Shown: positions 1 to 46,871 of the stretch, one piece after another | Numbering within the stretch: position 1 is the stretch's first letter | How the letters are laid out: each line of letters begins with the position of its first letter | DNA from: Ilumatobacter nonamiensis YM16-303 | GTDB taxonomy: Bacteria; Actinomycetota; Acidimicrobiia; Acidimicrobiales; Ilumatobacteraceae | DNA length: 46,871 bases | Direction: 5' to 3' | Assembly: GCF_000350145.1 (NCBI RefSeq) | Contig: NZ_BAOL01000054.1 | Span: 1 to 46,871, forward strand | Translations under genes and position numbers: made by a program | The notes under the pieces: model-generated | What the model saw: the letters and a program-made list of their open reading frames with translations, nothing else | What the model was told of the DNA's origin: nothing | Databases searched by the model: none

Positions 1-17
1 TCGGAGCCGGCTTCGGA

Positions 18-34
18 CCGCTCGTAGCGGCACG
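18..34. repeat. 17-bp direct repeat, copy 1 (CCGCTCGTAGCGGCACG)
   Basis: This 17-bp string occurs again, identically and in the same orientation, at 1448-1464. It contains the small inverted repeat CCGCT-CGT-AGCGG. The two copies bracket the small genes at 122-1255. The function is unknown. Confidence 0.5.
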
Positions 35-58
35 GATGATCGGCCGAACCCGCTCATA

Positions 59-80
59 GTTGCGCTGCCTGCGACGCAAC
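59..80 (-). terminator. Weak hairpin downstream of the 122-909 gene pair
   Basis: GTTGCG (59-64) pairs with CGCAAC (75-80) across a 10-nt loop. It lies downstream of the last stop codon of the minus-strand pair. There is no T tract, and the short stem makes this a weak terminator call. Confidence 0.25.
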
Positions 81-121
81 CCGACTGCAGGTCTGACCCT
101 GCTCGTCGCATGTGCGAGGGA

Positions 122-664
122 TCAGTTCTCCGGAGCGGTCTGGAGGTCTCGGACGAGGTAGAGCCATGGGAAAGCCCGTACGGCCACGACCCATCCGTCA
201 GCCTCGTATGAGCCGGCTGGTCGGCTCCATACGACGCGACGATGCTCCCATTGGGTGTCGGTGCGCTCCATCCGGTGCTTGAGCATCCCGGCCCCGATCG
301 TTCGCCATCCGAGCCGGCCCGCCAGTTCGAGTTCGTGCATCTCGTCGAGGGCGGTTACCGGGCCGAGCCATCGGTATTCCGGACCCTCGTCGAGTTCTTT
401 GGCTGCACCGAAGCGCTGTTGCGTGGCTTGGCGGCTGAGACGCAAGACTGCGCCGATGGCCGCCCAGCTGTGTCCGCTGCTGCGCGCAGCCGAGACCGAC
501 TGGCGCAACAGCTCGCGGCCGCTCTGCTCGGCAATCGCGGCGCGGGCGACGATCGCGAGATGGTCGTCCGGACGGTCAGGATCGAGCGTCGCCTCGTCGG
601 GGCCTCCGTCGAGAACTGCCCGACCGAGGGCGTCCGAGAGCGTGTCCCCGTTGGGCGGGTTCAT
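122..664 (-). CDS. Uncharacterised HTH-containing protein (180 aa)
   Basis: The start is taken as the ATG at 664 because it overlaps the stop of the upstream gene (661-909) in an ATGA. A longer reading in this frame would overrun that gene. Around residues 55-85 there is a helix-turn-helix-like segment, SWAAIGAVLRLSRQATQQRF, of the kind seen in actinobacterial DNA-binding proteins (WAAIG..L..SRQA..QRF). The C-terminal half is rich in Trp and Arg and was not matched to a named family. Translational coupling to a two-helix membrane protein suggests a shared role. A regulator acting at the twin operators upstream (911-957) is possible but is only inferred. Confidence 0.65.
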   Translation of the reverse strand: MNPPNGDTLSDALGRAVLDGGPDEATLDPDRPDDHLAIVARAAIAEQSGRELLRQSVSAARSSGHSWAAIGAVLRLSRQATQQRFGAAKELDEGPEYRWLGPVTALDEMHELELAGRLGWRTIGAGMLKHRMERTDTQWEHRRVVWSRPAGSYEADGWVVAVRAFPWLYLVRDLQTAPEN

Positions 665-909
665 TCGCGATCCTCGTCCCGGCTTGGGAGCCACAACGCC
701 TCTGGGTTTTGCTCTGCACCGCCTTCGTTCCGTCCATGCCTCCACTGCGCCCCGAACAAATACGCGGCACCGACCATGAGCGCGATGGTCATGCCCTGGA
801 AGAGCCCGTGGACAAAGCCATCGGTGATGAGTCTGCTCAGGACGAAAGTGACCAGGCCAGCCAAGAAAACGCCCGTGCCAGTCGTCTGGAGAGCTCGCTT
901 CGATCTCAT
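661..909 (-). CDS. Small two-helix membrane protein (82 aa)
   Basis: The protein has two hydrophobic segments, at about residues 10-28 and 33-53. A charged, Glu/Arg-rich tail follows. No family was recognised. It is the first gene of a two-gene unit, and its stop overlaps the start of the HTH gene by 4 bp. The upstream TTGACG-N17-CACTAT promoter places the expected transcription start at about the A of its ATG, so the message may be leaderless; no Shine-Dalgarno fits between promoter and start. A membrane-sensor/HTH pair is conceivable but not demonstrated. Confidence 0.65.
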   Translation of the reverse strand: MRSKRALQTTGTGVFLAGLVTFVLSRLITDGFVHGLFQGMTIALMVGAAYLFGAQWRHGRNEGGAEQNPEALWLPSRDEDRE

Positions 910-910
910 G

Positions 911-957
911 CGTCAATAGTGTCTTGACACCGTCGAAACGTCAACTGATCATTGACG
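911..957 (-). promoter_or_regulatory. Promoter with two tandem inverted-repeat operators
   Basis: On the minus strand, TTGACG (944-939) and CACTAT (921-916) are separated by 17 bp, a good primary-sigma promoter. Two matching inverted repeats overlay it: CGTCAA-N7-TTGACG at 939-957, on the -35 box, and CGTCAA-N7-TTGACA at 911-929, on the -10 box and start region. Their 28-bp offset and common half-site indicate a dimeric repressor binding twice. The regulator is not identified; the HTH protein of the same unit is a candidate. Confidence 0.6.
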
Positions 958-1021
958 CGCATCCTTGAGTTGCAGAGCGACGCCGCTCAGAACTCAATTC
1001 CGTCGCAGCCGGGCAGAACAC

Positions 1022-1255
1022 TCAGGAACGGCGCTTCTTCGGGTGGCCATCCGCACCAGGACGGCGCTGGGCGATCGACCCGAATATGGATCCGAGGGCA
1101 ATGGAAATGATCATCGCCAGCCCCCAGTTGATCTCGACTTGGTCGTCGAAGACGACGGAGTCGAGGAATGCGTCGACAGCAATCCAGACGACGAAGATCG
1201 TCGCAGCGGCGACGACACCTCGTACCACAGCTTGCGTCACAGCACCTCTCGGCAT
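1022..1255 (-). CDS. Small membrane protein (77 aa)
   Basis: Residues 8-30 and 43-62 are hydrophobic and would make two membrane helices. The C-terminus is a basic tail (RRPGADGHPKKRRS). The product resembles many small actinobacterial membrane proteins of unknown role, and no domain is assigned. The ATG at 1255 has no clear Shine-Dalgarno upstream, so leaderless expression is possible. It stands alone between the 122-909 pair and the gene at 1529. Confidence 0.5.
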   Translation of the reverse strand: MPRGAVTQAVVRGVVAAATIFVVWIAVDAFLDSVVFDDQVEINWGLAMIISIALGSIFGSIAQRRPGADGHPKKRRS

Positions 1256-1447
1256 GCACCGAGTTTACGATCCCCGGTCGAATCTCGTCGCCTCGGGTCG
1301 GTCGAGCGCAACGGAAACCGCCACCTGGATCATGGTCGGTCTGAGCCTGCGCAGCGCAATCAACGCAGGACTCAACAACGAGTCGCGAAGCTGACCATGA
1401 CTGGGGCGTGACCCGCCCGGAACAACACCAGCGATGATGCCAGCAAC

Positions 1448-1464
1448 CCGCTCGTAGCGGCACG
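1448..1464. repeat. 17-bp direct repeat, copy 2
   Basis: Exact copy of the string at 18-34, lying in the 273-bp gap (1256-1528) between the small membrane gene and the SnoaL-like gene. Nothing else was recognised in that gap. Confidence 0.5.
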
Positions 1465-1528
1465 ACTGCGAGCGTTCCAGTGCGCGAGATCGGCGGACAC
1501 GTCATGCCTGTCGTGCGACAATCGGGAT

Positions 1529-1891
1529 GTGGGCTCGGATCTGACAGAGGAGGCATGTCGGCTCGAGGTCCGTCTGCTCGATCGGAAGGTTCGATCGCAG
1601 CCCTCCTTGGTCGCCGAGCTACTCCATGAGGACTTCATCGAGTACGGATCCTCGGGGCGTCGGTGGACCCGCGACGAGATCGTCAACGAACTGAGTACCG
1701 AGGGTGGCGCAAGCCGCATCGCAACGTTCGACCTCACTGCCTCTGAGCTTGCCGACAACGTCGCGCTCGTTACCTACCGCAGCTCTCGCGATGGGCGCGA
1801 GGCGTGGAGAAGCTCGATCTGGATCCGCGAGGACGGTCGATGTCGGATACTGCTCCACCAAGCGACGCCGGTCGCCCCGATCGACATCTGA
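1529..1891 (+). CDS. DUF4440/SnoaL-like (NTF2-fold) protein
   Basis: This 120-aa protein has the DUF4440/NTF2-like pattern. An N-terminal helix (EEACRLEVRLLDRKVRS) leads into LLHEDFIEYGSSGRRWTRDEIV, followed by beta strands with ALVTYRSSR and AWRSSIWIREDGRCRILLHQATPV. These proteins are small alpha+beta barrels, often of unknown substrate, sometimes isomerases or cyclases. The usual family length is about 110-130 aa, so it looks complete. The start is GTG at 1529; an ATG two bases earlier is out of frame. It is a single gene with no obvious partner. Confidence 0.7.
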   Translation: MGSDLTEEACRLEVRLLDRKVRSQPSLVAELLHEDFIEYGSSGRRWTRDEIVNELSTEGGASRIATFDLTASELADNVALVTYRSSRDGREAWRSSIWIREDGRCRILLHQATPVAPIDI

Positions 1892-2050
1892 ACCACCAGA
1901 GTGCCCGATATTCCCGCGCCGACTTTGCCCGTTCACCCGCTCGCGTTCGGCACGACGGTGAGCGGCGAGGTGCGGCACATCAGCTCGCACGGATGACCGA
2001 GGCCGAACGACAGTTGCTCTGTGGGTGCGGATTGTTTGACGCCATGTGAA

Positions 2051-2201
2051 GGGTAGCCGCGTCACGAGTTCGAGGGTTGCTCGTCCGGCTTGGAGGGCGA
2101 CCACTCGGGCGTCGTCGCCGGTGTCGACCAGGAACTCCTCGGCAGAACGCGATGGCGGCGTCGAAGTCGTCGACCTCGACGCCAACTCGAAGTTGCAGCA
2201 C
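2051..2201 (-). pseudogene. Decayed glyoxalase/bleomycin-resistance (VOC) gene remnant
   Basis: Reading down from 2201, the frame gives VLQLRVGVEVDDFDAAIAFCR, the typical first strand and helix of a VOC-fold protein. The match then continues in another frame with EEFLVDTGDDARVVALQAG and RATLELV, the next VOC strands. The DVLGLP-type linker expected between the two is missing, so a short deletion has shifted the frame. Homology stops by about 2050, and the second half of the domain is absent. It occupies most of the 358-bp gap 1892-2249; nothing else is seen there. Confidence 0.6.
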
Positions 2202-2249
2202 ACCGCCGGGTGTGGTCGTGCCGTGTCGATCGGGTCGGTTCGGGGCGGT

Positions 2250-3326
2250 TCATCGCGACTCCGTTCGGTCGGTGGTGATGGCGACCTTGCCGCGGGTCAG
2301 TCCGCTTTCGAGGTGGGCGATGGCGTCGGCTGTTTGGGCGAGTGGGTAGCTGCAGTCGACGACGGGGGTGACGTGTCCGGTCTCGACGAGGTCGGCGAGG
2401 CGTTCGAGGTGGATGGCGTCTTCGCTGGCGACGAACGTGGTGAGCCGTTGGCGGGTGACCAGCGAGGTGAGCTTTGCTCGGATCTGGCGATCGGTGCCGC
2501 CGAGCCAGCGGCCGCCGTTCTCACCGCCGACGATGACGAGTGTTCCGGTCGGGGTGAGTGCTCGGCGGAGGTCGCGGAGGCGTCGGTTGCCGCCGGTGTC
2601 GATGATGACGTCGTACCGGCCCGGCTCGGCGAGGGGGTCGTCGGCGCGGTAGTCGATGACCCCGCTGGCGCCGAGCCGCCGGACGAGGTCGAGCTTGTCG
2701 CTGCTGGCGACTCCGGTGACGATGCCGCCGACGGCGTAGGCGATCTGGACGGCGTAGGTGCCGACCCCGCCGGAGGCGCCGAGGACGAGGACCCGGTCAC
2801 CGGGGCGAACCCGTCCGTGGTCTTCGACGGCTTGGAGCGCGGTCGATCCCGTGACGGCGAGCACGCCGGCCTCGGTCATCGTGACGTTCGTCGGGATGCC
2901 TGCGAGGCGATCCTCATCGGCGCGTGTGTACTGCGCGAAGGTGCCATGTCCGGTGCCGAAGACGACGTCGCCTTCGGTGAAGCGGGTCACACCTGCGCCG
3001 ACGGTGTCGACGAGGCCCGCGACGTCGAGGCCGGGAACCGGGTTGCGGGGGCGTCGGAGTCCGAACGCAAGCCGGGTGACAGCGGGTCGTCCGGTCACGA
3101 GGTGCCACACGCCTCGGTCGACACCAGCTGCGGCGACTCGCACGAGTACGTCGTGGTCTCCGATGTCGGGTCGGGGGATCTCGCGGACTTCGAGGACGTC
3201 AGCGGAGCCGTACCGGTCCTGGACAATGGCTGTCATCGACCGCTCGCTCCGTTCCTCGTGCTCGCTGGTCTCGAATGACTGGCCGCGAAGGGTCTGCTTC
3301 GTGGAGTGTTTCTGGGTGGTGTGCAT
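2250..3326 (-). CDS. MDR-family NAD(P)-dependent alcohol dehydrogenase / quinone oxidoreductase-like
   Basis: Medium-chain dehydrogenase/reductase of 358 aa. The GroES-like domain includes DVLVRVAAAGVDRGVWHLVTG and PVPGLDVAGLVDTVGAGVTRF. The Rossmann part has GDRVLVLGASGGVGTYAVQIA, with the dinucleotide motif GASGGVG, and VIDYRADDPLA. The cysteines of zinc-binding ADHs are missing, as expected for the zinc-independent quinone-oxidoreductase branch. The ATG at 3326 is used. Its Thr/Ser-rich 30-residue N-terminal extension has a counterpart in the paralogue at 6497-7546, so it seems genuine. It lies 18 bp after the DUF4386-like gene and is probably co-transcribed with it under the divergent AraC regulator. 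Confidence 0.85.
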   Translation of the reverse strand: MHTTQKHSTKQTLRGQSFETSEHEERSERSMTAIVQDRYGSADVLEVREIPRPDIGDHDVLVRVAAAGVDRGVWHLVTGRPAVTRLAFGLRRPRNPVPGLDVAGLVDTVGAGVTRFTEGDVVFGTGHGTFAQYTRADEDRLAGIPTNVTMTEAGVLAVTGSTALQAVEDHGRVRPGDRVLVLGASGGVGTYAVQIAYAVGGIVTGVASSDKLDLVRRLGASGVIDYRADDPLAEPGRYDVIIDTGGNRRLRDLRRALTPTGTLVIVGGENGGRWLGGTDRQIRAKLTSLVTRQRLTTFVASEDAIHLERLADLVETGHVTPVVDCSYPLAQTADAIAHLESGLTRGKVAITTDRTESR

Positions 3327-3344
3327 GGCGGTGCGCTTTCTGAT

Positions 3345-4109
3345 TCAGGCGGCGACCGTGACGGGTCGGCGTGTGGGGGCATGGGTCGGGACGTCGAGCC
3401 CTCGGGTGACGAGACGGATCGCGAAGGCGAGTTCGACGACGAGGCAGATCGCATAGAACGGTTCGATGACCGAGCTGGCGCTCGGCGCGAACAGTGCAGC
3501 GAACGACCCGGTCAGGTAGATGACACCGGTGGCTGCCAGGCCGTACGCGAGCAGTCGCGGGACCAGACGGCCGGCGGCGAGGAGCCATGCGACAACGAGG
3601 CAGCTGAGCCCGAATGCGATGAGGCCGGTGTCGTAGCCGAGGGCGTGGCGCTCGACCGCGTCGAGCGCGTCCTGGGCCGGACCGGCGAGAACGGTGCCGT
3701 TGGCATCGACGGCGTCGCTTGCGAACCCCAGCGCCCTGGTCAGGTTGATCAGGTTGACGGCAATCACGGCTCCCTGGATCAGGCGGAGCACGGTGGCCGT
3801 GGCGGCGATACGTCGGCTGACGTGGCGCAATAGCCCGAGCAGACCGATCGCCACGACGACGTCGAGCGCGATCATCACGACGTCGGCGCCGATGCCGACG
3901 CCGAACAGGCGCGGCGACGCAGCAATGTTCTCTGCCGTTGCGACCGGATCGTCGTCGACGATCAGCGAGCCACGCACCGCGAACTCAGCGAAGATCCCCG
4001 TGGCGATGATCCCCAGGTAGGCGAGGCCGGTCCGCCGGGCGAGCCTCGACGCCCGAGGTGTCGTCGTGGTGGCAGTGGAAGCAGTAGTCGTCGAGGTGAC
4101 GGCATTCAT
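3345..4109 (-). CDS. DUF4386-like multi-pass membrane protein
   Basis: A 254-aa protein with a Thr-rich N-terminus (MNAVTSTTTAS) and about six hydrophobic segments, including LAYLGIIATGIFAEFAVRG and IALDVVVAIGLLGLLRHV. The pattern of long luminal loops with IVDDDPVATAENIAASP and SSVIEPFYAICLVVELAFAIRLV fits the DUF4386 family, of unknown function. The ATG at 4109 has an AAAGGA Shine-Dalgarno upstream. A longer reading in the same frame would run through the divergent promoter region and is rejected. It heads a likely operon with the MDR oxidoreductase and faces the AraC gene. Confidence 0.8.
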   Translation of the reverse strand: MNAVTSTTTASTATTTTPRASRLARRTGLAYLGIIATGIFAEFAVRGSLIVDDDPVATAENIAASPRLFGVGIGADVVMIALDVVVAIGLLGLLRHVSRRIAATATVLRLIQGAVIAVNLINLTRALGFASDAVDANGTVLAGPAQDALDAVERHALGYDTGLIAFGLSCLVVAWLLAAGRLVPRLLAYGLAATGVIYLTGSFAALFAPSASSVIEPFYAICLVVELAFAIRLVTRGLDVPTHAPTRRPVTVAA

Positions 4110-4136
4110 GGTGTGTCCTTTCGGGAGATCGGCGGT

Positions 4137-4197
4137 GTCAACGACCGTACGGATGCACCCCGCCACCGGTCTTGGCCTCGTCGGCCAACTCGTTGAC
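4137..4197. promoter_or_regulatory. Candidate AraC-type operator pair
   Basis: GTCAACGA (4137-4144) and its reverse complement TCGTTGAC (4190-4197) lie in the 125-bp divergent intergenic region. Their centres are 53 bp apart, close to five helical turns. Widely spaced half-sites suit looping or bidirectional control by the adjacent AraC protein. No binding data are implied. Confidence 0.4.
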
Positions 4198-4234
4198 CGA
4201 TCAGGACACTGCGGCGTCGTGGTAGAACCGGACC

Positions 4235-5278
4235 ATGGGTTCGGTGGGCACGCCGGTCGTACGTCGCATGATCGACGTCGCCGACGAGCGACACCCGCGT
4301 GAGGGGCTGCTCGCAAGCGTCGGGCTGTCATCTGGTCCGACCGGTGTCGACTGGGCCGGTGACTCGATCGACGAGGAGATCTACTACGGCCTGCTCGAAC
4401 GCATCGCGGGGGCCGACGATCCGGGGTTCCCGTTCCGCTACGCGCAGGCGCTGCACCCAGACGATCTCGGTGCGCTCGGCCTGGTCATCAAGACCGCCCC
4501 CACTCTGCGAGCCGCGCTGGAACGACTGGCCCGGTACGTGCTCGTGCTCAGCGACACGCTCCGCTACGAGCTCATCGACCAGGCCGATGGCTGCATCTTC
4601 GCGCTCGTGGGTCGCCCTCACCACCGCCTCGGTGCCGCGATCGCCAACGAATGCGCGCTCGCGGCAGCAACTTCCGTTCTCAGGGTGATCGGCGGGGTCA
4701 GGCTCGAACCGACACTCGTGGAGTTCCAACACGCCGCTCCCGGCACCGATCGCCACCACGTCGACTTCTTCGGCTGCCCGATGCGCTTCGAGGCCGCCGT
4801 CAACGGCATCCACGTCAGCGAGAGAGATCTCGCTCACCGAGCACTACTCGCCGACGACGGCCTCTCCTCCTACCTCCTGTCGCAACTCGAGGACCTCACC
4901 GCCCGCAAGGCGCGCCGTTCGATCGTCGACGACGTCCGCGCCGCGATCGCCGACTCACTCCCCGACGGGCAACCCAGCAAGTCCCAGATCGCTCGGCGAC
5001 TCGCAGTCAGCGAACGGACGCTCCATCGTCAGCTCGCCGATCACGACGAGACCTTCCAGGAGATCGCCACACGAGCCCGCCGCGACGCCGCCGAATCGCT
5101 CCTGACGGCCACGGGCCACTCGCTCGCGGACATCGCCTTTCTGACCGGGTTCTCCGACCAGACCGCGTTCACCCGCGCCTTCAAACGCTGGACCGGCACC
5201 ACCCCGGCCGCTTTCCGCGACAACCGACCGTTGCGGCCGAGACCGGCCGCTACACCACTCAGAACGTGTGACGAATGA
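4235..5278 (+). CDS. AraC-family transcriptional regulator (Arabinose_bd + HTH_18)
   Basis: 347 aa. Residues about 25-205 match the OruR/ArgR-like ligand domain of AraC regulators: FPFRYAQALHPDDLGALGLVIKTAPTLR in the N-part, then VDFFGCPMRFEAAVNGIHVSERDL. Residues about 230-335 form the double HTH: SQIARRLAVSERTLHRQL, then SLADIAFLTGFSDQTAFTRAFKRWTGTTPAAFR. It is divergent from the DUF4386/MDR unit, which is its most likely target. The start at 4235 is the furthest upstream ATG. MIDVADERHP, 12 codons further in, is an alternative. Confidence 0.85.
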   Translation: MGSVGTPVVRRMIDVADERHPREGLLASVGLSSGPTGVDWAGDSIDEEIYYGLLERIAGADDPGFPFRYAQALHPDDLGALGLVIKTAPTLRAALERLARYVLVLSDTLRYELIDQADGCIFALVGRPHHRLGAAIANECALAAATSVLRVIGGVRLEPTLVEFQHAAPGTDRHHVDFFGCPMRFEAAVNGIHVSERDLAHRALLADDGLSSYLLSQLEDLTARKARRSIVDDVRAAIADSLPDGQPSKSQIARRLAVSERTLHRQLADHDETFQEIATRARRDAAESLLTATGHSLADIAFLTGFSDQTAFTRAFKRWTGTTPAAFRDNRPLRPRPAATPLRTCDE

Positions 5279-5542
5279 ACGCTCTGCACCTGCACCGGAT
5301 CGGCACGACTGGGATCGGCGGCCTGCTCCTGATTGGCGCGGGATGACGACGCGTCGACCGGCGCCGACCTCGTCGCTCATCGCTGCCGGAAAGGCGATCG
5401 GACAGCATCTTCGGCGTCGGGTCGTCCGTGGAGCAGCGGGTCCGAGACCGAGATTGAGTACGCTCAGCAGCGGCTCTTCGGCTGTGGGCAGTACAGCAGC
5501 CACAGGTTCGAGTCGGGGCTACTGTGCGATGGGAGCAAACCG

Positions 5543-6391
5543 ATGATGCGTGTCAGCAACCCGTACCTCGACGCCAACACGATCCCGATCGACCGGCCCG
5601 ACAGCATCGAGTACGCGGCACTCGTGTCGCGGATGCGCTCCGAGCTGGCGGCTGACGGGTGCGCCGTCGTCCAGAGCATTCTCACCCCCGAGGGCGTCAC
5701 CGCTCTCGTGACCGAGGCCGATGCGGTCGCGCCCCACGCCCATCGCTCCTCCAGCCGCACCAACGCCTACTTCAGCCAAGACGACGAGGCGTTGCCAAAG
5801 GGACATCCGGTGCGCCGCTTCTACGACCGGTCGATCGCATTCGTCGCGGCCGACCGCTTGGTCGCCGGCGGACCGCTACGCGGCATCTACGACACGGTGG
5901 GGTTCGACGGCTTCATCCGCGACTGCCTCCAAGCCGACCCGTTCCACCGCTACGCCGACCCGCTCGCCGACGTCATCATCAACAGCGCCGGTGCTGGCCC
6001 CGGCTTCCCGTGGCACTTCGACACCAACGACTACACCGTGACGCTTGCGATCCAAGTCGCCGAGCAGGGCGGCGAGTTCGAGTACGCGCCGAACGTCCGC
6101 ACCGCCGACGATGAACATTTCGACGCGGTCACCCACGTTCTCGACGGCACCTCCGACCGGGTGCGCACCCTGATACTCCAGCCGGGCGATCTACAGATCT
6201 TCCTGGGTCGACACAGCCTGCACCGTGTGACTCCACTCGGCGGAACCCGCCCACGCTACGTCGGCATCTTCTCCTACGTCGATCAGCCCGACATGGTGGC
6301 GACCCCTGAGCGGTGCCGCCAGTTGTACGGCAAGGTCATGCCCATCCACTACGAGCGCGCCGGCCGTCGAGGCGACGTGCTGTTGGACTGA
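5543..6391 (+). CDS. Fe(II)/2-oxoglutarate-dependent oxygenase, HalD/ArpA-like
   Basis: 282 aa from the tandem ATGs at 5543/5546; the in-frame sequence upstream looks non-coding. The metal site reads WHFDTNDYTVTLAIQ, giving H158-x-D160. The distal His is in GRHSLHRVTP (H227), followed by Arg in TRPRYVGIFSY for the 2-oxoglutarate carboxylate. The blocks QPGDLQIFLGRHSLHRV and the C-terminal LYGKV resemble the family that includes the ArpA hydroxylase and the BesD/HalD amino-acid halogenases. Halogenases carry Gly where this protein has Asp160, so hydroxylation is predicted, perhaps of a free amino acid. The substrate is unknown. The 264 bp before it (5279-5542) hold no recognised feature. Confidence 0.7.
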   Translation: MMRVSNPYLDANTIPIDRPDSIEYAALVSRMRSELAADGCAVVQSILTPEGVTALVTEADAVAPHAHRSSSRTNAYFSQDDEALPKGHPVRRFYDRSIAFVAADRLVAGGPLRGIYDTVGFDGFIRDCLQADPFHRYADPLADVIINSAGAGPGFPWHFDTNDYTVTLAIQVAEQGGEFEYAPNVRTADDEHFDAVTHVLDGTSDRVRTLILQPGDLQIFLGRHSLHRVTPLGGTRPRYVGIFSYVDQPDMVATPERCRQLYGKVMPIHYERAGRRGDVLLD

Positions 6392-6496
6392 ACTTCAACC
6401 GTGGGCCCGTTGTTCGCATCGATCACAGACCTGAACGGGGTCTCCTTCGGCCTCTGGACGGCCGTAGCGAAGAACTCCGAGTCGTAGCGTGGCTCA

Positions 6497-7546
6497 TCAG
6501 GCACCTTCGAGGCGGACGAGTGTCTTGCCGGCGACGCCGTGCTGGTCGAACGTGGCGATCGCGTCGGCGACTCCGGCAAGGTCGGTGCGGGCCCCGACCA
6601 GTGGTGCGATGCTTCCGTCGGCGAGCATCTCGGCGAGCGGTTCGATGAACTCGGTGGACTCCTTGGAGATGAACGCTGTCAACCGCTGACGGCTGAACAT
6701 CGACAGAAGGATCGCTCGAACGTTGCGACCGGTGCCACCGGTGATGGTGCCGCCGTCTTCACCGCCGACGATCACGAGCGTTCCTGTCGGGGCGAGCGCG
6801 CGGCGCAGTCGACGGAGTGGGTTGCGGCCGGCGATGTCGATGATGAGGTCGAACGTGGAACCGATCTCGTCGATTGGTGTCATTCCGTGATCGACGGCGT
6901 GGACGGCACCGAGTGTTCGGACGTTGTCGAGATTCTTCGCGCTCGCGACGCCGGTGACCTGCGCACCGAGTGCGGTGGCGATCTGGACGGCGAAGCTGCC
7001 GACCCCGCCCGAGGCGCCGATCACCAACACCCGCTGCCCGGGTGTCACGCGACCGACTGCGGTCAGCGCTTGCAGTGCGGTGATCCCCGAGATCGTCGAG
7101 ACCGCCGCATCCTCGACGGACACGTTGCTCGGTCGCAGGACCAGCTTGTCGACGTCCGCAACGGCGTACTCCGCGAAGGCACCGTCGGCGACGCCCATCA
7201 CTTCGTCGCCGACCTGGAATCGGCCGCCGTCGGCGCCGACAGCGACGACTCGGCCGGCCACGTCGGAGCCGAGCACCGGTTGTTTCGGACGGAACAGACC
7301 GAAGCCGGCGATGCGGATCAGCAGCGGGAGGCCGGTCATGAGGTGGACGACGCCGCGGTCGATCGCCGAGGCTGCGACCTCGACGACCACCTGGCCGCTC
7401 TTCGGTGTCGGTACGTCGAGGCGGTCGAGTTCGATCGACTCCGGTCCGCCGTAGCGGTGGCGGACGACTGCGGTCATCGAGGTCGCTCGCTTGTCGGTCG
7501 CTGACGCTGTCTCGGGTGTCGTGGTGTGGTTCGTGGTGGTGTCCAT
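6497..7546 (-). CDS. MDR-family NAD(P)-dependent alcohol dehydrogenase / quinone oxidoreductase-like (paralogue)
   Basis: 349 aa. The ATG at 7546 is preceded by AAGGAGAA, a strong Shine-Dalgarno. It shares the whole architecture of the 2250-3326 protein: a Thr-rich extension (MDTTTNHTTTPE), then MTAVVRHRYGG, a GroES-like domain, and the Rossmann segment GQRVLVIGASGGVGSFAVQIA. It also has GTLVIVGGEDGG near residue 260, as in the paralogue (GTLVIVGGENGG). Zinc-binding cysteines are absent. It is divergent from the TetR gene, and two TetR-type operators sit in between, so it is almost certainly the TetR target. The substrate is unknown; zinc-free MDRs usually reduce quinones or enones. Confidence 0.85.
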   Translation of the reverse strand: MDTTTNHTTTPETASATDKRATSMTAVVRHRYGGPESIELDRLDVPTPKSGQVVVEVAASAIDRGVVHLMTGLPLLIRIAGFGLFRPKQPVLGSDVAGRVVAVGADGGRFQVGDEVMGVADGAFAEYAVADVDKLVLRPSNVSVEDAAVSTISGITALQALTAVGRVTPGQRVLVIGASGGVGSFAVQIATALGAQVTGVASAKNLDNVRTLGAVHAVDHGMTPIDEIGSTFDLIIDIAGRNPLRRLRRALAPTGTLVIVGGEDGGTITGGTGRNVRAILLSMFSRQRLTAFISKESTEFIEPLAEMLADGSIAPLVGARTDLAGVADAIATFDQHGVAGKTLVRLEGA

Positions 7547-7566
7547 CGGTTCTCCTTCGTGACGTT

Positions 7567-7581
7567 TCGTACTATGTACGA
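7567..7581. promoter_or_regulatory. TetR operator 1 (TCGTACTATGTACGA)
   Basis: A perfect inverted repeat, TCGTAC-TAT-GTACGA, in the divergent region between the MDR gene and tetR. It has the same half-site as the repeat at 7600-7614. Centre-to-centre distance is 33 bp, about three helical turns. Confidence 0.8.
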
Positions 7582-7599
7582 TCAGGTGGACAACGATAC

Positions 7600-7614
7600 T
7601 CGTACTTTGTACGA
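7600..7614. promoter_or_regulatory. TetR operator 2 (TCGTACTTTGTACGA)
   Basis: A perfect TCGTAC/GTACGA inverted repeat with centre TTT, identical in its arms to the one at 7567-7581. It lies 35 bp before the tetR start, so it probably mediates autoregulation. Confidence 0.8.
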
Positions 7615-7648
7615 TGTCAAGAACGAATCGAGGAAGTAGGCAAGCCAC

Positions 7649-8305
7649 GTGGCGACCGCGAAGACGAAGCGTCAACCGATGACGAGACAACGGGTGCTCT
7701 CCGCGGCGCTCGAACTCGCGGACGAGATCGGAGCAACCGACTTGACGATCCGGCGGCTCGCCGACGCACTCGAGAGCAAGCCGATGACGATCTATCACCA
7801 CGTTCCGAGCAAGGACGAGATCCTCGATGGCATCGTCGACCTCGTGTTCGCCGAGATCGACCTCCCCGACTCTGAGCTCGACTGGAAGCCGGCCGTTCGC
7901 GCCCGGTGTGTGTCTGCCCGCCACGTGCTGACTCGGCATTCATGGGCGGTGCCACTGATGGAGTCGCGCCGTTCGCCAGGTCCGGCGACGCTGCGTCATC
8001 ACGATGCAGTCGTCGCGTGCCTCCGTGGGGGCCTGTCTCTCACGATGACGGGGCACGCCTATGCGACGCTCGACGCGTTCGTCTTCGGCTTCGCGATCCA
8101 GGAGGCGGCGCTGCCGGAACCGGGTGACGAGATGGCCGAGGTCGCGGCTGAGATCGTGACCGACGAGTTGGCCGAGACCTTCCCAGCGCTCCACGAGTTC
8201 GCTGTCGAGCGAGCGATGCAGCCGGGGTACGACTTCGGCGACGAGTTCGAGTACGGCCTCGACCTCATCCTCGATGCGCTCGCGGAACGCTCACGCCGCG
8301 ACTGA
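7649..8305 (+). CDS. TetR/AcrR-family transcriptional regulator
   Basis: 218 aa with a GTG start preceded by GAGGAAG. The N-terminal HTH spans about residues 12-58: RVLSAALELADEIGATDLTIRRLADALESKPMTIYHHVPSKDEILDGIVD. The rest fits the TetR_C_1 (tetracycline-repressor-type) ligand domain, with FVFGFAIQEAALP and FEYGLDLILDAL near the C-terminus. It is divergent from the MDR oxidoreductase and shares with it two identical-arm operators. The likely role is derepression of the oxidoreductase by a small toxic ligand. Its 3' end overlaps the tail of a hydrolase remnant on the other strand. Confidence 0.9.
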   Translation: MATAKTKRQPMTRQRVLSAALELADEIGATDLTIRRLADALESKPMTIYHHVPSKDEILDGIVDLVFAEIDLPDSELDWKPAVRARCVSARHVLTRHSWAVPLMESRRSPGPATLRHHDAVVACLRGGLSLTMTGHAYATLDAFVFGFAIQEAALPEPGDEMAEVAAEIVTDELAETFPALHEFAVERAMQPGYDFGDEFEYGLDLILDALAERSRRD

Positions 8306-8463
8306 GTCGCTCGGCCATTCGAGCCAAGTGAGGATCGCCCGGTTCGTGGCATCGGAGGGTTTGACGAGTCGCCGTCGCCGCGCTGGTTCCGGACGATGAC
8401 GCTGTAGCCGGCGTCGCCGAGCGCGGGCACTTGGCGGCACCCGGTCTCGGATCCGTCGGCGTC
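8291..8463 (-). pseudogene. Frameshifted, internally deleted alpha/beta-hydrolase remnant
   Basis: From about 8463 the minus strand reads GCRQVPALGDAGYSVIVRNQRGDGDS, a typical epoxide-hydrolase/haloalkane-dehalogenase stretch (VPAL..AGY.VI..QRG.GDS). Immediately after GACTCGTC the expected frame is lost by one base. The following frame continues SKPSDATNRAILTWLEW to a TGA at 8291-8293, which looks like the C-terminal helix of the same fold (NRAIL.WL). The nucleophile, cap and catalytic His regions are missing. The remnant thus joins N- and C-terminal pieces with one frameshift, between tetR and the LAL regulator. Confidence 0.6.
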
Positions 8464-8467
8464 CGAA

Positions 8468-10636
8468 CTACGTCAGGCCGCGCTCTCGCGCGACTTGGAC
8501 GGCGGCCTGGCGGCCGTCGACGCCGAGCTTGCGGTAGATCGCCTTGCAGTGCGTCTTGACGGTGTTGAGCGAGACGTACAACTCGCCCGCGATCTCGCGC
8601 TGCGACAACCCGGATGGCAAGAATCGCAGAACGGACAGTTCGCGATCGGACAGTTCTTCGACGAGGTCGGCATTGGCGGCCGGCCGCTCGGCGAGCCCGT
8701 GACGAGCTTCGACTCGGCCGAGGTAGGTACCTGCCACGCCGGGGTCGACACAGGTTGCGACGATCGAGCGAGCCTCGGACAGATGATCGTCGGCGCTGGG
8801 TCCGCCGTGCTCGAGACCGGCATCGGCGGCAGCTGCGAGCGCGTACGCGAGCATGATCTTCTCCGGTGACCTGCGGGCCAGTTCGACGCCACGTGAAGCG
8901 GCCTCCAGGGCGGTTGCCCTGTCGTCGCAGGTGCGGGCGAGAACGCTGTGTCCGAGCGCCATGTGCGCTGCGTTGTGGAAGCGGTGCGTGTCGGCGAACG
9001 CGAGGGCGTTGGTTGCCAGTTCGTGAGCGCGCGTCGTGCGGCCTTGCTCGATCTCGGCGATCGCCTGGTAGAGCGGGTTGACCGCCAGCGCGAAGTAGTC
9101 GGGTCGCGCCTCGGCCAGCTCGCGTGCCGTGTCGAGCAACGGGGCTGCCTCGTCGAACAGCCCGGCGAGGGCGCGGACTCCTCCGAGGACCATCGCGTGG
9201 GTGGGATGCACCGCCGGGGGTCCGTTCTCGGCGGCTCGGAGGGCCGAGGTGATGTCGCCGTCGGCGGTGTGCACCATGATCGCCAGCGCCTCGATCAACC
9301 CGGTGTCGTCTTCGTCGGTGTCGAGTGGTCGAGCCCGCTCGAGCCAGGTCTTCGCCTCGGCGAAGCGGCCCGTCACGAAACAGATCCAGCCCCACACGGT
9401 GGCCGCGCCGCCGTGGTGTTGTGCGGTGTCGCCGAGGCGGTCGAGGAGCCGCGTGACGGTGAAGGTCTGGCCCCGGTTGAGGAGGCGCGTGGCGTTCGCT
9501 GCGATGAGGTCTGCGGCCCGCTCCGACTCGCCGGCCTGCAGCAGGTGTTCGATCGCCTCGTCCGCTGACCCGGCGCGGTCGTGCCAGTCGCCGGCGATCC
9601 GATGGAGCTCGGCGACGCGCTCCGGTGCAGTGCGCTGGGCTTCGAGTCGGAGCATGTCGCGTAGGAGGTGGTGGAAGCGGAACCAGGTGCCGTTGCGGTC
9701 GAGCGAGATCACGAGTTGGTTCGACGCAGCAATCGACTGCAACCACCGTGCACCGTCATCGCCACCGGTGAGTTCATCGATCAGCGGGCCACTCATGCGT
9801 TCGAGCACCGAGGCATCGAGGAGCCGATCGCGATCGTCGAGCAGCGTCTCGAGGAACTCGTCGGCGAGATAGTCCGCAACGAGTTGATCATCGCCGTGGA
9901 ACGAGTCCACGAACGCATCGACATCGGCGCTCTTGCGCAGCGAGAGTGCGGCCAGCACCAAACCTGCCGCCCACCCTTCGGTTCGTTGCAGAAGCCGATC
10001 GACCGCGACGTTTCCCAGACCGACGATGTCGGCATCGAGGAGCCAGCGAGCCTCGTCGAGGTCGAAGCGCAGATCGTCGGCGCGTACTTCGGTGAGCTGG
10101 TCCCGCACTCGGAGGCGACCGAGGCGGAACGGGGGATCGACCCGCGTCGAAACCACCAGGACGAGGTTCCGCGGCAGCCGCTCGACCAGCTGCTCGACGC
10201 TTCGGTGCACGTCCGGGTTCGTCACCAAGTGGTAGTCGTCGACGACGAGCACGATCGACACCTCGATGCCCGCGACCTCGTTCACCACCGTGGTGACGAC
10301 GGCGTCGAGGCCGTCGCTGGTGGCAGCACGAACGGCATCACCGAGCCCGGGAACGTCATCGTCGAGGGTCGCTGCCACGCCTGACCAGAAACGCGATGGA
10401 TCATCGTCGCCCTCGTCAATCTGCAGCCACCCGGACGCGCCGCCCCGGCCATCGAGCCAGCCATTGACCAACGTCGACTTGCCCGACCCGGCCGGCGCGC
10501 TGACCAACACGACACTTCGACCTGACTGCACCGATGCTTCGAGCGCATCGATCAGACGCGCGCGCGACAAGTACCGACTCGGTGGCCGAGGGGGCGAGAT
10601 CTTGGTCGACGTGACCGTCACAGAAGAACCGGTCAT
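8468..10636 (-). CDS. LuxR-family ATP-binding (LAL/MalT-like) transcriptional regulator
   Basis: 722 aa from ATG 10636. The Walker A motif APAGSGKSTLV is at about residues 47-57, and Walker B IVLVVDDYHLV follows about 100 residues later. A long helical, TPR-like middle holds repeats such as AEAKTWLERARPLD and DEAAPLLDTARELAE. The C-terminal LuxR HTH reads ELSDRELSVLRFLPSGLSQREIAGELYVSLNTVKTHCKAIYRKLGV. This is the MalT architecture of signal-transduction ATPases that activate transcription after inducer and ATP binding. It is divergent from the small gene at 10757 and the membrane gene at 11032, its probable targets. The start is not fully certain: the Shine-Dalgarno is weak, and the frame stays open to 10732. 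Confidence 0.88.
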   Translation of the reverse strand: MTGSSVTVTSTKISPPRPPSRYLSRARLIDALEASVQSGRSVVLVSAPAGSGKSTLVNGWLDGRGGASGWLQIDEGDDDPSRFWSGVAATLDDDVPGLGDAVRAATSDGLDAVVTTVVNEVAGIEVSIVLVVDDYHLVTNPDVHRSVEQLVERLPRNLVLVVSTRVDPPFRLGRLRVRDQLTEVRADDLRFDLDEARWLLDADIVGLGNVAVDRLLQRTEGWAAGLVLAALSLRKSADVDAFVDSFHGDDQLVADYLADEFLETLLDDRDRLLDASVLERMSGPLIDELTGGDDGARWLQSIAASNQLVISLDRNGTWFRFHHLLRDMLRLEAQRTAPERVAELHRIAGDWHDRAGSADEAIEHLLQAGESERAADLIAANATRLLNRGQTFTVTRLLDRLGDTAQHHGGAATVWGWICFVTGRFAEAKTWLERARPLDTDEDDTGLIEALAIMVHTADGDITSALRAAENGPPAVHPTHAMVLGGVRALAGLFDEAAPLLDTARELAEARPDYFALAVNPLYQAIAEIEQGRTTRAHELATNALAFADTHRFHNAAHMALGHSVLARTCDDRATALEAASRGVELARRSPEKIMLAYALAAAADAGLEHGGPSADDHLSEARSIVATCVDPGVAGTYLGRVEARHGLAERPAANADLVEELSDRELSVLRFLPSGLSQREIAGELYVSLNTVKTHCKAIYRKLGVDGRQAAVQVARERGLT

Positions 10637-10687
10637 CGCCCAATCGTAGGAGACCCTCCCCGACACGATGGCGACGAACCGGTCCGA

Positions 10688-10734
10688 CCGGCTCACCCGG
10701 GTGAGAAGGGGTGTCGAGCGATGCCGGCTCACCC
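10688..10734. promoter_or_regulatory. Palindrome and direct repeats in the LAL/small-gene intergenic region
   Basis: CTCACCCGGGTGAG (10692-10705) is a perfect 14-bp palindrome. Its left part belongs to CCGGCTCACCC (10688-10698), which recurs exactly at 10724-10734, 36 bp downstream. These repeats are candidate binding sites for the divergent LAL regulator. No promoter boxes are called. Confidence 0.4.
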
Positions 10735-10756
10735 CGATCCGTCGGAACGTCGAGAC

Positions 10757-11035
10757 ATGTCCGAACTCACCCGCTACGAGATCGAGATCCGTGGCCGAGC
10801 GACCGCTCGACTACTGCGGCCCGCCCTCGACGACTTCGTCATCGAACCGACCGACGCCGGAACCACCCGACTCGTCGGCGACATCCGCGACGCATCGCAA
10901 CTCAACGGGCTCCTCGCTCACTTCACCTCGATGAACGCCGAGGTCATCGGTCTCCGCCGCGTCGAGGCGAACCGGTCGGAACGGCCGGACCCCAGCTCCA
11001 CCACAACCAATCCCAAGAAGGGCACGGAATCATGA
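10757..11035 (+). CDS. Small conserved protein of unknown function (92 aa)
   Basis: From the ATG at 10757 the product begins MSELTRYEIEIRGRATARLL. It continues with alternating strands and helices, including TTRLVGDIRDASQLNGLLAHFTSMNAEVIGLRRV, then a disordered Ser/Thr/Pro tail. The fold looks like a small ferredoxin-like beta-alpha-beta domain. Similar short proteins occur in actinobacteria without assigned function. Its stop overlaps the start of the membrane gene (ATGA at 11032-11035), so the two are translationally coupled. An earlier in-frame ATG at 10721 is possible but lies within the repeat region. Confidence 0.7.
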   Translation: MSELTRYEIEIRGRATARLLRPALDDFVIEPTDAGTTRLVGDIRDASQLNGLLAHFTSMNAEVIGLRRVEANRSERPDPSSTTTNPKKGTES

Positions 11036-11748
11036 CCATCACCACACCACCCACCTCCGCTTCCGCCGTGGAGAAGGCAGACAGGACGTTGGCTCGCGTC
11101 GGTGGCGCGGCAGCGTTGCTTGCCGCAGGCACGTTCGCCTACGGCATCGCGATGTTCGCAACAACGTTCACCGACTACACCGACCCCGATGCGACACCTT
11201 CGGACTCGGTCGACTTTCTCGTCGACCACCAGGGCTCACTGCTCGCCTGGTACATCGGCATCTTCATCGTCTTCGGTGCAGCGCTCGTCCCACTCGGGCT
11301 GGCGCTGCGAAAGCGACTCGCCGACGAGACACCGCTGCTGGCCAATGCGTCGATGGTGTTCGCTGCCATCTGGGCCGCGCTGATGTTTGCGACCGGCATG
11401 ATCTCGAACATCGGGATCGAAGCAGTCGCCGACCTCGCCGACACCGACCCCGATCAAGCCATCAGCGTCTGGTCGTCGATCGACATCGTCACGAACGGAT
11501 TGGGCGGCGGCAATGAACTCGTCGGCGGCATCTGGATCCTCCTCGTGTCGCTCGCCGGCCATCTGACCAATCGTCTTCCTCGCTGGCTCAATCTCGTCGG
11601 CATCGTCACCGCAATCGCCGGGGTCGTGACCGTCGTGCCCGCCTTCGAAGTGGTCGAGATGGTATTCGGGCTGGGGTCGATCGTCTGGTTCATCGGCATC
11701 GGCCTCACACTCGTTCGTGATCGCCAGCACCCGAGGGCGATGTCGTGA
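11032..11748 (+). CDS. DUF4386-like membrane protein (second copy)
   Basis: 238 aa with roughly six to seven hydrophobic segments: LARVGGAAALLAAGTFAYGI, LLAWYIGIFIVFGAALVPLG, NASMVFAAIWAALMFATGM, LVGGIWILLVSLAGHL, LVGIVTAIAGVVTVVPAF and IVWFIGIGLTLV. The arrangement, with an external Asp-rich loop (TDYTDPDATPSDSVDFLVD) after the first helix, resembles the DUF4386-like protein at 3345-4109. The role is unknown. It is coupled by a 4-bp overlap to the small protein before it and is likely controlled by the divergent LAL regulator. Confidence 0.75.
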   Translation: MTITTPPTSASAVEKADRTLARVGGAAALLAAGTFAYGIAMFATTFTDYTDPDATPSDSVDFLVDHQGSLLAWYIGIFIVFGAALVPLGLALRKRLADETPLLANASMVFAAIWAALMFATGMISNIGIEAVADLADTDPDQAISVWSSIDIVTNGLGGGNELVGGIWILLVSLAGHLTNRLPRWLNLVGIVTAIAGVVTVVPAFEVVEMVFGLGSIVWFIGIGLTLVRDRQHPRAMS

Positions 11749-11769
11749 CTACCGAGCGGGTCGGCGGGC

Positions 11770-12714
11770 TCAACCGCTGATGGTGTGGGCGAGCAGACCG
11801 CCGACCATTGCGACTGCGAACACGTACGCGAAGAAGGCGGCGATCACCGAGTGGGCTGCCATTTTCGACAACACGATGAACTCGGGAACGTTCGCGCCGG
11901 CACCGGCGATGGTCAGCGCGACGATGGCGCCGACACCGACACCTGCGGTGTGGAGCGAGTTCGCGATCGGCACGAACAACTCGGTGCTGAAGTACAACGG
12001 CGTTCCGAGCGCCGACGCGGTCGGAATCGCAAGCCAGGGGCTCCCGGTCGTGAGCCGGGCTGCGGCCTCGGGTGAGACGACTGCCTCGATCGCGATGCCG
12101 ATGGCAACGCCCAGCAGCAGCAACGGACCGAACGACCGGAGGAGTGCGCGAGACGACGCAAGTGCCGAGCGCGCTTCGGTGCGCCAGCCCTGCCACGCCA
12201 CGACGTTCTCGGTGCATTGATGATCTTCGACAGGCTCGGATGCCGAGAGACCAAGGTCGGGCACCCCAACCACGACCCGTTCCGGCGTTGGTATGCGATC
12301 GGCCACCGGCTTGAGTTGTCGTTCGGTGCCGAACCGCTGGGCGGTGAGCGCGAGTGCGAGCGCAGCGACGAACGTGACCACGAAGTAGATCACCGCGACC
12401 GTCGGACCGACAATCAGCCACAGTGCGCCGAACAAGATCGGATCCAGCACCGGAGCAGCGGAGATGAATGCGACATAGCCGGCCGGTGGCACGCCAGCTC
12501 GGCGCATCCCCACAAGAAGCGGGATCGCCGAGTACGTGCAGAACGGGGTGATGAAGCCGATCACGATGCCCTTGAGTGCGGCAGCGACGGGACGGCCACC
12601 CATCCACCGCCGCAAGCGCTCGGGCCCGAATCGTCGTTGCAGAATCTCGACGAGGAACGACACACCCACGAAGAGCACGACCAACTCGACCAGCAGCATG
12701 ATCGTCGAGGTCAT
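11770..12714 (-). CDS. Permease of the PF03773 (ArsP/YraQ/SO_0444) family
   Basis: 314 aa, about eight to ten membrane helices. Family hallmarks are visible: GIVIGFITPFCTYSAIPLLVGM near residues 45-65, then GVPPAGYVAFISAAPVLDP. In the C-terminal repeat come TASALGTPLYFSTELFVPIANSL and ALTIAGAGANVPEFIVLSKM. Members export organoarsenicals, metals or other thiophilic solutes. The single Cys of the TPFCTYS motif replaces the double-Cys FCSCS of ArsP, so the substrate is uncertain. The ATG at 12714 overlaps the arsR stop (ATGA), so ArsR and permease form a coupled two-gene unit. Confidence 0.85.
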   Translation of the reverse strand: MTSTIMLLVELVVLFVGVSFLVEILQRRFGPERLRRWMGGRPVAAALKGIVIGFITPFCTYSAIPLLVGMRRAGVPPAGYVAFISAAPVLDPILFGALWLIVGPTVAVIYFVVTFVAALALALTAQRFGTERQLKPVADRIPTPERVVVGVPDLGLSASEPVEDHQCTENVVAWQGWRTEARSALASSRALLRSFGPLLLLGVAIGIAIEAVVSPEAAARLTTGSPWLAIPTASALGTPLYFSTELFVPIANSLHTAGVGVGAIVALTIAGAGANVPEFIVLSKMAAHSVIAAFFAYVFAVAMVGGLLAHTISG

Positions 12715-13028
12715 GACGACCGCACAGTCGTGTTCGCTCCCATCACCGCAGCCGCCGCCATCGGAAGCGTGCTCATGCACTCACGATTGACCCGAACCAG
12801 TGTGCGCACGCCGTCCGGTTCCATCAGCACGAACCGCTCTTTCGCGAGCACGCTCAGGTGACGCGAGATCGTGGACTGGCTCTTGTCGAGATGCTCGACG
12901 ATCTCGCCGACGGTGACCGGCCGATCGGCCGAAGCAACCACGTGAAGCACTCGGAGGCGGGTGCCGTCGGCGAGACAGCGGAACCAGGAGGCGTATTCGT
13001 CTGCGTCGGGTTGCGTGAGGTACTTCAT
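12711..13028 (-). CDS. ArsR/SmtB-family metalloregulator
   Basis: 105 aa winged helix. WFRCLADGTRLRVLHVVA forms the first helices. VTVGEIVEHLDKSQSTISRHLSVLAKERFVLMEPDGVRTLVRVN is the HTH and wing. Only two cysteines are present, C18 in the first helix and C84 after the wing. This does not match the classical ELCVCDL arsenic site, so the effector may be a different metal or metalloid, or be sensed across subunits. The operator at 13033-13050 sits just upstream. With the start only 5 bp from it, no Shine-Dalgarno fits clearly. It controls itself and the permease. Confidence 0.88.
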   Translation of the reverse strand: MKYLTQPDADEYASWFRCLADGTRLRVLHVVASADRPVTVGEIVEHLDKSQSTISRHLSVLAKERFVLMEPDGVRTLVRVNRECMSTLPMAAAAVMGANTTVRSS

Positions 13029-13032
13029 GCAT

Positions 13033-13050
13033 CATCGACGATAAACGATG
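13033..13050. promoter_or_regulatory. ArsR-type operator (CATCG-N8-CGATG)
   Basis: CATCG (13033-13037) and CGATG (13046-13050) flank the A/T-rich centre ACGATAAA, directly before the arsR start at 13028. Position and symmetry fit autorepression. The 127 bp from here to 13177 contain no confident gene. Confidence 0.6.
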
Positions 13051-13177
13051 AATGGCACGGTGGCAATCGAGCAACCACAAGAAGTGCGCCGGAACTCGCA
13101 CGCCGCTCCGAGCTACAACCCGCTCGCGAGCGGTATGACCGCGCTCGATCAGGCGATCGGAATTGCCGATGCCCGGA

Positions 13178-14032
13178 TCAGCGCGGACCTCGCGTCGGTG
13201 TCGAGGTGTGCGTTGCCACGAACGCCCGCAGGACGTTCAGCCACTCCGGCGACGATGTTCGTATCCCGATCGGCGCGCGTTCGAGATCGTCGAGCCAACG
13301 GCCGAGAGCGTCGATGCGGGAGCCGATGAGCGAGTCGATGACCACACGATCGACCGCGTGCCGGGTGGCGTCGGCGTATCCATCGAGGAACGGCGAACGG
13401 AAAGCGCTGTAGCGGCTGCCGTCTGCGTTCACCTCAGCGTCGAACAACACCATGTACAACGAGTTCGCGACGTCGTAGAGCACCGGTCCGTACCCGCAGT
13501 CGTCGAAGTCGAAGACCCTCGGGCCGTTCGGGGTCACGATGACGTTCTGATCGCTGAAGTCGCCATGCAGGAGCTGCCACCGGCTCCGATCGCCGCGATC
13601 GTCCACGAGCGCTTCCACGGGCGGCAGATGCCACTCACCGAGCCTGCCCAGCTCAGCGTGAAGCTCGCCGAGCGTGCGACCGAGGAGCCACGCATCGGCT
13701 GTGACAGCGATGTCGGCCTGCCTGCCCGCAACGAACGGAGTCGCCGTCAGCCACCAGTCCCCGACCGCGCTCACCAACGAGTCATCGATCCGGATCGGAG
13801 CAGCCACCACCTCGGTGAGATCAGCGAGCGACTCGGTCATCGCCATCCGCTCGGCGAGCGCTGCGCGGTCCGCCAACCGGGCCTCGGTCAGCTTCACGAC
13901 CGCCGTGTGGCCGTTGACCGTCCCGGCGAACACGCGGGACTGCTTGCCGGCGTGGAGTTCTCGATCCACGTCGACACCCAGCCGCTGCATCTCCTCGCGA
14001 CGGGGAAGCAACGGACTCGAGCGGCTCACCAT
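13178..14032 (-). CDS. Aminoglycoside-phosphotransferase-fold (APH/choline-kinase-like) kinase
   Basis: 284 aa. The N-lobe has VFAGTVNGHTAVVKLTEARL, with the ATP-binding lysine in VVKLTE. The catalytic loop is LLHGDFSDQNVIV (HGDxxxxN) and the metal site is RVFDFDDCGYGPVLYDVAN (DFDD). These are the Brenner and DFG-equivalent motifs of the APH family. The family phosphorylates small alcohols or amines; the substrate cannot be told here, and an antibiotic-resistance role should not be assumed. The start MVSRSS at 14032 is chosen; MHRLGD at 14056 is an alternative. It faces the LLM oxidoreductase divergently. Confidence 0.85.
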   Translation of the reverse strand: MVSRSSPLLPRREEMQRLGVDVDRELHAGKQSRVFAGTVNGHTAVVKLTEARLADRAALAERMAMTESLADLTEVVAAPIRIDDSLVSAVGDWWLTATPFVAGRQADIAVTADAWLLGRTLGELHAELGRLGEWHLPPVEALVDDRGDRSRWQLLHGDFSDQNVIVTPNGPRVFDFDDCGYGPVLYDVANSLYMVLFDAEVNADGSRYSAFRSPFLDGYADATRHAVDRVVIDSLIGSRIDALGRWLDDLERAPIGIRTSSPEWLNVLRAFVATHTSTPTRGPR

Positions 14033-14212
14033 CTCAGTATCGCCGAGCCGATGCAACGGCGAGACGCCCCATCTCGGTCACCCCTGAATGGCCGGCGCCT
14101 TGCTGGACTTCCGGCGAGGTCGCACGTCTCCGAACGGGTCGCGGCAACAGGACGCGCTCCTCGCACCGGGTGCCCGATCACACCACCGGCCCGAGTGAGG
14201 TACCGTCGGAAC

Positions 14213-15019
14213 ATGAAGTACGGCTTCGTGGTCCCGTGGGGCGACGCCGCCGACATCGGCGATCTGGCCGAAGCAGCCGAGGGCGCATCGTGGGACGGGC
14301 TGTTCGTCTGGGAACCGGTGTGGGGCGTCGATGCGTGGATCTCCCTCGCGCTCGCGGCGGTCCGCACCTCGAAGATCCGACTCGGCACGATGCTGACGCC
14401 GCCCTCTCGACGCCGCCCGTGGGAGCTCGCCGGTCAGGTCGCGACCGTCGACCGTCTGTCGAACGGACGGGTCACGCTCGGCGTCGGGCTCGGGGCGGTC
14501 GACTCCGGTTTCGACACGTTCGGCGAGGAGTGCGACAAGCGCAAACGCTCCGAGTTGATGGACGAATGCCTCGACATCGTGTGCGGCCTGTGGAACGGTC
14601 AACCGTTCGAGTACTCGGGTACGCACTACTCCGTGCAACCCAGCGAGTTCCCGACGATCGGCGATGTCGTTCAAGCTCCGCGCGTGCCGATCTGGTGTGT
14701 GGGAGCGCTGGGACGCCCGAAGTCGATGGGTCGGGCGCTGAAGTGGGACGGCGTGATCCCGCAGGTGCTCGATCCTGACGTGGAGGGCGGCGCCCGCCAG
14801 GCCGATCTCCACGAGGTCGCCGACCTGCGCGCGACGATCGGAGCCGGCCCGAATCCGGACGCCGACATCGTGGTCGAAGGGCAATGGACCGAGCACTCGC
14901 CCGCCGCATACGCCGACGCCGGAGCGACGTGGTGGATCGAGTCGATGTGGGGTGCGATGAGCGAGCACTCCCCCGTCACCGCTGCCTATGACCGGCTACG
15001 CGAGGGTCCGCCGCACTGA
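14213..15019 (+). CDS. LLM-class (luciferase-like, probably F420-dependent) oxidoreductase
   Basis: 268 aa TIM-barrel protein. Recognisable blocks are EGASWDGLFVWEPVWGVDAW, LALAAVRTSKIRLGTMLTPP, RRRPWELAGQVATVDRLSNGRVTLGVGLG and DECLDIVCGLWNGQPFEYSGTHY. These are standard for bacterial-luciferase-like monooxygenases and F420-dependent reductases. Actinobacterial members commonly use F420, but the cofactor is inferred. The ATG at 14213 is used, as sequence further upstream is non-coding. The acyl-CoA synthetase begins 15 bp after its stop, so the two may be co-transcribed. Confidence 0.85.
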   Translation: MKYGFVVPWGDAADIGDLAEAAEGASWDGLFVWEPVWGVDAWISLALAAVRTSKIRLGTMLTPPSRRRPWELAGQVATVDRLSNGRVTLGVGLGAVDSGFDTFGEECDKRKRSELMDECLDIVCGLWNGQPFEYSGTHYSVQPSEFPTIGDVVQAPRVPIWCVGALGRPKSMGRALKWDGVIPQVLDPDVEGGARQADLHEVADLRATIGAGPNPDADIVVEGQWTEHSPAAYADAGATWWIESMWGAMSEHSPVTAAYDRLREGPPH

Positions 15020-15034
15020 GTACGGTCGTTTCCG

Positions 15035-16657
15035 ATGAACGACACCGGATGGAACCTGGCCGATCTCTTCGAAGCGATCGCAGCCGAGATCCCCGACGCA
15101 CTGGCTCAACAGCAGGGTGAGCGCCAACTGACGTGGAGCGAGTTCGACCGCCGAGCGAACGGCGTGGCCGCGGCGTTGCTCGCGGTCGACGGCGCCGCCG
15201 AGCAGGACAAGGTCGCGCAGTATCTCTACAACTCTCCCGAGTATCTCGAGTCGGTTTTCGGCGCGTTCAAGGCCGGAATGGCCGTGGTCAACACGAACTA
15301 TCGCTACGCGGCCGACGAACTCGTCTACCTGTGGGACAACGCCGACGTCACGACGGTCGTCTTCCACGGCACGTTCGCCGACCAGTGCGAGGCGGTGCGC
15401 GATCGGGTTCCGCGCGTCACCACGTGGTTCTGGGTCGACGACGGGTCGGGTGACTGTCCGAGTTGGGCGACGCCGTACGAGGCGATTGCGTCGGCGGGAA
15501 CGAGCGAGTCGGTCGCCGGTTCGTGGGGCCGGTCGGGAGACCACTTGGTGCTGCTGTACACCGGTGGGACCACCGGGATGCCGAAGGGCGTCATGTGGCG
15601 TCAGGACGATCTGTTCGGCGTGCTCGATGCCAACAACCGCAAGCGGCTGCCGCCGGAACAGGACCTCGACGCCGCCACCGCACGCATCACCAAGGCCGGT
15701 CCTCGGAACATGCCGAGCGCTCCGTTGATGCACGGAACGGGTTTCTTCAACGCGGTCAGCAACCTGATGATCGGTGGTTCGATCACCACCATGCAGGGCC
15801 GCTCGTTCAGCGCAGAGGAGTTCCTCGACGACGTCGAGCACTACGGCATCAACTCCACGTCGATCGTCGGCGATGCGTTCGCGAAACCGATCCTGCGTGC
15901 CCTCGACGCAGAACCCGACCGGTGGGACATCAGCTCGCTGCGCGTCATCGTGTCATCAGGCGTGATGTGGTCGAAGGAGAGCAAGGACGGCCTACTCCGA
16001 CACAACTCGCGATTGATCATGGTCGACTCGCTCGGTTCCTCCGAGGCGATCGGTATGGCGACCAACACCACGACGAAGGAATCGTCCGACTCGGCGAAGT
16101 CCGGCACGGCACGCTTCGAGCTGGGGCCGGACACGCGCGTGATCACCGACGAAGGCCGCGACGTGACTCCGGGATCCGACGAGCTGGGACGAGTCGCGAT
16201 CCGCGGGCGGACGCCGATCGGCTACTACAAGGACGAGACCAAGTCGGCGGAGACCTTCGTGATGATCGACGGCGCCCGCTACTCCATCCCCGGCGACTAC
16301 GCCACGGTCGACACCGACGGAACCGTCAACCTCAAGGGTCGCGGCAGTCAGTGCATCAACACCGGTGGCGAGAAGGTGTACCCGGAGGAGGTCGAGGAGT
16401 GTCTGAAACTGCACCCCGACGTCGCGGATGCTGCGGTGCTCGGACTCCCCGACGAGAAGTGGGGCGAAGCGATCAACGCGCTCGTCGAACTGACTTCAGG
16501 GGCAGCGCTGGACGAAACCGCACTCCGCAACCACGTCAAGGCGCATCTGGCGGCCTACAAGGCTCCGAAGCACGTGATGCAGATCGAATCCGTCGGTCGG
16601 GCAGCGAACGGCAAGCTCGACTACAAGGCACTCGCCGTCATCGCAGCAGCCGGCTGA
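15035..16657 (+). CDS. Acyl-CoA synthetase (ANL superfamily, FadD-like)
   Basis: 540 aa adenylate-forming enzyme that activates a carboxylic acid to acyl-AMP and then acyl-CoA. The P-loop A3 motif LLYTGGTTGMPKGVMW is near residue 170. SLGSSEAIGM corresponds to the A5 region. The A8 hinge is RGSQCINTGGEKVYPEEVEE. The C-terminal catalytic lysine lies in AANGKLDYKAL. The INTGGEKVYPEEVE block and MHGTGFFNAV resemble actinobacterial FadD proteins for fatty or steroid side-chain acids. Length is normal for the family. It follows the LLM gene by 15 bp. Confidence 0.9.
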   Translation: MNDTGWNLADLFEAIAAEIPDALAQQQGERQLTWSEFDRRANGVAAALLAVDGAAEQDKVAQYLYNSPEYLESVFGAFKAGMAVVNTNYRYAADELVYLWDNADVTTVVFHGTFADQCEAVRDRVPRVTTWFWVDDGSGDCPSWATPYEAIASAGTSESVAGSWGRSGDHLVLLYTGGTTGMPKGVMWRQDDLFGVLDANNRKRLPPEQDLDAATARITKAGPRNMPSAPLMHGTGFFNAVSNLMIGGSITTMQGRSFSAEEFLDDVEHYGINSTSIVGDAFAKPILRALDAEPDRWDISSLRVIVSSGVMWSKESKDGLLRHNSRLIMVDSLGSSEAIGMATNTTTKESSDSAKSGTARFELGPDTRVITDEGRDVTPGSDELGRVAIRGRTPIGYYKDETKSAETFVMIDGARYSIPGDYATVDTDGTVNLKGRGSQCINTGGEKVYPEEVEECLKLHPDVADAAVLGLPDEKWGEAINALVELTSGAALDETALRNHVKAHLAAYKAPKHVMQIESVGRAANGKLDYKALAVIAAAG

Positions 16658-16754
16658 TCGTCGACCTGCCACGACTCCGCCACGACGACGGAGAGAGCGC
16701 GACGCGATCGCGGAATCAGAGGTCGTCGTAGCGCAGTGTCGTAGCATCGGGCCG

Positions 16755-17489
16755 ATGGCGACCCCTCCCCCGACGCCGCTCGACTTCCGCTGGACCGACT
16801 ATGCCGGCGTGCTGTTCGACCTCGACGGCGTGATCACCCCGACCGCAAAAATCCACGAACACGCCTGGGGTGAACTGTTCTCTGCGTACGACTACACCGA
16901 GGCCGACTATCTCGCGTACATCGACGGCAAGCCGCGCTACGACGGCGTGCGCTCGTTCCTCGAGAGCCGAGGCGTCACGCTCCCCGAGGGAGACCCGGGC
17001 GACGCCCCCGGGGACGACACCGTGTGCGCACTCGGCAACCGCAAGAACGCGCTCTTCAACGAGATCCTCGATCGAGACGGCATCGCGCCCTATCCCGGGT
17101 CACAGTCGACGCTCGACCTGCTCGCTGATGCCGGCGTTCCGTCGGCGATCGTCTCGTCGTCCAAGAACGCGAAGCCGGTGCTCACCGCTGCAGGGCTCGA
17201 TGGTCGGTTCGACGTCGTGATCGACGGCATCGTCGCGGCCGATCTCGCCCTGAACGGGAAGCCGGCACCCGACAGCTACCTGCTGGGTGCGGAGCGTCTG
17301 GGCATCGATCCGCACCGGACCGTGGTCGTCGAGGACGCGGTGTCGGGCGTGGCGGCAGGAGCCAACGGCTCGTTCGCCGTCACGATCGGCGTCGACCGCG
17401 GCGCCGGCCACGACACCCTCCGCGAACACGGCGCCACCTTCGTCGTGGACGACCTCGAGGAACTCCTCCCCTCAGGGCGGATCGCGTAG
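16755..17489 (+). CDS. HAD-superfamily beta-phosphoglucomutase-like enzyme
   Basis: 244 aa. Motif I GVLFDLDGVITPT carries the nucleophilic Asp and the second Asp of the DxD. SAIVSSSKNAK supplies motif II, NGKPAPDSY the lysine, and RTVVVEDAVSGVAAG the acidic motif IV. The cap lies between residues about 25 and 110, as in beta-phosphoglucomutase. The likely reaction is beta-glucose-1-phosphate to glucose-6-phosphate. The stop overlaps the GTG of the GH65 gene by one base, and the pairing matches the usual HAD/GH65 couple (for example the mycobacterial Rv3400/Rv3401 pair). Confidence 0.85.
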   Translation: MATPPPTPLDFRWTDYAGVLFDLDGVITPTAKIHEHAWGELFSAYDYTEADYLAYIDGKPRYDGVRSFLESRGVTLPEGDPGDAPGDDTVCALGNRKNALFNEILDRDGIAPYPGSQSTLDLLADAGVPSAIVSSSKNAKPVLTAAGLDGRFDVVIDGIVAADLALNGKPAPDSYLLGAERLGIDPHRTVVVEDAVSGVAAGANGSFAVTIGVDRGAGHDTLREHGATFVVDDLEELLPSGRIA

Positions 17490-19900
17490 TGGCGTCGAAT
17501 CACCTTCCTCCGCCGAGCGGTCTGGAGTCGCACCGGTTCCCAGTCGAGCCGTGGCGGCTCGTGGAGACCGAGTACCACAGCGACGACCTCGGACACACCG
17601 AGACGCTCTTCGGAGTCGGCAACGGCTACCTCGGCATGCGCGCCAACCCCGAGGAAGGGCGCGACGCCCACTCGCACGGCACGTTCATCAACGGTTTCCA
17701 CGAGACGTGGGAGATCCAGCACGCCGAGAACGCGTTCGGATTCGCGAAGGTCGGTCAGACGATCGTCAACGTGCCGGACGCGAAATTGATCAAGCTCTAC
17801 GTGGACGACGAACCGTTGCTCCTCGCCGACGCCGACCTGGAGCACTACGAACGCTCGATCGACTTCCGCACCGGCTATCTCACCCGCGACCTCCTCTGGC
17901 GCACGCCGGGCGGCAAGCGCATCCACGTGCGATCGACACGGATGGTGTCGATGGCCGAACGCCACCTCGCCGTGATGACGTTCGAGGTCACGCTCCTCGA
18001 CGAAGCGGCGCCGGTCGTGATCTCGTCCCAGCTCCTCAACCGACAGGACGGTGAGGACGAATACCACGTGGTCGGCGCCGCTCTCGGCGAAGGAAACCCC
18101 GAACACGACCCGCGGAAGGCCAGCGAGTTCGAGCAGCGCGTTCTACGACCGACCACGCGCGAGGACTCGACCGACGACGAGGGCTCGGGCGACGTGATCC
18201 TCGGCTACACGTGCGTGAACAGCGGAATGACGCTCGCGTGCGGCTACCACCACCACGTCGACACCGCGTCGCACTTCGCCGCGACGACGGAACTGGGAGA
18301 CGACCTCGCGAAGACCGTGTTCGAGATCGCCGGCGAGCCGAACGTGCCGATCACGATCACGAAGTACGTGGCGTACCACACCTCGACGGGCGTGCCGTGC
18401 GAGGAGCTCGCCGATCGCTGTACGCGCACGCTTCGGCGAGCCGTTCGCACCGGGGTCGATGAACTCCGCAACGAACAGGTGGGAACCCTCGATCGATTCT
18501 GGGCGAGCGCCGACATCGAGATCACCGGCGACGACACCGCACAGCAGGCGATGCGGTGGAACCTGTTCCAACTCGCCCAGGCGTCGATCAAGACCCAAGA
18601 ACAGGGAATCGCCGCAAAGGGTGTCACGGCCGGCGGCTACGACGGGCACTACTTCTGGGACACCGAGGTCTACGTGGTCCCGTTCCTCGCCTACACCGAC
18701 CCGATCGCGGCGCGCAAGCTGTTGCGCTTCCGGTGGCACATGCTCGACGCTGCACGCCGACGGGCCCGCGAGCTGAATCAGGAAGGCGGGCTCTTCCCCT
18801 GGCGCACGATCAACGGTGAAGAGGCATCGGCGTACTACGCGGCAGGTACCGCCCAGTACCACATCAATGCAGACGTGGTCTTCGCGCTGGCCCGCTACCT
18901 CGACGCGACCGGCGACGTCGAGTTCCTGGCCGACGAGGGCGCCGAGATCCTCACCGAGACCGCTCGACTCTGGAACGACCTCGGCTTCTACGCCACCAAC
19001 AACAGCGGGTCGTTCCACATCCACCGGGTGACCGGTCCCGACGAATACACGACGGTGGTCAACGACAACCTGTACACGAACGTGATGGCGCGCTTCAACC
19101 TGCGCTACGCGGCGCGCACCGTGCGCTTCCTCGCCGAGTGGAACCCCGAGGCGTTCGCGTCGCTCCAACGGCGTACCGGACTCCGCCTCGGCGAGCTCGA
19201 CGACTGGGACGCGGCGGCCGACGCGATGTTCATCCCCTACGACGAGCGGAGCGAGATCCATCCCCAGGACACGGCGTTCCTCGACCTCGAGCCGTGGGAC
19301 TGGAAGGGCACCGGGCTCGACAAGTACCCGCTCCTCCTGCACTTCCATCCGCTGGTCATCTACCGCCACCAGGTGCTCAAACAGGCCGATGTGGTGCTGG
19401 CGATGTATCTCCGCTCGCCGTACTTCACGGCCGAACAGAAGCGCCGCAACTTCGACTTCTACGACCCGATCACCACGGGCGACTCGTCATTGTCCGCGTG
19501 CGTGCAGGGCATCGTGGCCGCGCAGGTCGGCCGGGACGAACTCGCCCACGACTACTTCGAGCGAGCGCTGTATCTCGACATCTGCGACGTGCACGGGAAC
19601 ACGAGCGACGGCGTCCACATCGCGAACTGCGGCGGGGTGTGGGCGGCGATCGTGCACGGGTTCGCCGGCATGATCGAGGACGGTCTCGCCTTGTCGTTCG
19701 CCCCGCGGTTGCCGACGCAGTGGAGCGGAGTCCGGTTCCGGGTCCACCGCCACGGCTCCACGATGCAGGTCGAACTCACTCCCGATGGCGCTCAGTTGTC
19801 CCACGTCGAGGGGATCGGGGTGCCGGTGAAGGACGGTGAGGTCGAGATCGTCGTCGAAGCGGGCGTGACGCATCACGTCGCGCGTGCGCCGAGCGAATGA
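17489..19900 (+). CDS. Glycoside hydrolase family 65 phosphorylase (trehalose/kojibiose/maltose type)
   Basis: 803 aa, a normal GH65 length. The N-terminal beta-sandwich begins with ETLFGVGNGYLGMRANPEEG. The (alpha/alpha)6 barrel includes GYDGHYFWDTEVYVVPFL and QEGGLFPWRTINGEEASAYY. The catalytic acid Glu is in GPDEYTTVVNDNLYTN (about E519). A C-terminal sheet with RVHRHGSTMQVELTPDG follows. GH65 phosphorylases cleave alpha-glucosides with inversion to give beta-glucose-1-phosphate, which the adjacent HAD mutase would use. Which disaccharide is cleaved cannot be told from sequence alone; trehalose or a related sugar is plausible. A hydrolase activity cannot be excluded. Confidence 0.88.
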   Translation: MASNHLPPPSGLESHRFPVEPWRLVETEYHSDDLGHTETLFGVGNGYLGMRANPEEGRDAHSHGTFINGFHETWEIQHAENAFGFAKVGQTIVNVPDAKLIKLYVDDEPLLLADADLEHYERSIDFRTGYLTRDLLWRTPGGKRIHVRSTRMVSMAERHLAVMTFEVTLLDEAAPVVISSQLLNRQDGEDEYHVVGAALGEGNPEHDPRKASEFEQRVLRPTTREDSTDDEGSGDVILGYTCVNSGMTLACGYHHHVDTASHFAATTELGDDLAKTVFEIAGEPNVPITITKYVAYHTSTGVPCEELADRCTRTLRRAVRTGVDELRNEQVGTLDRFWASADIEITGDDTAQQAMRWNLFQLAQASIKTQEQGIAAKGVTAGGYDGHYFWDTEVYVVPFLAYTDPIAARKLLRFRWHMLDAARRRARELNQEGGLFPWRTINGEEASAYYAAGTAQYHINADVVFALARYLDATGDVEFLADEGAEILTETARLWNDLGFYATNNSGSFHIHRVTGPDEYTTVVNDNLYTNVMARFNLRYAARTVRFLAEWNPEAFASLQRRTGLRLGELDDWDAAADAMFIPYDERSEIHPQDTAFLDLEPWDWKGTGLDKYPLLLHFHPLVIYRHQVLKQADVVLAMYLRSPYFTAEQKRRNFDFYDPITTGDSSLSACVQGIVAAQVGRDELAHDYFERALYLDICDVHGNTSDGVHIANCGGVWAAIVHGFAGMIEDGLALSFAPRLPTQWSGVRFRVHRHGSTMQVELTPDGAQLSHVEGIGVPVKDGEVEIVVEAGVTHHVARAPSE

Positions 19901-19903
19901 GGG

Positions 19904-19918
19904 CTCCGCCCGACGGAG
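19904..19918. terminator. Short hairpin between convergent genes
   Basis: CTCCG (19904-19908) and CGGAG (19914-19918) form a 5-bp stem in the 18 bp separating the GH65 stop from the lipoprotein stop. It is small and lacks a T tract. Confidence 0.3.
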
Positions 19919-20479
19919 TCACTCGATGAGGTCGCCGACTTCGTAGAAGCGATCCTCGAATCCCTCGCGCGGCACGAAGTCGCCGAGCCTGACGATCAAC
20001 TCGTACCGCTCACCGGTCGTCGCGTCGGTGATCTCGCACCGCAACTCGTCGCCGTCCAGCACCGTCGACTCGGTGGGACAATCGACGTCCGCCGGATCGA
20101 TCTCGGCTCCGACTTCGGGTCCGAGCACGACTGCTGCCTCTTCCTCGACCAGCGTCATCTCGTCGGCCACCACGACGTTCGACGCAGCGAGATAGATCTC
20201 GTCGTCGGTCTCGAGGACGCCTTGGAACGTGACCGTCGAGCCATCAGGCGCCGTGGCCGTGCAGGTGAACTCCTCGCCTTCCTCCTCCTCGGCCGGGTCC
20301 TGACATTCGGCGTCCGTCATCTCGAAGCCGAGCACCTCGCTCAATTCACCCTCGATCAGTTCCTCGCCGGCACTCGCCGGCGACGAGCCGCCGATGGAGA
20401 ACGAGCATCCGGAAACCGCGGCGAGCACACCGACGATTCCGAGAACCCGGCGACGACGGGGAAGACGGCAGATCAACAT
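19919..20479 (-). CDS. DUF4333-like secreted lipoprotein
   Basis: 186 aa with a basic n-region (CRLPRRRR), a hydrophobic stretch (VLGIVGVLAAVSGC) and a lipobox Cys near residue 25. The mature part has two similar halves, each with an EC or DCP start and a G/D-E-x-x-C-x pattern (EEFTCTATAPDGSTVTF and DELRCEITDATTGERYEL). This is the arrangement of DUF4333-type actinobacterial lipoproteins, of unknown function. An alternative start at 20509 would add ten residues. It lies downstream of arsJ on the same strand, with 55 bp between, and may be unrelated to it. Confidence 0.7.
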   Translation of the reverse strand: MLICRLPRRRRVLGIVGVLAAVSGCSFSIGGSSPASAGEELIEGELSEVLGFEMTDAECQDPAEEEEGEEFTCTATAPDGSTVTFQGVLETDDEIYLAASNVVVADEMTLVEEEAAVVLGPEVGAEIDPADVDCPTESTVLDGDELRCEITDATTGERYELIVRLGDFVPREGFEDRFYEVGDLIE

Positions 20480-20534
20480 TTCGAGCACGCGGCCATCAAA
20501 GCAGACCATCACCCGAGCGGTGCATTCGTCGCCG

Positions 20535-21767
20535 TCAGGCCGGGACGGTGTCGACGACGATCGACCGCTCGCTGGCGATCGGTGGCAGCCGCAACGTGAG
20601 GAGCCAGGTGATCGCCAGCGCGATCGCGGAACCGACGAGGGCGAGCGTGAGCCCTCCCCAGAGATAGAGCACACCCGAGAGCAGGGTTCCCACGAGTCGG
20701 CCGGCCGCGTTGGCGGAGTAGTAGAAGCCGACGTCGAGCGAAACATCATCATCGTCGGCGTACGCCAGGATGAGATAGCTGTGCAGCGATGAGTTGAGGG
20801 CGAACACGACACCGAACACGATCAAGCCCCCGACGATGGCGATCGTGGTTGCGAAGTCGGCGCCGACCGCAGCCGCGATCACCGTGGCGATGACCGCGAG
20901 CACGAGCGACCACACCCGCGCCGCGTGGATCTCGTCGAGGGGTTGATTCCGCCGGCGCAGGAAACGCGGCGCCGCCGTTTGCACGATGCCGTATCCGATC
21001 GTCCACAAGGCGAGGAACGCACCGATCGCCTCGAAGCTCCAGTGGAGTTCGTCATCGAGGAACACCGGCAGCGCGACGACGAACCAGATGTCTCGCGACG
21101 CGAACAGGAAGAAGCGCGCGGTGGCCAGCCGGTTGATCGCGGCCGACTTCGAAAGGATCGACCGGAGCGGCGGCTTCTTCTTCGACCGACCGATGTCCTC
21201 GTCGAGCATGATCGCCACCGCCGCGAGTGCCGCGGCGACGAGCCCCGCCAGCGCCCACAGCGCTGCGTCGTAGCCGATCCAGGAGAGCAGCCAGGCGCCG
21301 ATGAAGAAGCCGAGACCCTTCAACGCGTTCTTCGAACCGGTCAGGATGGCGACGAGTCGGAACAGCGCGCCATCGCCGTCACCAGCGACGAACTTGACGG
21401 CGCTCTTCGAGCTCATCTTCGTGAGGTCCTTCGCGACGCCGGAGAGTGCCTGCGCGCCCATCACGTACGCCACCGAGACCCACTCCACCCAATCGGTCTG
21501 TTGGAGCGTGAGCGCGATCAGCGCGAACACCTGCAGTCCGAGACCGGCGATCAACGTACGGTTCAGGCCCGTCCGCGCTCCGACCCAGCCACCGACCAGG
21601 TTGGTGATGACGCCCATGAACTCATACGCCAGGAACAGGAACGCGAGCGCGACCGGCGAGTAGCCGAGTTCGTGGAAGTAGAGCAGGACCAACATCCGCA
21701 GCGCGCCGTCGGTGATGGTGAATGCCCAGTACCCGGCGGTGACGAGGACGTAGTTGCGGAGTTTCAT
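20535..21767 (-). CDS. arsJ: ArsJ-like organoarsenical efflux MFS transporter
   Basis: 410 aa with 12 predicted helices. The opening MKLRNYVLVTAGYWAFTITDGALRMLVLLYFHELGYSP and the segment GVAKDLTKMSSKSAVKF are typical of the ArsJ branch of the major facilitator superfamily. ArsJ exports 1-arseno-3-phosphoglycerate, the unstable product of arsenate addition by the partner GAPDH, so arsenate leaves the cell. The GAPDH gene ends 16 bp upstream, giving the classical gap-arsJ pair. The ATG at 21767 is used. It is the last gene of the four-gene ars operon. Confidence 0.9.
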   Translation of the reverse strand: MKLRNYVLVTAGYWAFTITDGALRMLVLLYFHELGYSPVALAFLFLAYEFMGVITNLVGGWVGARTGLNRTLIAGLGLQVFALIALTLQQTDWVEWVSVAYVMGAQALSGVAKDLTKMSSKSAVKFVAGDGDGALFRLVAILTGSKNALKGLGFFIGAWLLSWIGYDAALWALAGLVAAALAAVAIMLDEDIGRSKKKPPLRSILSKSAAINRLATARFFLFASRDIWFVVALPVFLDDELHWSFEAIGAFLALWTIGYGIVQTAAPRFLRRRNQPLDEIHAARVWSLVLAVIATVIAAAVGADFATTIAIVGGLIVFGVVFALNSSLHSYLILAYADDDDVSLDVGFYYSANAAGRLVGTLLSGVLYLWGGLTLALVGSAIALAITWLLTLRLPPIASERSIVVDTVPA

Positions 21768-21783
21768 GGCGGTGGATCGTTCG

Positions 21784-22803
21784 TCAGCGGGACGGAAGTG
21801 TGCTGGCGATCTTGGCGGCGAGGTCGGCCATGCGGAACGCGTAGCCGTACTCGTTGTCGTACCAGACGAGCACTTTCACCATCCGGTCGTCGATGACCAT
21901 CGTGGACGGTGCGTCGACGATGCCGGATCGGGTGTCGTTCGTGTAGTCCGCCGACACCAGCGGCCGTTCCTCGTACCCGAGGATGCCCTTCAGCTCGCCT
22001 TCGGCAGCTTCGCGCAGCAGCGCGTTGACCTCGTCGACCGTGACATCGCGCGACACGGTGAACACCGCGTCCGTGAGCGATGCATTCAGCAGCGGAACGC
22101 GCACCGCGGTTCCGTTCAGCTTGCCGGTCAGTTCGGGGTAGATCATCGTGATCGCCGTGGCCGAGCCGGTCGAGGTCGGGATCAACGAGTTAAGCGCCGA
22201 CCGCGCTCGGCGCAGATCCTTGTGGGGCGCGTCGACGATCACCTGGGTGTTCGTCACGTCGTGGATCGTGGTGATCGCTCCACGCTCGATCCCGATGCCT
22301 TCGTGGAGGACCTTCACAACCGGTGCCAGGCAATTCGTGGTGCACGACGCAGCGGTCACGATGTGGTCGGTGGCCGGGTCGTAGAGGTCGTCATTGCACC
22401 CCATCACGACGTTGAGCACCCCGTCGCTCTTGACCGGTGCGGCGACGATCACCTTGCGCACACCGTGCTCGAAGTACGGCTCGAGCGTCTCGGTCGTCCG
22501 GAACGCACCGCTGCACTCCAGCACGACATCGACGCCGTGCTCCGCCCACGGCACGAGTTCGGGCCGCCCCTCCGACGACCAGCTCACGTCGCTTCCGTCG
22601 ATCGTCACCTTGCTGCCGTCGGTCGCGACCGTGCCGCTGTACCGACCGTGGACGGTGTCGAACTCCAGGAGGTGTGCAGCCGTGGCGGCATCTCCGGAGA
22701 GCTCGTTGATGTGCACGAGTTCGAGCTCGGGACGTTCGCGCAGCGCCCGTACGACGAGTCGACCGATCCGCCCGAAACCGTTGATTCCCACTCGCACCGT
22801 CAC
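21784..22803 (-). CDS. ArsJ-associated glyceraldehyde-3-phosphate dehydrogenase
   Basis: 339 aa, full length. The NAD-binding start is [19 protein letters not shown]. The catalytic Cys is C154 in [20 protein letters not shown] and [16 protein letters not shown] are standard GAPDH blocks. In this setting the enzyme uses arsenate in place of phosphate, forming 1-arseno-3-phosphoglycerate for ArsJ. GTG at 22803 is the start; it overlaps the arsC stop (GTGA), so translation is coupled. The organism presumably has a separate glycolytic GAPDH elsewhere. Its operon position, rather than any single residue, argues for the arsenic role. Confidence 0.9.
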
Positions 22804-23456
22804 GACAGCACCCCGAGCGTCGCCATGAGCGCCTCGACGCGGGTGCGAACGTCATCGCGAACTTCTGCGAGTTCGTCCGGATTCAAGCGGCGCGGACTCG
22901 GAATGTCCCAGTCGACGTAGCGCTTGCCTTCGAGGATCGGGCACGCCTCGCCGCAACCCATGGTGACGATCACGTCGGCTCCGCGCATCACCTCGTCGGT
23001 CCAGGGCTTCGGGTACTCGTTCGAGATGTCGATCCCGACCTCCGCCATCGTCTCGACGACCCGGCGGTTGCTGTCCGCTGACGGTGACGACCCTCCGGAG
23101 AACACGTCGACGCGGTCCCCCGCGAGGTGGCGCATCCAGCCCGCCGCCATCTGGGACCGACCGGCGTTGTGGTCGCACAGGAACAGCACGCCGGGTCGCG
23201 CGCCCGCCGAGCTCTCGAGCCTCGCGAGCCCGGTCAGGCGGTCATTCGTCAGTCGTTCGATCAGCACGGGAAGCCACATCGAAATCGTGGCCTCCGACGC
23301 GAGCTTCTGTCGAGAGTCCTCGACGCAACGCTCGATGGTCTCGGAGTTGAAGAGTCCTTCGAACTTGAGTTGCAGACGCTCGACGGCGCCGTTCATCAGC
23401 TCCATTTCCTCCGAGGTCATGGAAACGCCCCTCGGGCGTCGCTCTACCGCGCTCAT
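22800..23456 (-). CDS. arsC: Arsenate reductase, LMW-phosphatase type with N-terminal helical domain
   Basis: 218 aa. Residues about 15-80 form a helical domain ([35 protein letters not shown]) like the three-helix bundle of corynebacterial ArsC proteins. The phosphatase-fold domain has the P-loop [12 protein letters not shown] with C94 and R100. [24 protein letters not shown] follows, containing C168 and C172. Corynebacterial relatives reduce arsenate through a mycothiol adduct and mycoredoxin; C168 and C172 could instead allow a thioredoxin-type relay. The ATG at 23456 has an AAAGGA Shine-Dalgarno. It lies between the ArsR fusion and the GAPDH gene. Confidence 0.88.
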
Positions 23457-23476
23457 GTGGTTGTCCTTTCGCTGGT

Positions 23477-24124
23477 TCACGTGATGTGAGTGGAGATTCG
23501 GGAGTCCAGGTCGGCGAGCACGGCGTCGAACGCTCGCGGATCGTCCGCCTCGACGGGGTCGGGGAGCGACCAGTGCCACCACGACGGGTCGGGGTCGAGT
23601 TCTTCGTAGGCCCGATCGCACACCGTCACGACCTGCACGGTGTGCAAGGGACCTGCGATCAGGCTCGGCGCTGCGTGCGACAGGTCGAGTCCGAGTCGCG
23701 CTCCGGCGGCGACCGCATCGGGATGGACACGATCGGCGGGGTGGGTACCCGCCGACGACGCCGGTGTCCCGATGCGCTCCTTCCAGAGCGCCGAGGCGAG
23801 CTGCGAGCGTGCCGAGTTGTGGGTGCACACGAAGAGCACCGACGAGGGAGCCGAGGCGATCGGCAATCCGAGTGCGTGCAACGGTTGTCGGTCCAGGCGC
23901 ACGTATCGGCGGCGGCGGTCGCCGGAGGACTCGAATCGGACGATCAGTCCGACCTGCTCGAGCACGTCGAGATGGTGGGCCAGGAGATTGCCCGCCAGCC
24001 CCAGTCGGGCGGCGAGCTCACTCGGTGCCCGATCGCTCAGGCTCAACTCATCCACGATCGCCAGTCGGCTCGCGTCGGAGAGTGCCGCGTGCACCCGCGA
24101 GCGTTTCGCTCGGTCCGCTTCCAT
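23477..24124 (-). CDS. arsR: ArsR-family regulator fused to LMW-phosphatase (ArsC-like) domain
   Basis: 215 aa in two domains. Residues 1-85 are an ArsR winged helix: VHAALSDASRLAIVDELSLSDRAPSELAARLGLAGNLLAHHLDVLEQVGLI. Residues about 93-215 are a low-molecular-weight phosphatase/arsenate-reductase domain with the P-loop VLFVCTHNSARSQ (C100, R106) and a further Cys in VVTVCDRAYEE (C169). The HTH part has no cysteine, so arsenite sensing by the usual ELCVCDL site is absent; the fused domain may act as sensor or enzyme. The start at 24124 is chosen, with ATG 24133 as alternative. It is first in the ars operon, with a palindromic operator just upstream. Confidence 0.85.
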   Translation of the reverse strand: MEADRAKRSRVHAALSDASRLAIVDELSLSDRAPSELAARLGLAGNLLAHHLDVLEQVGLIVRFESSGDRRRRYVRLDRQPLHALGLPIASAPSSVLFVCTHNSARSQLASALWKERIGTPASSAGTHPADRVHPDAVAAGARLGLDLSHAAPSLIAGPLHTVQVVTVCDRAYEELDPDPSWWHWSLPDPVEADDPRAFDAVLADLDSRISTHIT

Positions 24125-24140
24125 GACGGCCATTATCCAC

Positions 24141-24154
24141 TCAACGAACGTTGA
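24141..24154. promoter_or_regulatory. Ars operon operator (TCAACGAACGTTGA)
   Basis: TCAACG and CGTTGA form a perfect inverted repeat around AA, 17 bp before the arsR start. This fits an ArsR autorepressor site. The acyl-CoA dehydrogenase gene diverges on the other side, so it could be affected too. Confidence 0.7.
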
Positions 24155-24231
24155 ATCACCGCCCAGGACCCGAGTTCGCCCAGAGTTCATCTTCGGCCCT
24201 GCCGCGTCGAGCGATCGGTACCGTTGCCGCG

Positions 24232-25470
24232 ATGTACGCATGGAACGACGAACAACTGATGATCCGCGACGCCGTGCGCGAGTTCATCGAGGCCGAGATC
24301 GCCCCGAAGCGCGAAGAGTTGGAATTCGGCGACACGCCGCCGTACGACCTGCTGCGCAAGCTGTTCGCCACGTTCGGCATGGACCAGATGGCGCGGGACC
24401 GATTCGAGAAGACCATCGCGTTCGAGAAATCGGTGGAGGCGGCCGTCGCCGCGGGCGACTCTCCACCCGAGCGCGAGTCACGCAACGAAGGCAACGACCC
24501 CTCGTTGTCGATGATCCCGATCATCGAACTGTGCCGCTACTCCCCCGGAATGGTCACGGCGATGGGCGTGTCCATGGGGCTCTCGTCGGCCGCCATCATG
24601 AGCAAGGGCACCATCGCCCAGAAGGAACGGTGGGCGCTCGACCTGCTCACCCTCGACAAGATCGGCGCATGGGCGATCACCGAGCCCAACTCAGGTTCCG
24701 ATGCGTTCGGGTCGATGAAGGCCACCGCCCGTCGCGACGGCGACGAATACGTCCTCAACGGATCGAAGACATTCATCACCAACGGACCGTATGCCGACAC
24801 GATCATCTTCATCTGCAAGCTCGACGAGGGCAATCCACCTGAGGAGCGCAAGGTGCTGTCGTTCGTCCTCGACTCGGGGATGCCGGGCCTCGAACAATCC
24901 AAGCCGCTCCGCAAGATGGGCATGCACTCCTCACCCACCGGGGAACTCTTCCTCGACGACGTTCGCGTCGGGATCGATCGACTGATCGGCGAGACCGAGG
25001 ACCTTCCGTCCGGAGGTCGCGACGGCGCCAAGGCCACGTTCACGATCGAACGCTCGGGCGTCGCCGCAATGGCACTCGGCATGATCGGCAAGGCGCTCGA
25101 GCTGTGCATCGAGTACGCCAAGGAGCGGGTCCAGTTCGGCCAACCGATCGGCGAGTTCCAGTTGATCCAGGACAAGTTGGCCCGGATGGAGGTCGCCCGG
25201 CTCAACGTCGAGAACCTGGTCTTCCGCTACATCGAGACCACTCGGGACGGCGTGAGCCTCACGCTTGCCGAGGCGTCCGCGATGAAGCTCTACTCGGCAC
25301 GCGCCGCGATGGAGGTCGCCCTCGAAGCCGTGCAGATCTTCGGCGGCAACGGATACATGAGCGAATTCCAGGTGGAGCAGATCGCCCGCGACGCCAAGGT
25401 GCTACAGATCTACGCGGGCACCGATGAGCTCCAGATCACGCACATCGCGAAGGATCTGCTGCGTCGCTGA
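24232..25470 (+). CDS. Acyl-CoA dehydrogenase
   Basis: 412 aa FAD enzyme that introduces an alpha,beta double bond into an acyl-CoA. ATG 24232 (MYAWNDEQLMIRDAVREFIE) is the natural start. The FAD-binding block is KIGAWAITEPNSGSDAFGSMKA. KTFITNGPYADTIIF and GELFLDDVRV follow. The C-terminal signature is VQIFGGNGYMSEFQVEQIARDAKVLQIYAGTDELQ, which also holds the region of the catalytic base (YAGTDELQ). An insertion rich in charged residues (about 60-90) is slightly unusual. It is followed by an SDR that may catalyse a later beta-oxidation step. Confidence 0.9.
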   Translation: MYAWNDEQLMIRDAVREFIEAEIAPKREELEFGDTPPYDLLRKLFATFGMDQMARDRFEKTIAFEKSVEAAVAAGDSPPERESRNEGNDPSLSMIPIIELCRYSPGMVTAMGVSMGLSSAAIMSKGTIAQKERWALDLLTLDKIGAWAITEPNSGSDAFGSMKATARRDGDEYVLNGSKTFITNGPYADTIIFICKLDEGNPPEERKVLSFVLDSGMPGLEQSKPLRKMGMHSSPTGELFLDDVRVGIDRLIGETEDLPSGGRDGAKATFTIERSGVAAMALGMIGKALELCIEYAKERVQFGQPIGEFQLIQDKLARMEVARLNVENLVFRYIETTRDGVSLTLAEASAMKLYSARAAMEVALEAVQIFGGNGYMSEFQVEQIARDAKVLQIYAGTDELQITHIAKDLLRR

Positions 25471-25537
25471 CGACCGCCACCCCACGTCACACCGAGGAAT
25501 GGTGCCGTCCCGACGGCCGCCGATATCTTCGTCCCCC

Positions 25538-26431
25538 ATGACTGATCTCGGATTCGACGGCAAGGTAGCGATCATCACCGGAGCAGGTGGCGGTCTCGGC
25601 AAGCAGCACGCGCTGATGATGGCGGCCCGCGGGGCACTCATCGTGGTGAACGACCTCGGCGGCGCCGTCGACGGATCGGGCTCCGACAAGGGCGCCGCCC
25701 AGCTCGTGGTCGACGAGATCAAGGAAGCCGGCGGCGAGGCCGTCGCGAACACCGACTCCGTCGCCACGCCCGAGGGTGGCGAGAGCATCGTGCAGTCGGC
25801 TGTCGACGCGTTCGGCACGGTCGACATCGTGATCAACAACGCGGGCATCCTGCGCGACAAGTCGTTCCACAACATGGGTCCCGACCTCGTCGACCCCGTG
25901 CTCGACGTCCACCTCCGCGGCGCGTTCAACGTCACCGGCCCGGCATGGAAGATCATGCGCGAGAAGAGCTACGGCCGCATCGTGTCGACGTCGTCGGCCG
26001 CCGGCATCTTCGGCAACTTCGGCCAGGCCAACTACGGCGCCGCCAAGATGGGCCTCGTCGGCTTCACCAACGTGCTCGCCGTCGAAGGCGCCAAGTACAA
26101 CGTCCGCGCCAACGCGATCGCACCGCTCGCCTACACCCGCATGACCGAGGACCTGCTCGGCCCGCTCGGCGACAAGCTCCAGCCCGAACTCGTGTCGCCG
26201 CTGGTGACCTACCTGGCTCACGAGTCCTGCGAGTCGACCGGCCGTGTCTACTCCGTCGGTGGCGGCCGCGTGGCCGAGGTGTTCATCGCCGAGTGCCAGG
26301 GCTACACGTCCGACGACCTGACGCCCGAGAGCCTGCGCGACAACTGGGACACCGTCACCGACCAGGAGGGCTACGAAGTTCCCTCGGCCATCGCCGAGGA
26401 GACGGCGATGTTCCTCAAGGCCCTGTCCTGA
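25538..26431 (+). CDS. SDR-family (MFE2/17-beta-HSD4-like) 3-hydroxyacyl-CoA dehydrogenase
   Basis: 297 aa. The cofactor motif is GKVAIITGAGGGLGKQHALMMA. VVNDLGGAVDGSGSDKGAAQ follows, a segment typical of the peroxisomal multifunctional enzyme type 2 dehydrogenase domain. DIVINNAGILRDKSFHNM and the catalytic YGAAKMGLVGF (YxxxK), preceded by STSSAAG, complete the SDR core. The probable reaction is oxidation of (R)-3-hydroxyacyl-CoA during fatty-acid or steroid side-chain breakdown. The ATG at 25538 is used. It lies 67 bp after the acyl-CoA dehydrogenase and is closed by the hairpin at 26473. Confidence 0.9.
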   Translation: MTDLGFDGKVAIITGAGGGLGKQHALMMAARGALIVVNDLGGAVDGSGSDKGAAQLVVDEIKEAGGEAVANTDSVATPEGGESIVQSAVDAFGTVDIVINNAGILRDKSFHNMGPDLVDPVLDVHLRGAFNVTGPAWKIMREKSYGRIVSTSSAAGIFGNFGQANYGAAKMGLVGFTNVLAVEGAKYNVRANAIAPLAYTRMTEDLLGPLGDKLQPELVSPLVTYLAHESCESTGRVYSVGGGRVAEVFIAECQGYTSDDLTPESLRDNWDTVTDQEGYEVPSAIAEETAMFLKALS

Positions 26432-26472
26432 CCTGACCTGACCTGAGCGCCGGGATCCCGGCTGCCTCGATT

Positions 26473-26517
26473 CTCGGCCCGATTCCGTCTCACCTTCCGA
26501 GACGGAATCGGGCCGAG
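26473..26517. terminator. Strong bidirectional terminator hairpin
   Basis: A perfect 19-bp stem, CTCGGCCCGATTCCGTCTC at 26473-26491 and its reverse complement at 26499-26517, has a 7-nt loop. On the plus strand a short T run (gttttc) follows. It separates the convergent SDR and anti-sigma genes. Confidence 0.85.
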
Positions 26518-26524
26518 GACGTTT

Positions 26525-27166
26525 TCAGGCGCGCTGTGGCAGGCGCTCGCGGACGTTGTCCCGAATCGCTCCCCAGTCGGGCCGGCCGGGAGAGCCGGCG
26601 ATCATCCACGCGAGAGCCAGCCCTGCGAGTTCGGTCAGGTGACTCATCTCCGACACCGCACTGCGACCGTTCTCCGCGATGTCGAAGCCGGCGCTGAGCA
26701 GCATCGTCAAGAGCAGCGCGCCGGCGAACGGGAGCATGCCGTAGGCGCGATGGGGCCGCCACGCGACGAATGCGAGCCCGACCCCGAGCGCCACGCCGAA
26801 TGCACCCAGGTGCCGGGCGAGGTGCACCTCGGCCCCGCTCATCTGCCCTGCCACCAACGCCGCTGCGTTCTGCGCGATCAGCAGGAACGCAACCCATGCC
26901 AGCGCCGGTCGACGCCACCCGTTGCGACCGAGCACGGCGGGACGAGCACGGCTCAGGATCGCCGGGCGCAGATCGGGAACCGCAACCGCCGGGCGGAGCC
27001 GAACCCGCCGGTCGAGCTGCAGGAACTGCGCCGACAACTGCTCGCACGCCGGGCATCCCGCCAGGTGGTGATCGAGTTGCTTCATCTCGGGAGCGGTCGC
27101 CTCTCCATCCATTCGCGCGGAGAGGATCTCGTGTGCGGTGTCGCACGACAGCTGTTCGGCGTCCAT
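26525..27166 (-). CDS. Zinc-finger anti-sigma factor (zf-HC2/ZAS), membrane-bound
   Basis: 213 aa. The N-terminal anti-sigma domain has CDTAHEILSARMDGEATAPEM followed by HHLAGCPAC, that is H34-x3-C38-x2-C41 of the ZAS fold. A linker leads to hydrophobic segments from about residue 85 (ALAWVAFLLIAQNAAALVAG, FGVALGVGLAFVAW, FAGALLLTMLLSAG, LAGLALAWMIAG), giving four membrane helices. It would hold the divergently encoded ECF sigma factor inactive until a signal, probably related to copper or the cell envelope. Unusually, it is encoded opposite to its sigma factor rather than after it. Confidence 0.85.
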   Translation of the reverse strand: MDAEQLSCDTAHEILSARMDGEATAPEMKQLDHHLAGCPACEQLSAQFLQLDRRVRLRPAVAVPDLRPAILSRARPAVLGRNGWRRPALAWVAFLLIAQNAAALVAGQMSGAEVHLARHLGAFGVALGVGLAFVAWRPHRAYGMLPFAGALLLTMLLSAGFDIAENGRSAVSEMSHLTELAGLALAWMIAGSPGRPDWGAIRDNVRERLPQRA

Positions 27167-27168
27167 GT

Positions 27169-27200
27169 GAACCAGGTCGCTCCGAGGACCGTTCTGGTTC
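27169..27200. promoter_or_regulatory. Candidate symmetric ECF promoter between sigma and anti-sigma genes
   Basis: GAACCAG (27169-27175) and its complement CTGGTTC (27194-27200) place the same GAACC box, like an ECF -35 element, on both strands of the 55-bp divergent gap. On the plus strand CGTTC lies about 16 bp after it, a plausible -10. This suggests autoregulation of both genes, but is inferred only. Confidence 0.4.
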
Positions 27201-27221
27201 CCGAGTCGCCAGACTGGAGGT

Positions 27222-27785
27222 GTGGACCATCTGACGCGACTCCTCCTTGCTGCACAGCAGGGTGATGCCGCGGCGCTCGACCGTTTCGTGGCCGAGACGC
27301 AAGCCGAGGTCTGGAACGTCTGCCGCTACCTCGGCGACGCGCGCGACGCGGACGACCTGGCCCAGGAGGTCTACGAGCGGGCGATCAAGTCGCTCCCCCG
27401 CTATCGCGCCGAGGGCGCCGCCCGCGGCTGGTTGCTCACCATCGCTCGCCGCGTGTGCGCCGACCACGTTCGACGGGCCCAGCGTCGTCGGCGCAAGGAG
27501 CAGGCGGCGGTCGACGAGGCCCACGTCCAGGCCGACTTCCTGCCGGACACCACGCTCGGCGTCGATCTCGACGTGCTCCTCGGGCAACTCGACGACGATC
27601 GGCGCACCGCGTTCGTGCTCACTCAGGTGCTCGGCATGTACTACGACGAGGCCGCCGAGGTGATCGGGTGTCCGGTGGGCACCGTGCGTTCCCGGGTCTC
27701 GCGGGCTCGACTCGATCTCGCCGCGATGGCCACGGCGACCGACGACGGCGAGGCGGACGATCTGCGGCCCACGGGAACGAAGTGA
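27222..27785 (+). CDS. ECF sigma factor (sigma-70 family)
   Basis: 187 aa with sigma regions 2 and 4 only. Region 2 is VCRYLGDARDADDLAQEVYERAIKSLPRYRAEG and ARGWLLTIARRVCADHVRR. Region 4 is DDRRTAFVLTQVLGMYYDEAAEVIGCPVGTVRSRVSRARLDL. The GTG at 27222 directly follows GGAGG with one base between, so spacing is tight and a start slightly downstream is possible. It heads a five-gene copper-related operon; the SCO1 gene follows with a 4-bp overlap if its GTG start is used. Its partner anti-sigma factor is divergent. Confidence 0.88.
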   Translation: MDHLTRLLLAAQQGDAAALDRFVAETQAEVWNVCRYLGDARDADDLAQEVYERAIKSLPRYRAEGAARGWLLTIARRVCADHVRRAQRRRRKEQAAVDEAHVQADFLPDTTLGVDLDVLLGQLDDDRRTAFVLTQVLGMYYDEAAEVIGCPVGTVRSRVSRARLDLAAMATATDDGEADDLRPTGTK

Positions 27786-27808
27786 ACGTTGCCGACGACC
27801 TGCAGGGC

Positions 27809-28471
27809 ATGAACTCCCCAAGGCCCGAGCGACCGCGTCACCGTCGACTCCACCGGATCGGCGGCGTGGCGCTGGCTGCCGCCCTCGTCGCGTCCGCAGC
27901 GTGCGGCAGTGACGACGAGAGCGGCGGCGAAGCGTCCGACCCCGCGCTGTCCGGCGTCGTCCGCGATCCGGCACCCGAGGTCGACCTCGTCACGCTGCCG
28001 TCCCTCAGCGACCCGGGCGAGGAGGTCGAGTTCCGCGCCGACGAGGGCGAACTCCAGGTGGTCTACTTCGGGTTCACCAACTGCCCGGACGTGTGCCCGA
28101 CCACGATGGTCGATCTGGCCGTTGCGCTCCGGATGCTCGACGACGATCAGGCGGACGATGTCGAGGTCGTGATGGCGACCGTCGATCCCGACCGAGATCT
28201 GGAGATTCTCGACGGGTACGTGACGTCGTTCGTTCCCGATGCGATCGCCGTGGGAACTCCCGACACCGAGTTGATCGCCGCGGCGGGTGAGCCGTTCGGC
28301 GCGAGTTGGGAAGTCCGCGAAACCGACGACGGCACGATCGAAGTCGATCATTCCCCGTTCCTCTACGCCGTGGACGACGAGGGCAAGCTGGTGCTGTCCT
28401 GGCAGTTCGGGGCCTCGTCGGAGGACATGGCCGCCGACATCAGCACGCTGCTCGAACGGGCCCAGGCCTGA
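27809..28471 (+). CDS. SCO1/SenC-family copper chaperone lipoprotein
   Basis: 220 aa from ATG 27809. A GTG at 27782 would overlap the sigma stop (GTGA) and add nine residues. The signal peptide is RHRRLHRIGGVALAAALVASAAC, with the lipobox Cys at 32. The thioredoxin-fold motif FGFTNCPDVCPTTM gives C92 and C96, and the third copper ligand is H181 in VDHSPFLYAV. These are the canonical SCO1 ligands, so copper delivery to the CuA site of cytochrome oxidase, or thiol redox work, is expected outside the membrane. It is followed by a cupredoxin 9 bp later. Confidence 0.9.
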   Translation: MNSPRPERPRHRRLHRIGGVALAAALVASAACGSDDESGGEASDPALSGVVRDPAPEVDLVTLPSLSDPGEEVEFRADEGELQVVYFGFTNCPDVCPTTMVDLAVALRMLDDDQADDVEVVMATVDPDRDLEILDGYVTSFVPDAIAVGTPDTELIAAAGEPFGASWEVRETDDGTIEVDHSPFLYAVDDEGKLVLSWQFGASSEDMAADISTLLERAQA

Positions 28472-28480
28472 GGCCACACC

Positions 28481-28885
28481 ATGAAGGTCTCGGCATCCTC
28501 TCGCACCGTCCGCAGGACGTTCGTCGCAGTCGGGCTCGCATTGGCGATGTCGGTGGGTGCCGCGTGTTCCGGCGACGCCGACTCGGGTCCCGGGTTCGGA
28601 ACCGAGGACGGAACGGCCGCGGCCACGTACGAGTACACGATTCCCGCAGGCGCCGGTGAAGCGCTCGACGCGGGCACGCCGCTCGAGATCCTCCCGGGCA
28701 CGCTCGAGGCGTCCGTCGGCGAGACGATCGAGATCGTCAACCTCGACGATCGGGGCCACAACGTCGGACCGTGGTTCGTCGGCGCCGACGAGACGTTGCG
28801 CCAGGAGTTCACCTCGCCCGGTCGGTTCGAGGGCGTGTGCACCGTTCATCCGAGCGGTGAGTTGGTCCTCGTCGTCGACGCATGA
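28481..28885 (+). CDS. Cupredoxin-domain lipoprotein
   Basis: 134 aa. The signal peptide ends at the lipobox GAAC (Cys29). The cupredoxin fold spans about residues 65-134: GTLEASVGETIEIVNLDDRGHNVG, then EFTSPGRFEGVCTVHPSGELVLVV. Copper ligands visible are H93, C120 and H123. The usual axial Met a few residues after the His (HPxM-type) is not present; the segment reads HPSGEL. Electron transfer or copper storage beside the SCO1 and PCu(A)C chaperones is likely. The stop overlaps the next start (ATGA). Confidence 0.85.
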   Translation: MKVSASSRTVRRTFVAVGLALAMSVGAACSGDADSGPGFGTEDGTAAATYEYTIPAGAGEALDAGTPLEILPGTLEASVGETIEIVNLDDRGHNVGPWFVGADETLRQEFTSPGRFEGVCTVHPSGELVLVVDA

Positions 28886-29916
28886 CGACGCACACCCCGC
28901 GCAGGCTCGGCCACCGGACACCGGTCGTCGCGGCGATCGTCGCGATCGTCCTGCTCCTCGGTGGCGGCACCGCACACGCCGATCCGGCGGGCCCCACCGA
29001 CTACCGATCGGAGATCCTGTCGATCGAACCTGCGACCCCGTCGATCGCGATCGATGTGATCGGTGGCGACTCGTTCGTCAGGTTGCGCGCCGAGTCCGGT
29101 ACCGAGGTGATGGTGCTCGGATACTTCGGCGAGCCGTACCTGTGGTTTCTTCCCGACGGTGACGTGCGCGAGAACCAGAACTCGCCCACCACCTACCAGA
29201 ACGAGGAGCGATACGGCGCCGACGCTCCCGACTTCGCCAGCGCGGATGCCGAACCGGACTGGGAGACGGTGGCGTCGGCGGGCACATACGCCTGGCACGA
29301 CCATCGCGCCCACTGGATGCAACCGATCCGTCCCGCCGGCCAGGAACCGGGCGACCAGATCCTCGAGCAGGTGATCCCGATCGAGGTCGACGGTGATCCG
29401 GTCTCGGTGACCGTCATCTCCACGTGGGAACCCGAACCGTCGATGCTCCCGGCGATCGCGGGCGGAATCGTCGGAGCGATCGTCGTCGGGGCGGCTGCCT
29501 GGTGGTCCCGACGGAACGCGGCGTGGGCGGTCGCACTGACTCCGATCGCCCTGGCCGCGACATTGGCGGGTTGGTGGCAGTACTCGTCGCTCCCGTCCGA
29601 AACCGACCCACGGCTGGTCTGGCCACTCCTCCCGGCGCTCGCGCTCGCCGCCTGCGTCGCTGCGGTACCGCTCAGGACCCGGTCACCGTTCGCCGCCCTG
29701 GCCGCCGGGCTCGTCGCGTCGAGCGAACTGATCGTGTGGGCGTTCATCAAACGCGACGGACTCAGTGCGGCGATCGTGCCGACCGATGCCCCGCAATGGT
29801 TCGAGCGATTCGTGCTCGTCGCGGCGTTCGTTGCCGGCGTCGGTGGTGTGGCGATCGCGCTCTACCGACTTTTTCTGGCCACGCCGGGAACCACGGCCGC
29901 CGCCGCGGCGACCTGA
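28882..29916 (+). CDS. Uncharacterised exported/membrane protein with WHDHRxHWM motif, copper locus
   Basis: 344 aa. An N-terminal signal segment (VVAAIVAIVLLLGGGTAHA) leads to a periplasmic domain of about 170 residues containing TDYRSEILSIEP, VMVLGYFGEPYLWFLPDG, and AWHDHRAHWMQPI near residues 135-147. At least five hydrophobic segments follow from about residue 190 (MLPAIAGGIVGAIVVGAAAWW, VALTPIALAATLAGWW, LLPALALAACVAAVPL, FAALAAGLVASSELIVWAF, FVLVAAFVAGVGGVAIALYRLF). The clustered His, Trp and Met could bind copper. Similar proteins occur near copper genes in actinobacteria, but no function is established. Both flanking genes are copper proteins, and it is coupled to the upstream one by a 4-bp overlap. 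Confidence 0.75.
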   Translation: MTTHTPRRLGHRTPVVAAIVAIVLLLGGGTAHADPAGPTDYRSEILSIEPATPSIAIDVIGGDSFVRLRAESGTEVMVLGYFGEPYLWFLPDGDVRENQNSPTTYQNEERYGADAPDFASADAEPDWETVASAGTYAWHDHRAHWMQPIRPAGQEPGDQILEQVIPIEVDGDPVSVTVISTWEPEPSMLPAIAGGIVGAIVVGAAAWWSRRNAAWAVALTPIALAATLAGWWQYSSLPSETDPRLVWPLLPALALAACVAAVPLRTRSPFAALAAGLVASSELIVWAFIKRDGLSAAIVPTDAPQWFERFVLVAAFVAGVGGVAIALYRLFLATPGTTAAAAAT

Positions 29917-29921
29917 CCGTC

Positions 29922-30542
29922 GTGAACCCACGCAACTCGAACCTTCCCCATCGCGCCCTGGCGCTCGTCGCCGTCGCCACGCTCGGTTTCGCCGCCTGCG
30001 GCTCCGACGACGCGAGCAGCGACGACACCGAGCAGTCCACCGACGCCGTCGAGGCCGACGGTGTCACCATGACCGACGCCTGGTCCCGCCAGCCCGCCGA
30101 GGGCCAGACCACGGCAGCGGTCTACGGGGTCCTCACCAACGACACCGACGAGACGGTCACCGCGATCTCGGCGACCAGTTCGGCCACCGACAACGTCGAA
30201 CTCCACGAGGTGTTGATGGGCGACGACGACCAGATGACGATGCAGGAGAAGGAAGGCGGCTACGAGATCGCGGCGGGCGAGTCGCTCACCTTCGAGCCCG
30301 GTGGCGCCCACATCATGCTGCTCGACATCGACGCCGCGTCGTACCCCGATCCCGTCGACATCACGCTGACGTTCGACAACGACACCTCCGTCGAATTCAC
30401 CGCGGAAGTTCGCGCCATCGACGGCGAGGACATGGACGACATGGACCACGACGGGATGGACGACACGGACCACTCGGAGATGGACGACGACGAGATGGAC
30501 GACATGGACGACATGGACGAGGCTCCGACGACCGACGGCTGA
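29922..30542 (+). CDS. PCu(A)C copper chaperone lipoprotein with Met/His/Asp-rich tail
   Basis: 206 aa from GTG 29922, 5 bp after the preceding stop. A lipobox Cys is at 26 (FAAC). The PCu(A)C domain spans about residues 48-165. Its Cu(I) site is the H-x3-M...H-x-M pattern: H95 and M99 in ELHEVLM, then H130 and M132 in GGAHIML. These proteins hand Cu(I) to SCO1 or cytochrome oxidase outside the membrane. Residues 169-200 form an unusual tail with seven Met, two His and many Asp (DDMDHDGM repeats), which could be a second copper-binding region. It is the last gene of the operon and is followed by a strong hairpin. Confidence 0.9.
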   Translation: MNPRNSNLPHRALALVAVATLGFAACGSDDASSDDTEQSTDAVEADGVTMTDAWSRQPAEGQTTAAVYGVLTNDTDETVTAISATSSATDNVELHEVLMGDDDQMTMQEKEGGYEIAAGESLTFEPGGAHIMLLDIDAASYPDPVDITLTFDNDTSVEFTAEVRAIDGEDMDDMDHDGMDDTDHSEMDDDEMDDMDDMDEAPTTDG

Positions 30543-30555
30543 CCACTTCGTTCTC

Positions 30556-30592
30556 GTCGCGCATCGGCCCGGCAACCGGGTCGATGCGCGAC
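30556..30592 (+). terminator. Strong hairpin after the copper operon
   Basis: The stem pairs GTCGCGCATCG (30556-30566) with CGATGCGCGAC (30582-30592). It continues with one G-U pair and CCCGG/CCGGG to a CAA loop, 17 pairs in all. No T tract follows, as is common in high-GC actinobacteria. It lies 13 bp after the PCu(A)C stop. Confidence 0.8.
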
Positions 30593-30715
30593 CGGAACGA
30601 AGCAACGGCAGTCCATCGACATCGACCAGACGCCCACCCGCGGGTCGATGTCTCGTTCTCCCGGTGGACCGGCCACGATTCCATTCGACGCGTCGCGGCC
30701 GACGACACTGGCACC

Positions 30716-31849
30716 GTGACCGACGCCATCGACGTAGCCGAATTCCAAGCCGAGGCCGCTGCCTGGCTGGCGACCAACGCCTCGGACGCACCGCCCGACT
30801 ACGGCGCGATCTGTCCCCCGGAACTCATCGAACGCGGCATCGCATGGCAGCGCCGGATTCGCGACGCCGGGTACGCGGGGATCCACTGGCCCACCGAGTA
30901 CGGCGGCCGCGGACTGTCCGTCGAACACAACGGTGTCTGGCTTCTGGAGTGCGCTCGCGCCGGAGTGCCGCCGGTGCTGAACATGGTCGGTCTCGTCCTC
31001 GCCGGCGGAGCGATCCAGCGCTACGGCACCGACGAGCAGAAGCAGCAGCATCTCGCTGCCTCGCTCGACGCCGATCACGTCTGGTGTCAGCTCTTCTCCG
31101 AGCCGGGGTCGGGAAGCGATCTCGCGTCGCTGTCGACGCGGGCCGTGCGCGACGGCGACCGCTACATCGTCAATGGCCAGAAGGTCTGGTGTTCCGGCGG
31201 GCGCTACAGCAACTGGGGAATCCTCATGGCGCGGACGAAGCCGGACGGACCGAAGCACGACGGCATCTCGTTCATCCTCTGTCCGATGGACCTGCCGGGG
31301 ATCGAGATCAGGCCGCTGAAGCAGATGACGGGCGAATCCGAGTTCGACGAGGTGTTCTTCACCGACGTCGAGCTCCCGGCGGACCATCTGCTCGGTCCCG
31401 AACACGGAGGGTGGGGCGTCGGAATGGCGGTTCTGACGAGCGAACGTGGGCACATCGGCACGGCGGTGATCTCGATGCAGCGCCGACTCGACCAGATGAT
31501 GCGACTGGCCGCAGGACGCACCCTCGATCCGAGTGCTCGCCAGGAGATCGCCCGCCTCGTCTCGGTCGCGAGTGCCTACAAGGCCATGGCCCAGCGCCAG
31601 GGCCCCGTCGCATCGACAGCCGCGTCGCTGATGAAGCTCGGGATCACCCAGATGTCCTTCGATGCCGCAATGCTGCGCGGGGATCTCGCCGGGGCCGACG
31701 GTCTCCTCACCGGCACCGACGCGTCTGGCATGCTGGCGGCACCCGGTGGGCGCATCGCCGGCGGGACCAGCGAGGTCCAACGCAACATCATCGGCGAGCG
31801 ACTGCTCGGGCTGCCGCGAGAACCACGATCCGAAACGAGAACACCATGA
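30716..31849 (+). CDS. Acyl-CoA dehydrogenase
   Basis: 377 aa from GTG 30716. The N-terminal helices (FQAEAAAWLATNAS, GIAWQRRIRDAGYAGIHWPTEYGGRGLS) are followed by FAD-binding WCQLFSEPGSGSDLASLSTRA and GQKVWCSGGRYSNWGILMART. The C-terminus has GGRIAGGTSEVQRNIIGERLLGLPR, the standard closing signature. This subgroup acts on steroid, branched or aromatic side-chain acyl-CoAs in actinobacteria; the substrate is not known here. The stop overlaps the start of the small LapA-like gene. Confidence 0.88.
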   Translation: MTDAIDVAEFQAEAAAWLATNASDAPPDYGAICPPELIERGIAWQRRIRDAGYAGIHWPTEYGGRGLSVEHNGVWLLECARAGVPPVLNMVGLVLAGGAIQRYGTDEQKQQHLAASLDADHVWCQLFSEPGSGSDLASLSTRAVRDGDRYIVNGQKVWCSGGRYSNWGILMARTKPDGPKHDGISFILCPMDLPGIEIRPLKQMTGESEFDEVFFTDVELPADHLLGPEHGGWGVGMAVLTSERGHIGTAVISMQRRLDQMMRLAAGRTLDPSARQEIARLVSVASAYKAMAQRQGPVASTAASLMKLGITQMSFDAAMLRGDLAGADGLLTGTDASGMLAAPGGRIAGGTSEVQRNIIGERLLGLPREPRSETRTP

Positions 31850-32115
31850 GCAACCGGCGAATGGACGACATCCCCGAAGGAGAATTCGGCGACGACGGTG
31901 ACGGACCTCCCATCGCGTTGATCCTGGCCGGAGTGATCGCCGTCCTGGCGCTGATCTTCGTCATCCAGAACAGCGAGAAGGTCCAGACCGATTTCCTCTT
32001 CTTCAGCGTGGAGACGAGACAGTGGGTCGCGATCGTCGTCGCCATCGTGCTGGGTGTCGTCCTCGATCGACTGTTCTCGATCTGGTGGCGTCGCTCCCGG
32101 GACGACGACGACTAG
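31846..32115 (+). CDS. LapA-domain small membrane protein
   Basis: 89 aa. The ATG at 31846 overlaps the acyl-CoA dehydrogenase stop (ATGA). The acidic N-terminus (DDIPEGEFGDDGDGPP) is followed by two membrane helices, ALILAGVIAVLALIFVIQNSE and WVAIVVAIVLGVVLDRLFSIWW. FVIQN-x-(10)-FLFF between them is the LapA (PF06305, formerly DUF1049) pattern. The C-terminus is charged (RRSRDDDD). Function is unclear in actinobacteria; elsewhere LapA-type proteins help lipopolysaccharide assembly. No mechanistic link to the dehydrogenase is evident. Confidence 0.8.
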   Translation: MSNRRMDDIPEGEFGDDGDGPPIALILAGVIAVLALIFVIQNSEKVQTDFLFFSVETRQWVAIVVAIVLGVVLDRLFSIWWRRSRDDDD

Positions 32116-32184
32116 CAGGTCTCGCCACCGAGCCGCGATTGGCACGCAACGCCGACCGCGAACGATGATGACGCGGTGCGGGTC

Positions 32185-33003
32185 ATGTCGTCAGATCACG
32201 TCAGCGTCGCGATTCACGAGTTCGGTGGCGTTGGACGTCCGCTTCTGCTCTCGCATGCGACGGGGTTCCACGGCTACTGCTACCTGCCGATCGCCGACCG
32301 GCTGACGGATCGTTTCGAGTCGTTCGCGCTCGACTACCGCGGACACGGTTCGACGCCGCGTCCGGACGACTGGCAGGTCGACTGGGAGCGGTACGGAGAC
32401 GATGCGCTGGCCGCCGCTCGTGCCGTCGCTCCCGACGGCGGTCTCATCGGGTTCGGCCATTCGATGGGTGGTGCCGGATTGCTGATGGCCGCGCATCGGG
32501 ATCCCGGGCTGTTCGACCTGATCGTCGCCTTCGAGCCGATCGTGTTCCCGACCGACATGGACCGCTCCGAGACCGGGCCGTCCCCGATGGTCGAGGGAGC
32601 CCGGCGTCGACGCGAGTCGTTCGCGACGTTCGAAGCGGCGGTCGAGAACTACGCCTCCAAGCCTCCGATGCAGGATTTCGACCCCGACGTGCTGCGGTTG
32701 TACGTGGGCCACGGCTTCCGACCGTCACCCGAAGGGGTGCGCCTCACCTGCTCCCCCGAGCACGAGGCGCGCACCTTCGAGACCGGAGGAATCCACACCA
32801 CCTGGGATCTCCTGCCCGAGATCGAGACCCGCGTCGTGGTCGTCGGCAGCGGGGACGAGATGGGCCCGGCCGAGATCGCACCCGGGATCGCCGAACGACT
32901 GCCGAACTCCGTGTTCGTCTCGCAGCCGGACTCGAACCATTTCGGCCCGTTCATCGATCCCGCCGGCACCGCCGACCTGATCGCCGACTTCGCCCTGCGG
33001 TGA
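32185..33003 (+). CDS. Alpha/beta-hydrolase
   Basis: 272 aa from ATG 32185 (a GTG at 32176 is the alternative). The oxyanion segment is LLLSHATGFHGYCYLPIADRL. DYRGHGSTPRPDDW precedes the nucleophile elbow GFGHSMGGAG (Ser in GHSMG). The catalytic His is in QPDSNHFGPF near the C-terminus, and an acid is likely in VVGSGDEMGP. The substrate is unknown. The last codons and the stop lie inside the first 19-bp repeat (32995-33013). Confidence 0.85.
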   Translation: MSSDHVSVAIHEFGGVGRPLLLSHATGFHGYCYLPIADRLTDRFESFALDYRGHGSTPRPDDWQVDWERYGDDALAAARAVAPDGGLIGFGHSMGGAGLLMAAHRDPGLFDLIVAFEPIVFPTDMDRSETGPSPMVEGARRRRESFATFEAAVENYASKPPMQDFDPDVLRLYVGHGFRPSPEGVRLTCSPEHEARTFETGGIHTTWDLLPEIETRVVVVGSGDEMGPAEIAPGIAERLPNSVFVSQPDSNHFGPFIDPAGTADLIADFALR

Positions 33004-33013
33004 GATGTGAGAC
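32995..33013 (+). repeat. 19-bp direct repeat, copy 1 (CTGCGGTGAGATGTGAGAC)
   Basis: Identical to 33057-33075, with a 62-bp period. It spans the stop codon of the hydrolase (CTG CGG TGA). Its last 15 bases are also complementary to 33085-33099, so it can pair with the same arm as copy 2. Confidence 0.75.
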
Positions 33014-33056
33014 CACCTGTCCGCCCGGATTCTCACGCAACGGCCGCCGGTGCGCA

Positions 33057-33099
33057 CTGCGGTGAGATGTGAGACGAGCTGTCGGTCTCACATCTCACC
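33057..33099 (+). repeat. Repeat copy 2 with perfect 15-bp inverted partner (hairpin)
   Basis: CTGCGGTGAGATGTGAGAC at 33057-33075 repeats copy 1 exactly. Its last 15 bases (33061-33075) pair perfectly with GTCTCACATCTCACC at 33085-33099 over a 9-nt loop. The hairpin is a terminator candidate for the hydrolase, or a leader element for the nuclease gene starting at 33169. Confidence 0.8.
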
Positions 33100-33168
33100 G
33101 GAGCGGTGGAGCGACCGAGACTGGCGTGTGGGACAACTCTGGGGTACCCCGTCCCTACAGTGGGATCC

Positions 33169-34035
33169 ATGACCGATCTCGCCGAGGCACCTGCTCCCGT
33201 ATGGCCGATCCCGTCGTCGCTCTCGCCGTCGCGCGTGTCGTCGTTCACGTCGTGCCCCATGCAGTTCCGCTTCTCCTCGGTCCAACGGCTGCCCGAGCCG
33301 CCAGGTGTGGCCACGACGAAGGGTTCGGTCGTGCACCGAGCGCTCGAGCTGCTGTTCGTCCTGCCCGCCGGTGAACGCACGCCCGCCGCGCTCGCCCGGT
33401 GCCTCGACGACGCGCTCGAGGAGTACTCGACCGATCCCGACTACGTCGCCCTCCGACTCGACGAGACCGCTGCGCAGAAGTTCCGCGCGGATTGCGACAA
33501 GCTGATCGAGCGCTACTTCGACATGGAGGACCCCACCGCAATCCGCGACATCGGGCTCGAAGTCCGCATGGCGGCCAACGTCGGCACCCTCGAGCTGCGC
33601 GGGATCATCGATCGACTCGAACTCGACGACGACGGCGAACTGGTCGTCACCGACTACAAGACCGGGCGCGCGCCATCGGGCAACTTCGAGCAGAAGAGCC
33701 TGGCCGGTGTGCACTTCTATTCGTTCCTGTGCGAGGCGGTCCTCGGTCGGCGTCCTGCGAAGATCCGACTGATGTACCTGTCGAGCGGCGAGACGATCGA
33801 GACCGTGCCCTCGGCCCAGTCGGTCAGGTTCATCGACACCCGGACCAGCGCCGTGTGGAAGGCGGTCGAGCGGGCATGCACCACCGGTGACTTCCGGCCC
33901 AACCAGAGCCGCCTGTGCGACTGGTGCGGGTTCCAGCAGTGGTGCCCCGCGTTCGGCGGTGACCCTGATCGGGCCGAAACCGAGGCGGTTGCGGCGTACG
34001 AGGCACTGCTCGCTGATCCCGTCGCCGTCGGATGA
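33169..34035 (+). CDS. RecB-like PD-(D/E)XK nuclease with Fe-S-type cysteines
   Basis: 288 aa. The fold motifs are LSPSRVSSFTSCPMQFRF (start, with C29), GSVVHRALELLF (H56), LRGIIDRLEL (D148) and VVTDYKTGRAP (D162-x-K164), which together form the RecB/Cas4-type active site. C250, C253 and C259 in LCDWCGFQQWC, with C29, match the AddB/Cas4 arrangement that holds a 4Fe-4S cluster. Single-domain proteins of this kind are common in actinobacteria and called RecB-family exonucleases; a DNA-repair role is inferred. There is no cas gene nearby. The stop overlaps the PAP2 start. Confidence 0.88.
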   Translation: MTDLAEAPAPVWPIPSSLSPSRVSSFTSCPMQFRFSSVQRLPEPPGVATTKGSVVHRALELLFVLPAGERTPAALARCLDDALEEYSTDPDYVALRLDETAAQKFRADCDKLIERYFDMEDPTAIRDIGLEVRMAANVGTLELRGIIDRLELDDDGELVVTDYKTGRAPSGNFEQKSLAGVHFYSFLCEAVLGRRPAKIRLMYLSSGETIETVPSAQSVRFIDTRTSAVWKAVERACTTGDFRPNQSRLCDWCGFQQWCPAFGGDPDRAETEAVAAYEALLADPVAVG

Positions 34036-34619
34036 GTGACGATCTGCGTCCGGACGACGTCCCGGGTCAACACGACCTCGGGCCCGCGGTCGAACACTTC
34101 GACGAAGTCGTCGACGAGCAGCTGGAGCGGGTGCGCGGCAATGCCGTGCTCGACCGGGTGTTCACGACAGCCAGCCACGTCGGCGACTTCAGCCTCATCT
34201 GGCACTCGATCAACCTGGCGCTCGGCATCCGCAACCGCAATCCGCGCCGGATCGTGATGTTCGCGAGCCTGATCGGGCTCGAGAGCCTCATCGTCAACCA
34301 GGGCATCAAGCGGATCTTCAAACGCAGCCGACCGACGCTCACCGGCGAGGACGGCCTCGAGGTCCGGACGCCGTTGACCTCGTCGTTCCCCTCGGGGCAC
34401 GCCAGCTCGGCCACCTTCGCAGCAGTGCTGCTCGCGCATCGCACGCGCAACCCGGTCGCTGCGCTCATCTACACGGCTGCGTTCACGGTCGCCACGAGCC
34501 GGGCGTACGTGCGGATCCACCATGCATCCGATGTCGTGGCGGGTGTGGTCACCGGCGGCCTCCTGGCTGCAATCGCCCGCCGGCTGATTCGGCGAGCCGG
34601 GGCCGACGACCTACTCTGA
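34032..34619 (+). CDS. PAP2-family phosphatase
   Basis: 195 aa, with ATGA overlap to the preceding gene. The three phosphatase motifs are present: NQGIKRIFKRSRP (KxxxxxxRP-like), SSFPSGHASSATF (PSGH) and ATSRAYVRIHHASDVVAG (SRxxxxxHxxxD). Hydrophobic segments flank them (IVMFASLIGLESLIV, VAALIYTAAFTVA, VAGVVTGGLLAAIA). Members dephosphorylate lipid phosphates such as phosphatidate or undecaprenyl diphosphate. The next gene is a WS/DGAT, whose substrate diacylglycerol could come from this enzyme; that link is inferred. Confidence 0.88.
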   Translation: MSDDLRPDDVPGQHDLGPAVEHFDEVVDEQLERVRGNAVLDRVFTTASHVGDFSLIWHSINLALGIRNRNPRRIVMFASLIGLESLIVNQGIKRIFKRSRPTLTGEDGLEVRTPLTSSFPSGHASSATFAAVLLAHRTRNPVAALIYTAAFTVATSRAYVRIHHASDVVAGVVTGGLLAAIARRLIRRAGADDLL

Positions 34620-34627
34620 TCGACGCC

Positions 34628-36025
34628 ATGAGCGGCATCGCCTACGAATCGAAGATGTCGGACGCCGAGGGCTTGATGTGGCGGGTCGAGAAGGACCCGC
34701 ACCTGTCATCGACGTTCGGGAACCTGAGCTTCCTCGACCGTGCGCCCGACTTCGATGCCTTCCGACGCCGGTTGGAACGCGCCGCGATGGTCATTCCTCG
34801 GCTGCGGCAGGTGGTCCGAAGCAGCCCGGGCAACATCGCTCCCCCGACATGGGTCGACGACAGCGAGTTCGCCATCGACTCCCACCTGCGCCGTTTCGCG
34901 CTGCCCGCGCCCGCCGACGAACGTGCGGTGCTCGACCTCGCCGCCGCGATCGTGGCCGAGCCGTTCGACCGGCAGCGGCCGCTGTGGCAGTTCACGCTCG
35001 TCGAGGGGCTGATCGACGGTCGCGCCGCGTTGATCCAGAAGATGCACCACGCGATCGCCGACGGAGAGAGCGGGGTCCAACTGGCGCTCCAGTTCCTCGA
35101 TTTCGAGCGCGATGCCGCGCCACCGGCGATGCCCGACGCCGACACGGTCGACGCAGCGACCGAGCAAGCATCCGTCGGCGACACCGATCCGGTCGAGGTG
35201 GTTCGCGAACTGCTCGCCGCCACATTGCGCGTGCCGGTCGGTGTTGCGCGACAGGTGCGTGACCTGCTCGCCGATCCCGCCCAGATCCCCGCCGCTGGAG
35301 CGGCCGCTGCCGACACGCTGCGCGGCATCGCCGGCCAACTGGGCGACGTGGATGGCGCTCGCAGCCCGCTCTGGACCGAACGGTCGCTCCGCCGCCGCCT
35401 CGAGATCACCTCGGCGCCGTTCCAGTCCACGAAAGCCGCGGCCAACGCACTCGGCGGCACGCTCAACACGGCGTTCATGACGATCGCCACCGACGCGGTC
35501 AGCCGATACCACCGCGAGCTGGGCGCTCCGGTCGACGACTTGCGCGCCTCGATGGCGATCAGCACCCGGACCGCAGACTCCGGAGCGAATGCGTTCACCC
35601 TGGTTCGCATGCTGGTCCCGACGGGGGAACTGGCGATCGACGAACGATTTCGGGTCATCCACGAGACGATCGACACCGCCGTCGAGGCCTCGCGTTCGGC
35701 CACGCTCGACTCGCTCGCCGCACTCGCCTCCACACTGCCCACTTCGGTGGTCACGCGACTCGCACGCCAGCAAGCGCAAACCATCGATTTCGCCACGTCG
35801 AATGTGAAGGGTTCACCGCTTCCGGTCTACGTCGCCGGAGCGAAACTCATGAGCAACCACGCTGTCGGTCCGCTCGGCGGGGTCGCGTTCAATCTCACGC
35901 TGCTCAGCTATGACGGGCGCCTCGACATGGGCGTGAACACCGACCGGGCCGCGGTCACGGAGCCGGAGATGCTCCGGCGATTCATCGATGAGGCCGTCGG
36001 CGACCTGGTGGCGTTCGCCGACTGA
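34628..36025 (+). CDS. Wax ester synthase / diacylglycerol acyltransferase (WS/DGAT)
   Basis: 465 aa. The active-site motif HHxxxDG is MHHAIADGESG (H140, H141, D145, G146). The N-terminus ESKMSDAEGLMWRVEKDP, PLWQFTLVEGL before the motif, and the C-terminal NVKGSPLPVYVAGAKLMSN and GGVAFNLTLLSYDGRLDMGV are family blocks. The enzyme transfers an acyl group from acyl-CoA to diacylglycerol or a fatty alcohol, giving storage triacylglycerol or wax. Length is typical. It starts 8 bp after the PAP2 gene, so the pair may supply diacylglycerol and use it. Confidence 0.92.
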   Translation: MSGIAYESKMSDAEGLMWRVEKDPHLSSTFGNLSFLDRAPDFDAFRRRLERAAMVIPRLRQVVRSSPGNIAPPTWVDDSEFAIDSHLRRFALPAPADERAVLDLAAAIVAEPFDRQRPLWQFTLVEGLIDGRAALIQKMHHAIADGESGVQLALQFLDFERDAAPPAMPDADTVDAATEQASVGDTDPVEVVRELLAATLRVPVGVARQVRDLLADPAQIPAAGAAAADTLRGIAGQLGDVDGARSPLWTERSLRRRLEITSAPFQSTKAAANALGGTLNTAFMTIATDAVSRYHRELGAPVDDLRASMAISTRTADSGANAFTLVRMLVPTGELAIDERFRVIHETIDTAVEASRSATLDSLAALASTLPTSVVTRLARQQAQTIDFATSNVKGSPLPVYVAGAKLMSNHAVGPLGGVAFNLTLLSYDGRLDMGVNTDRAAVTEPEMLRRFIDEAVGDLVAFAD

Positions 36026-36029
36026 TCGC

Positions 36030-36272
36030 TCAGCTGAGTTCGGAGGGGACCGGCTCGATGTCGTTGATCTCGACGGCAGGCGCGAGATGAACATCGGTGA
36101 GCAGTGTGCGGACGTCGAGCAGGAGGTCGGCGACCTCTCCGGTCGACACCAGGTCCCGCTGCATCATCTTCGCGAGGGCGCCGTCGATCACTCCGAGCGC
36201 CTCGTGGAGAACGGCGTCGTTGCTCGCCGCGTCGCTCGGGATGCCGTCGGTGACGTTCTGCTGATCTGTCAT
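36030..36272 (-). CDS. Small hypothetical protein (80 aa)
   Basis: Begins MTDQQNVTDGIPSDAAS and contains a helical middle (VLHEALGVIDGALAKMMQRDLVSTGEVADLLLDVRTLLTDV). No membrane helix, Cys or known domain is visible. It is convergent with the WS/DGAT gene, 4 bp from its stop. Coding probability is supported by frame length and codon composition only. Function is unknown. Confidence 0.6.
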   Translation of the reverse strand: MTDQQNVTDGIPSDAASNDAVLHEALGVIDGALAKMMQRDLVSTGEVADLLLDVRTLLTDVHLAPAVEINDIEPVPSELS

Positions 36273-36468
36273 TGCCCTTCACGGTACCCGCCATGAGCAA
36301 CTCGGGCGCGCACTGACGCCGAAGTTCACAGACCTGTGACAAGTCCGACTCCCGGTCGACGACGCGGAACCCGCATCGCTGAGTGGTGGCCAACCACCCT
36401 CGGACGGCGGTCCGCTCGCCTGGTGGCGGGAATGAGTCCGGATCGGAGACGACATCTACGATGCGGTG

Positions 36469-37257
36469 ATGGATCTGCAGGGGAAGAACACCGTCGTCAC
36501 CGGAGCCGGCCGAGGTATCGGCGCCGCACTCGCGCGCGAGTTCCACGCACGAGGAGCGAACGTCGTCCTGGCGGACCTCGCCGGCGCAGCCGAGACGGCA
36601 ACGTCGATCGGCGGCGACCGCGTGGTCGGTCTCGTGGCCGACGTGTCGAGCGAGGACGGCAATCGCCGACTCATCGACGAAGCGAGCGCTGCATTCGGTC
36701 CGATCGATCTGTTCTTCGCCAACGCCGGTGTGGGAGGCGGAACCACACTCGCCGACACCGACGAGGACGCCTGGGCGGCCGCATTCAACATCAACGTCCA
36801 CGCCCACCGGTGGGCCGCGAAGTATCTCCTTCCGGACTGGATCGAACGCGGAGACGGCTACTTCTGCTCGACCGCGTCGGCGGCCGGCGTACTCGCCCAG
36901 ATCGGTTCCGCGCCGTACACGATGACCAAGCGCGCCGCCGTCGCCTTCGCCGAGTACCTGTCGATCACCTATGGCGATGCCGGGATCAAGGTCACCTGCC
37001 TCTGCCCGCAGGGCGTCAACACCGAGATGCTGCACGGAGGCGACGATCCGATCTCGGGAAGCAACGTGGTGAAGGCCGCCGCCGATGTCCTCGAACCCGA
37101 CGATGTGGCGGTGGAGGTGGCCGACACGATCGAGGCGGAGACGTTCTTCGTGCTCCCCCACCCGGAGGTCGCCGACTACATGCAGTTCAAGGCCGCCGAT
37201 CCGGATCGCTGGCTCGGCGGGATGCGCAAGCTCCAACGGCGCGTCGCGGAAGGCTGA
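36469..37257 (+). CDS. Short-chain dehydrogenase/reductase
   Basis: 262 aa from ATG 36469; the adjacent in-frame GTG at 36466 is an alternative. The cofactor motif is KNTVVTGAGRGIGAALAREF, followed by NVVLADLAG. LFFANAGVGGG is the NAG motif. CSTASAAGVLAQIGSAPYTMTKRAAVAF holds the catalytic Ser and YxxxK. GVNTEMLHGGDD lies near the substrate lid. The enzyme oxidises or reduces a hydroxyl or keto substrate with NAD(P). The 196 bp upstream (36273-36468) show no other feature. Confidence 0.88.
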   Translation: MDLQGKNTVVTGAGRGIGAALAREFHARGANVVLADLAGAAETATSIGGDRVVGLVADVSSEDGNRRLIDEASAAFGPIDLFFANAGVGGGTTLADTDEDAWAAAFNINVHAHRWAAKYLLPDWIERGDGYFCSTASAAGVLAQIGSAPYTMTKRAAVAFAEYLSITYGDAGIKVTCLCPQGVNTEMLHGGDDPISGSNVVKAAADVLEPDDVAVEVADTIEAETFFVLPHPEVADYMQFKAADPDRWLGGMRKLQRRVAEG

Positions 37258-37287
37258 TCGGACCGCTCCGGACGCGTCCGCGAGACC

Positions 37288-37635
37288 GTGTACCGCTCCG
37301 TTTCAGCGCTGGCCCGACTCGGCCTCCGCCCCGGGGAAGCGATCCGGTTCAAGCGCAACGACAAGGGCCGCTACATCATCGGCAAGGTCGAAGGCGTCGA
37401 GACCGACGGCAGCGTGGCACTGCGCGACCCCGACGGGTCGGCGCGGTCGTTGCGCGCCGAGCGCGTCGAGATTCGCCGACCAGGTCCGTTCGGTCGACTC
37501 CGGTGGCAACTGGTGAGCGAGGTGGCGATCACCTGGGAACAACTCGAGCTGTTCGAAGCCGCACCCGAACCCGTCGAGCGCCCCGGTCGCCGCGTCACCA
37601 TCCGTCGCAACGAACCCAAACTGTTCGACGACTGA
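37288..37635 (+). CDS. Hypothetical protein (115 aa)
   Basis: GTG start. The protein is basic and beta-rich: LGLRPGEAIRFKRNDKGRYIIGKVEGVETDGSVALRDPDG, then SVSALARL at the N-terminus and a C-terminal RRVTIRRNEPKLFDD. A small SH3-like or RNA-binding barrel is possible from the pattern, but no family was recognised. It is 30 bp after the SDR and is followed directly by the 31-bp palindromic hairpin. Confidence 0.65.
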   Translation: MYRSVSALARLGLRPGEAIRFKRNDKGRYIIGKVEGVETDGSVALRDPDGSARSLRAERVEIRRPGPFGRLRWQLVSEVAITWEQLELFEAAPEPVERPGRRVTIRRNEPKLFDD

Positions 37636-37666
37636 ATGTCCGTCGGTGCCAGTCACCAACGGACAT
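37636..37666. terminator. 31-bp palindromic repeat / bidirectional terminator, copy 1
   Basis: It begins at the base after the stop of the 37288 gene. Arms ATGTCCGT and ACGGACAT plus GGTG/CACC give a stem with one mismatch and a 5-nt loop (ccagt). It sits between convergent genes. Sequence and length match the element at 39789-39819. Confidence 0.75.
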
Positions 37667-37668
37667 CT

Positions 37669-38412
37669 TCAGCGGCCGCCGGAGCAGTCGAGTGTCGTTC
37701 CGGTGATGTAGGACGCCTCCGCTGATGCGAGCCACATGATCGCGGCCGCGACCTCGTCAGGGTCGCCCGGCCGCTTCATCGGGACGGTCGGTGCGACTCG
37801 ATTCGCCCGACCCGGCTCGCCGCCGCTGGCATGGATCTCGGTGGTGACCACACCCGGACGGACGGCATTGACACGCACCCCCTCCTCGGCGAGTTCCTTG
37901 CCGAGCCCGATCGTCATCGTGTCGATCGCCGCCTTCGACGCTGCGTAGTCGACGTACTCGCCCGGGCTGCCGAGGTACGCGGCTGCCGACGACACGTTCA
38001 CGATCGCTCCGCCGGCGCCACCGTGACGCGTCGACATGCGCCGGACCGCTTCCCGCGCGCAGGTGAAGGCCCCGATCACGTTGACGTCGAGCATCTTCCG
38101 CCACCGGTCGACGGTCATCTCGTCGAAGCGCTGCTGTGGCTGGACGATCCCGGCGTTGTTGACGAGCACCCGCAACGATCCGAGTCGTGCAGCCTCCTCG
38201 AACATCGCCGTCACCGCCGATTCGTCGGCCACATCGGCCTGGACGGCCACCGCCTGCACGCCGAATTCGGTGCATCGCTCCGTGGCGGATTCCGCAGCCG
38301 ACCGGTCGTGAGCCCAGTTGACCACCACGTCATAGCCCGCGGCTGCCGCGCGGAGACACGTCGCTCGACCGATCCCACGTCCACCGCCGGTCACGATCAT
38401 CACGTCACCCAT
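37669..38412 (-). CDS. Short-chain dehydrogenase/reductase (FabG/glucose-dehydrogenase-like)
   Basis: 247 aa. MIVTGGGRGIGRATCLRAAA is the cofactor motif, LVNNAGIVQPQQ the NAG motif, and NVSSAAAYLGSPGEYVDYAASKAAIDTMT the Ser and YxxxK active site. The C-terminus SYITGTTLDCSGGR is the usual SDR ending. The start is ATG 38412, three bases from the end of the NUDIX gene, so both form an operon. NAD(P)-linked oxidoreductase of unknown substrate; the FabG role in fatty-acid synthesis is only one possibility. Confidence 0.88.
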   Translation of the reverse strand: MGDVMIVTGGGRGIGRATCLRAAAAGYDVVVNWAHDRSAAESATERCTEFGVQAVAVQADVADESAVTAMFEEAARLGSLRVLVNNAGIVQPQQRFDEMTVDRWRKMLDVNVIGAFTCAREAVRRMSTRHGGAGGAIVNVSSAAAYLGSPGEYVDYAASKAAIDTMTIGLGKELAEEGVRVNAVRPGVVTTEIHASGGEPGRANRVAPTVPMKRPGDPDEVAAAIMWLASAEASYITGTTLDCSGGR

Positions 38413-38415
38413 GAC

Positions 38416-39210
38416 CTACTCCGATCTCCAGGCGTTGATGATCTTGCCGGCGATCGAGATCTCCGGCGGCGTCATCGGCAGATCGTCCTTGCGATACCAC
38501 CCGGCATCGACGATCTCGTCCTCCTGGCACACGATGTCACCGTCGACGAAGTTCGCCCGGAATCCGACCATCAGGCTGTGCGGGAACGGCCACGGCTGAC
38601 TGCCGACGTAGCGCACCTGGTCCACCTCGATGCCCACCTCCTCCTGCACCTCGCGCACGACCGAACCCTCGAGGTCCTCCCCCGGCTCCACGAATCCGGC
38701 CAGGCAGGAATACATCGGAATCGGAAAGTTCGCACCGCGTGCGAGCAGCGCCTCCTGCTCGGGGCCGTCCGGGCCACGGGTGACGAGCGTGATCATGGCC
38801 GGGGCCACGCGTGGATACGCGAGCAGCCCGCACGCCGGGCATCGAAGCCCCCGTTCGCCCGGCGACGGTTCGGTCGGAGTGGCACAGCGCCCGCAGAAGC
38901 GGTGCGTCCGAGCCCATTCGGCGGTCTGCACCGCTCGACCCGCCGCCAACCATTCAGCCGCCGACGCGACGCCGAAGTAGTTGCGCAGGTCGACCGCCGC
39001 GCCGTACGACGGGTCGGGCGATTCGGCGGGCACATCGACCGCCCACCATCCGATGCCCTCCACGATGCCGACGAAGTGACGCGGCCAGCCCTCGTCGTCG
39101 ATGCGGTCGTCGACGAACACGGTCGTCCCGATCACGTGGACGTAGCGATGCTCGCCGGCGAATCCGTCCGGCACCTCGTTCAGCGGTTGGTACAGCAAAG
39201 CCGTGTTCAT
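38416..39210 (-). CDS. nudC: NUDIX hydrolase, NudC-type NADH pyrophosphatase
   Basis: 264 aa from ATG 39210. A GTG at 39237 would extend it by nine residues. A four-cysteine zinc ribbon is FCGRCATPTEPSPGERGLRCPACG. The Nudix box is GFVEPGEDLEGSVVREVQEEVGIEV (GxxxxExxxxREVxEEVGI). SQPWPFPHSLM after it is the NudC-specific signature. The enzyme hydrolyses NAD(H) and can decap NAD-capped RNA. Start choice is slightly uncertain. It precedes the SDR by 3 bp. Confidence 0.9.
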   Translation of the reverse strand: MNTALLYQPLNEVPDGFAGEHRYVHVIGTTVFVDDRIDDEGWPRHFVGIVEGIGWWAVDVPAESPDPSYGAAVDLRNYFGVASAAEWLAAGRAVQTAEWARTHRFCGRCATPTEPSPGERGLRCPACGLLAYPRVAPAMITLVTRGPDGPEQEALLARGANFPIPMYSCLAGFVEPGEDLEGSVVREVQEEVGIEVDQVRYVGSQPWPFPHSLMVGFRANFVDGDIVCQEDEIVDAGWYRKDDLPMTPPEISIAGKIINAWRSE

Positions 39211-39290
39211 CGACAACAGACCGAGTTGAGCGCTCACGCCGACATGCGTAGCACGCGACCCGGATCGGCGCCCGGCCCTACGATCGAACC

Positions 39291-39785
39291 ATGTCGCCAG
39301 CACTCCATCCGGCCGTCGCGATCCTCGCTCCGCTCCTCGGCACCTGGAGCGGTCGGGGTGACGGTGAATACCCGACGATCGACTCGTTCGAGTATGACGA
39401 AACGATCACGTTCGGTCACGTGGGCAAGCCGTTCCTCGCCTATCAGCAGAGGACGAAGGCGACCGATGACGGCCGTCCGCTGCACGCGGAGACCGCCTAC
39501 TGGCGAGTGCCGGCCGAGGGATTGGCCGAGATCGTGGTTGCCCATCCGACCGGCATCACCGAAGTCCTCGAAGGATTCGCCGCGCCGAACAGTGCCGGCG
39601 ACACCGACACGCTGATCATCGACGTCCGATCGACCTCGATCGCGTCGACCGCCACGGCCAAGGAGGTCACCCGCACAGAACGGACCTTCGAAGTCACCGG
39701 GGACACGCTGCGCTACACGATGCGGATGGCGGCGGTCGGCCAACCCCTCACCCACCACCTCAGCGCCACCCTCCACCGGGAATGA
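39291..39785 (+). CDS. Nitrobindin-family heme-binding beta-barrel protein
   Basis: 164 aa. The opening [44 protein letters not shown] is the signature of nitrobindin (PF08768). The C-terminal strand with [13 protein letters not shown] holds the likely heme-coordinating His. The family binds ferric heme in a ten-stranded barrel and can isomerise peroxynitrite. Length is typical (about 160 aa). It diverges from nudC, overlapping only if the longer nudC start is used. A palindromic hairpin follows its stop after 3 bp. Confidence 0.88.
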
Positions 39786-39788
39786 AGA

Positions 39789-39819
39789 ATGTCCATCGGT
39801 GCCTGGCACCGATGGACAT
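39789..39819. terminator. 31-bp palindromic repeat / terminator, copy 2
   Basis: A perfect palindrome around its central T: the arm ATGTCCATCGGTGCC pairs with its complement, leaving a 1-3 nt loop. It lies 3 bp after the nitrobindin stop and 47 bp before the thiolase start. Same layout and most bases as the element at 37636-37666. Confidence 0.8.
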
Positions 39820-39866
39820 CGTCGGCGAATTCGTCGGAACGCGGTCGGTTGCGTAGCGTCGGGGGC

Positions 39867-41045
39867 ATGTCAAATGTCGTGATCGTCGATGCTGTCCGCA
39901 CCCCCATCGGGAAGCGCAACGGTGGCCTGTCCACCATGCACCCCGCCGAAACCCTGGGCCTCGTCCAGAAGGCGCTGATCGAGCGCACCGGAATCGACCC
40001 CGCAGAGGTCGAACAGGTCGTCGGCGGCTGTGTCAGCCAGGCCGGCGAACAGGCCTTCAACATCACCCGCACGGCGTGGCTCGGAGCCGGTCTCCCCCTC
40101 ACCACCGCGGCCACCACTGTCGACACGCAGTGCGGCTCCAGTCAGCAGGCCACCGGTCTCGCCGCTTCGCTCGTCGGTTCCGGCGTCGTCGACGTCGCGA
40201 TGGCATGCGGTGTCGAGGCGATGAGTCGCGTGCCGATCGGTGCGAGCGGCGCCAAGCAGCTCGGCCTCGGCATTCCGATCCCGCCGCCGTACTTCGACGA
40301 GTACGAGATGACCTCCCAGTTCGAGGGCGCCGAGCGCATCGCCGACAAGTGGGAGATCACCCGTGAGGACACCGACGCGTTCGGTCTCGCTTCCCAGGAG
40401 CGTGCGATCAGGGCCTGGGAGGAGGACCGTTTCGCCGGTCAGTACATCACGGTCGAGGCGCCCGACGTCGACGAGGACGGCAAGCCGACGGGCTCCACCC
40501 ACGTCGTCGCCCGTGACGAGGGCCTGCGCGAGACCAGCCTCGAGAAGCTCGCCACGCTCAAGCCGGTCGCTCGCGAGAATGGCGTGCACACTGCCGGCAA
40601 CGCCTCGCAGATCTCCGACGGTGCTGCGGCACTCCTGATGATGACCGAGGAGAAGGCCGCGGAGCTCGGCCTGAAGCCGATGGCTCGCGTCGTCGACAGC
40701 TGCCTGGTCGGCACCGATCCGGTGTTGATGCTCACCGGCCCGATCGACGCGACGCAGCGCCTCCTGAAACGCAACGAGATGTCGATCGACGACATCGACG
40801 TGTTCGAGATCAACGAGGCATTCGCATCGGTCGTCCTCGCCTGGGCGAAGGAAACCGGCGCCGACCTCGAGAAGACCAACCCCAACGGCGGTGCGATCGC
40901 GCTCGGCCACCCGCTCGGAGGCACCGGAGCGTTCCTCATGACCAAGGCGCTCTACGAGCTGGAGCGCACCGGCGGCCAGTACGGCCTGATCTCGATGTGC
41001 TGCGGTGGCGGTCTCGGAACCGGAACCATCATCGAGCGGATGTGA
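39867..41045 (+). CDS. Thiolase-family acetyl-CoA acetyltransferase
   Basis: 392 aa. The start is ATG 39867 (MSNVVIVDAVRTPIGKRNGG). The nucleophile is C89 in TTVDTQCGSSQQAT. EINEAFASVV, GGAIALGHPLGGTGAFL (catalytic His) and CCGGGLGTGTI (second Cys) complete the thiolase active site. It condenses or cleaves acetoacetyl-CoA or longer 3-ketoacyl-CoA. The QAGEQAFNITRTAWLGAGLP block resembles steroid/lipid thiolases of actinobacteria. The stop overlaps the GTG of the deaminase (GTGA). Confidence 0.92.
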   Translation: MSNVVIVDAVRTPIGKRNGGLSTMHPAETLGLVQKALIERTGIDPAEVEQVVGGCVSQAGEQAFNITRTAWLGAGLPLTTAATTVDTQCGSSQQATGLAASLVGSGVVDVAMACGVEAMSRVPIGASGAKQLGLGIPIPPPYFDEYEMTSQFEGAERIADKWEITREDTDAFGLASQERAIRAWEEDRFAGQYITVEAPDVDEDGKPTGSTHVVARDEGLRETSLEKLATLKPVARENGVHTAGNASQISDGAAALLMMTEEKAAELGLKPMARVVDSCLVGTDPVLMLTGPIDATQRLLKRNEMSIDDIDVFEINEAFASVVLAWAKETGADLEKTNPNGGAIALGHPLGGTGAFLMTKALYELERTGGQYGLISMCCGGGLGTGTIIERM

Positions 41046-42052
41046 CCGAACTGCTGCTCGACCTCCCCAAGGTCGAGCTGCACTGCCACCTCGAAGGGTC
41101 GATGTCGGCGGCGACGGTCAAGGAACTCGCGTCACGCCACCGGCCCGACTGGTCGCACGTCTGGTCGGGAGACATCCCGGATCACTTCTCGTTCACCGAC
41201 TTCCCCGACTTCGGTCGTCAGTACCTCTTCGGCCTGTCGCTGCTGCGCGACTCGGAGGACCTCGCGATCGTGACGGACGATCTCGCCGCAACGCTCGCAG
41301 CGCAGAACGTCGCGTACGTCGAGCTGACGTCGACCGCGTACAGCCACCTCCATGTCGGCGGAATGGCGCGCGAGGTCTACCGGGACGGCCTCGACGAGGG
41401 CCGGAGACGAGCCGCAGCCCGCGGAGTGCACGTCAGCTGGGTCATCGACATCCCCCGCGACCTCGAGATGCCCGACCAGACCGACACGATCGACTACCTC
41501 GAATCAGGGCTCACTCCGGATGGGCTGGTCGGGATCGGTCTCGGCGGGTACGAGGTCGGGTTCCCGGCCGAACCGTACGCGGAGCATTTCGCACGGGCGC
41601 GGGCGCTCGGGCTCCATTCGGTCCCGCACGCCGGTGAGACCGAGGGGGCCGACAGTGTTCGTCAAGCGGTGGACGCATTGGGCGCGGAACGACTCGGGCA
41701 CGGCGTTCGCGTCCTCGAGGATCCCGAGCTCACCGAGCGCGTCGCCGACGCAGGAATTCTCTGCGAGGTCTGTCCGACGTCGAACGCTCTGCTCGGTGTC
41801 GTCGACACGATCGAGGACCACCCGCTCGCCCGAATGATCGATTCGGGACTGCGCGTGTCGATCAACACCGACGATCCCGGCTGGTTCGACACCGACCTGA
41901 TGACCGAACTGTCGATCGCGACGACGCTCGGGATCGATGCCGACACGCATCTGCGAATGCAGCGCGACGCGCTCGCTGCGTCCTACGCCAGCTCGCCGGT
42001 GCGCCGCCGCATCGCGGAGGAACTCGACGCCTACGAGCGGGCACATTCCTGA
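41042..42052 (+). CDS. Adenosine deaminase family protein
   Basis: 336 aa with a GTG start overlapping the thiolase stop. Metal ligands are H14 and H16 in LPKVELHCHLEGS. The active-site blocks are VPHAGETEGADSV, LGHGVRVLED, CPTSNALLGVVD and RVSINTDDPGWF. The TIM barrel deaminates adenosine to inosine or adenine to hypoxanthine; the two are not separable by eye. It is likely cytosolic purine salvage. Coupling to a thiolase is probably arbitrary gene packing. Confidence 0.88.
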   Translation: MTELLLDLPKVELHCHLEGSMSAATVKELASRHRPDWSHVWSGDIPDHFSFTDFPDFGRQYLFGLSLLRDSEDLAIVTDDLAATLAAQNVAYVELTSTAYSHLHVGGMAREVYRDGLDEGRRRAAARGVHVSWVIDIPRDLEMPDQTDTIDYLESGLTPDGLVGIGLGGYEVGFPAEPYAEHFARARALGLHSVPHAGETEGADSVRQAVDALGAERLGHGVRVLEDPELTERVADAGILCEVCPTSNALLGVVDTIEDHPLARMIDSGLRVSINTDDPGWFDTDLMTELSIATTLGIDADTHLRMQRDALAASYASSPVRRRIAEELDAYERAHS

Positions 42053-42073
42053 GCACGACGGTAGAACGACACC

Positions 42074-42595
42074 GTGAATCGTGTCGTCATCGGGGTTGTC
42101 GCGGCCATCCTCGCCGTCGCGGCCACCGGTTGCGACTCCTCGAGCGATGAGACGACACTCATCGTCCCCGACGGGACCGTCGAGGCGAACGCCGTCGTCG
42201 ATCGGGTCGTCGACGGCGACACGGTCGACGTGATCATCGACGGACGCGAGGAGCGCATCCGGTTGATCGGGATCGACACACCGGAGACGAAGCGGCCGAA
42301 CTCCCCGGTCGAGTGCTACGGCCCGGAGGCCAGCGCGTTCACCGAGGCATTGTTGCCGGAGGGAACGTTGCTGCGCATCGAACGCGACGTCGTCGGTCGA
42401 GACGACTACGGCCGGTTGCTCGGCTACCTCATTCGGGTCGACGACGGCTTGTTCGTCAACGACGAGATCGTGCGCAGGGGTTTCGCCCAACCGCTGTCGA
42501 TCGCACCCAACACCGTTCATGCCGATCTGTTCGTCGACGCTGCGAGAACGGCCGAACGCGACGACCTCGGGCTGTGGTCGGCCTGTTCCGGATGA
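42074..42595 (+). CDS. Thermonuclease-family (SNase) lipoprotein
   Basis: 173 aa, GTG start. An N-terminal segment VVIGVVAAILAVAATGC gives a lipobox Cys at 20. The SNase domain has VVDGDTVDVIIDG, RIRLIGIDTPETKRP (Arg and Glu of the active site) and RDDYGRLLGYL (second Arg). VNDEIVRRGFAQ follows. The protein would hydrolyse DNA or RNA outside the cell membrane. Length is normal for a lipoprotein SNase. The next gene starts 40 bp later. Confidence 0.88.
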   Translation: MNRVVIGVVAAILAVAATGCDSSSDETTLIVPDGTVEANAVVDRVVDGDTVDVIIDGREERIRLIGIDTPETKRPNSPVECYGPEASAFTEALLPEGTLLRIERDVVGRDDYGRLLGYLIRVDDGLFVNDEIVRRGFAQPLSIAPNTVHADLFVDAARTAERDDLGLWSACSG

Positions 42596-42635
42596 CCCGG
42601 ACCGGCAGTGTCGACGGGACGTTAGGGTTTCCGAC

Positions 42636-43469
42636 GTGACGACGCTCACCGAACGGCTCGGCCACTCTCCGGACTCCAAGCTGGTGATCCTCTCCTGCGA
42701 CGACCTCGGTGCCAGCCATGCGTCGAACGAGGGCGTGTTCGCCGCACTCCACGACGGCCACGCCACGTGCGCATCGCTGATGGTGCCGGCTCCGTGGGCG
42801 TGCCACGCCGCCAACAACGTTGCCGACGGTGACGACATCGGCGTTCACCTCACGCTGAACTCCGAGCACGGCTGCTACCGATGGGGGCCGGTCACCCATG
42901 CGCCGTCCCTCCAGTCGGGCGAGGGCGGTTTCCCGCGCACGCTCGAGGATCTGTGGGAGCACGCCGACCCGGCCGAGGTGTTGCGCGAACTCCGCGCCCA
43001 GGTCGAGCGGGCGGCCGTGTGGGGTGTCGATGTCACCCACCTCGCCCCGCACCTCACGGCGATCACGCTGCGGCCCGAGTTCTTCGACGTGTACCTCGAA
43101 CTCGCCTTCGAGTACCAGCTCCCGATCCGCCTGCCCTCGACGATCACCGCCGAGCAGGCCGGCTTTCCGTTCCGCAAGCTGGCCGAGGAGGAAGGCGTCG
43201 TGTTCCCCGACCACTTCGACCACGACTGGCGACCGGGCAGCCGGACGCGCGTCCTCGACGCCGTCGCCAATCTGCAGCCGGGCGTCACCGAGATCCACGT
43301 GCAACCGGCGATCGACACGCCCGAGGTCCGCGCGTTCGCCGGTGACCTCGCCGACGGGTGGATCAACGACCTCGCGCTCGTCCAGAGCGACGAGTTGAGC
43401 GATGCGCTCGACGCCGCGGGTGCCGTGATGATCGGCTTCCGCGAACTCCGCGACGTCATGCGCTCCTGA
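42636..43469 (+). CDS. ChbG/HpnK-family (YdjC-like) polysaccharide deacetylase
   Basis: 277 aa with GTG start. The N-terminal strand LVILSCDDLGASHASNEGVFAAL carries the Asp-Asp metal and catalytic residues. DIGVHLTLNSE and HLAPHL supply His ligands. The family includes ChbG, which deacetylates chito-oligosaccharides, and HpnK-type hopanoid enzymes, so removal of an acetyl group from a carbohydrate is a reasonable guess. The C-terminus (WINDLALVQSDELSDALDAAGAVMIGFRELRDVM) is conserved in family members. It faces the SCP2-like gene convergently. Confidence 0.85.
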   Translation: MTTLTERLGHSPDSKLVILSCDDLGASHASNEGVFAALHDGHATCASLMVPAPWACHAANNVADGDDIGVHLTLNSEHGCYRWGPVTHAPSLQSGEGGFPRTLEDLWEHADPAEVLRELRAQVERAAVWGVDVTHLAPHLTAITLRPEFFDVYLELAFEYQLPIRLPSTITAEQAGFPFRKLAEEEGVVFPDHFDHDWRPGSRTRVLDAVANLQPGVTEIHVQPAIDTPEVRAFAGDLADGWINDLALVQSDELSDALDAAGAVMIGFRELRDVMRS

Positions 43470-43481
43470 CGACGCGGGCGT

Positions 43482-43721
43482 CTACACGGTCGTGACGAGG
43501 TCGGCGAGCGCCGTCGCCGCGTCTCCCGACTTCAAGAGCTCCAGGATCTCGCCGGAGTGGCCACTCGCCTTCAGCTTGCCGCGCATGAAGGCGACGGTCG
43601 GATCGAAATCCGCGGCCGCCGCGTCGACCGCGGGAACGGTCACCACGATGTCGGCGTCGTCGGGACCCTCGATCCGCTCGTCCTTCTTGGCCACAACGAT
43701 GCGGTACTGGACGGAACTCAT
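43482..43721 (-). CDS. Small SCP2-like protein coupled to Mca
   Basis: 79 aa beginning MSSVQYRIVVAKKDERIEGP, with VTVPAVDAAAADFDPTVAFMRGKLKASGHSGEILELLKSGDAATALADL. The segment VAFMRGKLKASG and the following helix resemble the C-terminal part of SCP2 sterol-carrier domains, which normally are about 100 aa, so it is short. It overlaps the mca stop (ATGA) and is translationally coupled. Its ligand and role are unknown. Confidence 0.65.
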   Translation of the reverse strand: MSSVQYRIVVAKKDERIEGPDDADIVVTVPAVDAAAADFDPTVAFMRGKLKASGHSGEILELLKSGDAATALADLVTTV

Positions 43722-44635
43722 GCGTCGACCTCGGCCCGGAGACCCGCGAACAGGTCTCGTTCGCTGTCGTCCTCGGGGATCGGCCCGACGCGATTGCGGG
43801 CGAGGATCCAGTCCTCCCACGGGTACGTCTCGGCCAACTGCTGATCGTCCAACCCGAACCACCAACCCGCACTCGGGTCGATCTGGGTCGCGTGGGCCCG
43901 CAAGGCCCCGGTTCGGGCCCACTGGAAGTCGCCGACCTCGATCTTGGTGGTGATGCGATGATCCTGGCCCTCGCGCTCGAGCCACTCCTCGGAGAACGGT
44001 GATTCACCGGTGTACTTGAGCATCGCTTCGTGCACGGCGAGGATGCGGGCCTTCGCCCAGACCGCGTAGTAGAGCTTCGCCGGCTCGAACGGTTCGCCCA
44101 GTTCGGGATACCACTCGGGATCGCCGGCACGGTCGAACGCGAGCACCGAGATGTCGTGCACCTTCAGATGGTCGGGATGTGGATATCCCTTCTGGTCGTC
44201 GCCGTACGTGATGATCACCTGGGACCTCACCCGCCGGATCACGGCGACCAACCGCCCGACGGCCTCGTCCAGATCGGCCTGGTGGAAGCAATTCGGGTGC
44301 TCGTTCGGCTCGGTCTCGGCCATGCCCGAGTCGCGGTATCCCAGCATGACCACCTCGTCGAAACCGATCACCGCAGCGGACGCTGCCAGTTCGGCTTCGC
44401 GCAACGACGCGACCTTGACCTTCTCCTCTTCGGGTGTCATCCCGTGGAACGGCTGGCCCTCATCGCGCAGCGTCGGGTTGTGGAGATCGCCCTCCTCGCC
44501 GCCCGTCGCGCACACCAGCACCGTCCGTGCTCCCTCGGCCTTGTACTTGGCCAGGGTCGGTGCGCCCTTCGAGGCTTCGTCGTCAGGGTGAGCATGCACG
44601 GTGAGCACGGTCAGCGGAGAGTTCACGTCGGACAC
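43718..44635 (-). CDS. mca: Mycothiol S-conjugate amidase (Mca), PIG-L family
   Basis: 305 aa from GTG 44635 (GTG 44626 is an alternative). The metal motif is VHAHPDDEASKG, and a second His is in GYPHPDHLKVHD. TGGEEGDLHNPTLRD, EEKVKVASLREAELAASAAVIGFDEVVMLGYRDSGM and PWEDWILARNRVGPIPEDD are Mca-type blocks. The zinc enzyme cleaves mycothiol conjugates, releasing mercapturic acids for export, so the organism makes mycothiol. MshB is the close alternative, but the length and motifs fit Mca better. It is the upstream gene of a pair with the SCP2-like protein. Confidence 0.88.
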   Translation of the reverse strand: MSDVNSPLTVLTVHAHPDDEASKGAPTLAKYKAEGARTVLVCATGGEEGDLHNPTLRDEGQPFHGMTPEEEKVKVASLREAELAASAAVIGFDEVVMLGYRDSGMAETEPNEHPNCFHQADLDEAVGRLVAVIRRVRSQVIITYGDDQKGYPHPDHLKVHDISVLAFDRAGDPEWYPELGEPFEPAKLYYAVWAKARILAVHEAMLKYTGESPFSEEWLEREGQDHRITTKIEVGDFQWARTGALRAHATQIDPSAGWWFGLDDQQLAETYPWEDWILARNRVGPIPEDDSERDLFAGLRAEVDA

Positions 44636-44737
44636 CCGATCGAGGATACCGATGTCGAGGGGAGCGGCATCGACGCTGCGGCGAGGTGCCCGCCGCCGAC
44701 GGTGGAGGACGTTCACGATGCCGTACGCTCGCCACCC

Positions 44738-45451
44738 GTGAGCGACTCCTCCCCCGTCACGCGTCCCCGCCGATTCCTCACCACGGCGGCCGTCACGATC
44801 GCCGGTGTCGTCGCCCTTGCCGGATGCGATACCGGTGACGGAACCACGCTGCGCGAGCCGACCGCGCCGACCACCTTGCCTCCACCCGAGACCACATTGC
44901 CGGGTGAGCCGGTCGCCGAAGCCAGCGTGTCGTCCACCGCGTCGTTCGACACGGTGCCGATCGAGATCGACGACATCGAGAGCGTGCCGCCCCCGGACAC
45001 CGGAGCCATCGAGCTGACGATGCCCTGGGCGGACGGTGCCGCGGTCGACATCCGGTACACCTGCGACGGGAACAACGCCGCACCCGCGATCACGTGGACC
45101 GGAATGCCCGAGGAGACCGTCGAGGTCGCGGTCGCGATGGTCAACGAGTCCGATCTCACGGCGGGCCGCCCGTTCATCCAGTGGGTCATGGCCGGAATCG
45201 ATCCCAGCCTCGACGGCCTCGCCGAGAACGAGGTTCCCGCGGGCGCAGTCCAGGGCATCAACTTCTTCGGCGACGTCGGGTACACCGGGCCGTGTCCCGA
45301 CCCCGGGACCGTCGACGACTACACGTTCACGGTCTTCGCCGTCGAACAGCAACTCGAACTGGCCGACGAGACACCCGCGGCGCAGATGCTGGACGTGATT
45401 CTCACGGTTGCGATCGATTCGGGGAGCAGTTCGTCGTTCGCTCGCCGCTGA
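44738..45451 (+). CDS. YbhB/YbcL-type PEBP (Raf kinase inhibitor-like) lipoprotein
   Basis: 237 aa from GTG 44738. The signal peptide is PRRFLTTAAVTIAGVVALAGC, with the lipobox Cys near 30. A Pro/Thr-rich linker follows. The PEBP fold has AVDIRYTCDGNNAAPAITW, FIQWVMAGIDPSLDGL, AVQGINFFGDVGYTGPCPDPG and DYTFTVFAVEQQLEL. PEBP proteins bind phosphorylated or acidic ligands; function in bacteria is mostly unknown. It is divergent from mca, with 102 bp between. Confidence 0.85.
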   Translation: MSDSSPVTRPRRFLTTAAVTIAGVVALAGCDTGDGTTLREPTAPTTLPPPETTLPGEPVAEASVSSTASFDTVPIEIDDIESVPPPDTGAIELTMPWADGAAVDIRYTCDGNNAAPAITWTGMPEETVEVAVAMVNESDLTAGRPFIQWVMAGIDPSLDGLAENEVPAGAVQGINFFGDVGYTGPCPDPGTVDDYTFTVFAVEQQLELADETPAAQMLDVILTVAIDSGSSSSFARR

Positions 45452-45589
45452 GCACGGTTGCCCCCGCGACACAGATTCGGCAGGCCGCCCCGACCGGTCG
45501 ACTACTTTGGTCGCGAAAGGAATCGGCCGATCGACTCGAAACTCCAGCGTGAGTTCGGCGTCGCGGCCCTCGCAAGGAGGAGGTGCATC

Positions 45590-45655
45590 ATGGCGTCGGA
45601 CCTCACGTCGCCCAGAATCCTGACCGACGTCGGTTCGCACGAGGAACCGCGATGA
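45590..45655 (+). CDS. 21-residue upstream leader ORF coupled to cfa
   Basis: ATG 45590 follows a perfect Shine-Dalgarno, AAGGAGGAGGT, with 5-bp spacing. The ORF encodes MASDLTSPRILTD and a short tail, ending in HEEPR. Its TGA at 45653-45655 overlaps the ATG of the downstream cyclopropane synthase (ATGA). This is the classical layout of translational coupling. The strong site before the leader, compared with GAGGAA before cfa, suggests that leader translation sets cfa expression. No run of a regulatory amino acid is visible. It could also be a longer upstream reading in the same frame (from 45458), but the Shine-Dalgarno supports 45590. Confidence 0.65.
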   Translation: MASDLTSPRILTDVGSHEEPR

Positions 45656-46818
45656 CGGTCTCGCCGATGACCCACACCGGCACGGGGACTGCCGCATCGA
45701 GGTCGCGGGTGAGGCGATACGTCGCAGCGATGCTTGCTCCCGCCGACATCCGCCTCGACGGCGACCGGCCGTGGGACGTCCGAGTTCACGACGAGCGGAC
45801 CTTCCGCCGGGTGCTCACCGCCGGAACGCTGGGGCTCGGCGAAAGCTACATGGACGGCTGGTGGGATTGCGCCGCGATCGACCAACTGGTCGAACGATCA
45901 CGACGACTCGAGATCGACCGCAGGTTGTCGCCGCCGCTGAAGTGGGCGCGAACCGTCGAAGCCCGAGTTCGGAATCTCCAGTCGCCGCGACGCGCGTTCG
46001 AGGTGGGCGAACGGCACTACGACATCGGCAACGACCTGTACGAGCGGATGCTCGATCGGCGGATGATCTACAGCTGCGGATACTGGCGCGACGCGACCGA
46101 TCTCGATCAGGCCCAGGAGGCGAAACTCACCCTGGTGGCGAACAAGCTCGGCCTCGAGCCCGGGATGCGAGTGCTCGACATCGGCTGTGGATGGGGAGGT
46201 GCTGCCCAGTTCTTCGCAGAGCGCTACGGATGTGACGTCGTGGCGATCACGATCTCGAAGGAACAAGCCGCGCTCGCCGGTCGCCGATGCGCGGACCTCC
46301 CGGTCGAGATTCGCATCCAGGACTACCGCGACGTCGACGAACGGTTCGATCGGATCTATTCGATCGGCATGTTCGAACACGTCGGCATCAAGAATTACCG
46401 CGCCTACATGAACACGGTCCGGCGATGCCTCAGCGATCCGGACGGGCTCACCCTGTTGCACACGATCGGCACGCGACGCTCGGCAACCGCGGCCGACCCC
46501 TGGATCGCCCGGTACATCTTTCCGAACTCGTTGCTGCCGTCCGCGAAGCAGATCACCGCAGCGGCCGAGGACCGGTTGGTGCTCGAGGACTGGCACAACT
46601 TCGGCGTCGACTACGACCGCACGTTGATGAACTGGCACGAGCGGATCTCACGCGCGTGGGGCGATCTCCCCCGCTACGACGAGCGGTTCCGGCGGATGTG
46701 GGACTTCTATCTGCTGTCGTCGGCCGGTTCGTTCCGTTCGAACGCGATCCATCTCTGGCAGATCGTCTTCTCCCGCGACGGTCTCCCCACCCCCTATCAC
46801 CCCGACAACATCCGCTGA
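45652..46818 (+). CDS. cfa: Cyclopropane-fatty-acyl-phospholipid synthase family methyltransferase
   Basis: 388 aa from ATG 45652, with GAGGAA just upstream. The N-terminal domain ends in ERHYDIGNDLYERMLDRRMIYSCGYW, the CFA signature; its Cys is a likely bicarbonate-site residue. The AdoMet motif VLDIGCGWGG is at about 174-183. YSIGMFEHVGIKNY and the C-terminal MWDFYLLSSAGSFRS are conserved. It adds a methylene across a cis double bond of membrane lipid acyl chains using S-adenosylmethionine. Length equals the bacterial Cfa average. It is coupled to the leader ORF. Confidence 0.92.
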   Translation: MTVSPMTHTGTGTAASRSRVRRYVAAMLAPADIRLDGDRPWDVRVHDERTFRRVLTAGTLGLGESYMDGWWDCAAIDQLVERSRRLEIDRRLSPPLKWARTVEARVRNLQSPRRAFEVGERHYDIGNDLYERMLDRRMIYSCGYWRDATDLDQAQEAKLTLVANKLGLEPGMRVLDIGCGWGGAAQFFAERYGCDVVAITISKEQAALAGRRCADLPVEIRIQDYRDVDERFDRIYSIGMFEHVGIKNYRAYMNTVRRCLSDPDGLTLLHTIGTRRSATAADPWIARYIFPNSLLPSAKQITAAAEDRLVLEDWHNFGVDYDRTLMNWHERISRAWGDLPRYDERFRRMWDFYLLSSAGSFRSNAIHLWQIVFSRDGLPTPYHPDNIR

Positions 46819-46827
46819 CCCCGTTCT

Positions 46828-46866
46828 CGTGAACAGGTCTGGCGCTCCGTGCGCGAACTGTTCACG
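46828..46866 (+). terminator. Hairpin after cfa, at window edge
   Basis: CGTGAACAG (46828-46836) pairs with CTGTTCACG (46858-46866). A nested GCGC-TCCGT-GCGC stem lies inside. It starts 10 bp after the cfa stop. The window ends 5 bp later, so any T tract is only partly visible. Confidence 0.55.
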
Positions 46867-46871
46867 GGTTG

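What the first reader, a model, noticed from the sequence alone, without database searches (positions are those of the whole stretch)
28882..29916. Unknown membrane protein with a WHDHRxHWM motif inside a copper operon
Between a cupredoxin and a PCu(A)C chaperone lies a protein with a signal segment, an extracytoplasmic domain containing AWHDHRAHWM, and at least five membrane helices. The His/Trp/Met cluster is a plausible copper site. The topology, a soluble domain ahead of a helical bundle, recalls copper importers and exporters such as CopCD/YcnJ, without matching them by eye. This is the best candidate in the window for an undescribed copper-handling protein.
Basis: partly seen in the sequence, partly recalled or inferred. 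Interest (0 to 1): 0.6.

Follow-up and report, generated by a model that had tools for sequence, protein, structure and literature searches.

The report
Undescribed copper-linked membrane protein family
The gene encodes a member of an unnamed actinobacterial protein family whose outward-facing domain carries a conserved His/Met loop, and it sits inside a small copper-supply regulon, so it is probably a copper carrier that helps feed copper to respiratory or import machinery.

Summary
The ORF, signal segment, AWHDHRAHWM motif and five membrane helices are real. No Pfam or NCBIfam model fits. Homologues occur in at least 53 of 396 genomes sampled across the phylum. H139, H141, H144 and M146 are all kept in 123 of 146 relatives. 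Copper or cytochrome-oxidase genes (SCO1, cupredoxin, PCuAC, CopC/CopD, DUF1775, COX) lie within 5 kb in 95 of 125 distinct loci.

New here: an ECF-type promoter, GGGAAC-N16-RCGAC. The window has three copies, each 8 nt before a start codon; one, with a mismatch, heads SCO1–cupredoxin–this gene. Across 127 distinct loci only the 16-nt spacer stands out: 73 sites, 61 ahead of copper operons.

The helix bundle has no conserved His/Met/Cys and shrinks to one helix in some relatives, so a transporter is unlikely. Best reading: a membrane-anchored extracytoplasmic copper chaperone. Copper binding is not shown. Some relatives with a broken motif stay in copper operons, and the statistical link between motif and copper context cannot be separated from shared ancestry.

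The parts
28882..29916 (+). Focal gene, 344 aa, stop included: signal segment, beta-sandwich domain with WHDHRxHWM, five-helix membrane part
28882..28980 (+). Signal segment, residues 1-33; AxA cleavage expected before residue 34 (Asp here; His in 85 of 146 relatives)
   Evidence: cleavage site read from the AxA pattern, not predicted by a program
28981..29445 (+). Extracytoplasmic beta-sandwich domain, residues 34-188
   Evidence: modelled alone from residue 33: pLDDT 95.6, pTM 0.89
29293..29319 (+). WHDHRAHWM motif, residues 138-146; candidate copper loop H139, H141, H144, M146
29446..29877 (+). Five-helix membrane part, residues 189-332; no conserved His, Met or Cys
27773..27800 (+). ECF-type promoter (one mismatch to the strict pattern), 8 nt before the SCO1 ATG at 27809; heads SCO1-cupredoxin-focal gene
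27175..27202 (-). ECF-type promoter, 8 nt before the anti-sigma ATG at 27166
29886..29913 (+). ECF-type promoter inside the 3' end of the focal gene, 8 nt before the PCuAC GTG at 29922
26525..27166 (-). Anti-sigma factor: zf-HC2 zinc finger plus hydrophobic C-terminal half with invariant His
27222..27785 (+). ECF sigma factor; nearest NCBIfam models PRK12535 and SigC, both below cut-off
27809..28471 (+). SCO1-type lipoprotein with CPDVC; start placed at 27809 because of the promoter
28481..28885 (+). Cupredoxin-like lipoprotein with H...C...H; its stop overlaps the focal ATG
29922..30542 (+). PCuAC copper chaperone

Best explanation
The protein is a membrane-anchored extracytoplasmic copper-binding protein. 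After export its beta-sandwich domain faces outward. Copper would be held by the loop H139-D-H141-R-x-H144-W-M146, in many relatives perhaps helped by a mature N-terminal histidine, and handed to or taken from its operon partners (cupredoxin, SCO1 and PCuAC here; CopC, CopD and DUF1775/YcnI elsewhere), so as to supply copper to the cytochrome oxidase or to copper import. The helix bundle is an anchor or docking surface, not a pore. The gene is transcribed with SCO1 and the cupredoxin from a promoter of the adjacent ECF sigma factor. Shown by computation: family, motif conservation, copper neighbourhood, recurring promoter. Inferred: copper binding, direction of transfer, partners, the sigma factor's use of that promoter, and the signal that switches it on.
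For: Motif: H139/H141/H144/M146 all present in 100 of 111 domains and in 123 of 146 in a wider set that adds the order-search loci; no other His or Met column in the domain is conserved except residue 34, His in 45 of 83. Context: copper/COX genes within 5 kb in 57 of 70 and 41 of 60 loci, 95 of 125 after removing five places present in both sets. Pfam on the two upstream genes: CopD 17, DUF1775 8, COX1 6, SCO1 6, UbiA 4, CopC 3 of 112; on the two downstream genes PCuAC 5 of 104. CopD background: 88 matches in 53 genomes of about 199 Mb (summed by hand), so about 0.6% of loci would have one within reach by chance, against a CopC/CopD label at 27 of 60. Promoter, 127 distinct loci: 73 sites at spacer 16, against 1-14 at each other spacer from 10 to 22; 61 ahead of copper operons; 24 loci have it ahead of an operon that includes the focal gene; 22 sites lie 7-11 nt before a called start. 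Twenty permuted patterns gave 0-15 sites and at most 2 ahead of copper operons. An Iamia plasmid carries the gene in a stretch with cupredoxin, CopD, DUF1775, SCO, PCuAC and a COX assembly gene.
Against: No metal binding was or could be measured. W138, D140, R142 and N98 are at least as conserved as the histidines, so the motif could be structural. Five sequences with a degenerate motif remain in CopC/CopD/DUF1775 loci (L146, L149, L162, L193, L195). Motif-intact sequences are more often in copper context (98 of 123 against 7 of 23, p 7e-6), but on a tree the motif changes only 8 times and the three supported independent pairs cannot test it. 30 of 125 distinct loci show no labelled copper/COX gene, some of them cut by contig ends. 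The commonest Pfam families among downstream genes are not copper-related (PASTA 9, transpeptidase 6 of 104). ZnuA-like genes lie within 5 kb at 8 of 125 distinct loci, so zinc is not excluded. Promoter spacer 13 also gave 14 sites, 6 ahead of copper operons. Ligand geometry was not inspected: no coordinates were available to me.
Confidence: 0.6

Rival explanations
1. A copper transporter: the soluble domain captures copper and the helix bundle moves it across the membrane, as proposed for CopC-CopD/YcnJ.
For: Domain plus helical bundle; frequent neighbour of CopC/CopD (54 of 125 distinct loci).
Against: No conserved His, Met or Cys in the bundle; no CopD match; relatives with a single helix persist in copper/COX loci; a CopD is already present in 48 of 53 carrier genomes.
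Confidence: 0.1
2. A copper (or zinc) sensor or regulator that tunes the membrane anti-sigma factor, with metal binding to the WHDHR loop passed on through the helices.
For: A sigma gene of the same group within 5 kb at 46 of 125 distinct loci; operon under the same promoter.
Against: 79 of 125 distinct loci have no such sigma gene within 5 kb; linkage to chaperones is commoner; the anti-sigma factor has invariant histidines of its own.
Confidence: 0.12
3. An assembly factor for cytochrome oxidase that binds protein partners, not metal; the motif is structural.
For: COX2-COX1-CtaB upstream in four loci (L178, L185, L187, L188); invariant R142 and N98; degenerate motifs tolerated in some copper loci.
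Against: In 8 of the 11 exceptions among 111 domains two or more of H139, H141, H144, M146 are lost, while R142 is kept in all 111; CopC/CopD or DUF1775 contexts are commoner than COX contexts.
Confidence: 0.12
4. A copper enzyme (for example an oxidase or reductase acting on extracytoplasmic copper) using a His3Met or His-brace site.
For: His-rich site with near-invariant Trp and invariant Arg; an LPMO is among the very weak fold rows (E 0.45).
Against: No solved structure matches with E <= 0.001, best Z 4.8; no substrate clue in the neighbourhoods.
Confidence: 0.06

Closest known systems
YcnI / DUF1775 (PF07987) of Bacillus subtilis
   Same: Extracytoplasmic copper-linked domain with C-terminal membrane anchor, encoded with CopC/CopD; mature N-terminal His expected in many relatives of the focal protein. 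YcnI features from passages of PMC8424229 and the abstract of PMC12154828.
   Different: No DUF1775 match; a different motif (WHDHRxHWM); the focal protein has Asp, not His, at the expected mature N-terminus; a separate DUF1775 gene lies within 5 kb in 11 of 70 and 16 of 60 loci.
CopC / CopD / YcnJ
   Same: Soluble copper domain and membrane helices; often the same loci.
   Different: No CopC or CopD match; no conserved metal-type residue in the helices.
Ang-2 'anglerases' of Actinomycetota (PMC12537917: passages; section 8 part 1)
   Same: N-terminal-His domain ahead of membrane helices, Actinomycetota, Cu(II) binding reported for Ang-2.
   Different: Ang-2 carries a HupE/UreJ-2 (PF13795) membrane part; 0 of 83 members here match it. 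The paper names unknown proteins, metallophosphatases and DUF916 as common Ang-2 neighbours, not copper genes.
PCuAC and SCO1 chaperones
   Same: Same cluster and presumed pathway (copper to cytochrome oxidase).
   Different: Separate genes beside it; no match of the focal protein to either model.
Mycobacterium tuberculosis SigC copper response (PMC7924339: start of abstract; passages)
   Same: The adjacent sigma factor matches the SigC model at 146 bits.
   Different: Below that model's cut-off of 219; the paper calls sigC monocistronic with no known anti-sigma factor, whereas here one is divergent and adjacent. A search of that paper for the promoter letters found none, so the promoters were not compared.

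Membership tests
Curated families (Pfam, NCBIfam) | Match above curated cut-off | tested here: not met
   P0001: 0 families at E<=10; of 83 members, at E<=0.01, three Pfam and two NCBIfam models each hit one member weakly
Histidine-brace copper proteins (CopC, YcnI, LPMO type) | Mature N-terminal histidine | tested here: not met
   Residue 34 is Asp in the focal protein; His in 85, Asp in 51 of 146 relatives. Cleavage site inferred from the AxA pattern
CopC/CopD | PF04234 / PF05425 match | tested here: not met
YcnI / DUF1775 | PF07987 match | tested here: not met
Ang-2 | C-terminal HupE/UreJ-2 (PF13795) | tested here: not met
   0 of 83 members
Known fold of a solved copper protein | Clear structural match of the soluble domain | tested here: inconclusive
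   No PDB match with E<=0.001; best Z 4.8 to an Ig-like domain
Extracytoplasmic copper chaperone (function) | Binds copper | not testable with these tools
   Needs protein
Extracytoplasmic copper chaperone (function) | Conserved His/Met cluster on an exported domain | tested here: met
Regulon of the adjacent ECF sigma factor | Recurring promoter at a fixed distance before the operon | tested here: met
   that this sigma factor reads the promoter is inferred

The most novel reading that the evidence does not exclude
The WHDHR domain is a previously unrecognised extracytoplasmic copper-binding domain that works as an extra relay in actinobacterial copper supply, interchangeable between SCO1/PCuAC (oxidase assembly) and CopC/CopD/YcnI (import) pathways, and belongs to a compact copper regulon run by an ECF sigma factor through leaderless GGGAAC-N16-RCGAC promoters and a membrane anti-sigma factor whose invariant histidines sense copper directly.
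Probability: 0.35. Interest if true: 0.75.

Novelty: new variant of a known kind. Interest (0 to 1): 0.6.

Why it matters
If right, a conserved piece of copper supply present in at least 53 of 396 sampled genomes of this phylum has gone without a name, and both its site and its control are directly testable. The promoter motif gives a way to find the copper regulon in genomes where the genes are scattered, and the anti-sigma histidines give a concrete candidate for how such cells sense copper.

Tried and rejected
Whole-model fold search is dominated by the helix bundle (Z up to 10.3 to helical proteins of other kinds), so the domain was modelled alone; it still has no clear match. Absence from those lists is not evidence of a new fold.

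A profile of the domain against PDB sequences hits designed beta-trefoils (best E 3e-7) and ribosomal protein eL39 (best E 2.5e-5). The stretches are short (about 25-41 positions), the two sets lie in different parts of the domain and imply contradictory folds; judged chance or composition.

The motif-versus-context association (98 of 123 against 7 of 23; at 90% redundancy 96 of 116 against 8 of 23, and with 3 kb on both sides 67 of 80 against 6 of 14, p 0.002) cannot be told apart from shared ancestry: 8 motif changes, 3 supported independent pairs.

One relative came from a record titled Acidobacteria (L028). A phylum search centred on its genome returned places already seen in the window's phylum sample, so it is treated as Actinomycetota. 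No member outside that phylum was seen, but sought only exact peptide patterns of the focal protein and no other phylum was sampled with the profile. One search scored only five candidates a genome where the first look gave more, so 53 is a lower bound.

In the window's genome four further exact promoter matches have no ORF of 80 aa or more starting within 100 nt after them and are judged chance; the control, the pattern read backwards, gave 2.

Paper searches: WHDHR as text found one unrelated paper (listing only); the listings showed no description of this family. Subscription journals are mostly not held, and supplements were not searched.

Rows dropped: from 85 candidates for alignment A1, three were left out (L041 and L099 over-long, L068 with a shifted frame) and P0001 added, giving 83. 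Of 132 loci used gave a near-complete domain, 110 of them (the window's own apart) not over 90% alike. The two locus sets share five places (L005/L134, L064/L138, L052/L144, L046/L155, L036/L175); counts without the repeats are.

Gene calls in homologous loci come from my own simple caller, so some neighbours are missed or mis-started; labels rest on profiles seeded from a few identified genes.

Full report
What is there. ORF 28882-29916 encodes 344 residues. It has a signal segment, an extracytoplasmic domain and five membrane helices; the AlphaFold2 model is confident (mean pLDDT 91.9, pTM 0.86), and the domain alone more so (95.6, 0.89). The gene order is anti-sigma factor (-), ECF sigma factor, SCO1, cupredoxin, this gene, PCuAC. 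The cupredoxin stop overlaps the focal start, as ATGA. The protein matches no Pfam or NCBIfam model even at E 10; among 83 aligned relatives, five models each hit one member weakly. In a public plasmid record of Iamia the homologue is annotated 'hypothetical protein'.

Distribution. A scan of one genome for each of 84,980 bacterial and archaeal species, by exact peptide patterns of the focal protein, found 70 relatives. Whole-genome searches found it in 25 of 99 genomes of the order and 53 of 396 of the phylum (lower bound, as only five candidates a genome were scored). Named carriers include Frankia, Protofrankia, Longispora and Solirubrobacter. The closest relative in that scan is from an Ilumatobacter-like metagenome bin (64% identity, L002).

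Conservation. In 94 near-full-length homologues W138, D140 and R142 are invariant; H139, H141, H144 and M146 occur in 88, 90, 89 and 83. In 111 domain sequences including the phylum sample, all four are present in 100, and R142 and N98 are invariant. In a wider set of 146, which adds loci of the order search, all four are present in 123. No other His or Met column in the domain is conserved except residue 34, the first residue after the expected AxA cleavage: His in 85, Asp in 51 of 146. His prevails in CopC/CopD/DUF1775 contexts (44 His, 14 Asp) and Asp in SCO1/cupredoxin/PCuAC contexts (5 His, 31 Asp), which is the focal protein's own setting. The histidine brace is therefore possible in many relatives but not in this protein.

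The helices. In 83 sequences the best His, Met and Cys columns of the membrane part hold 24, 7 and 9; the one strongly conserved residue is R309 (81 of 83). Some relatives have only one predicted helix after the domain (L048, L151, L153, L157, L161, L164, L176, L186); six of these eight still have CopC/CopD, SCO1/PCuAC or COX1 labels within 5 kb. Four (L142, L145, L200, L201) carry two domain copies. The domain is thus the constant part, and transport by the bundle is unlikely.

Neighbourhood. Within 5 kb, 57 of 70 loci and 41 of 60 loci of the phylum sample hold at least one of SCO1, cupredoxin, PCuAC, CopC/CopD, DUF1775, COX1, COX2, CtaB, CtaG or DUF305. Five places are in both sets; without repeats the figure is 95 of 125. 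Pfam scans of the two genes on each side in the phylum sample agree upstream (CopD 17, DUF1775 8, COX1 6, SCO1 6, UbiA 4, CopC 3 of 112) and less so downstream, where PASTA (9) and transpeptidase (6) precede PCuAC (5 of 104). CopD matches number 88 in 53 genomes, so by hand arithmetic about 0.6% of such loci would have one by chance, against a CopC/CopD label at 27 of 60. On a tree of 139 domains the copper context changes state 23 times, so the link is not one inherited cluster.

Regulation. Comparing the gap between divergent sigma and anti-sigma genes revealed GGGAAC-N16-RCGAC. In 132 loci there are 75 such sites, 65 ahead of a called start and 63 ahead of copper operons; in the 127 distinct loci 73, 63 and 61, with 24 loci where the operon includes the focal gene and 22 sites 7-11 nt before a called start. 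Other spacers from 10 to 22 give 1-14 sites each; the second best, 13, gives 14 sites, 6 ahead of copper operons. Twenty permuted patterns give 0-15 sites and 0-3 ahead of starts. Mononucleotide shuffles of the loci gave 4-5 sites against 76 for the first pattern used. The window has two exact copies (0.21 expected; 3 of 100 shuffles reached two) and one with a single mismatch. They lie before the anti-sigma gene, PCuAC and SCO1, each 8 nt from the start codon, which suggests leaderless transcripts; the SCO1 one heads SCO1-cupredoxin-focal gene. The two-mismatch search of the window as a whole was no richer than chance (20 against 17.7), so the weight rests on position and on the comparison across loci. 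In the window's genome six exact sites exist, two of them here. Which sigma factor reads the motif is inferred from linkage. The anti-sigma factor has a zinc-finger start and a hydrophobic C-terminal half with His115 in 47 of 47 sequences and His176 in the 45 that reach it.

Interpretation. SCO1 and PCuAC are linked to copper delivery to cytochrome oxidase (passages of PMC3603459), and YcnI and the CopC-CopD protein YcnJ to copper import (abstracts of PMC12154828, and PMC13344008). A protein that recurs with both, has a conserved exported His/Met loop and is anchored in the membrane is most simply a copper carrier between these proteins. Copper binding, partners and direction are not shown.

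Limits. Ligand geometry could not be inspected. Some motif-degenerate members remain in copper operons. The motif-context association is not independent of ancestry. Zinc is not excluded: ZnuA-like genes lie within 5 kb at 8 of 125 distinct loci. No phylum other than Actinomycetota was sampled with the profile.

Noticed in passing
window 26525-27166 (-) and 46 sequences in related loci: The anti-sigma factor beside the copper ECF sigma factor has invariant histidines in its hydrophobic half (H115 in 47 of 47, H176 and D162 in all 45 that reach them): a candidate direct copper or heme sensor.
   Followed up: partly
window 20535-24133 (-): Probable arsenic cluster: an MFS-like protein (by eye), GAPDH, a low-molecular-weight phosphatase/arsenate-reductase type protein, and an HTH_20 regulator fused to another such domain; resembles the ArsJ/GAPDH system as recalled.
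   Followed up: partly
L142, L145, L200, L201: Two copies of the WHDHR domain in one protein, with only a short tail in place of the five-helix bundle.
   Followed up: partly
L043, L051, L064 (= L138), L065, L066, L067, L068, L140, L194, L196, L198: ZnuA-like zinc-uptake genes, mostly with an ABC ATPase gene, near the homologue.
   Followed up: no
L178, L185, L187, L188: Homologue follows COX2-COX1-CtaB.
   Followed up: partly
L190, Iamia plasmid NZ_CP050949.1, 1-15323: Metal island on a plasmid: zf-HC2 protein, cupredoxin, CopD, the homologue, CDF, ArsR, DUF1775, DUF305, cytochrome c, SCO, PCuAC, COX assembly gene.
   Followed up: partly
L028, L066: Record titles (Acidobacteria; Bifidobacterium breve) look wrong for these sequences; L028's genome falls in the window's phylum sample, L066 was not checked beyond its similarity to L064.
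   Followed up: partly
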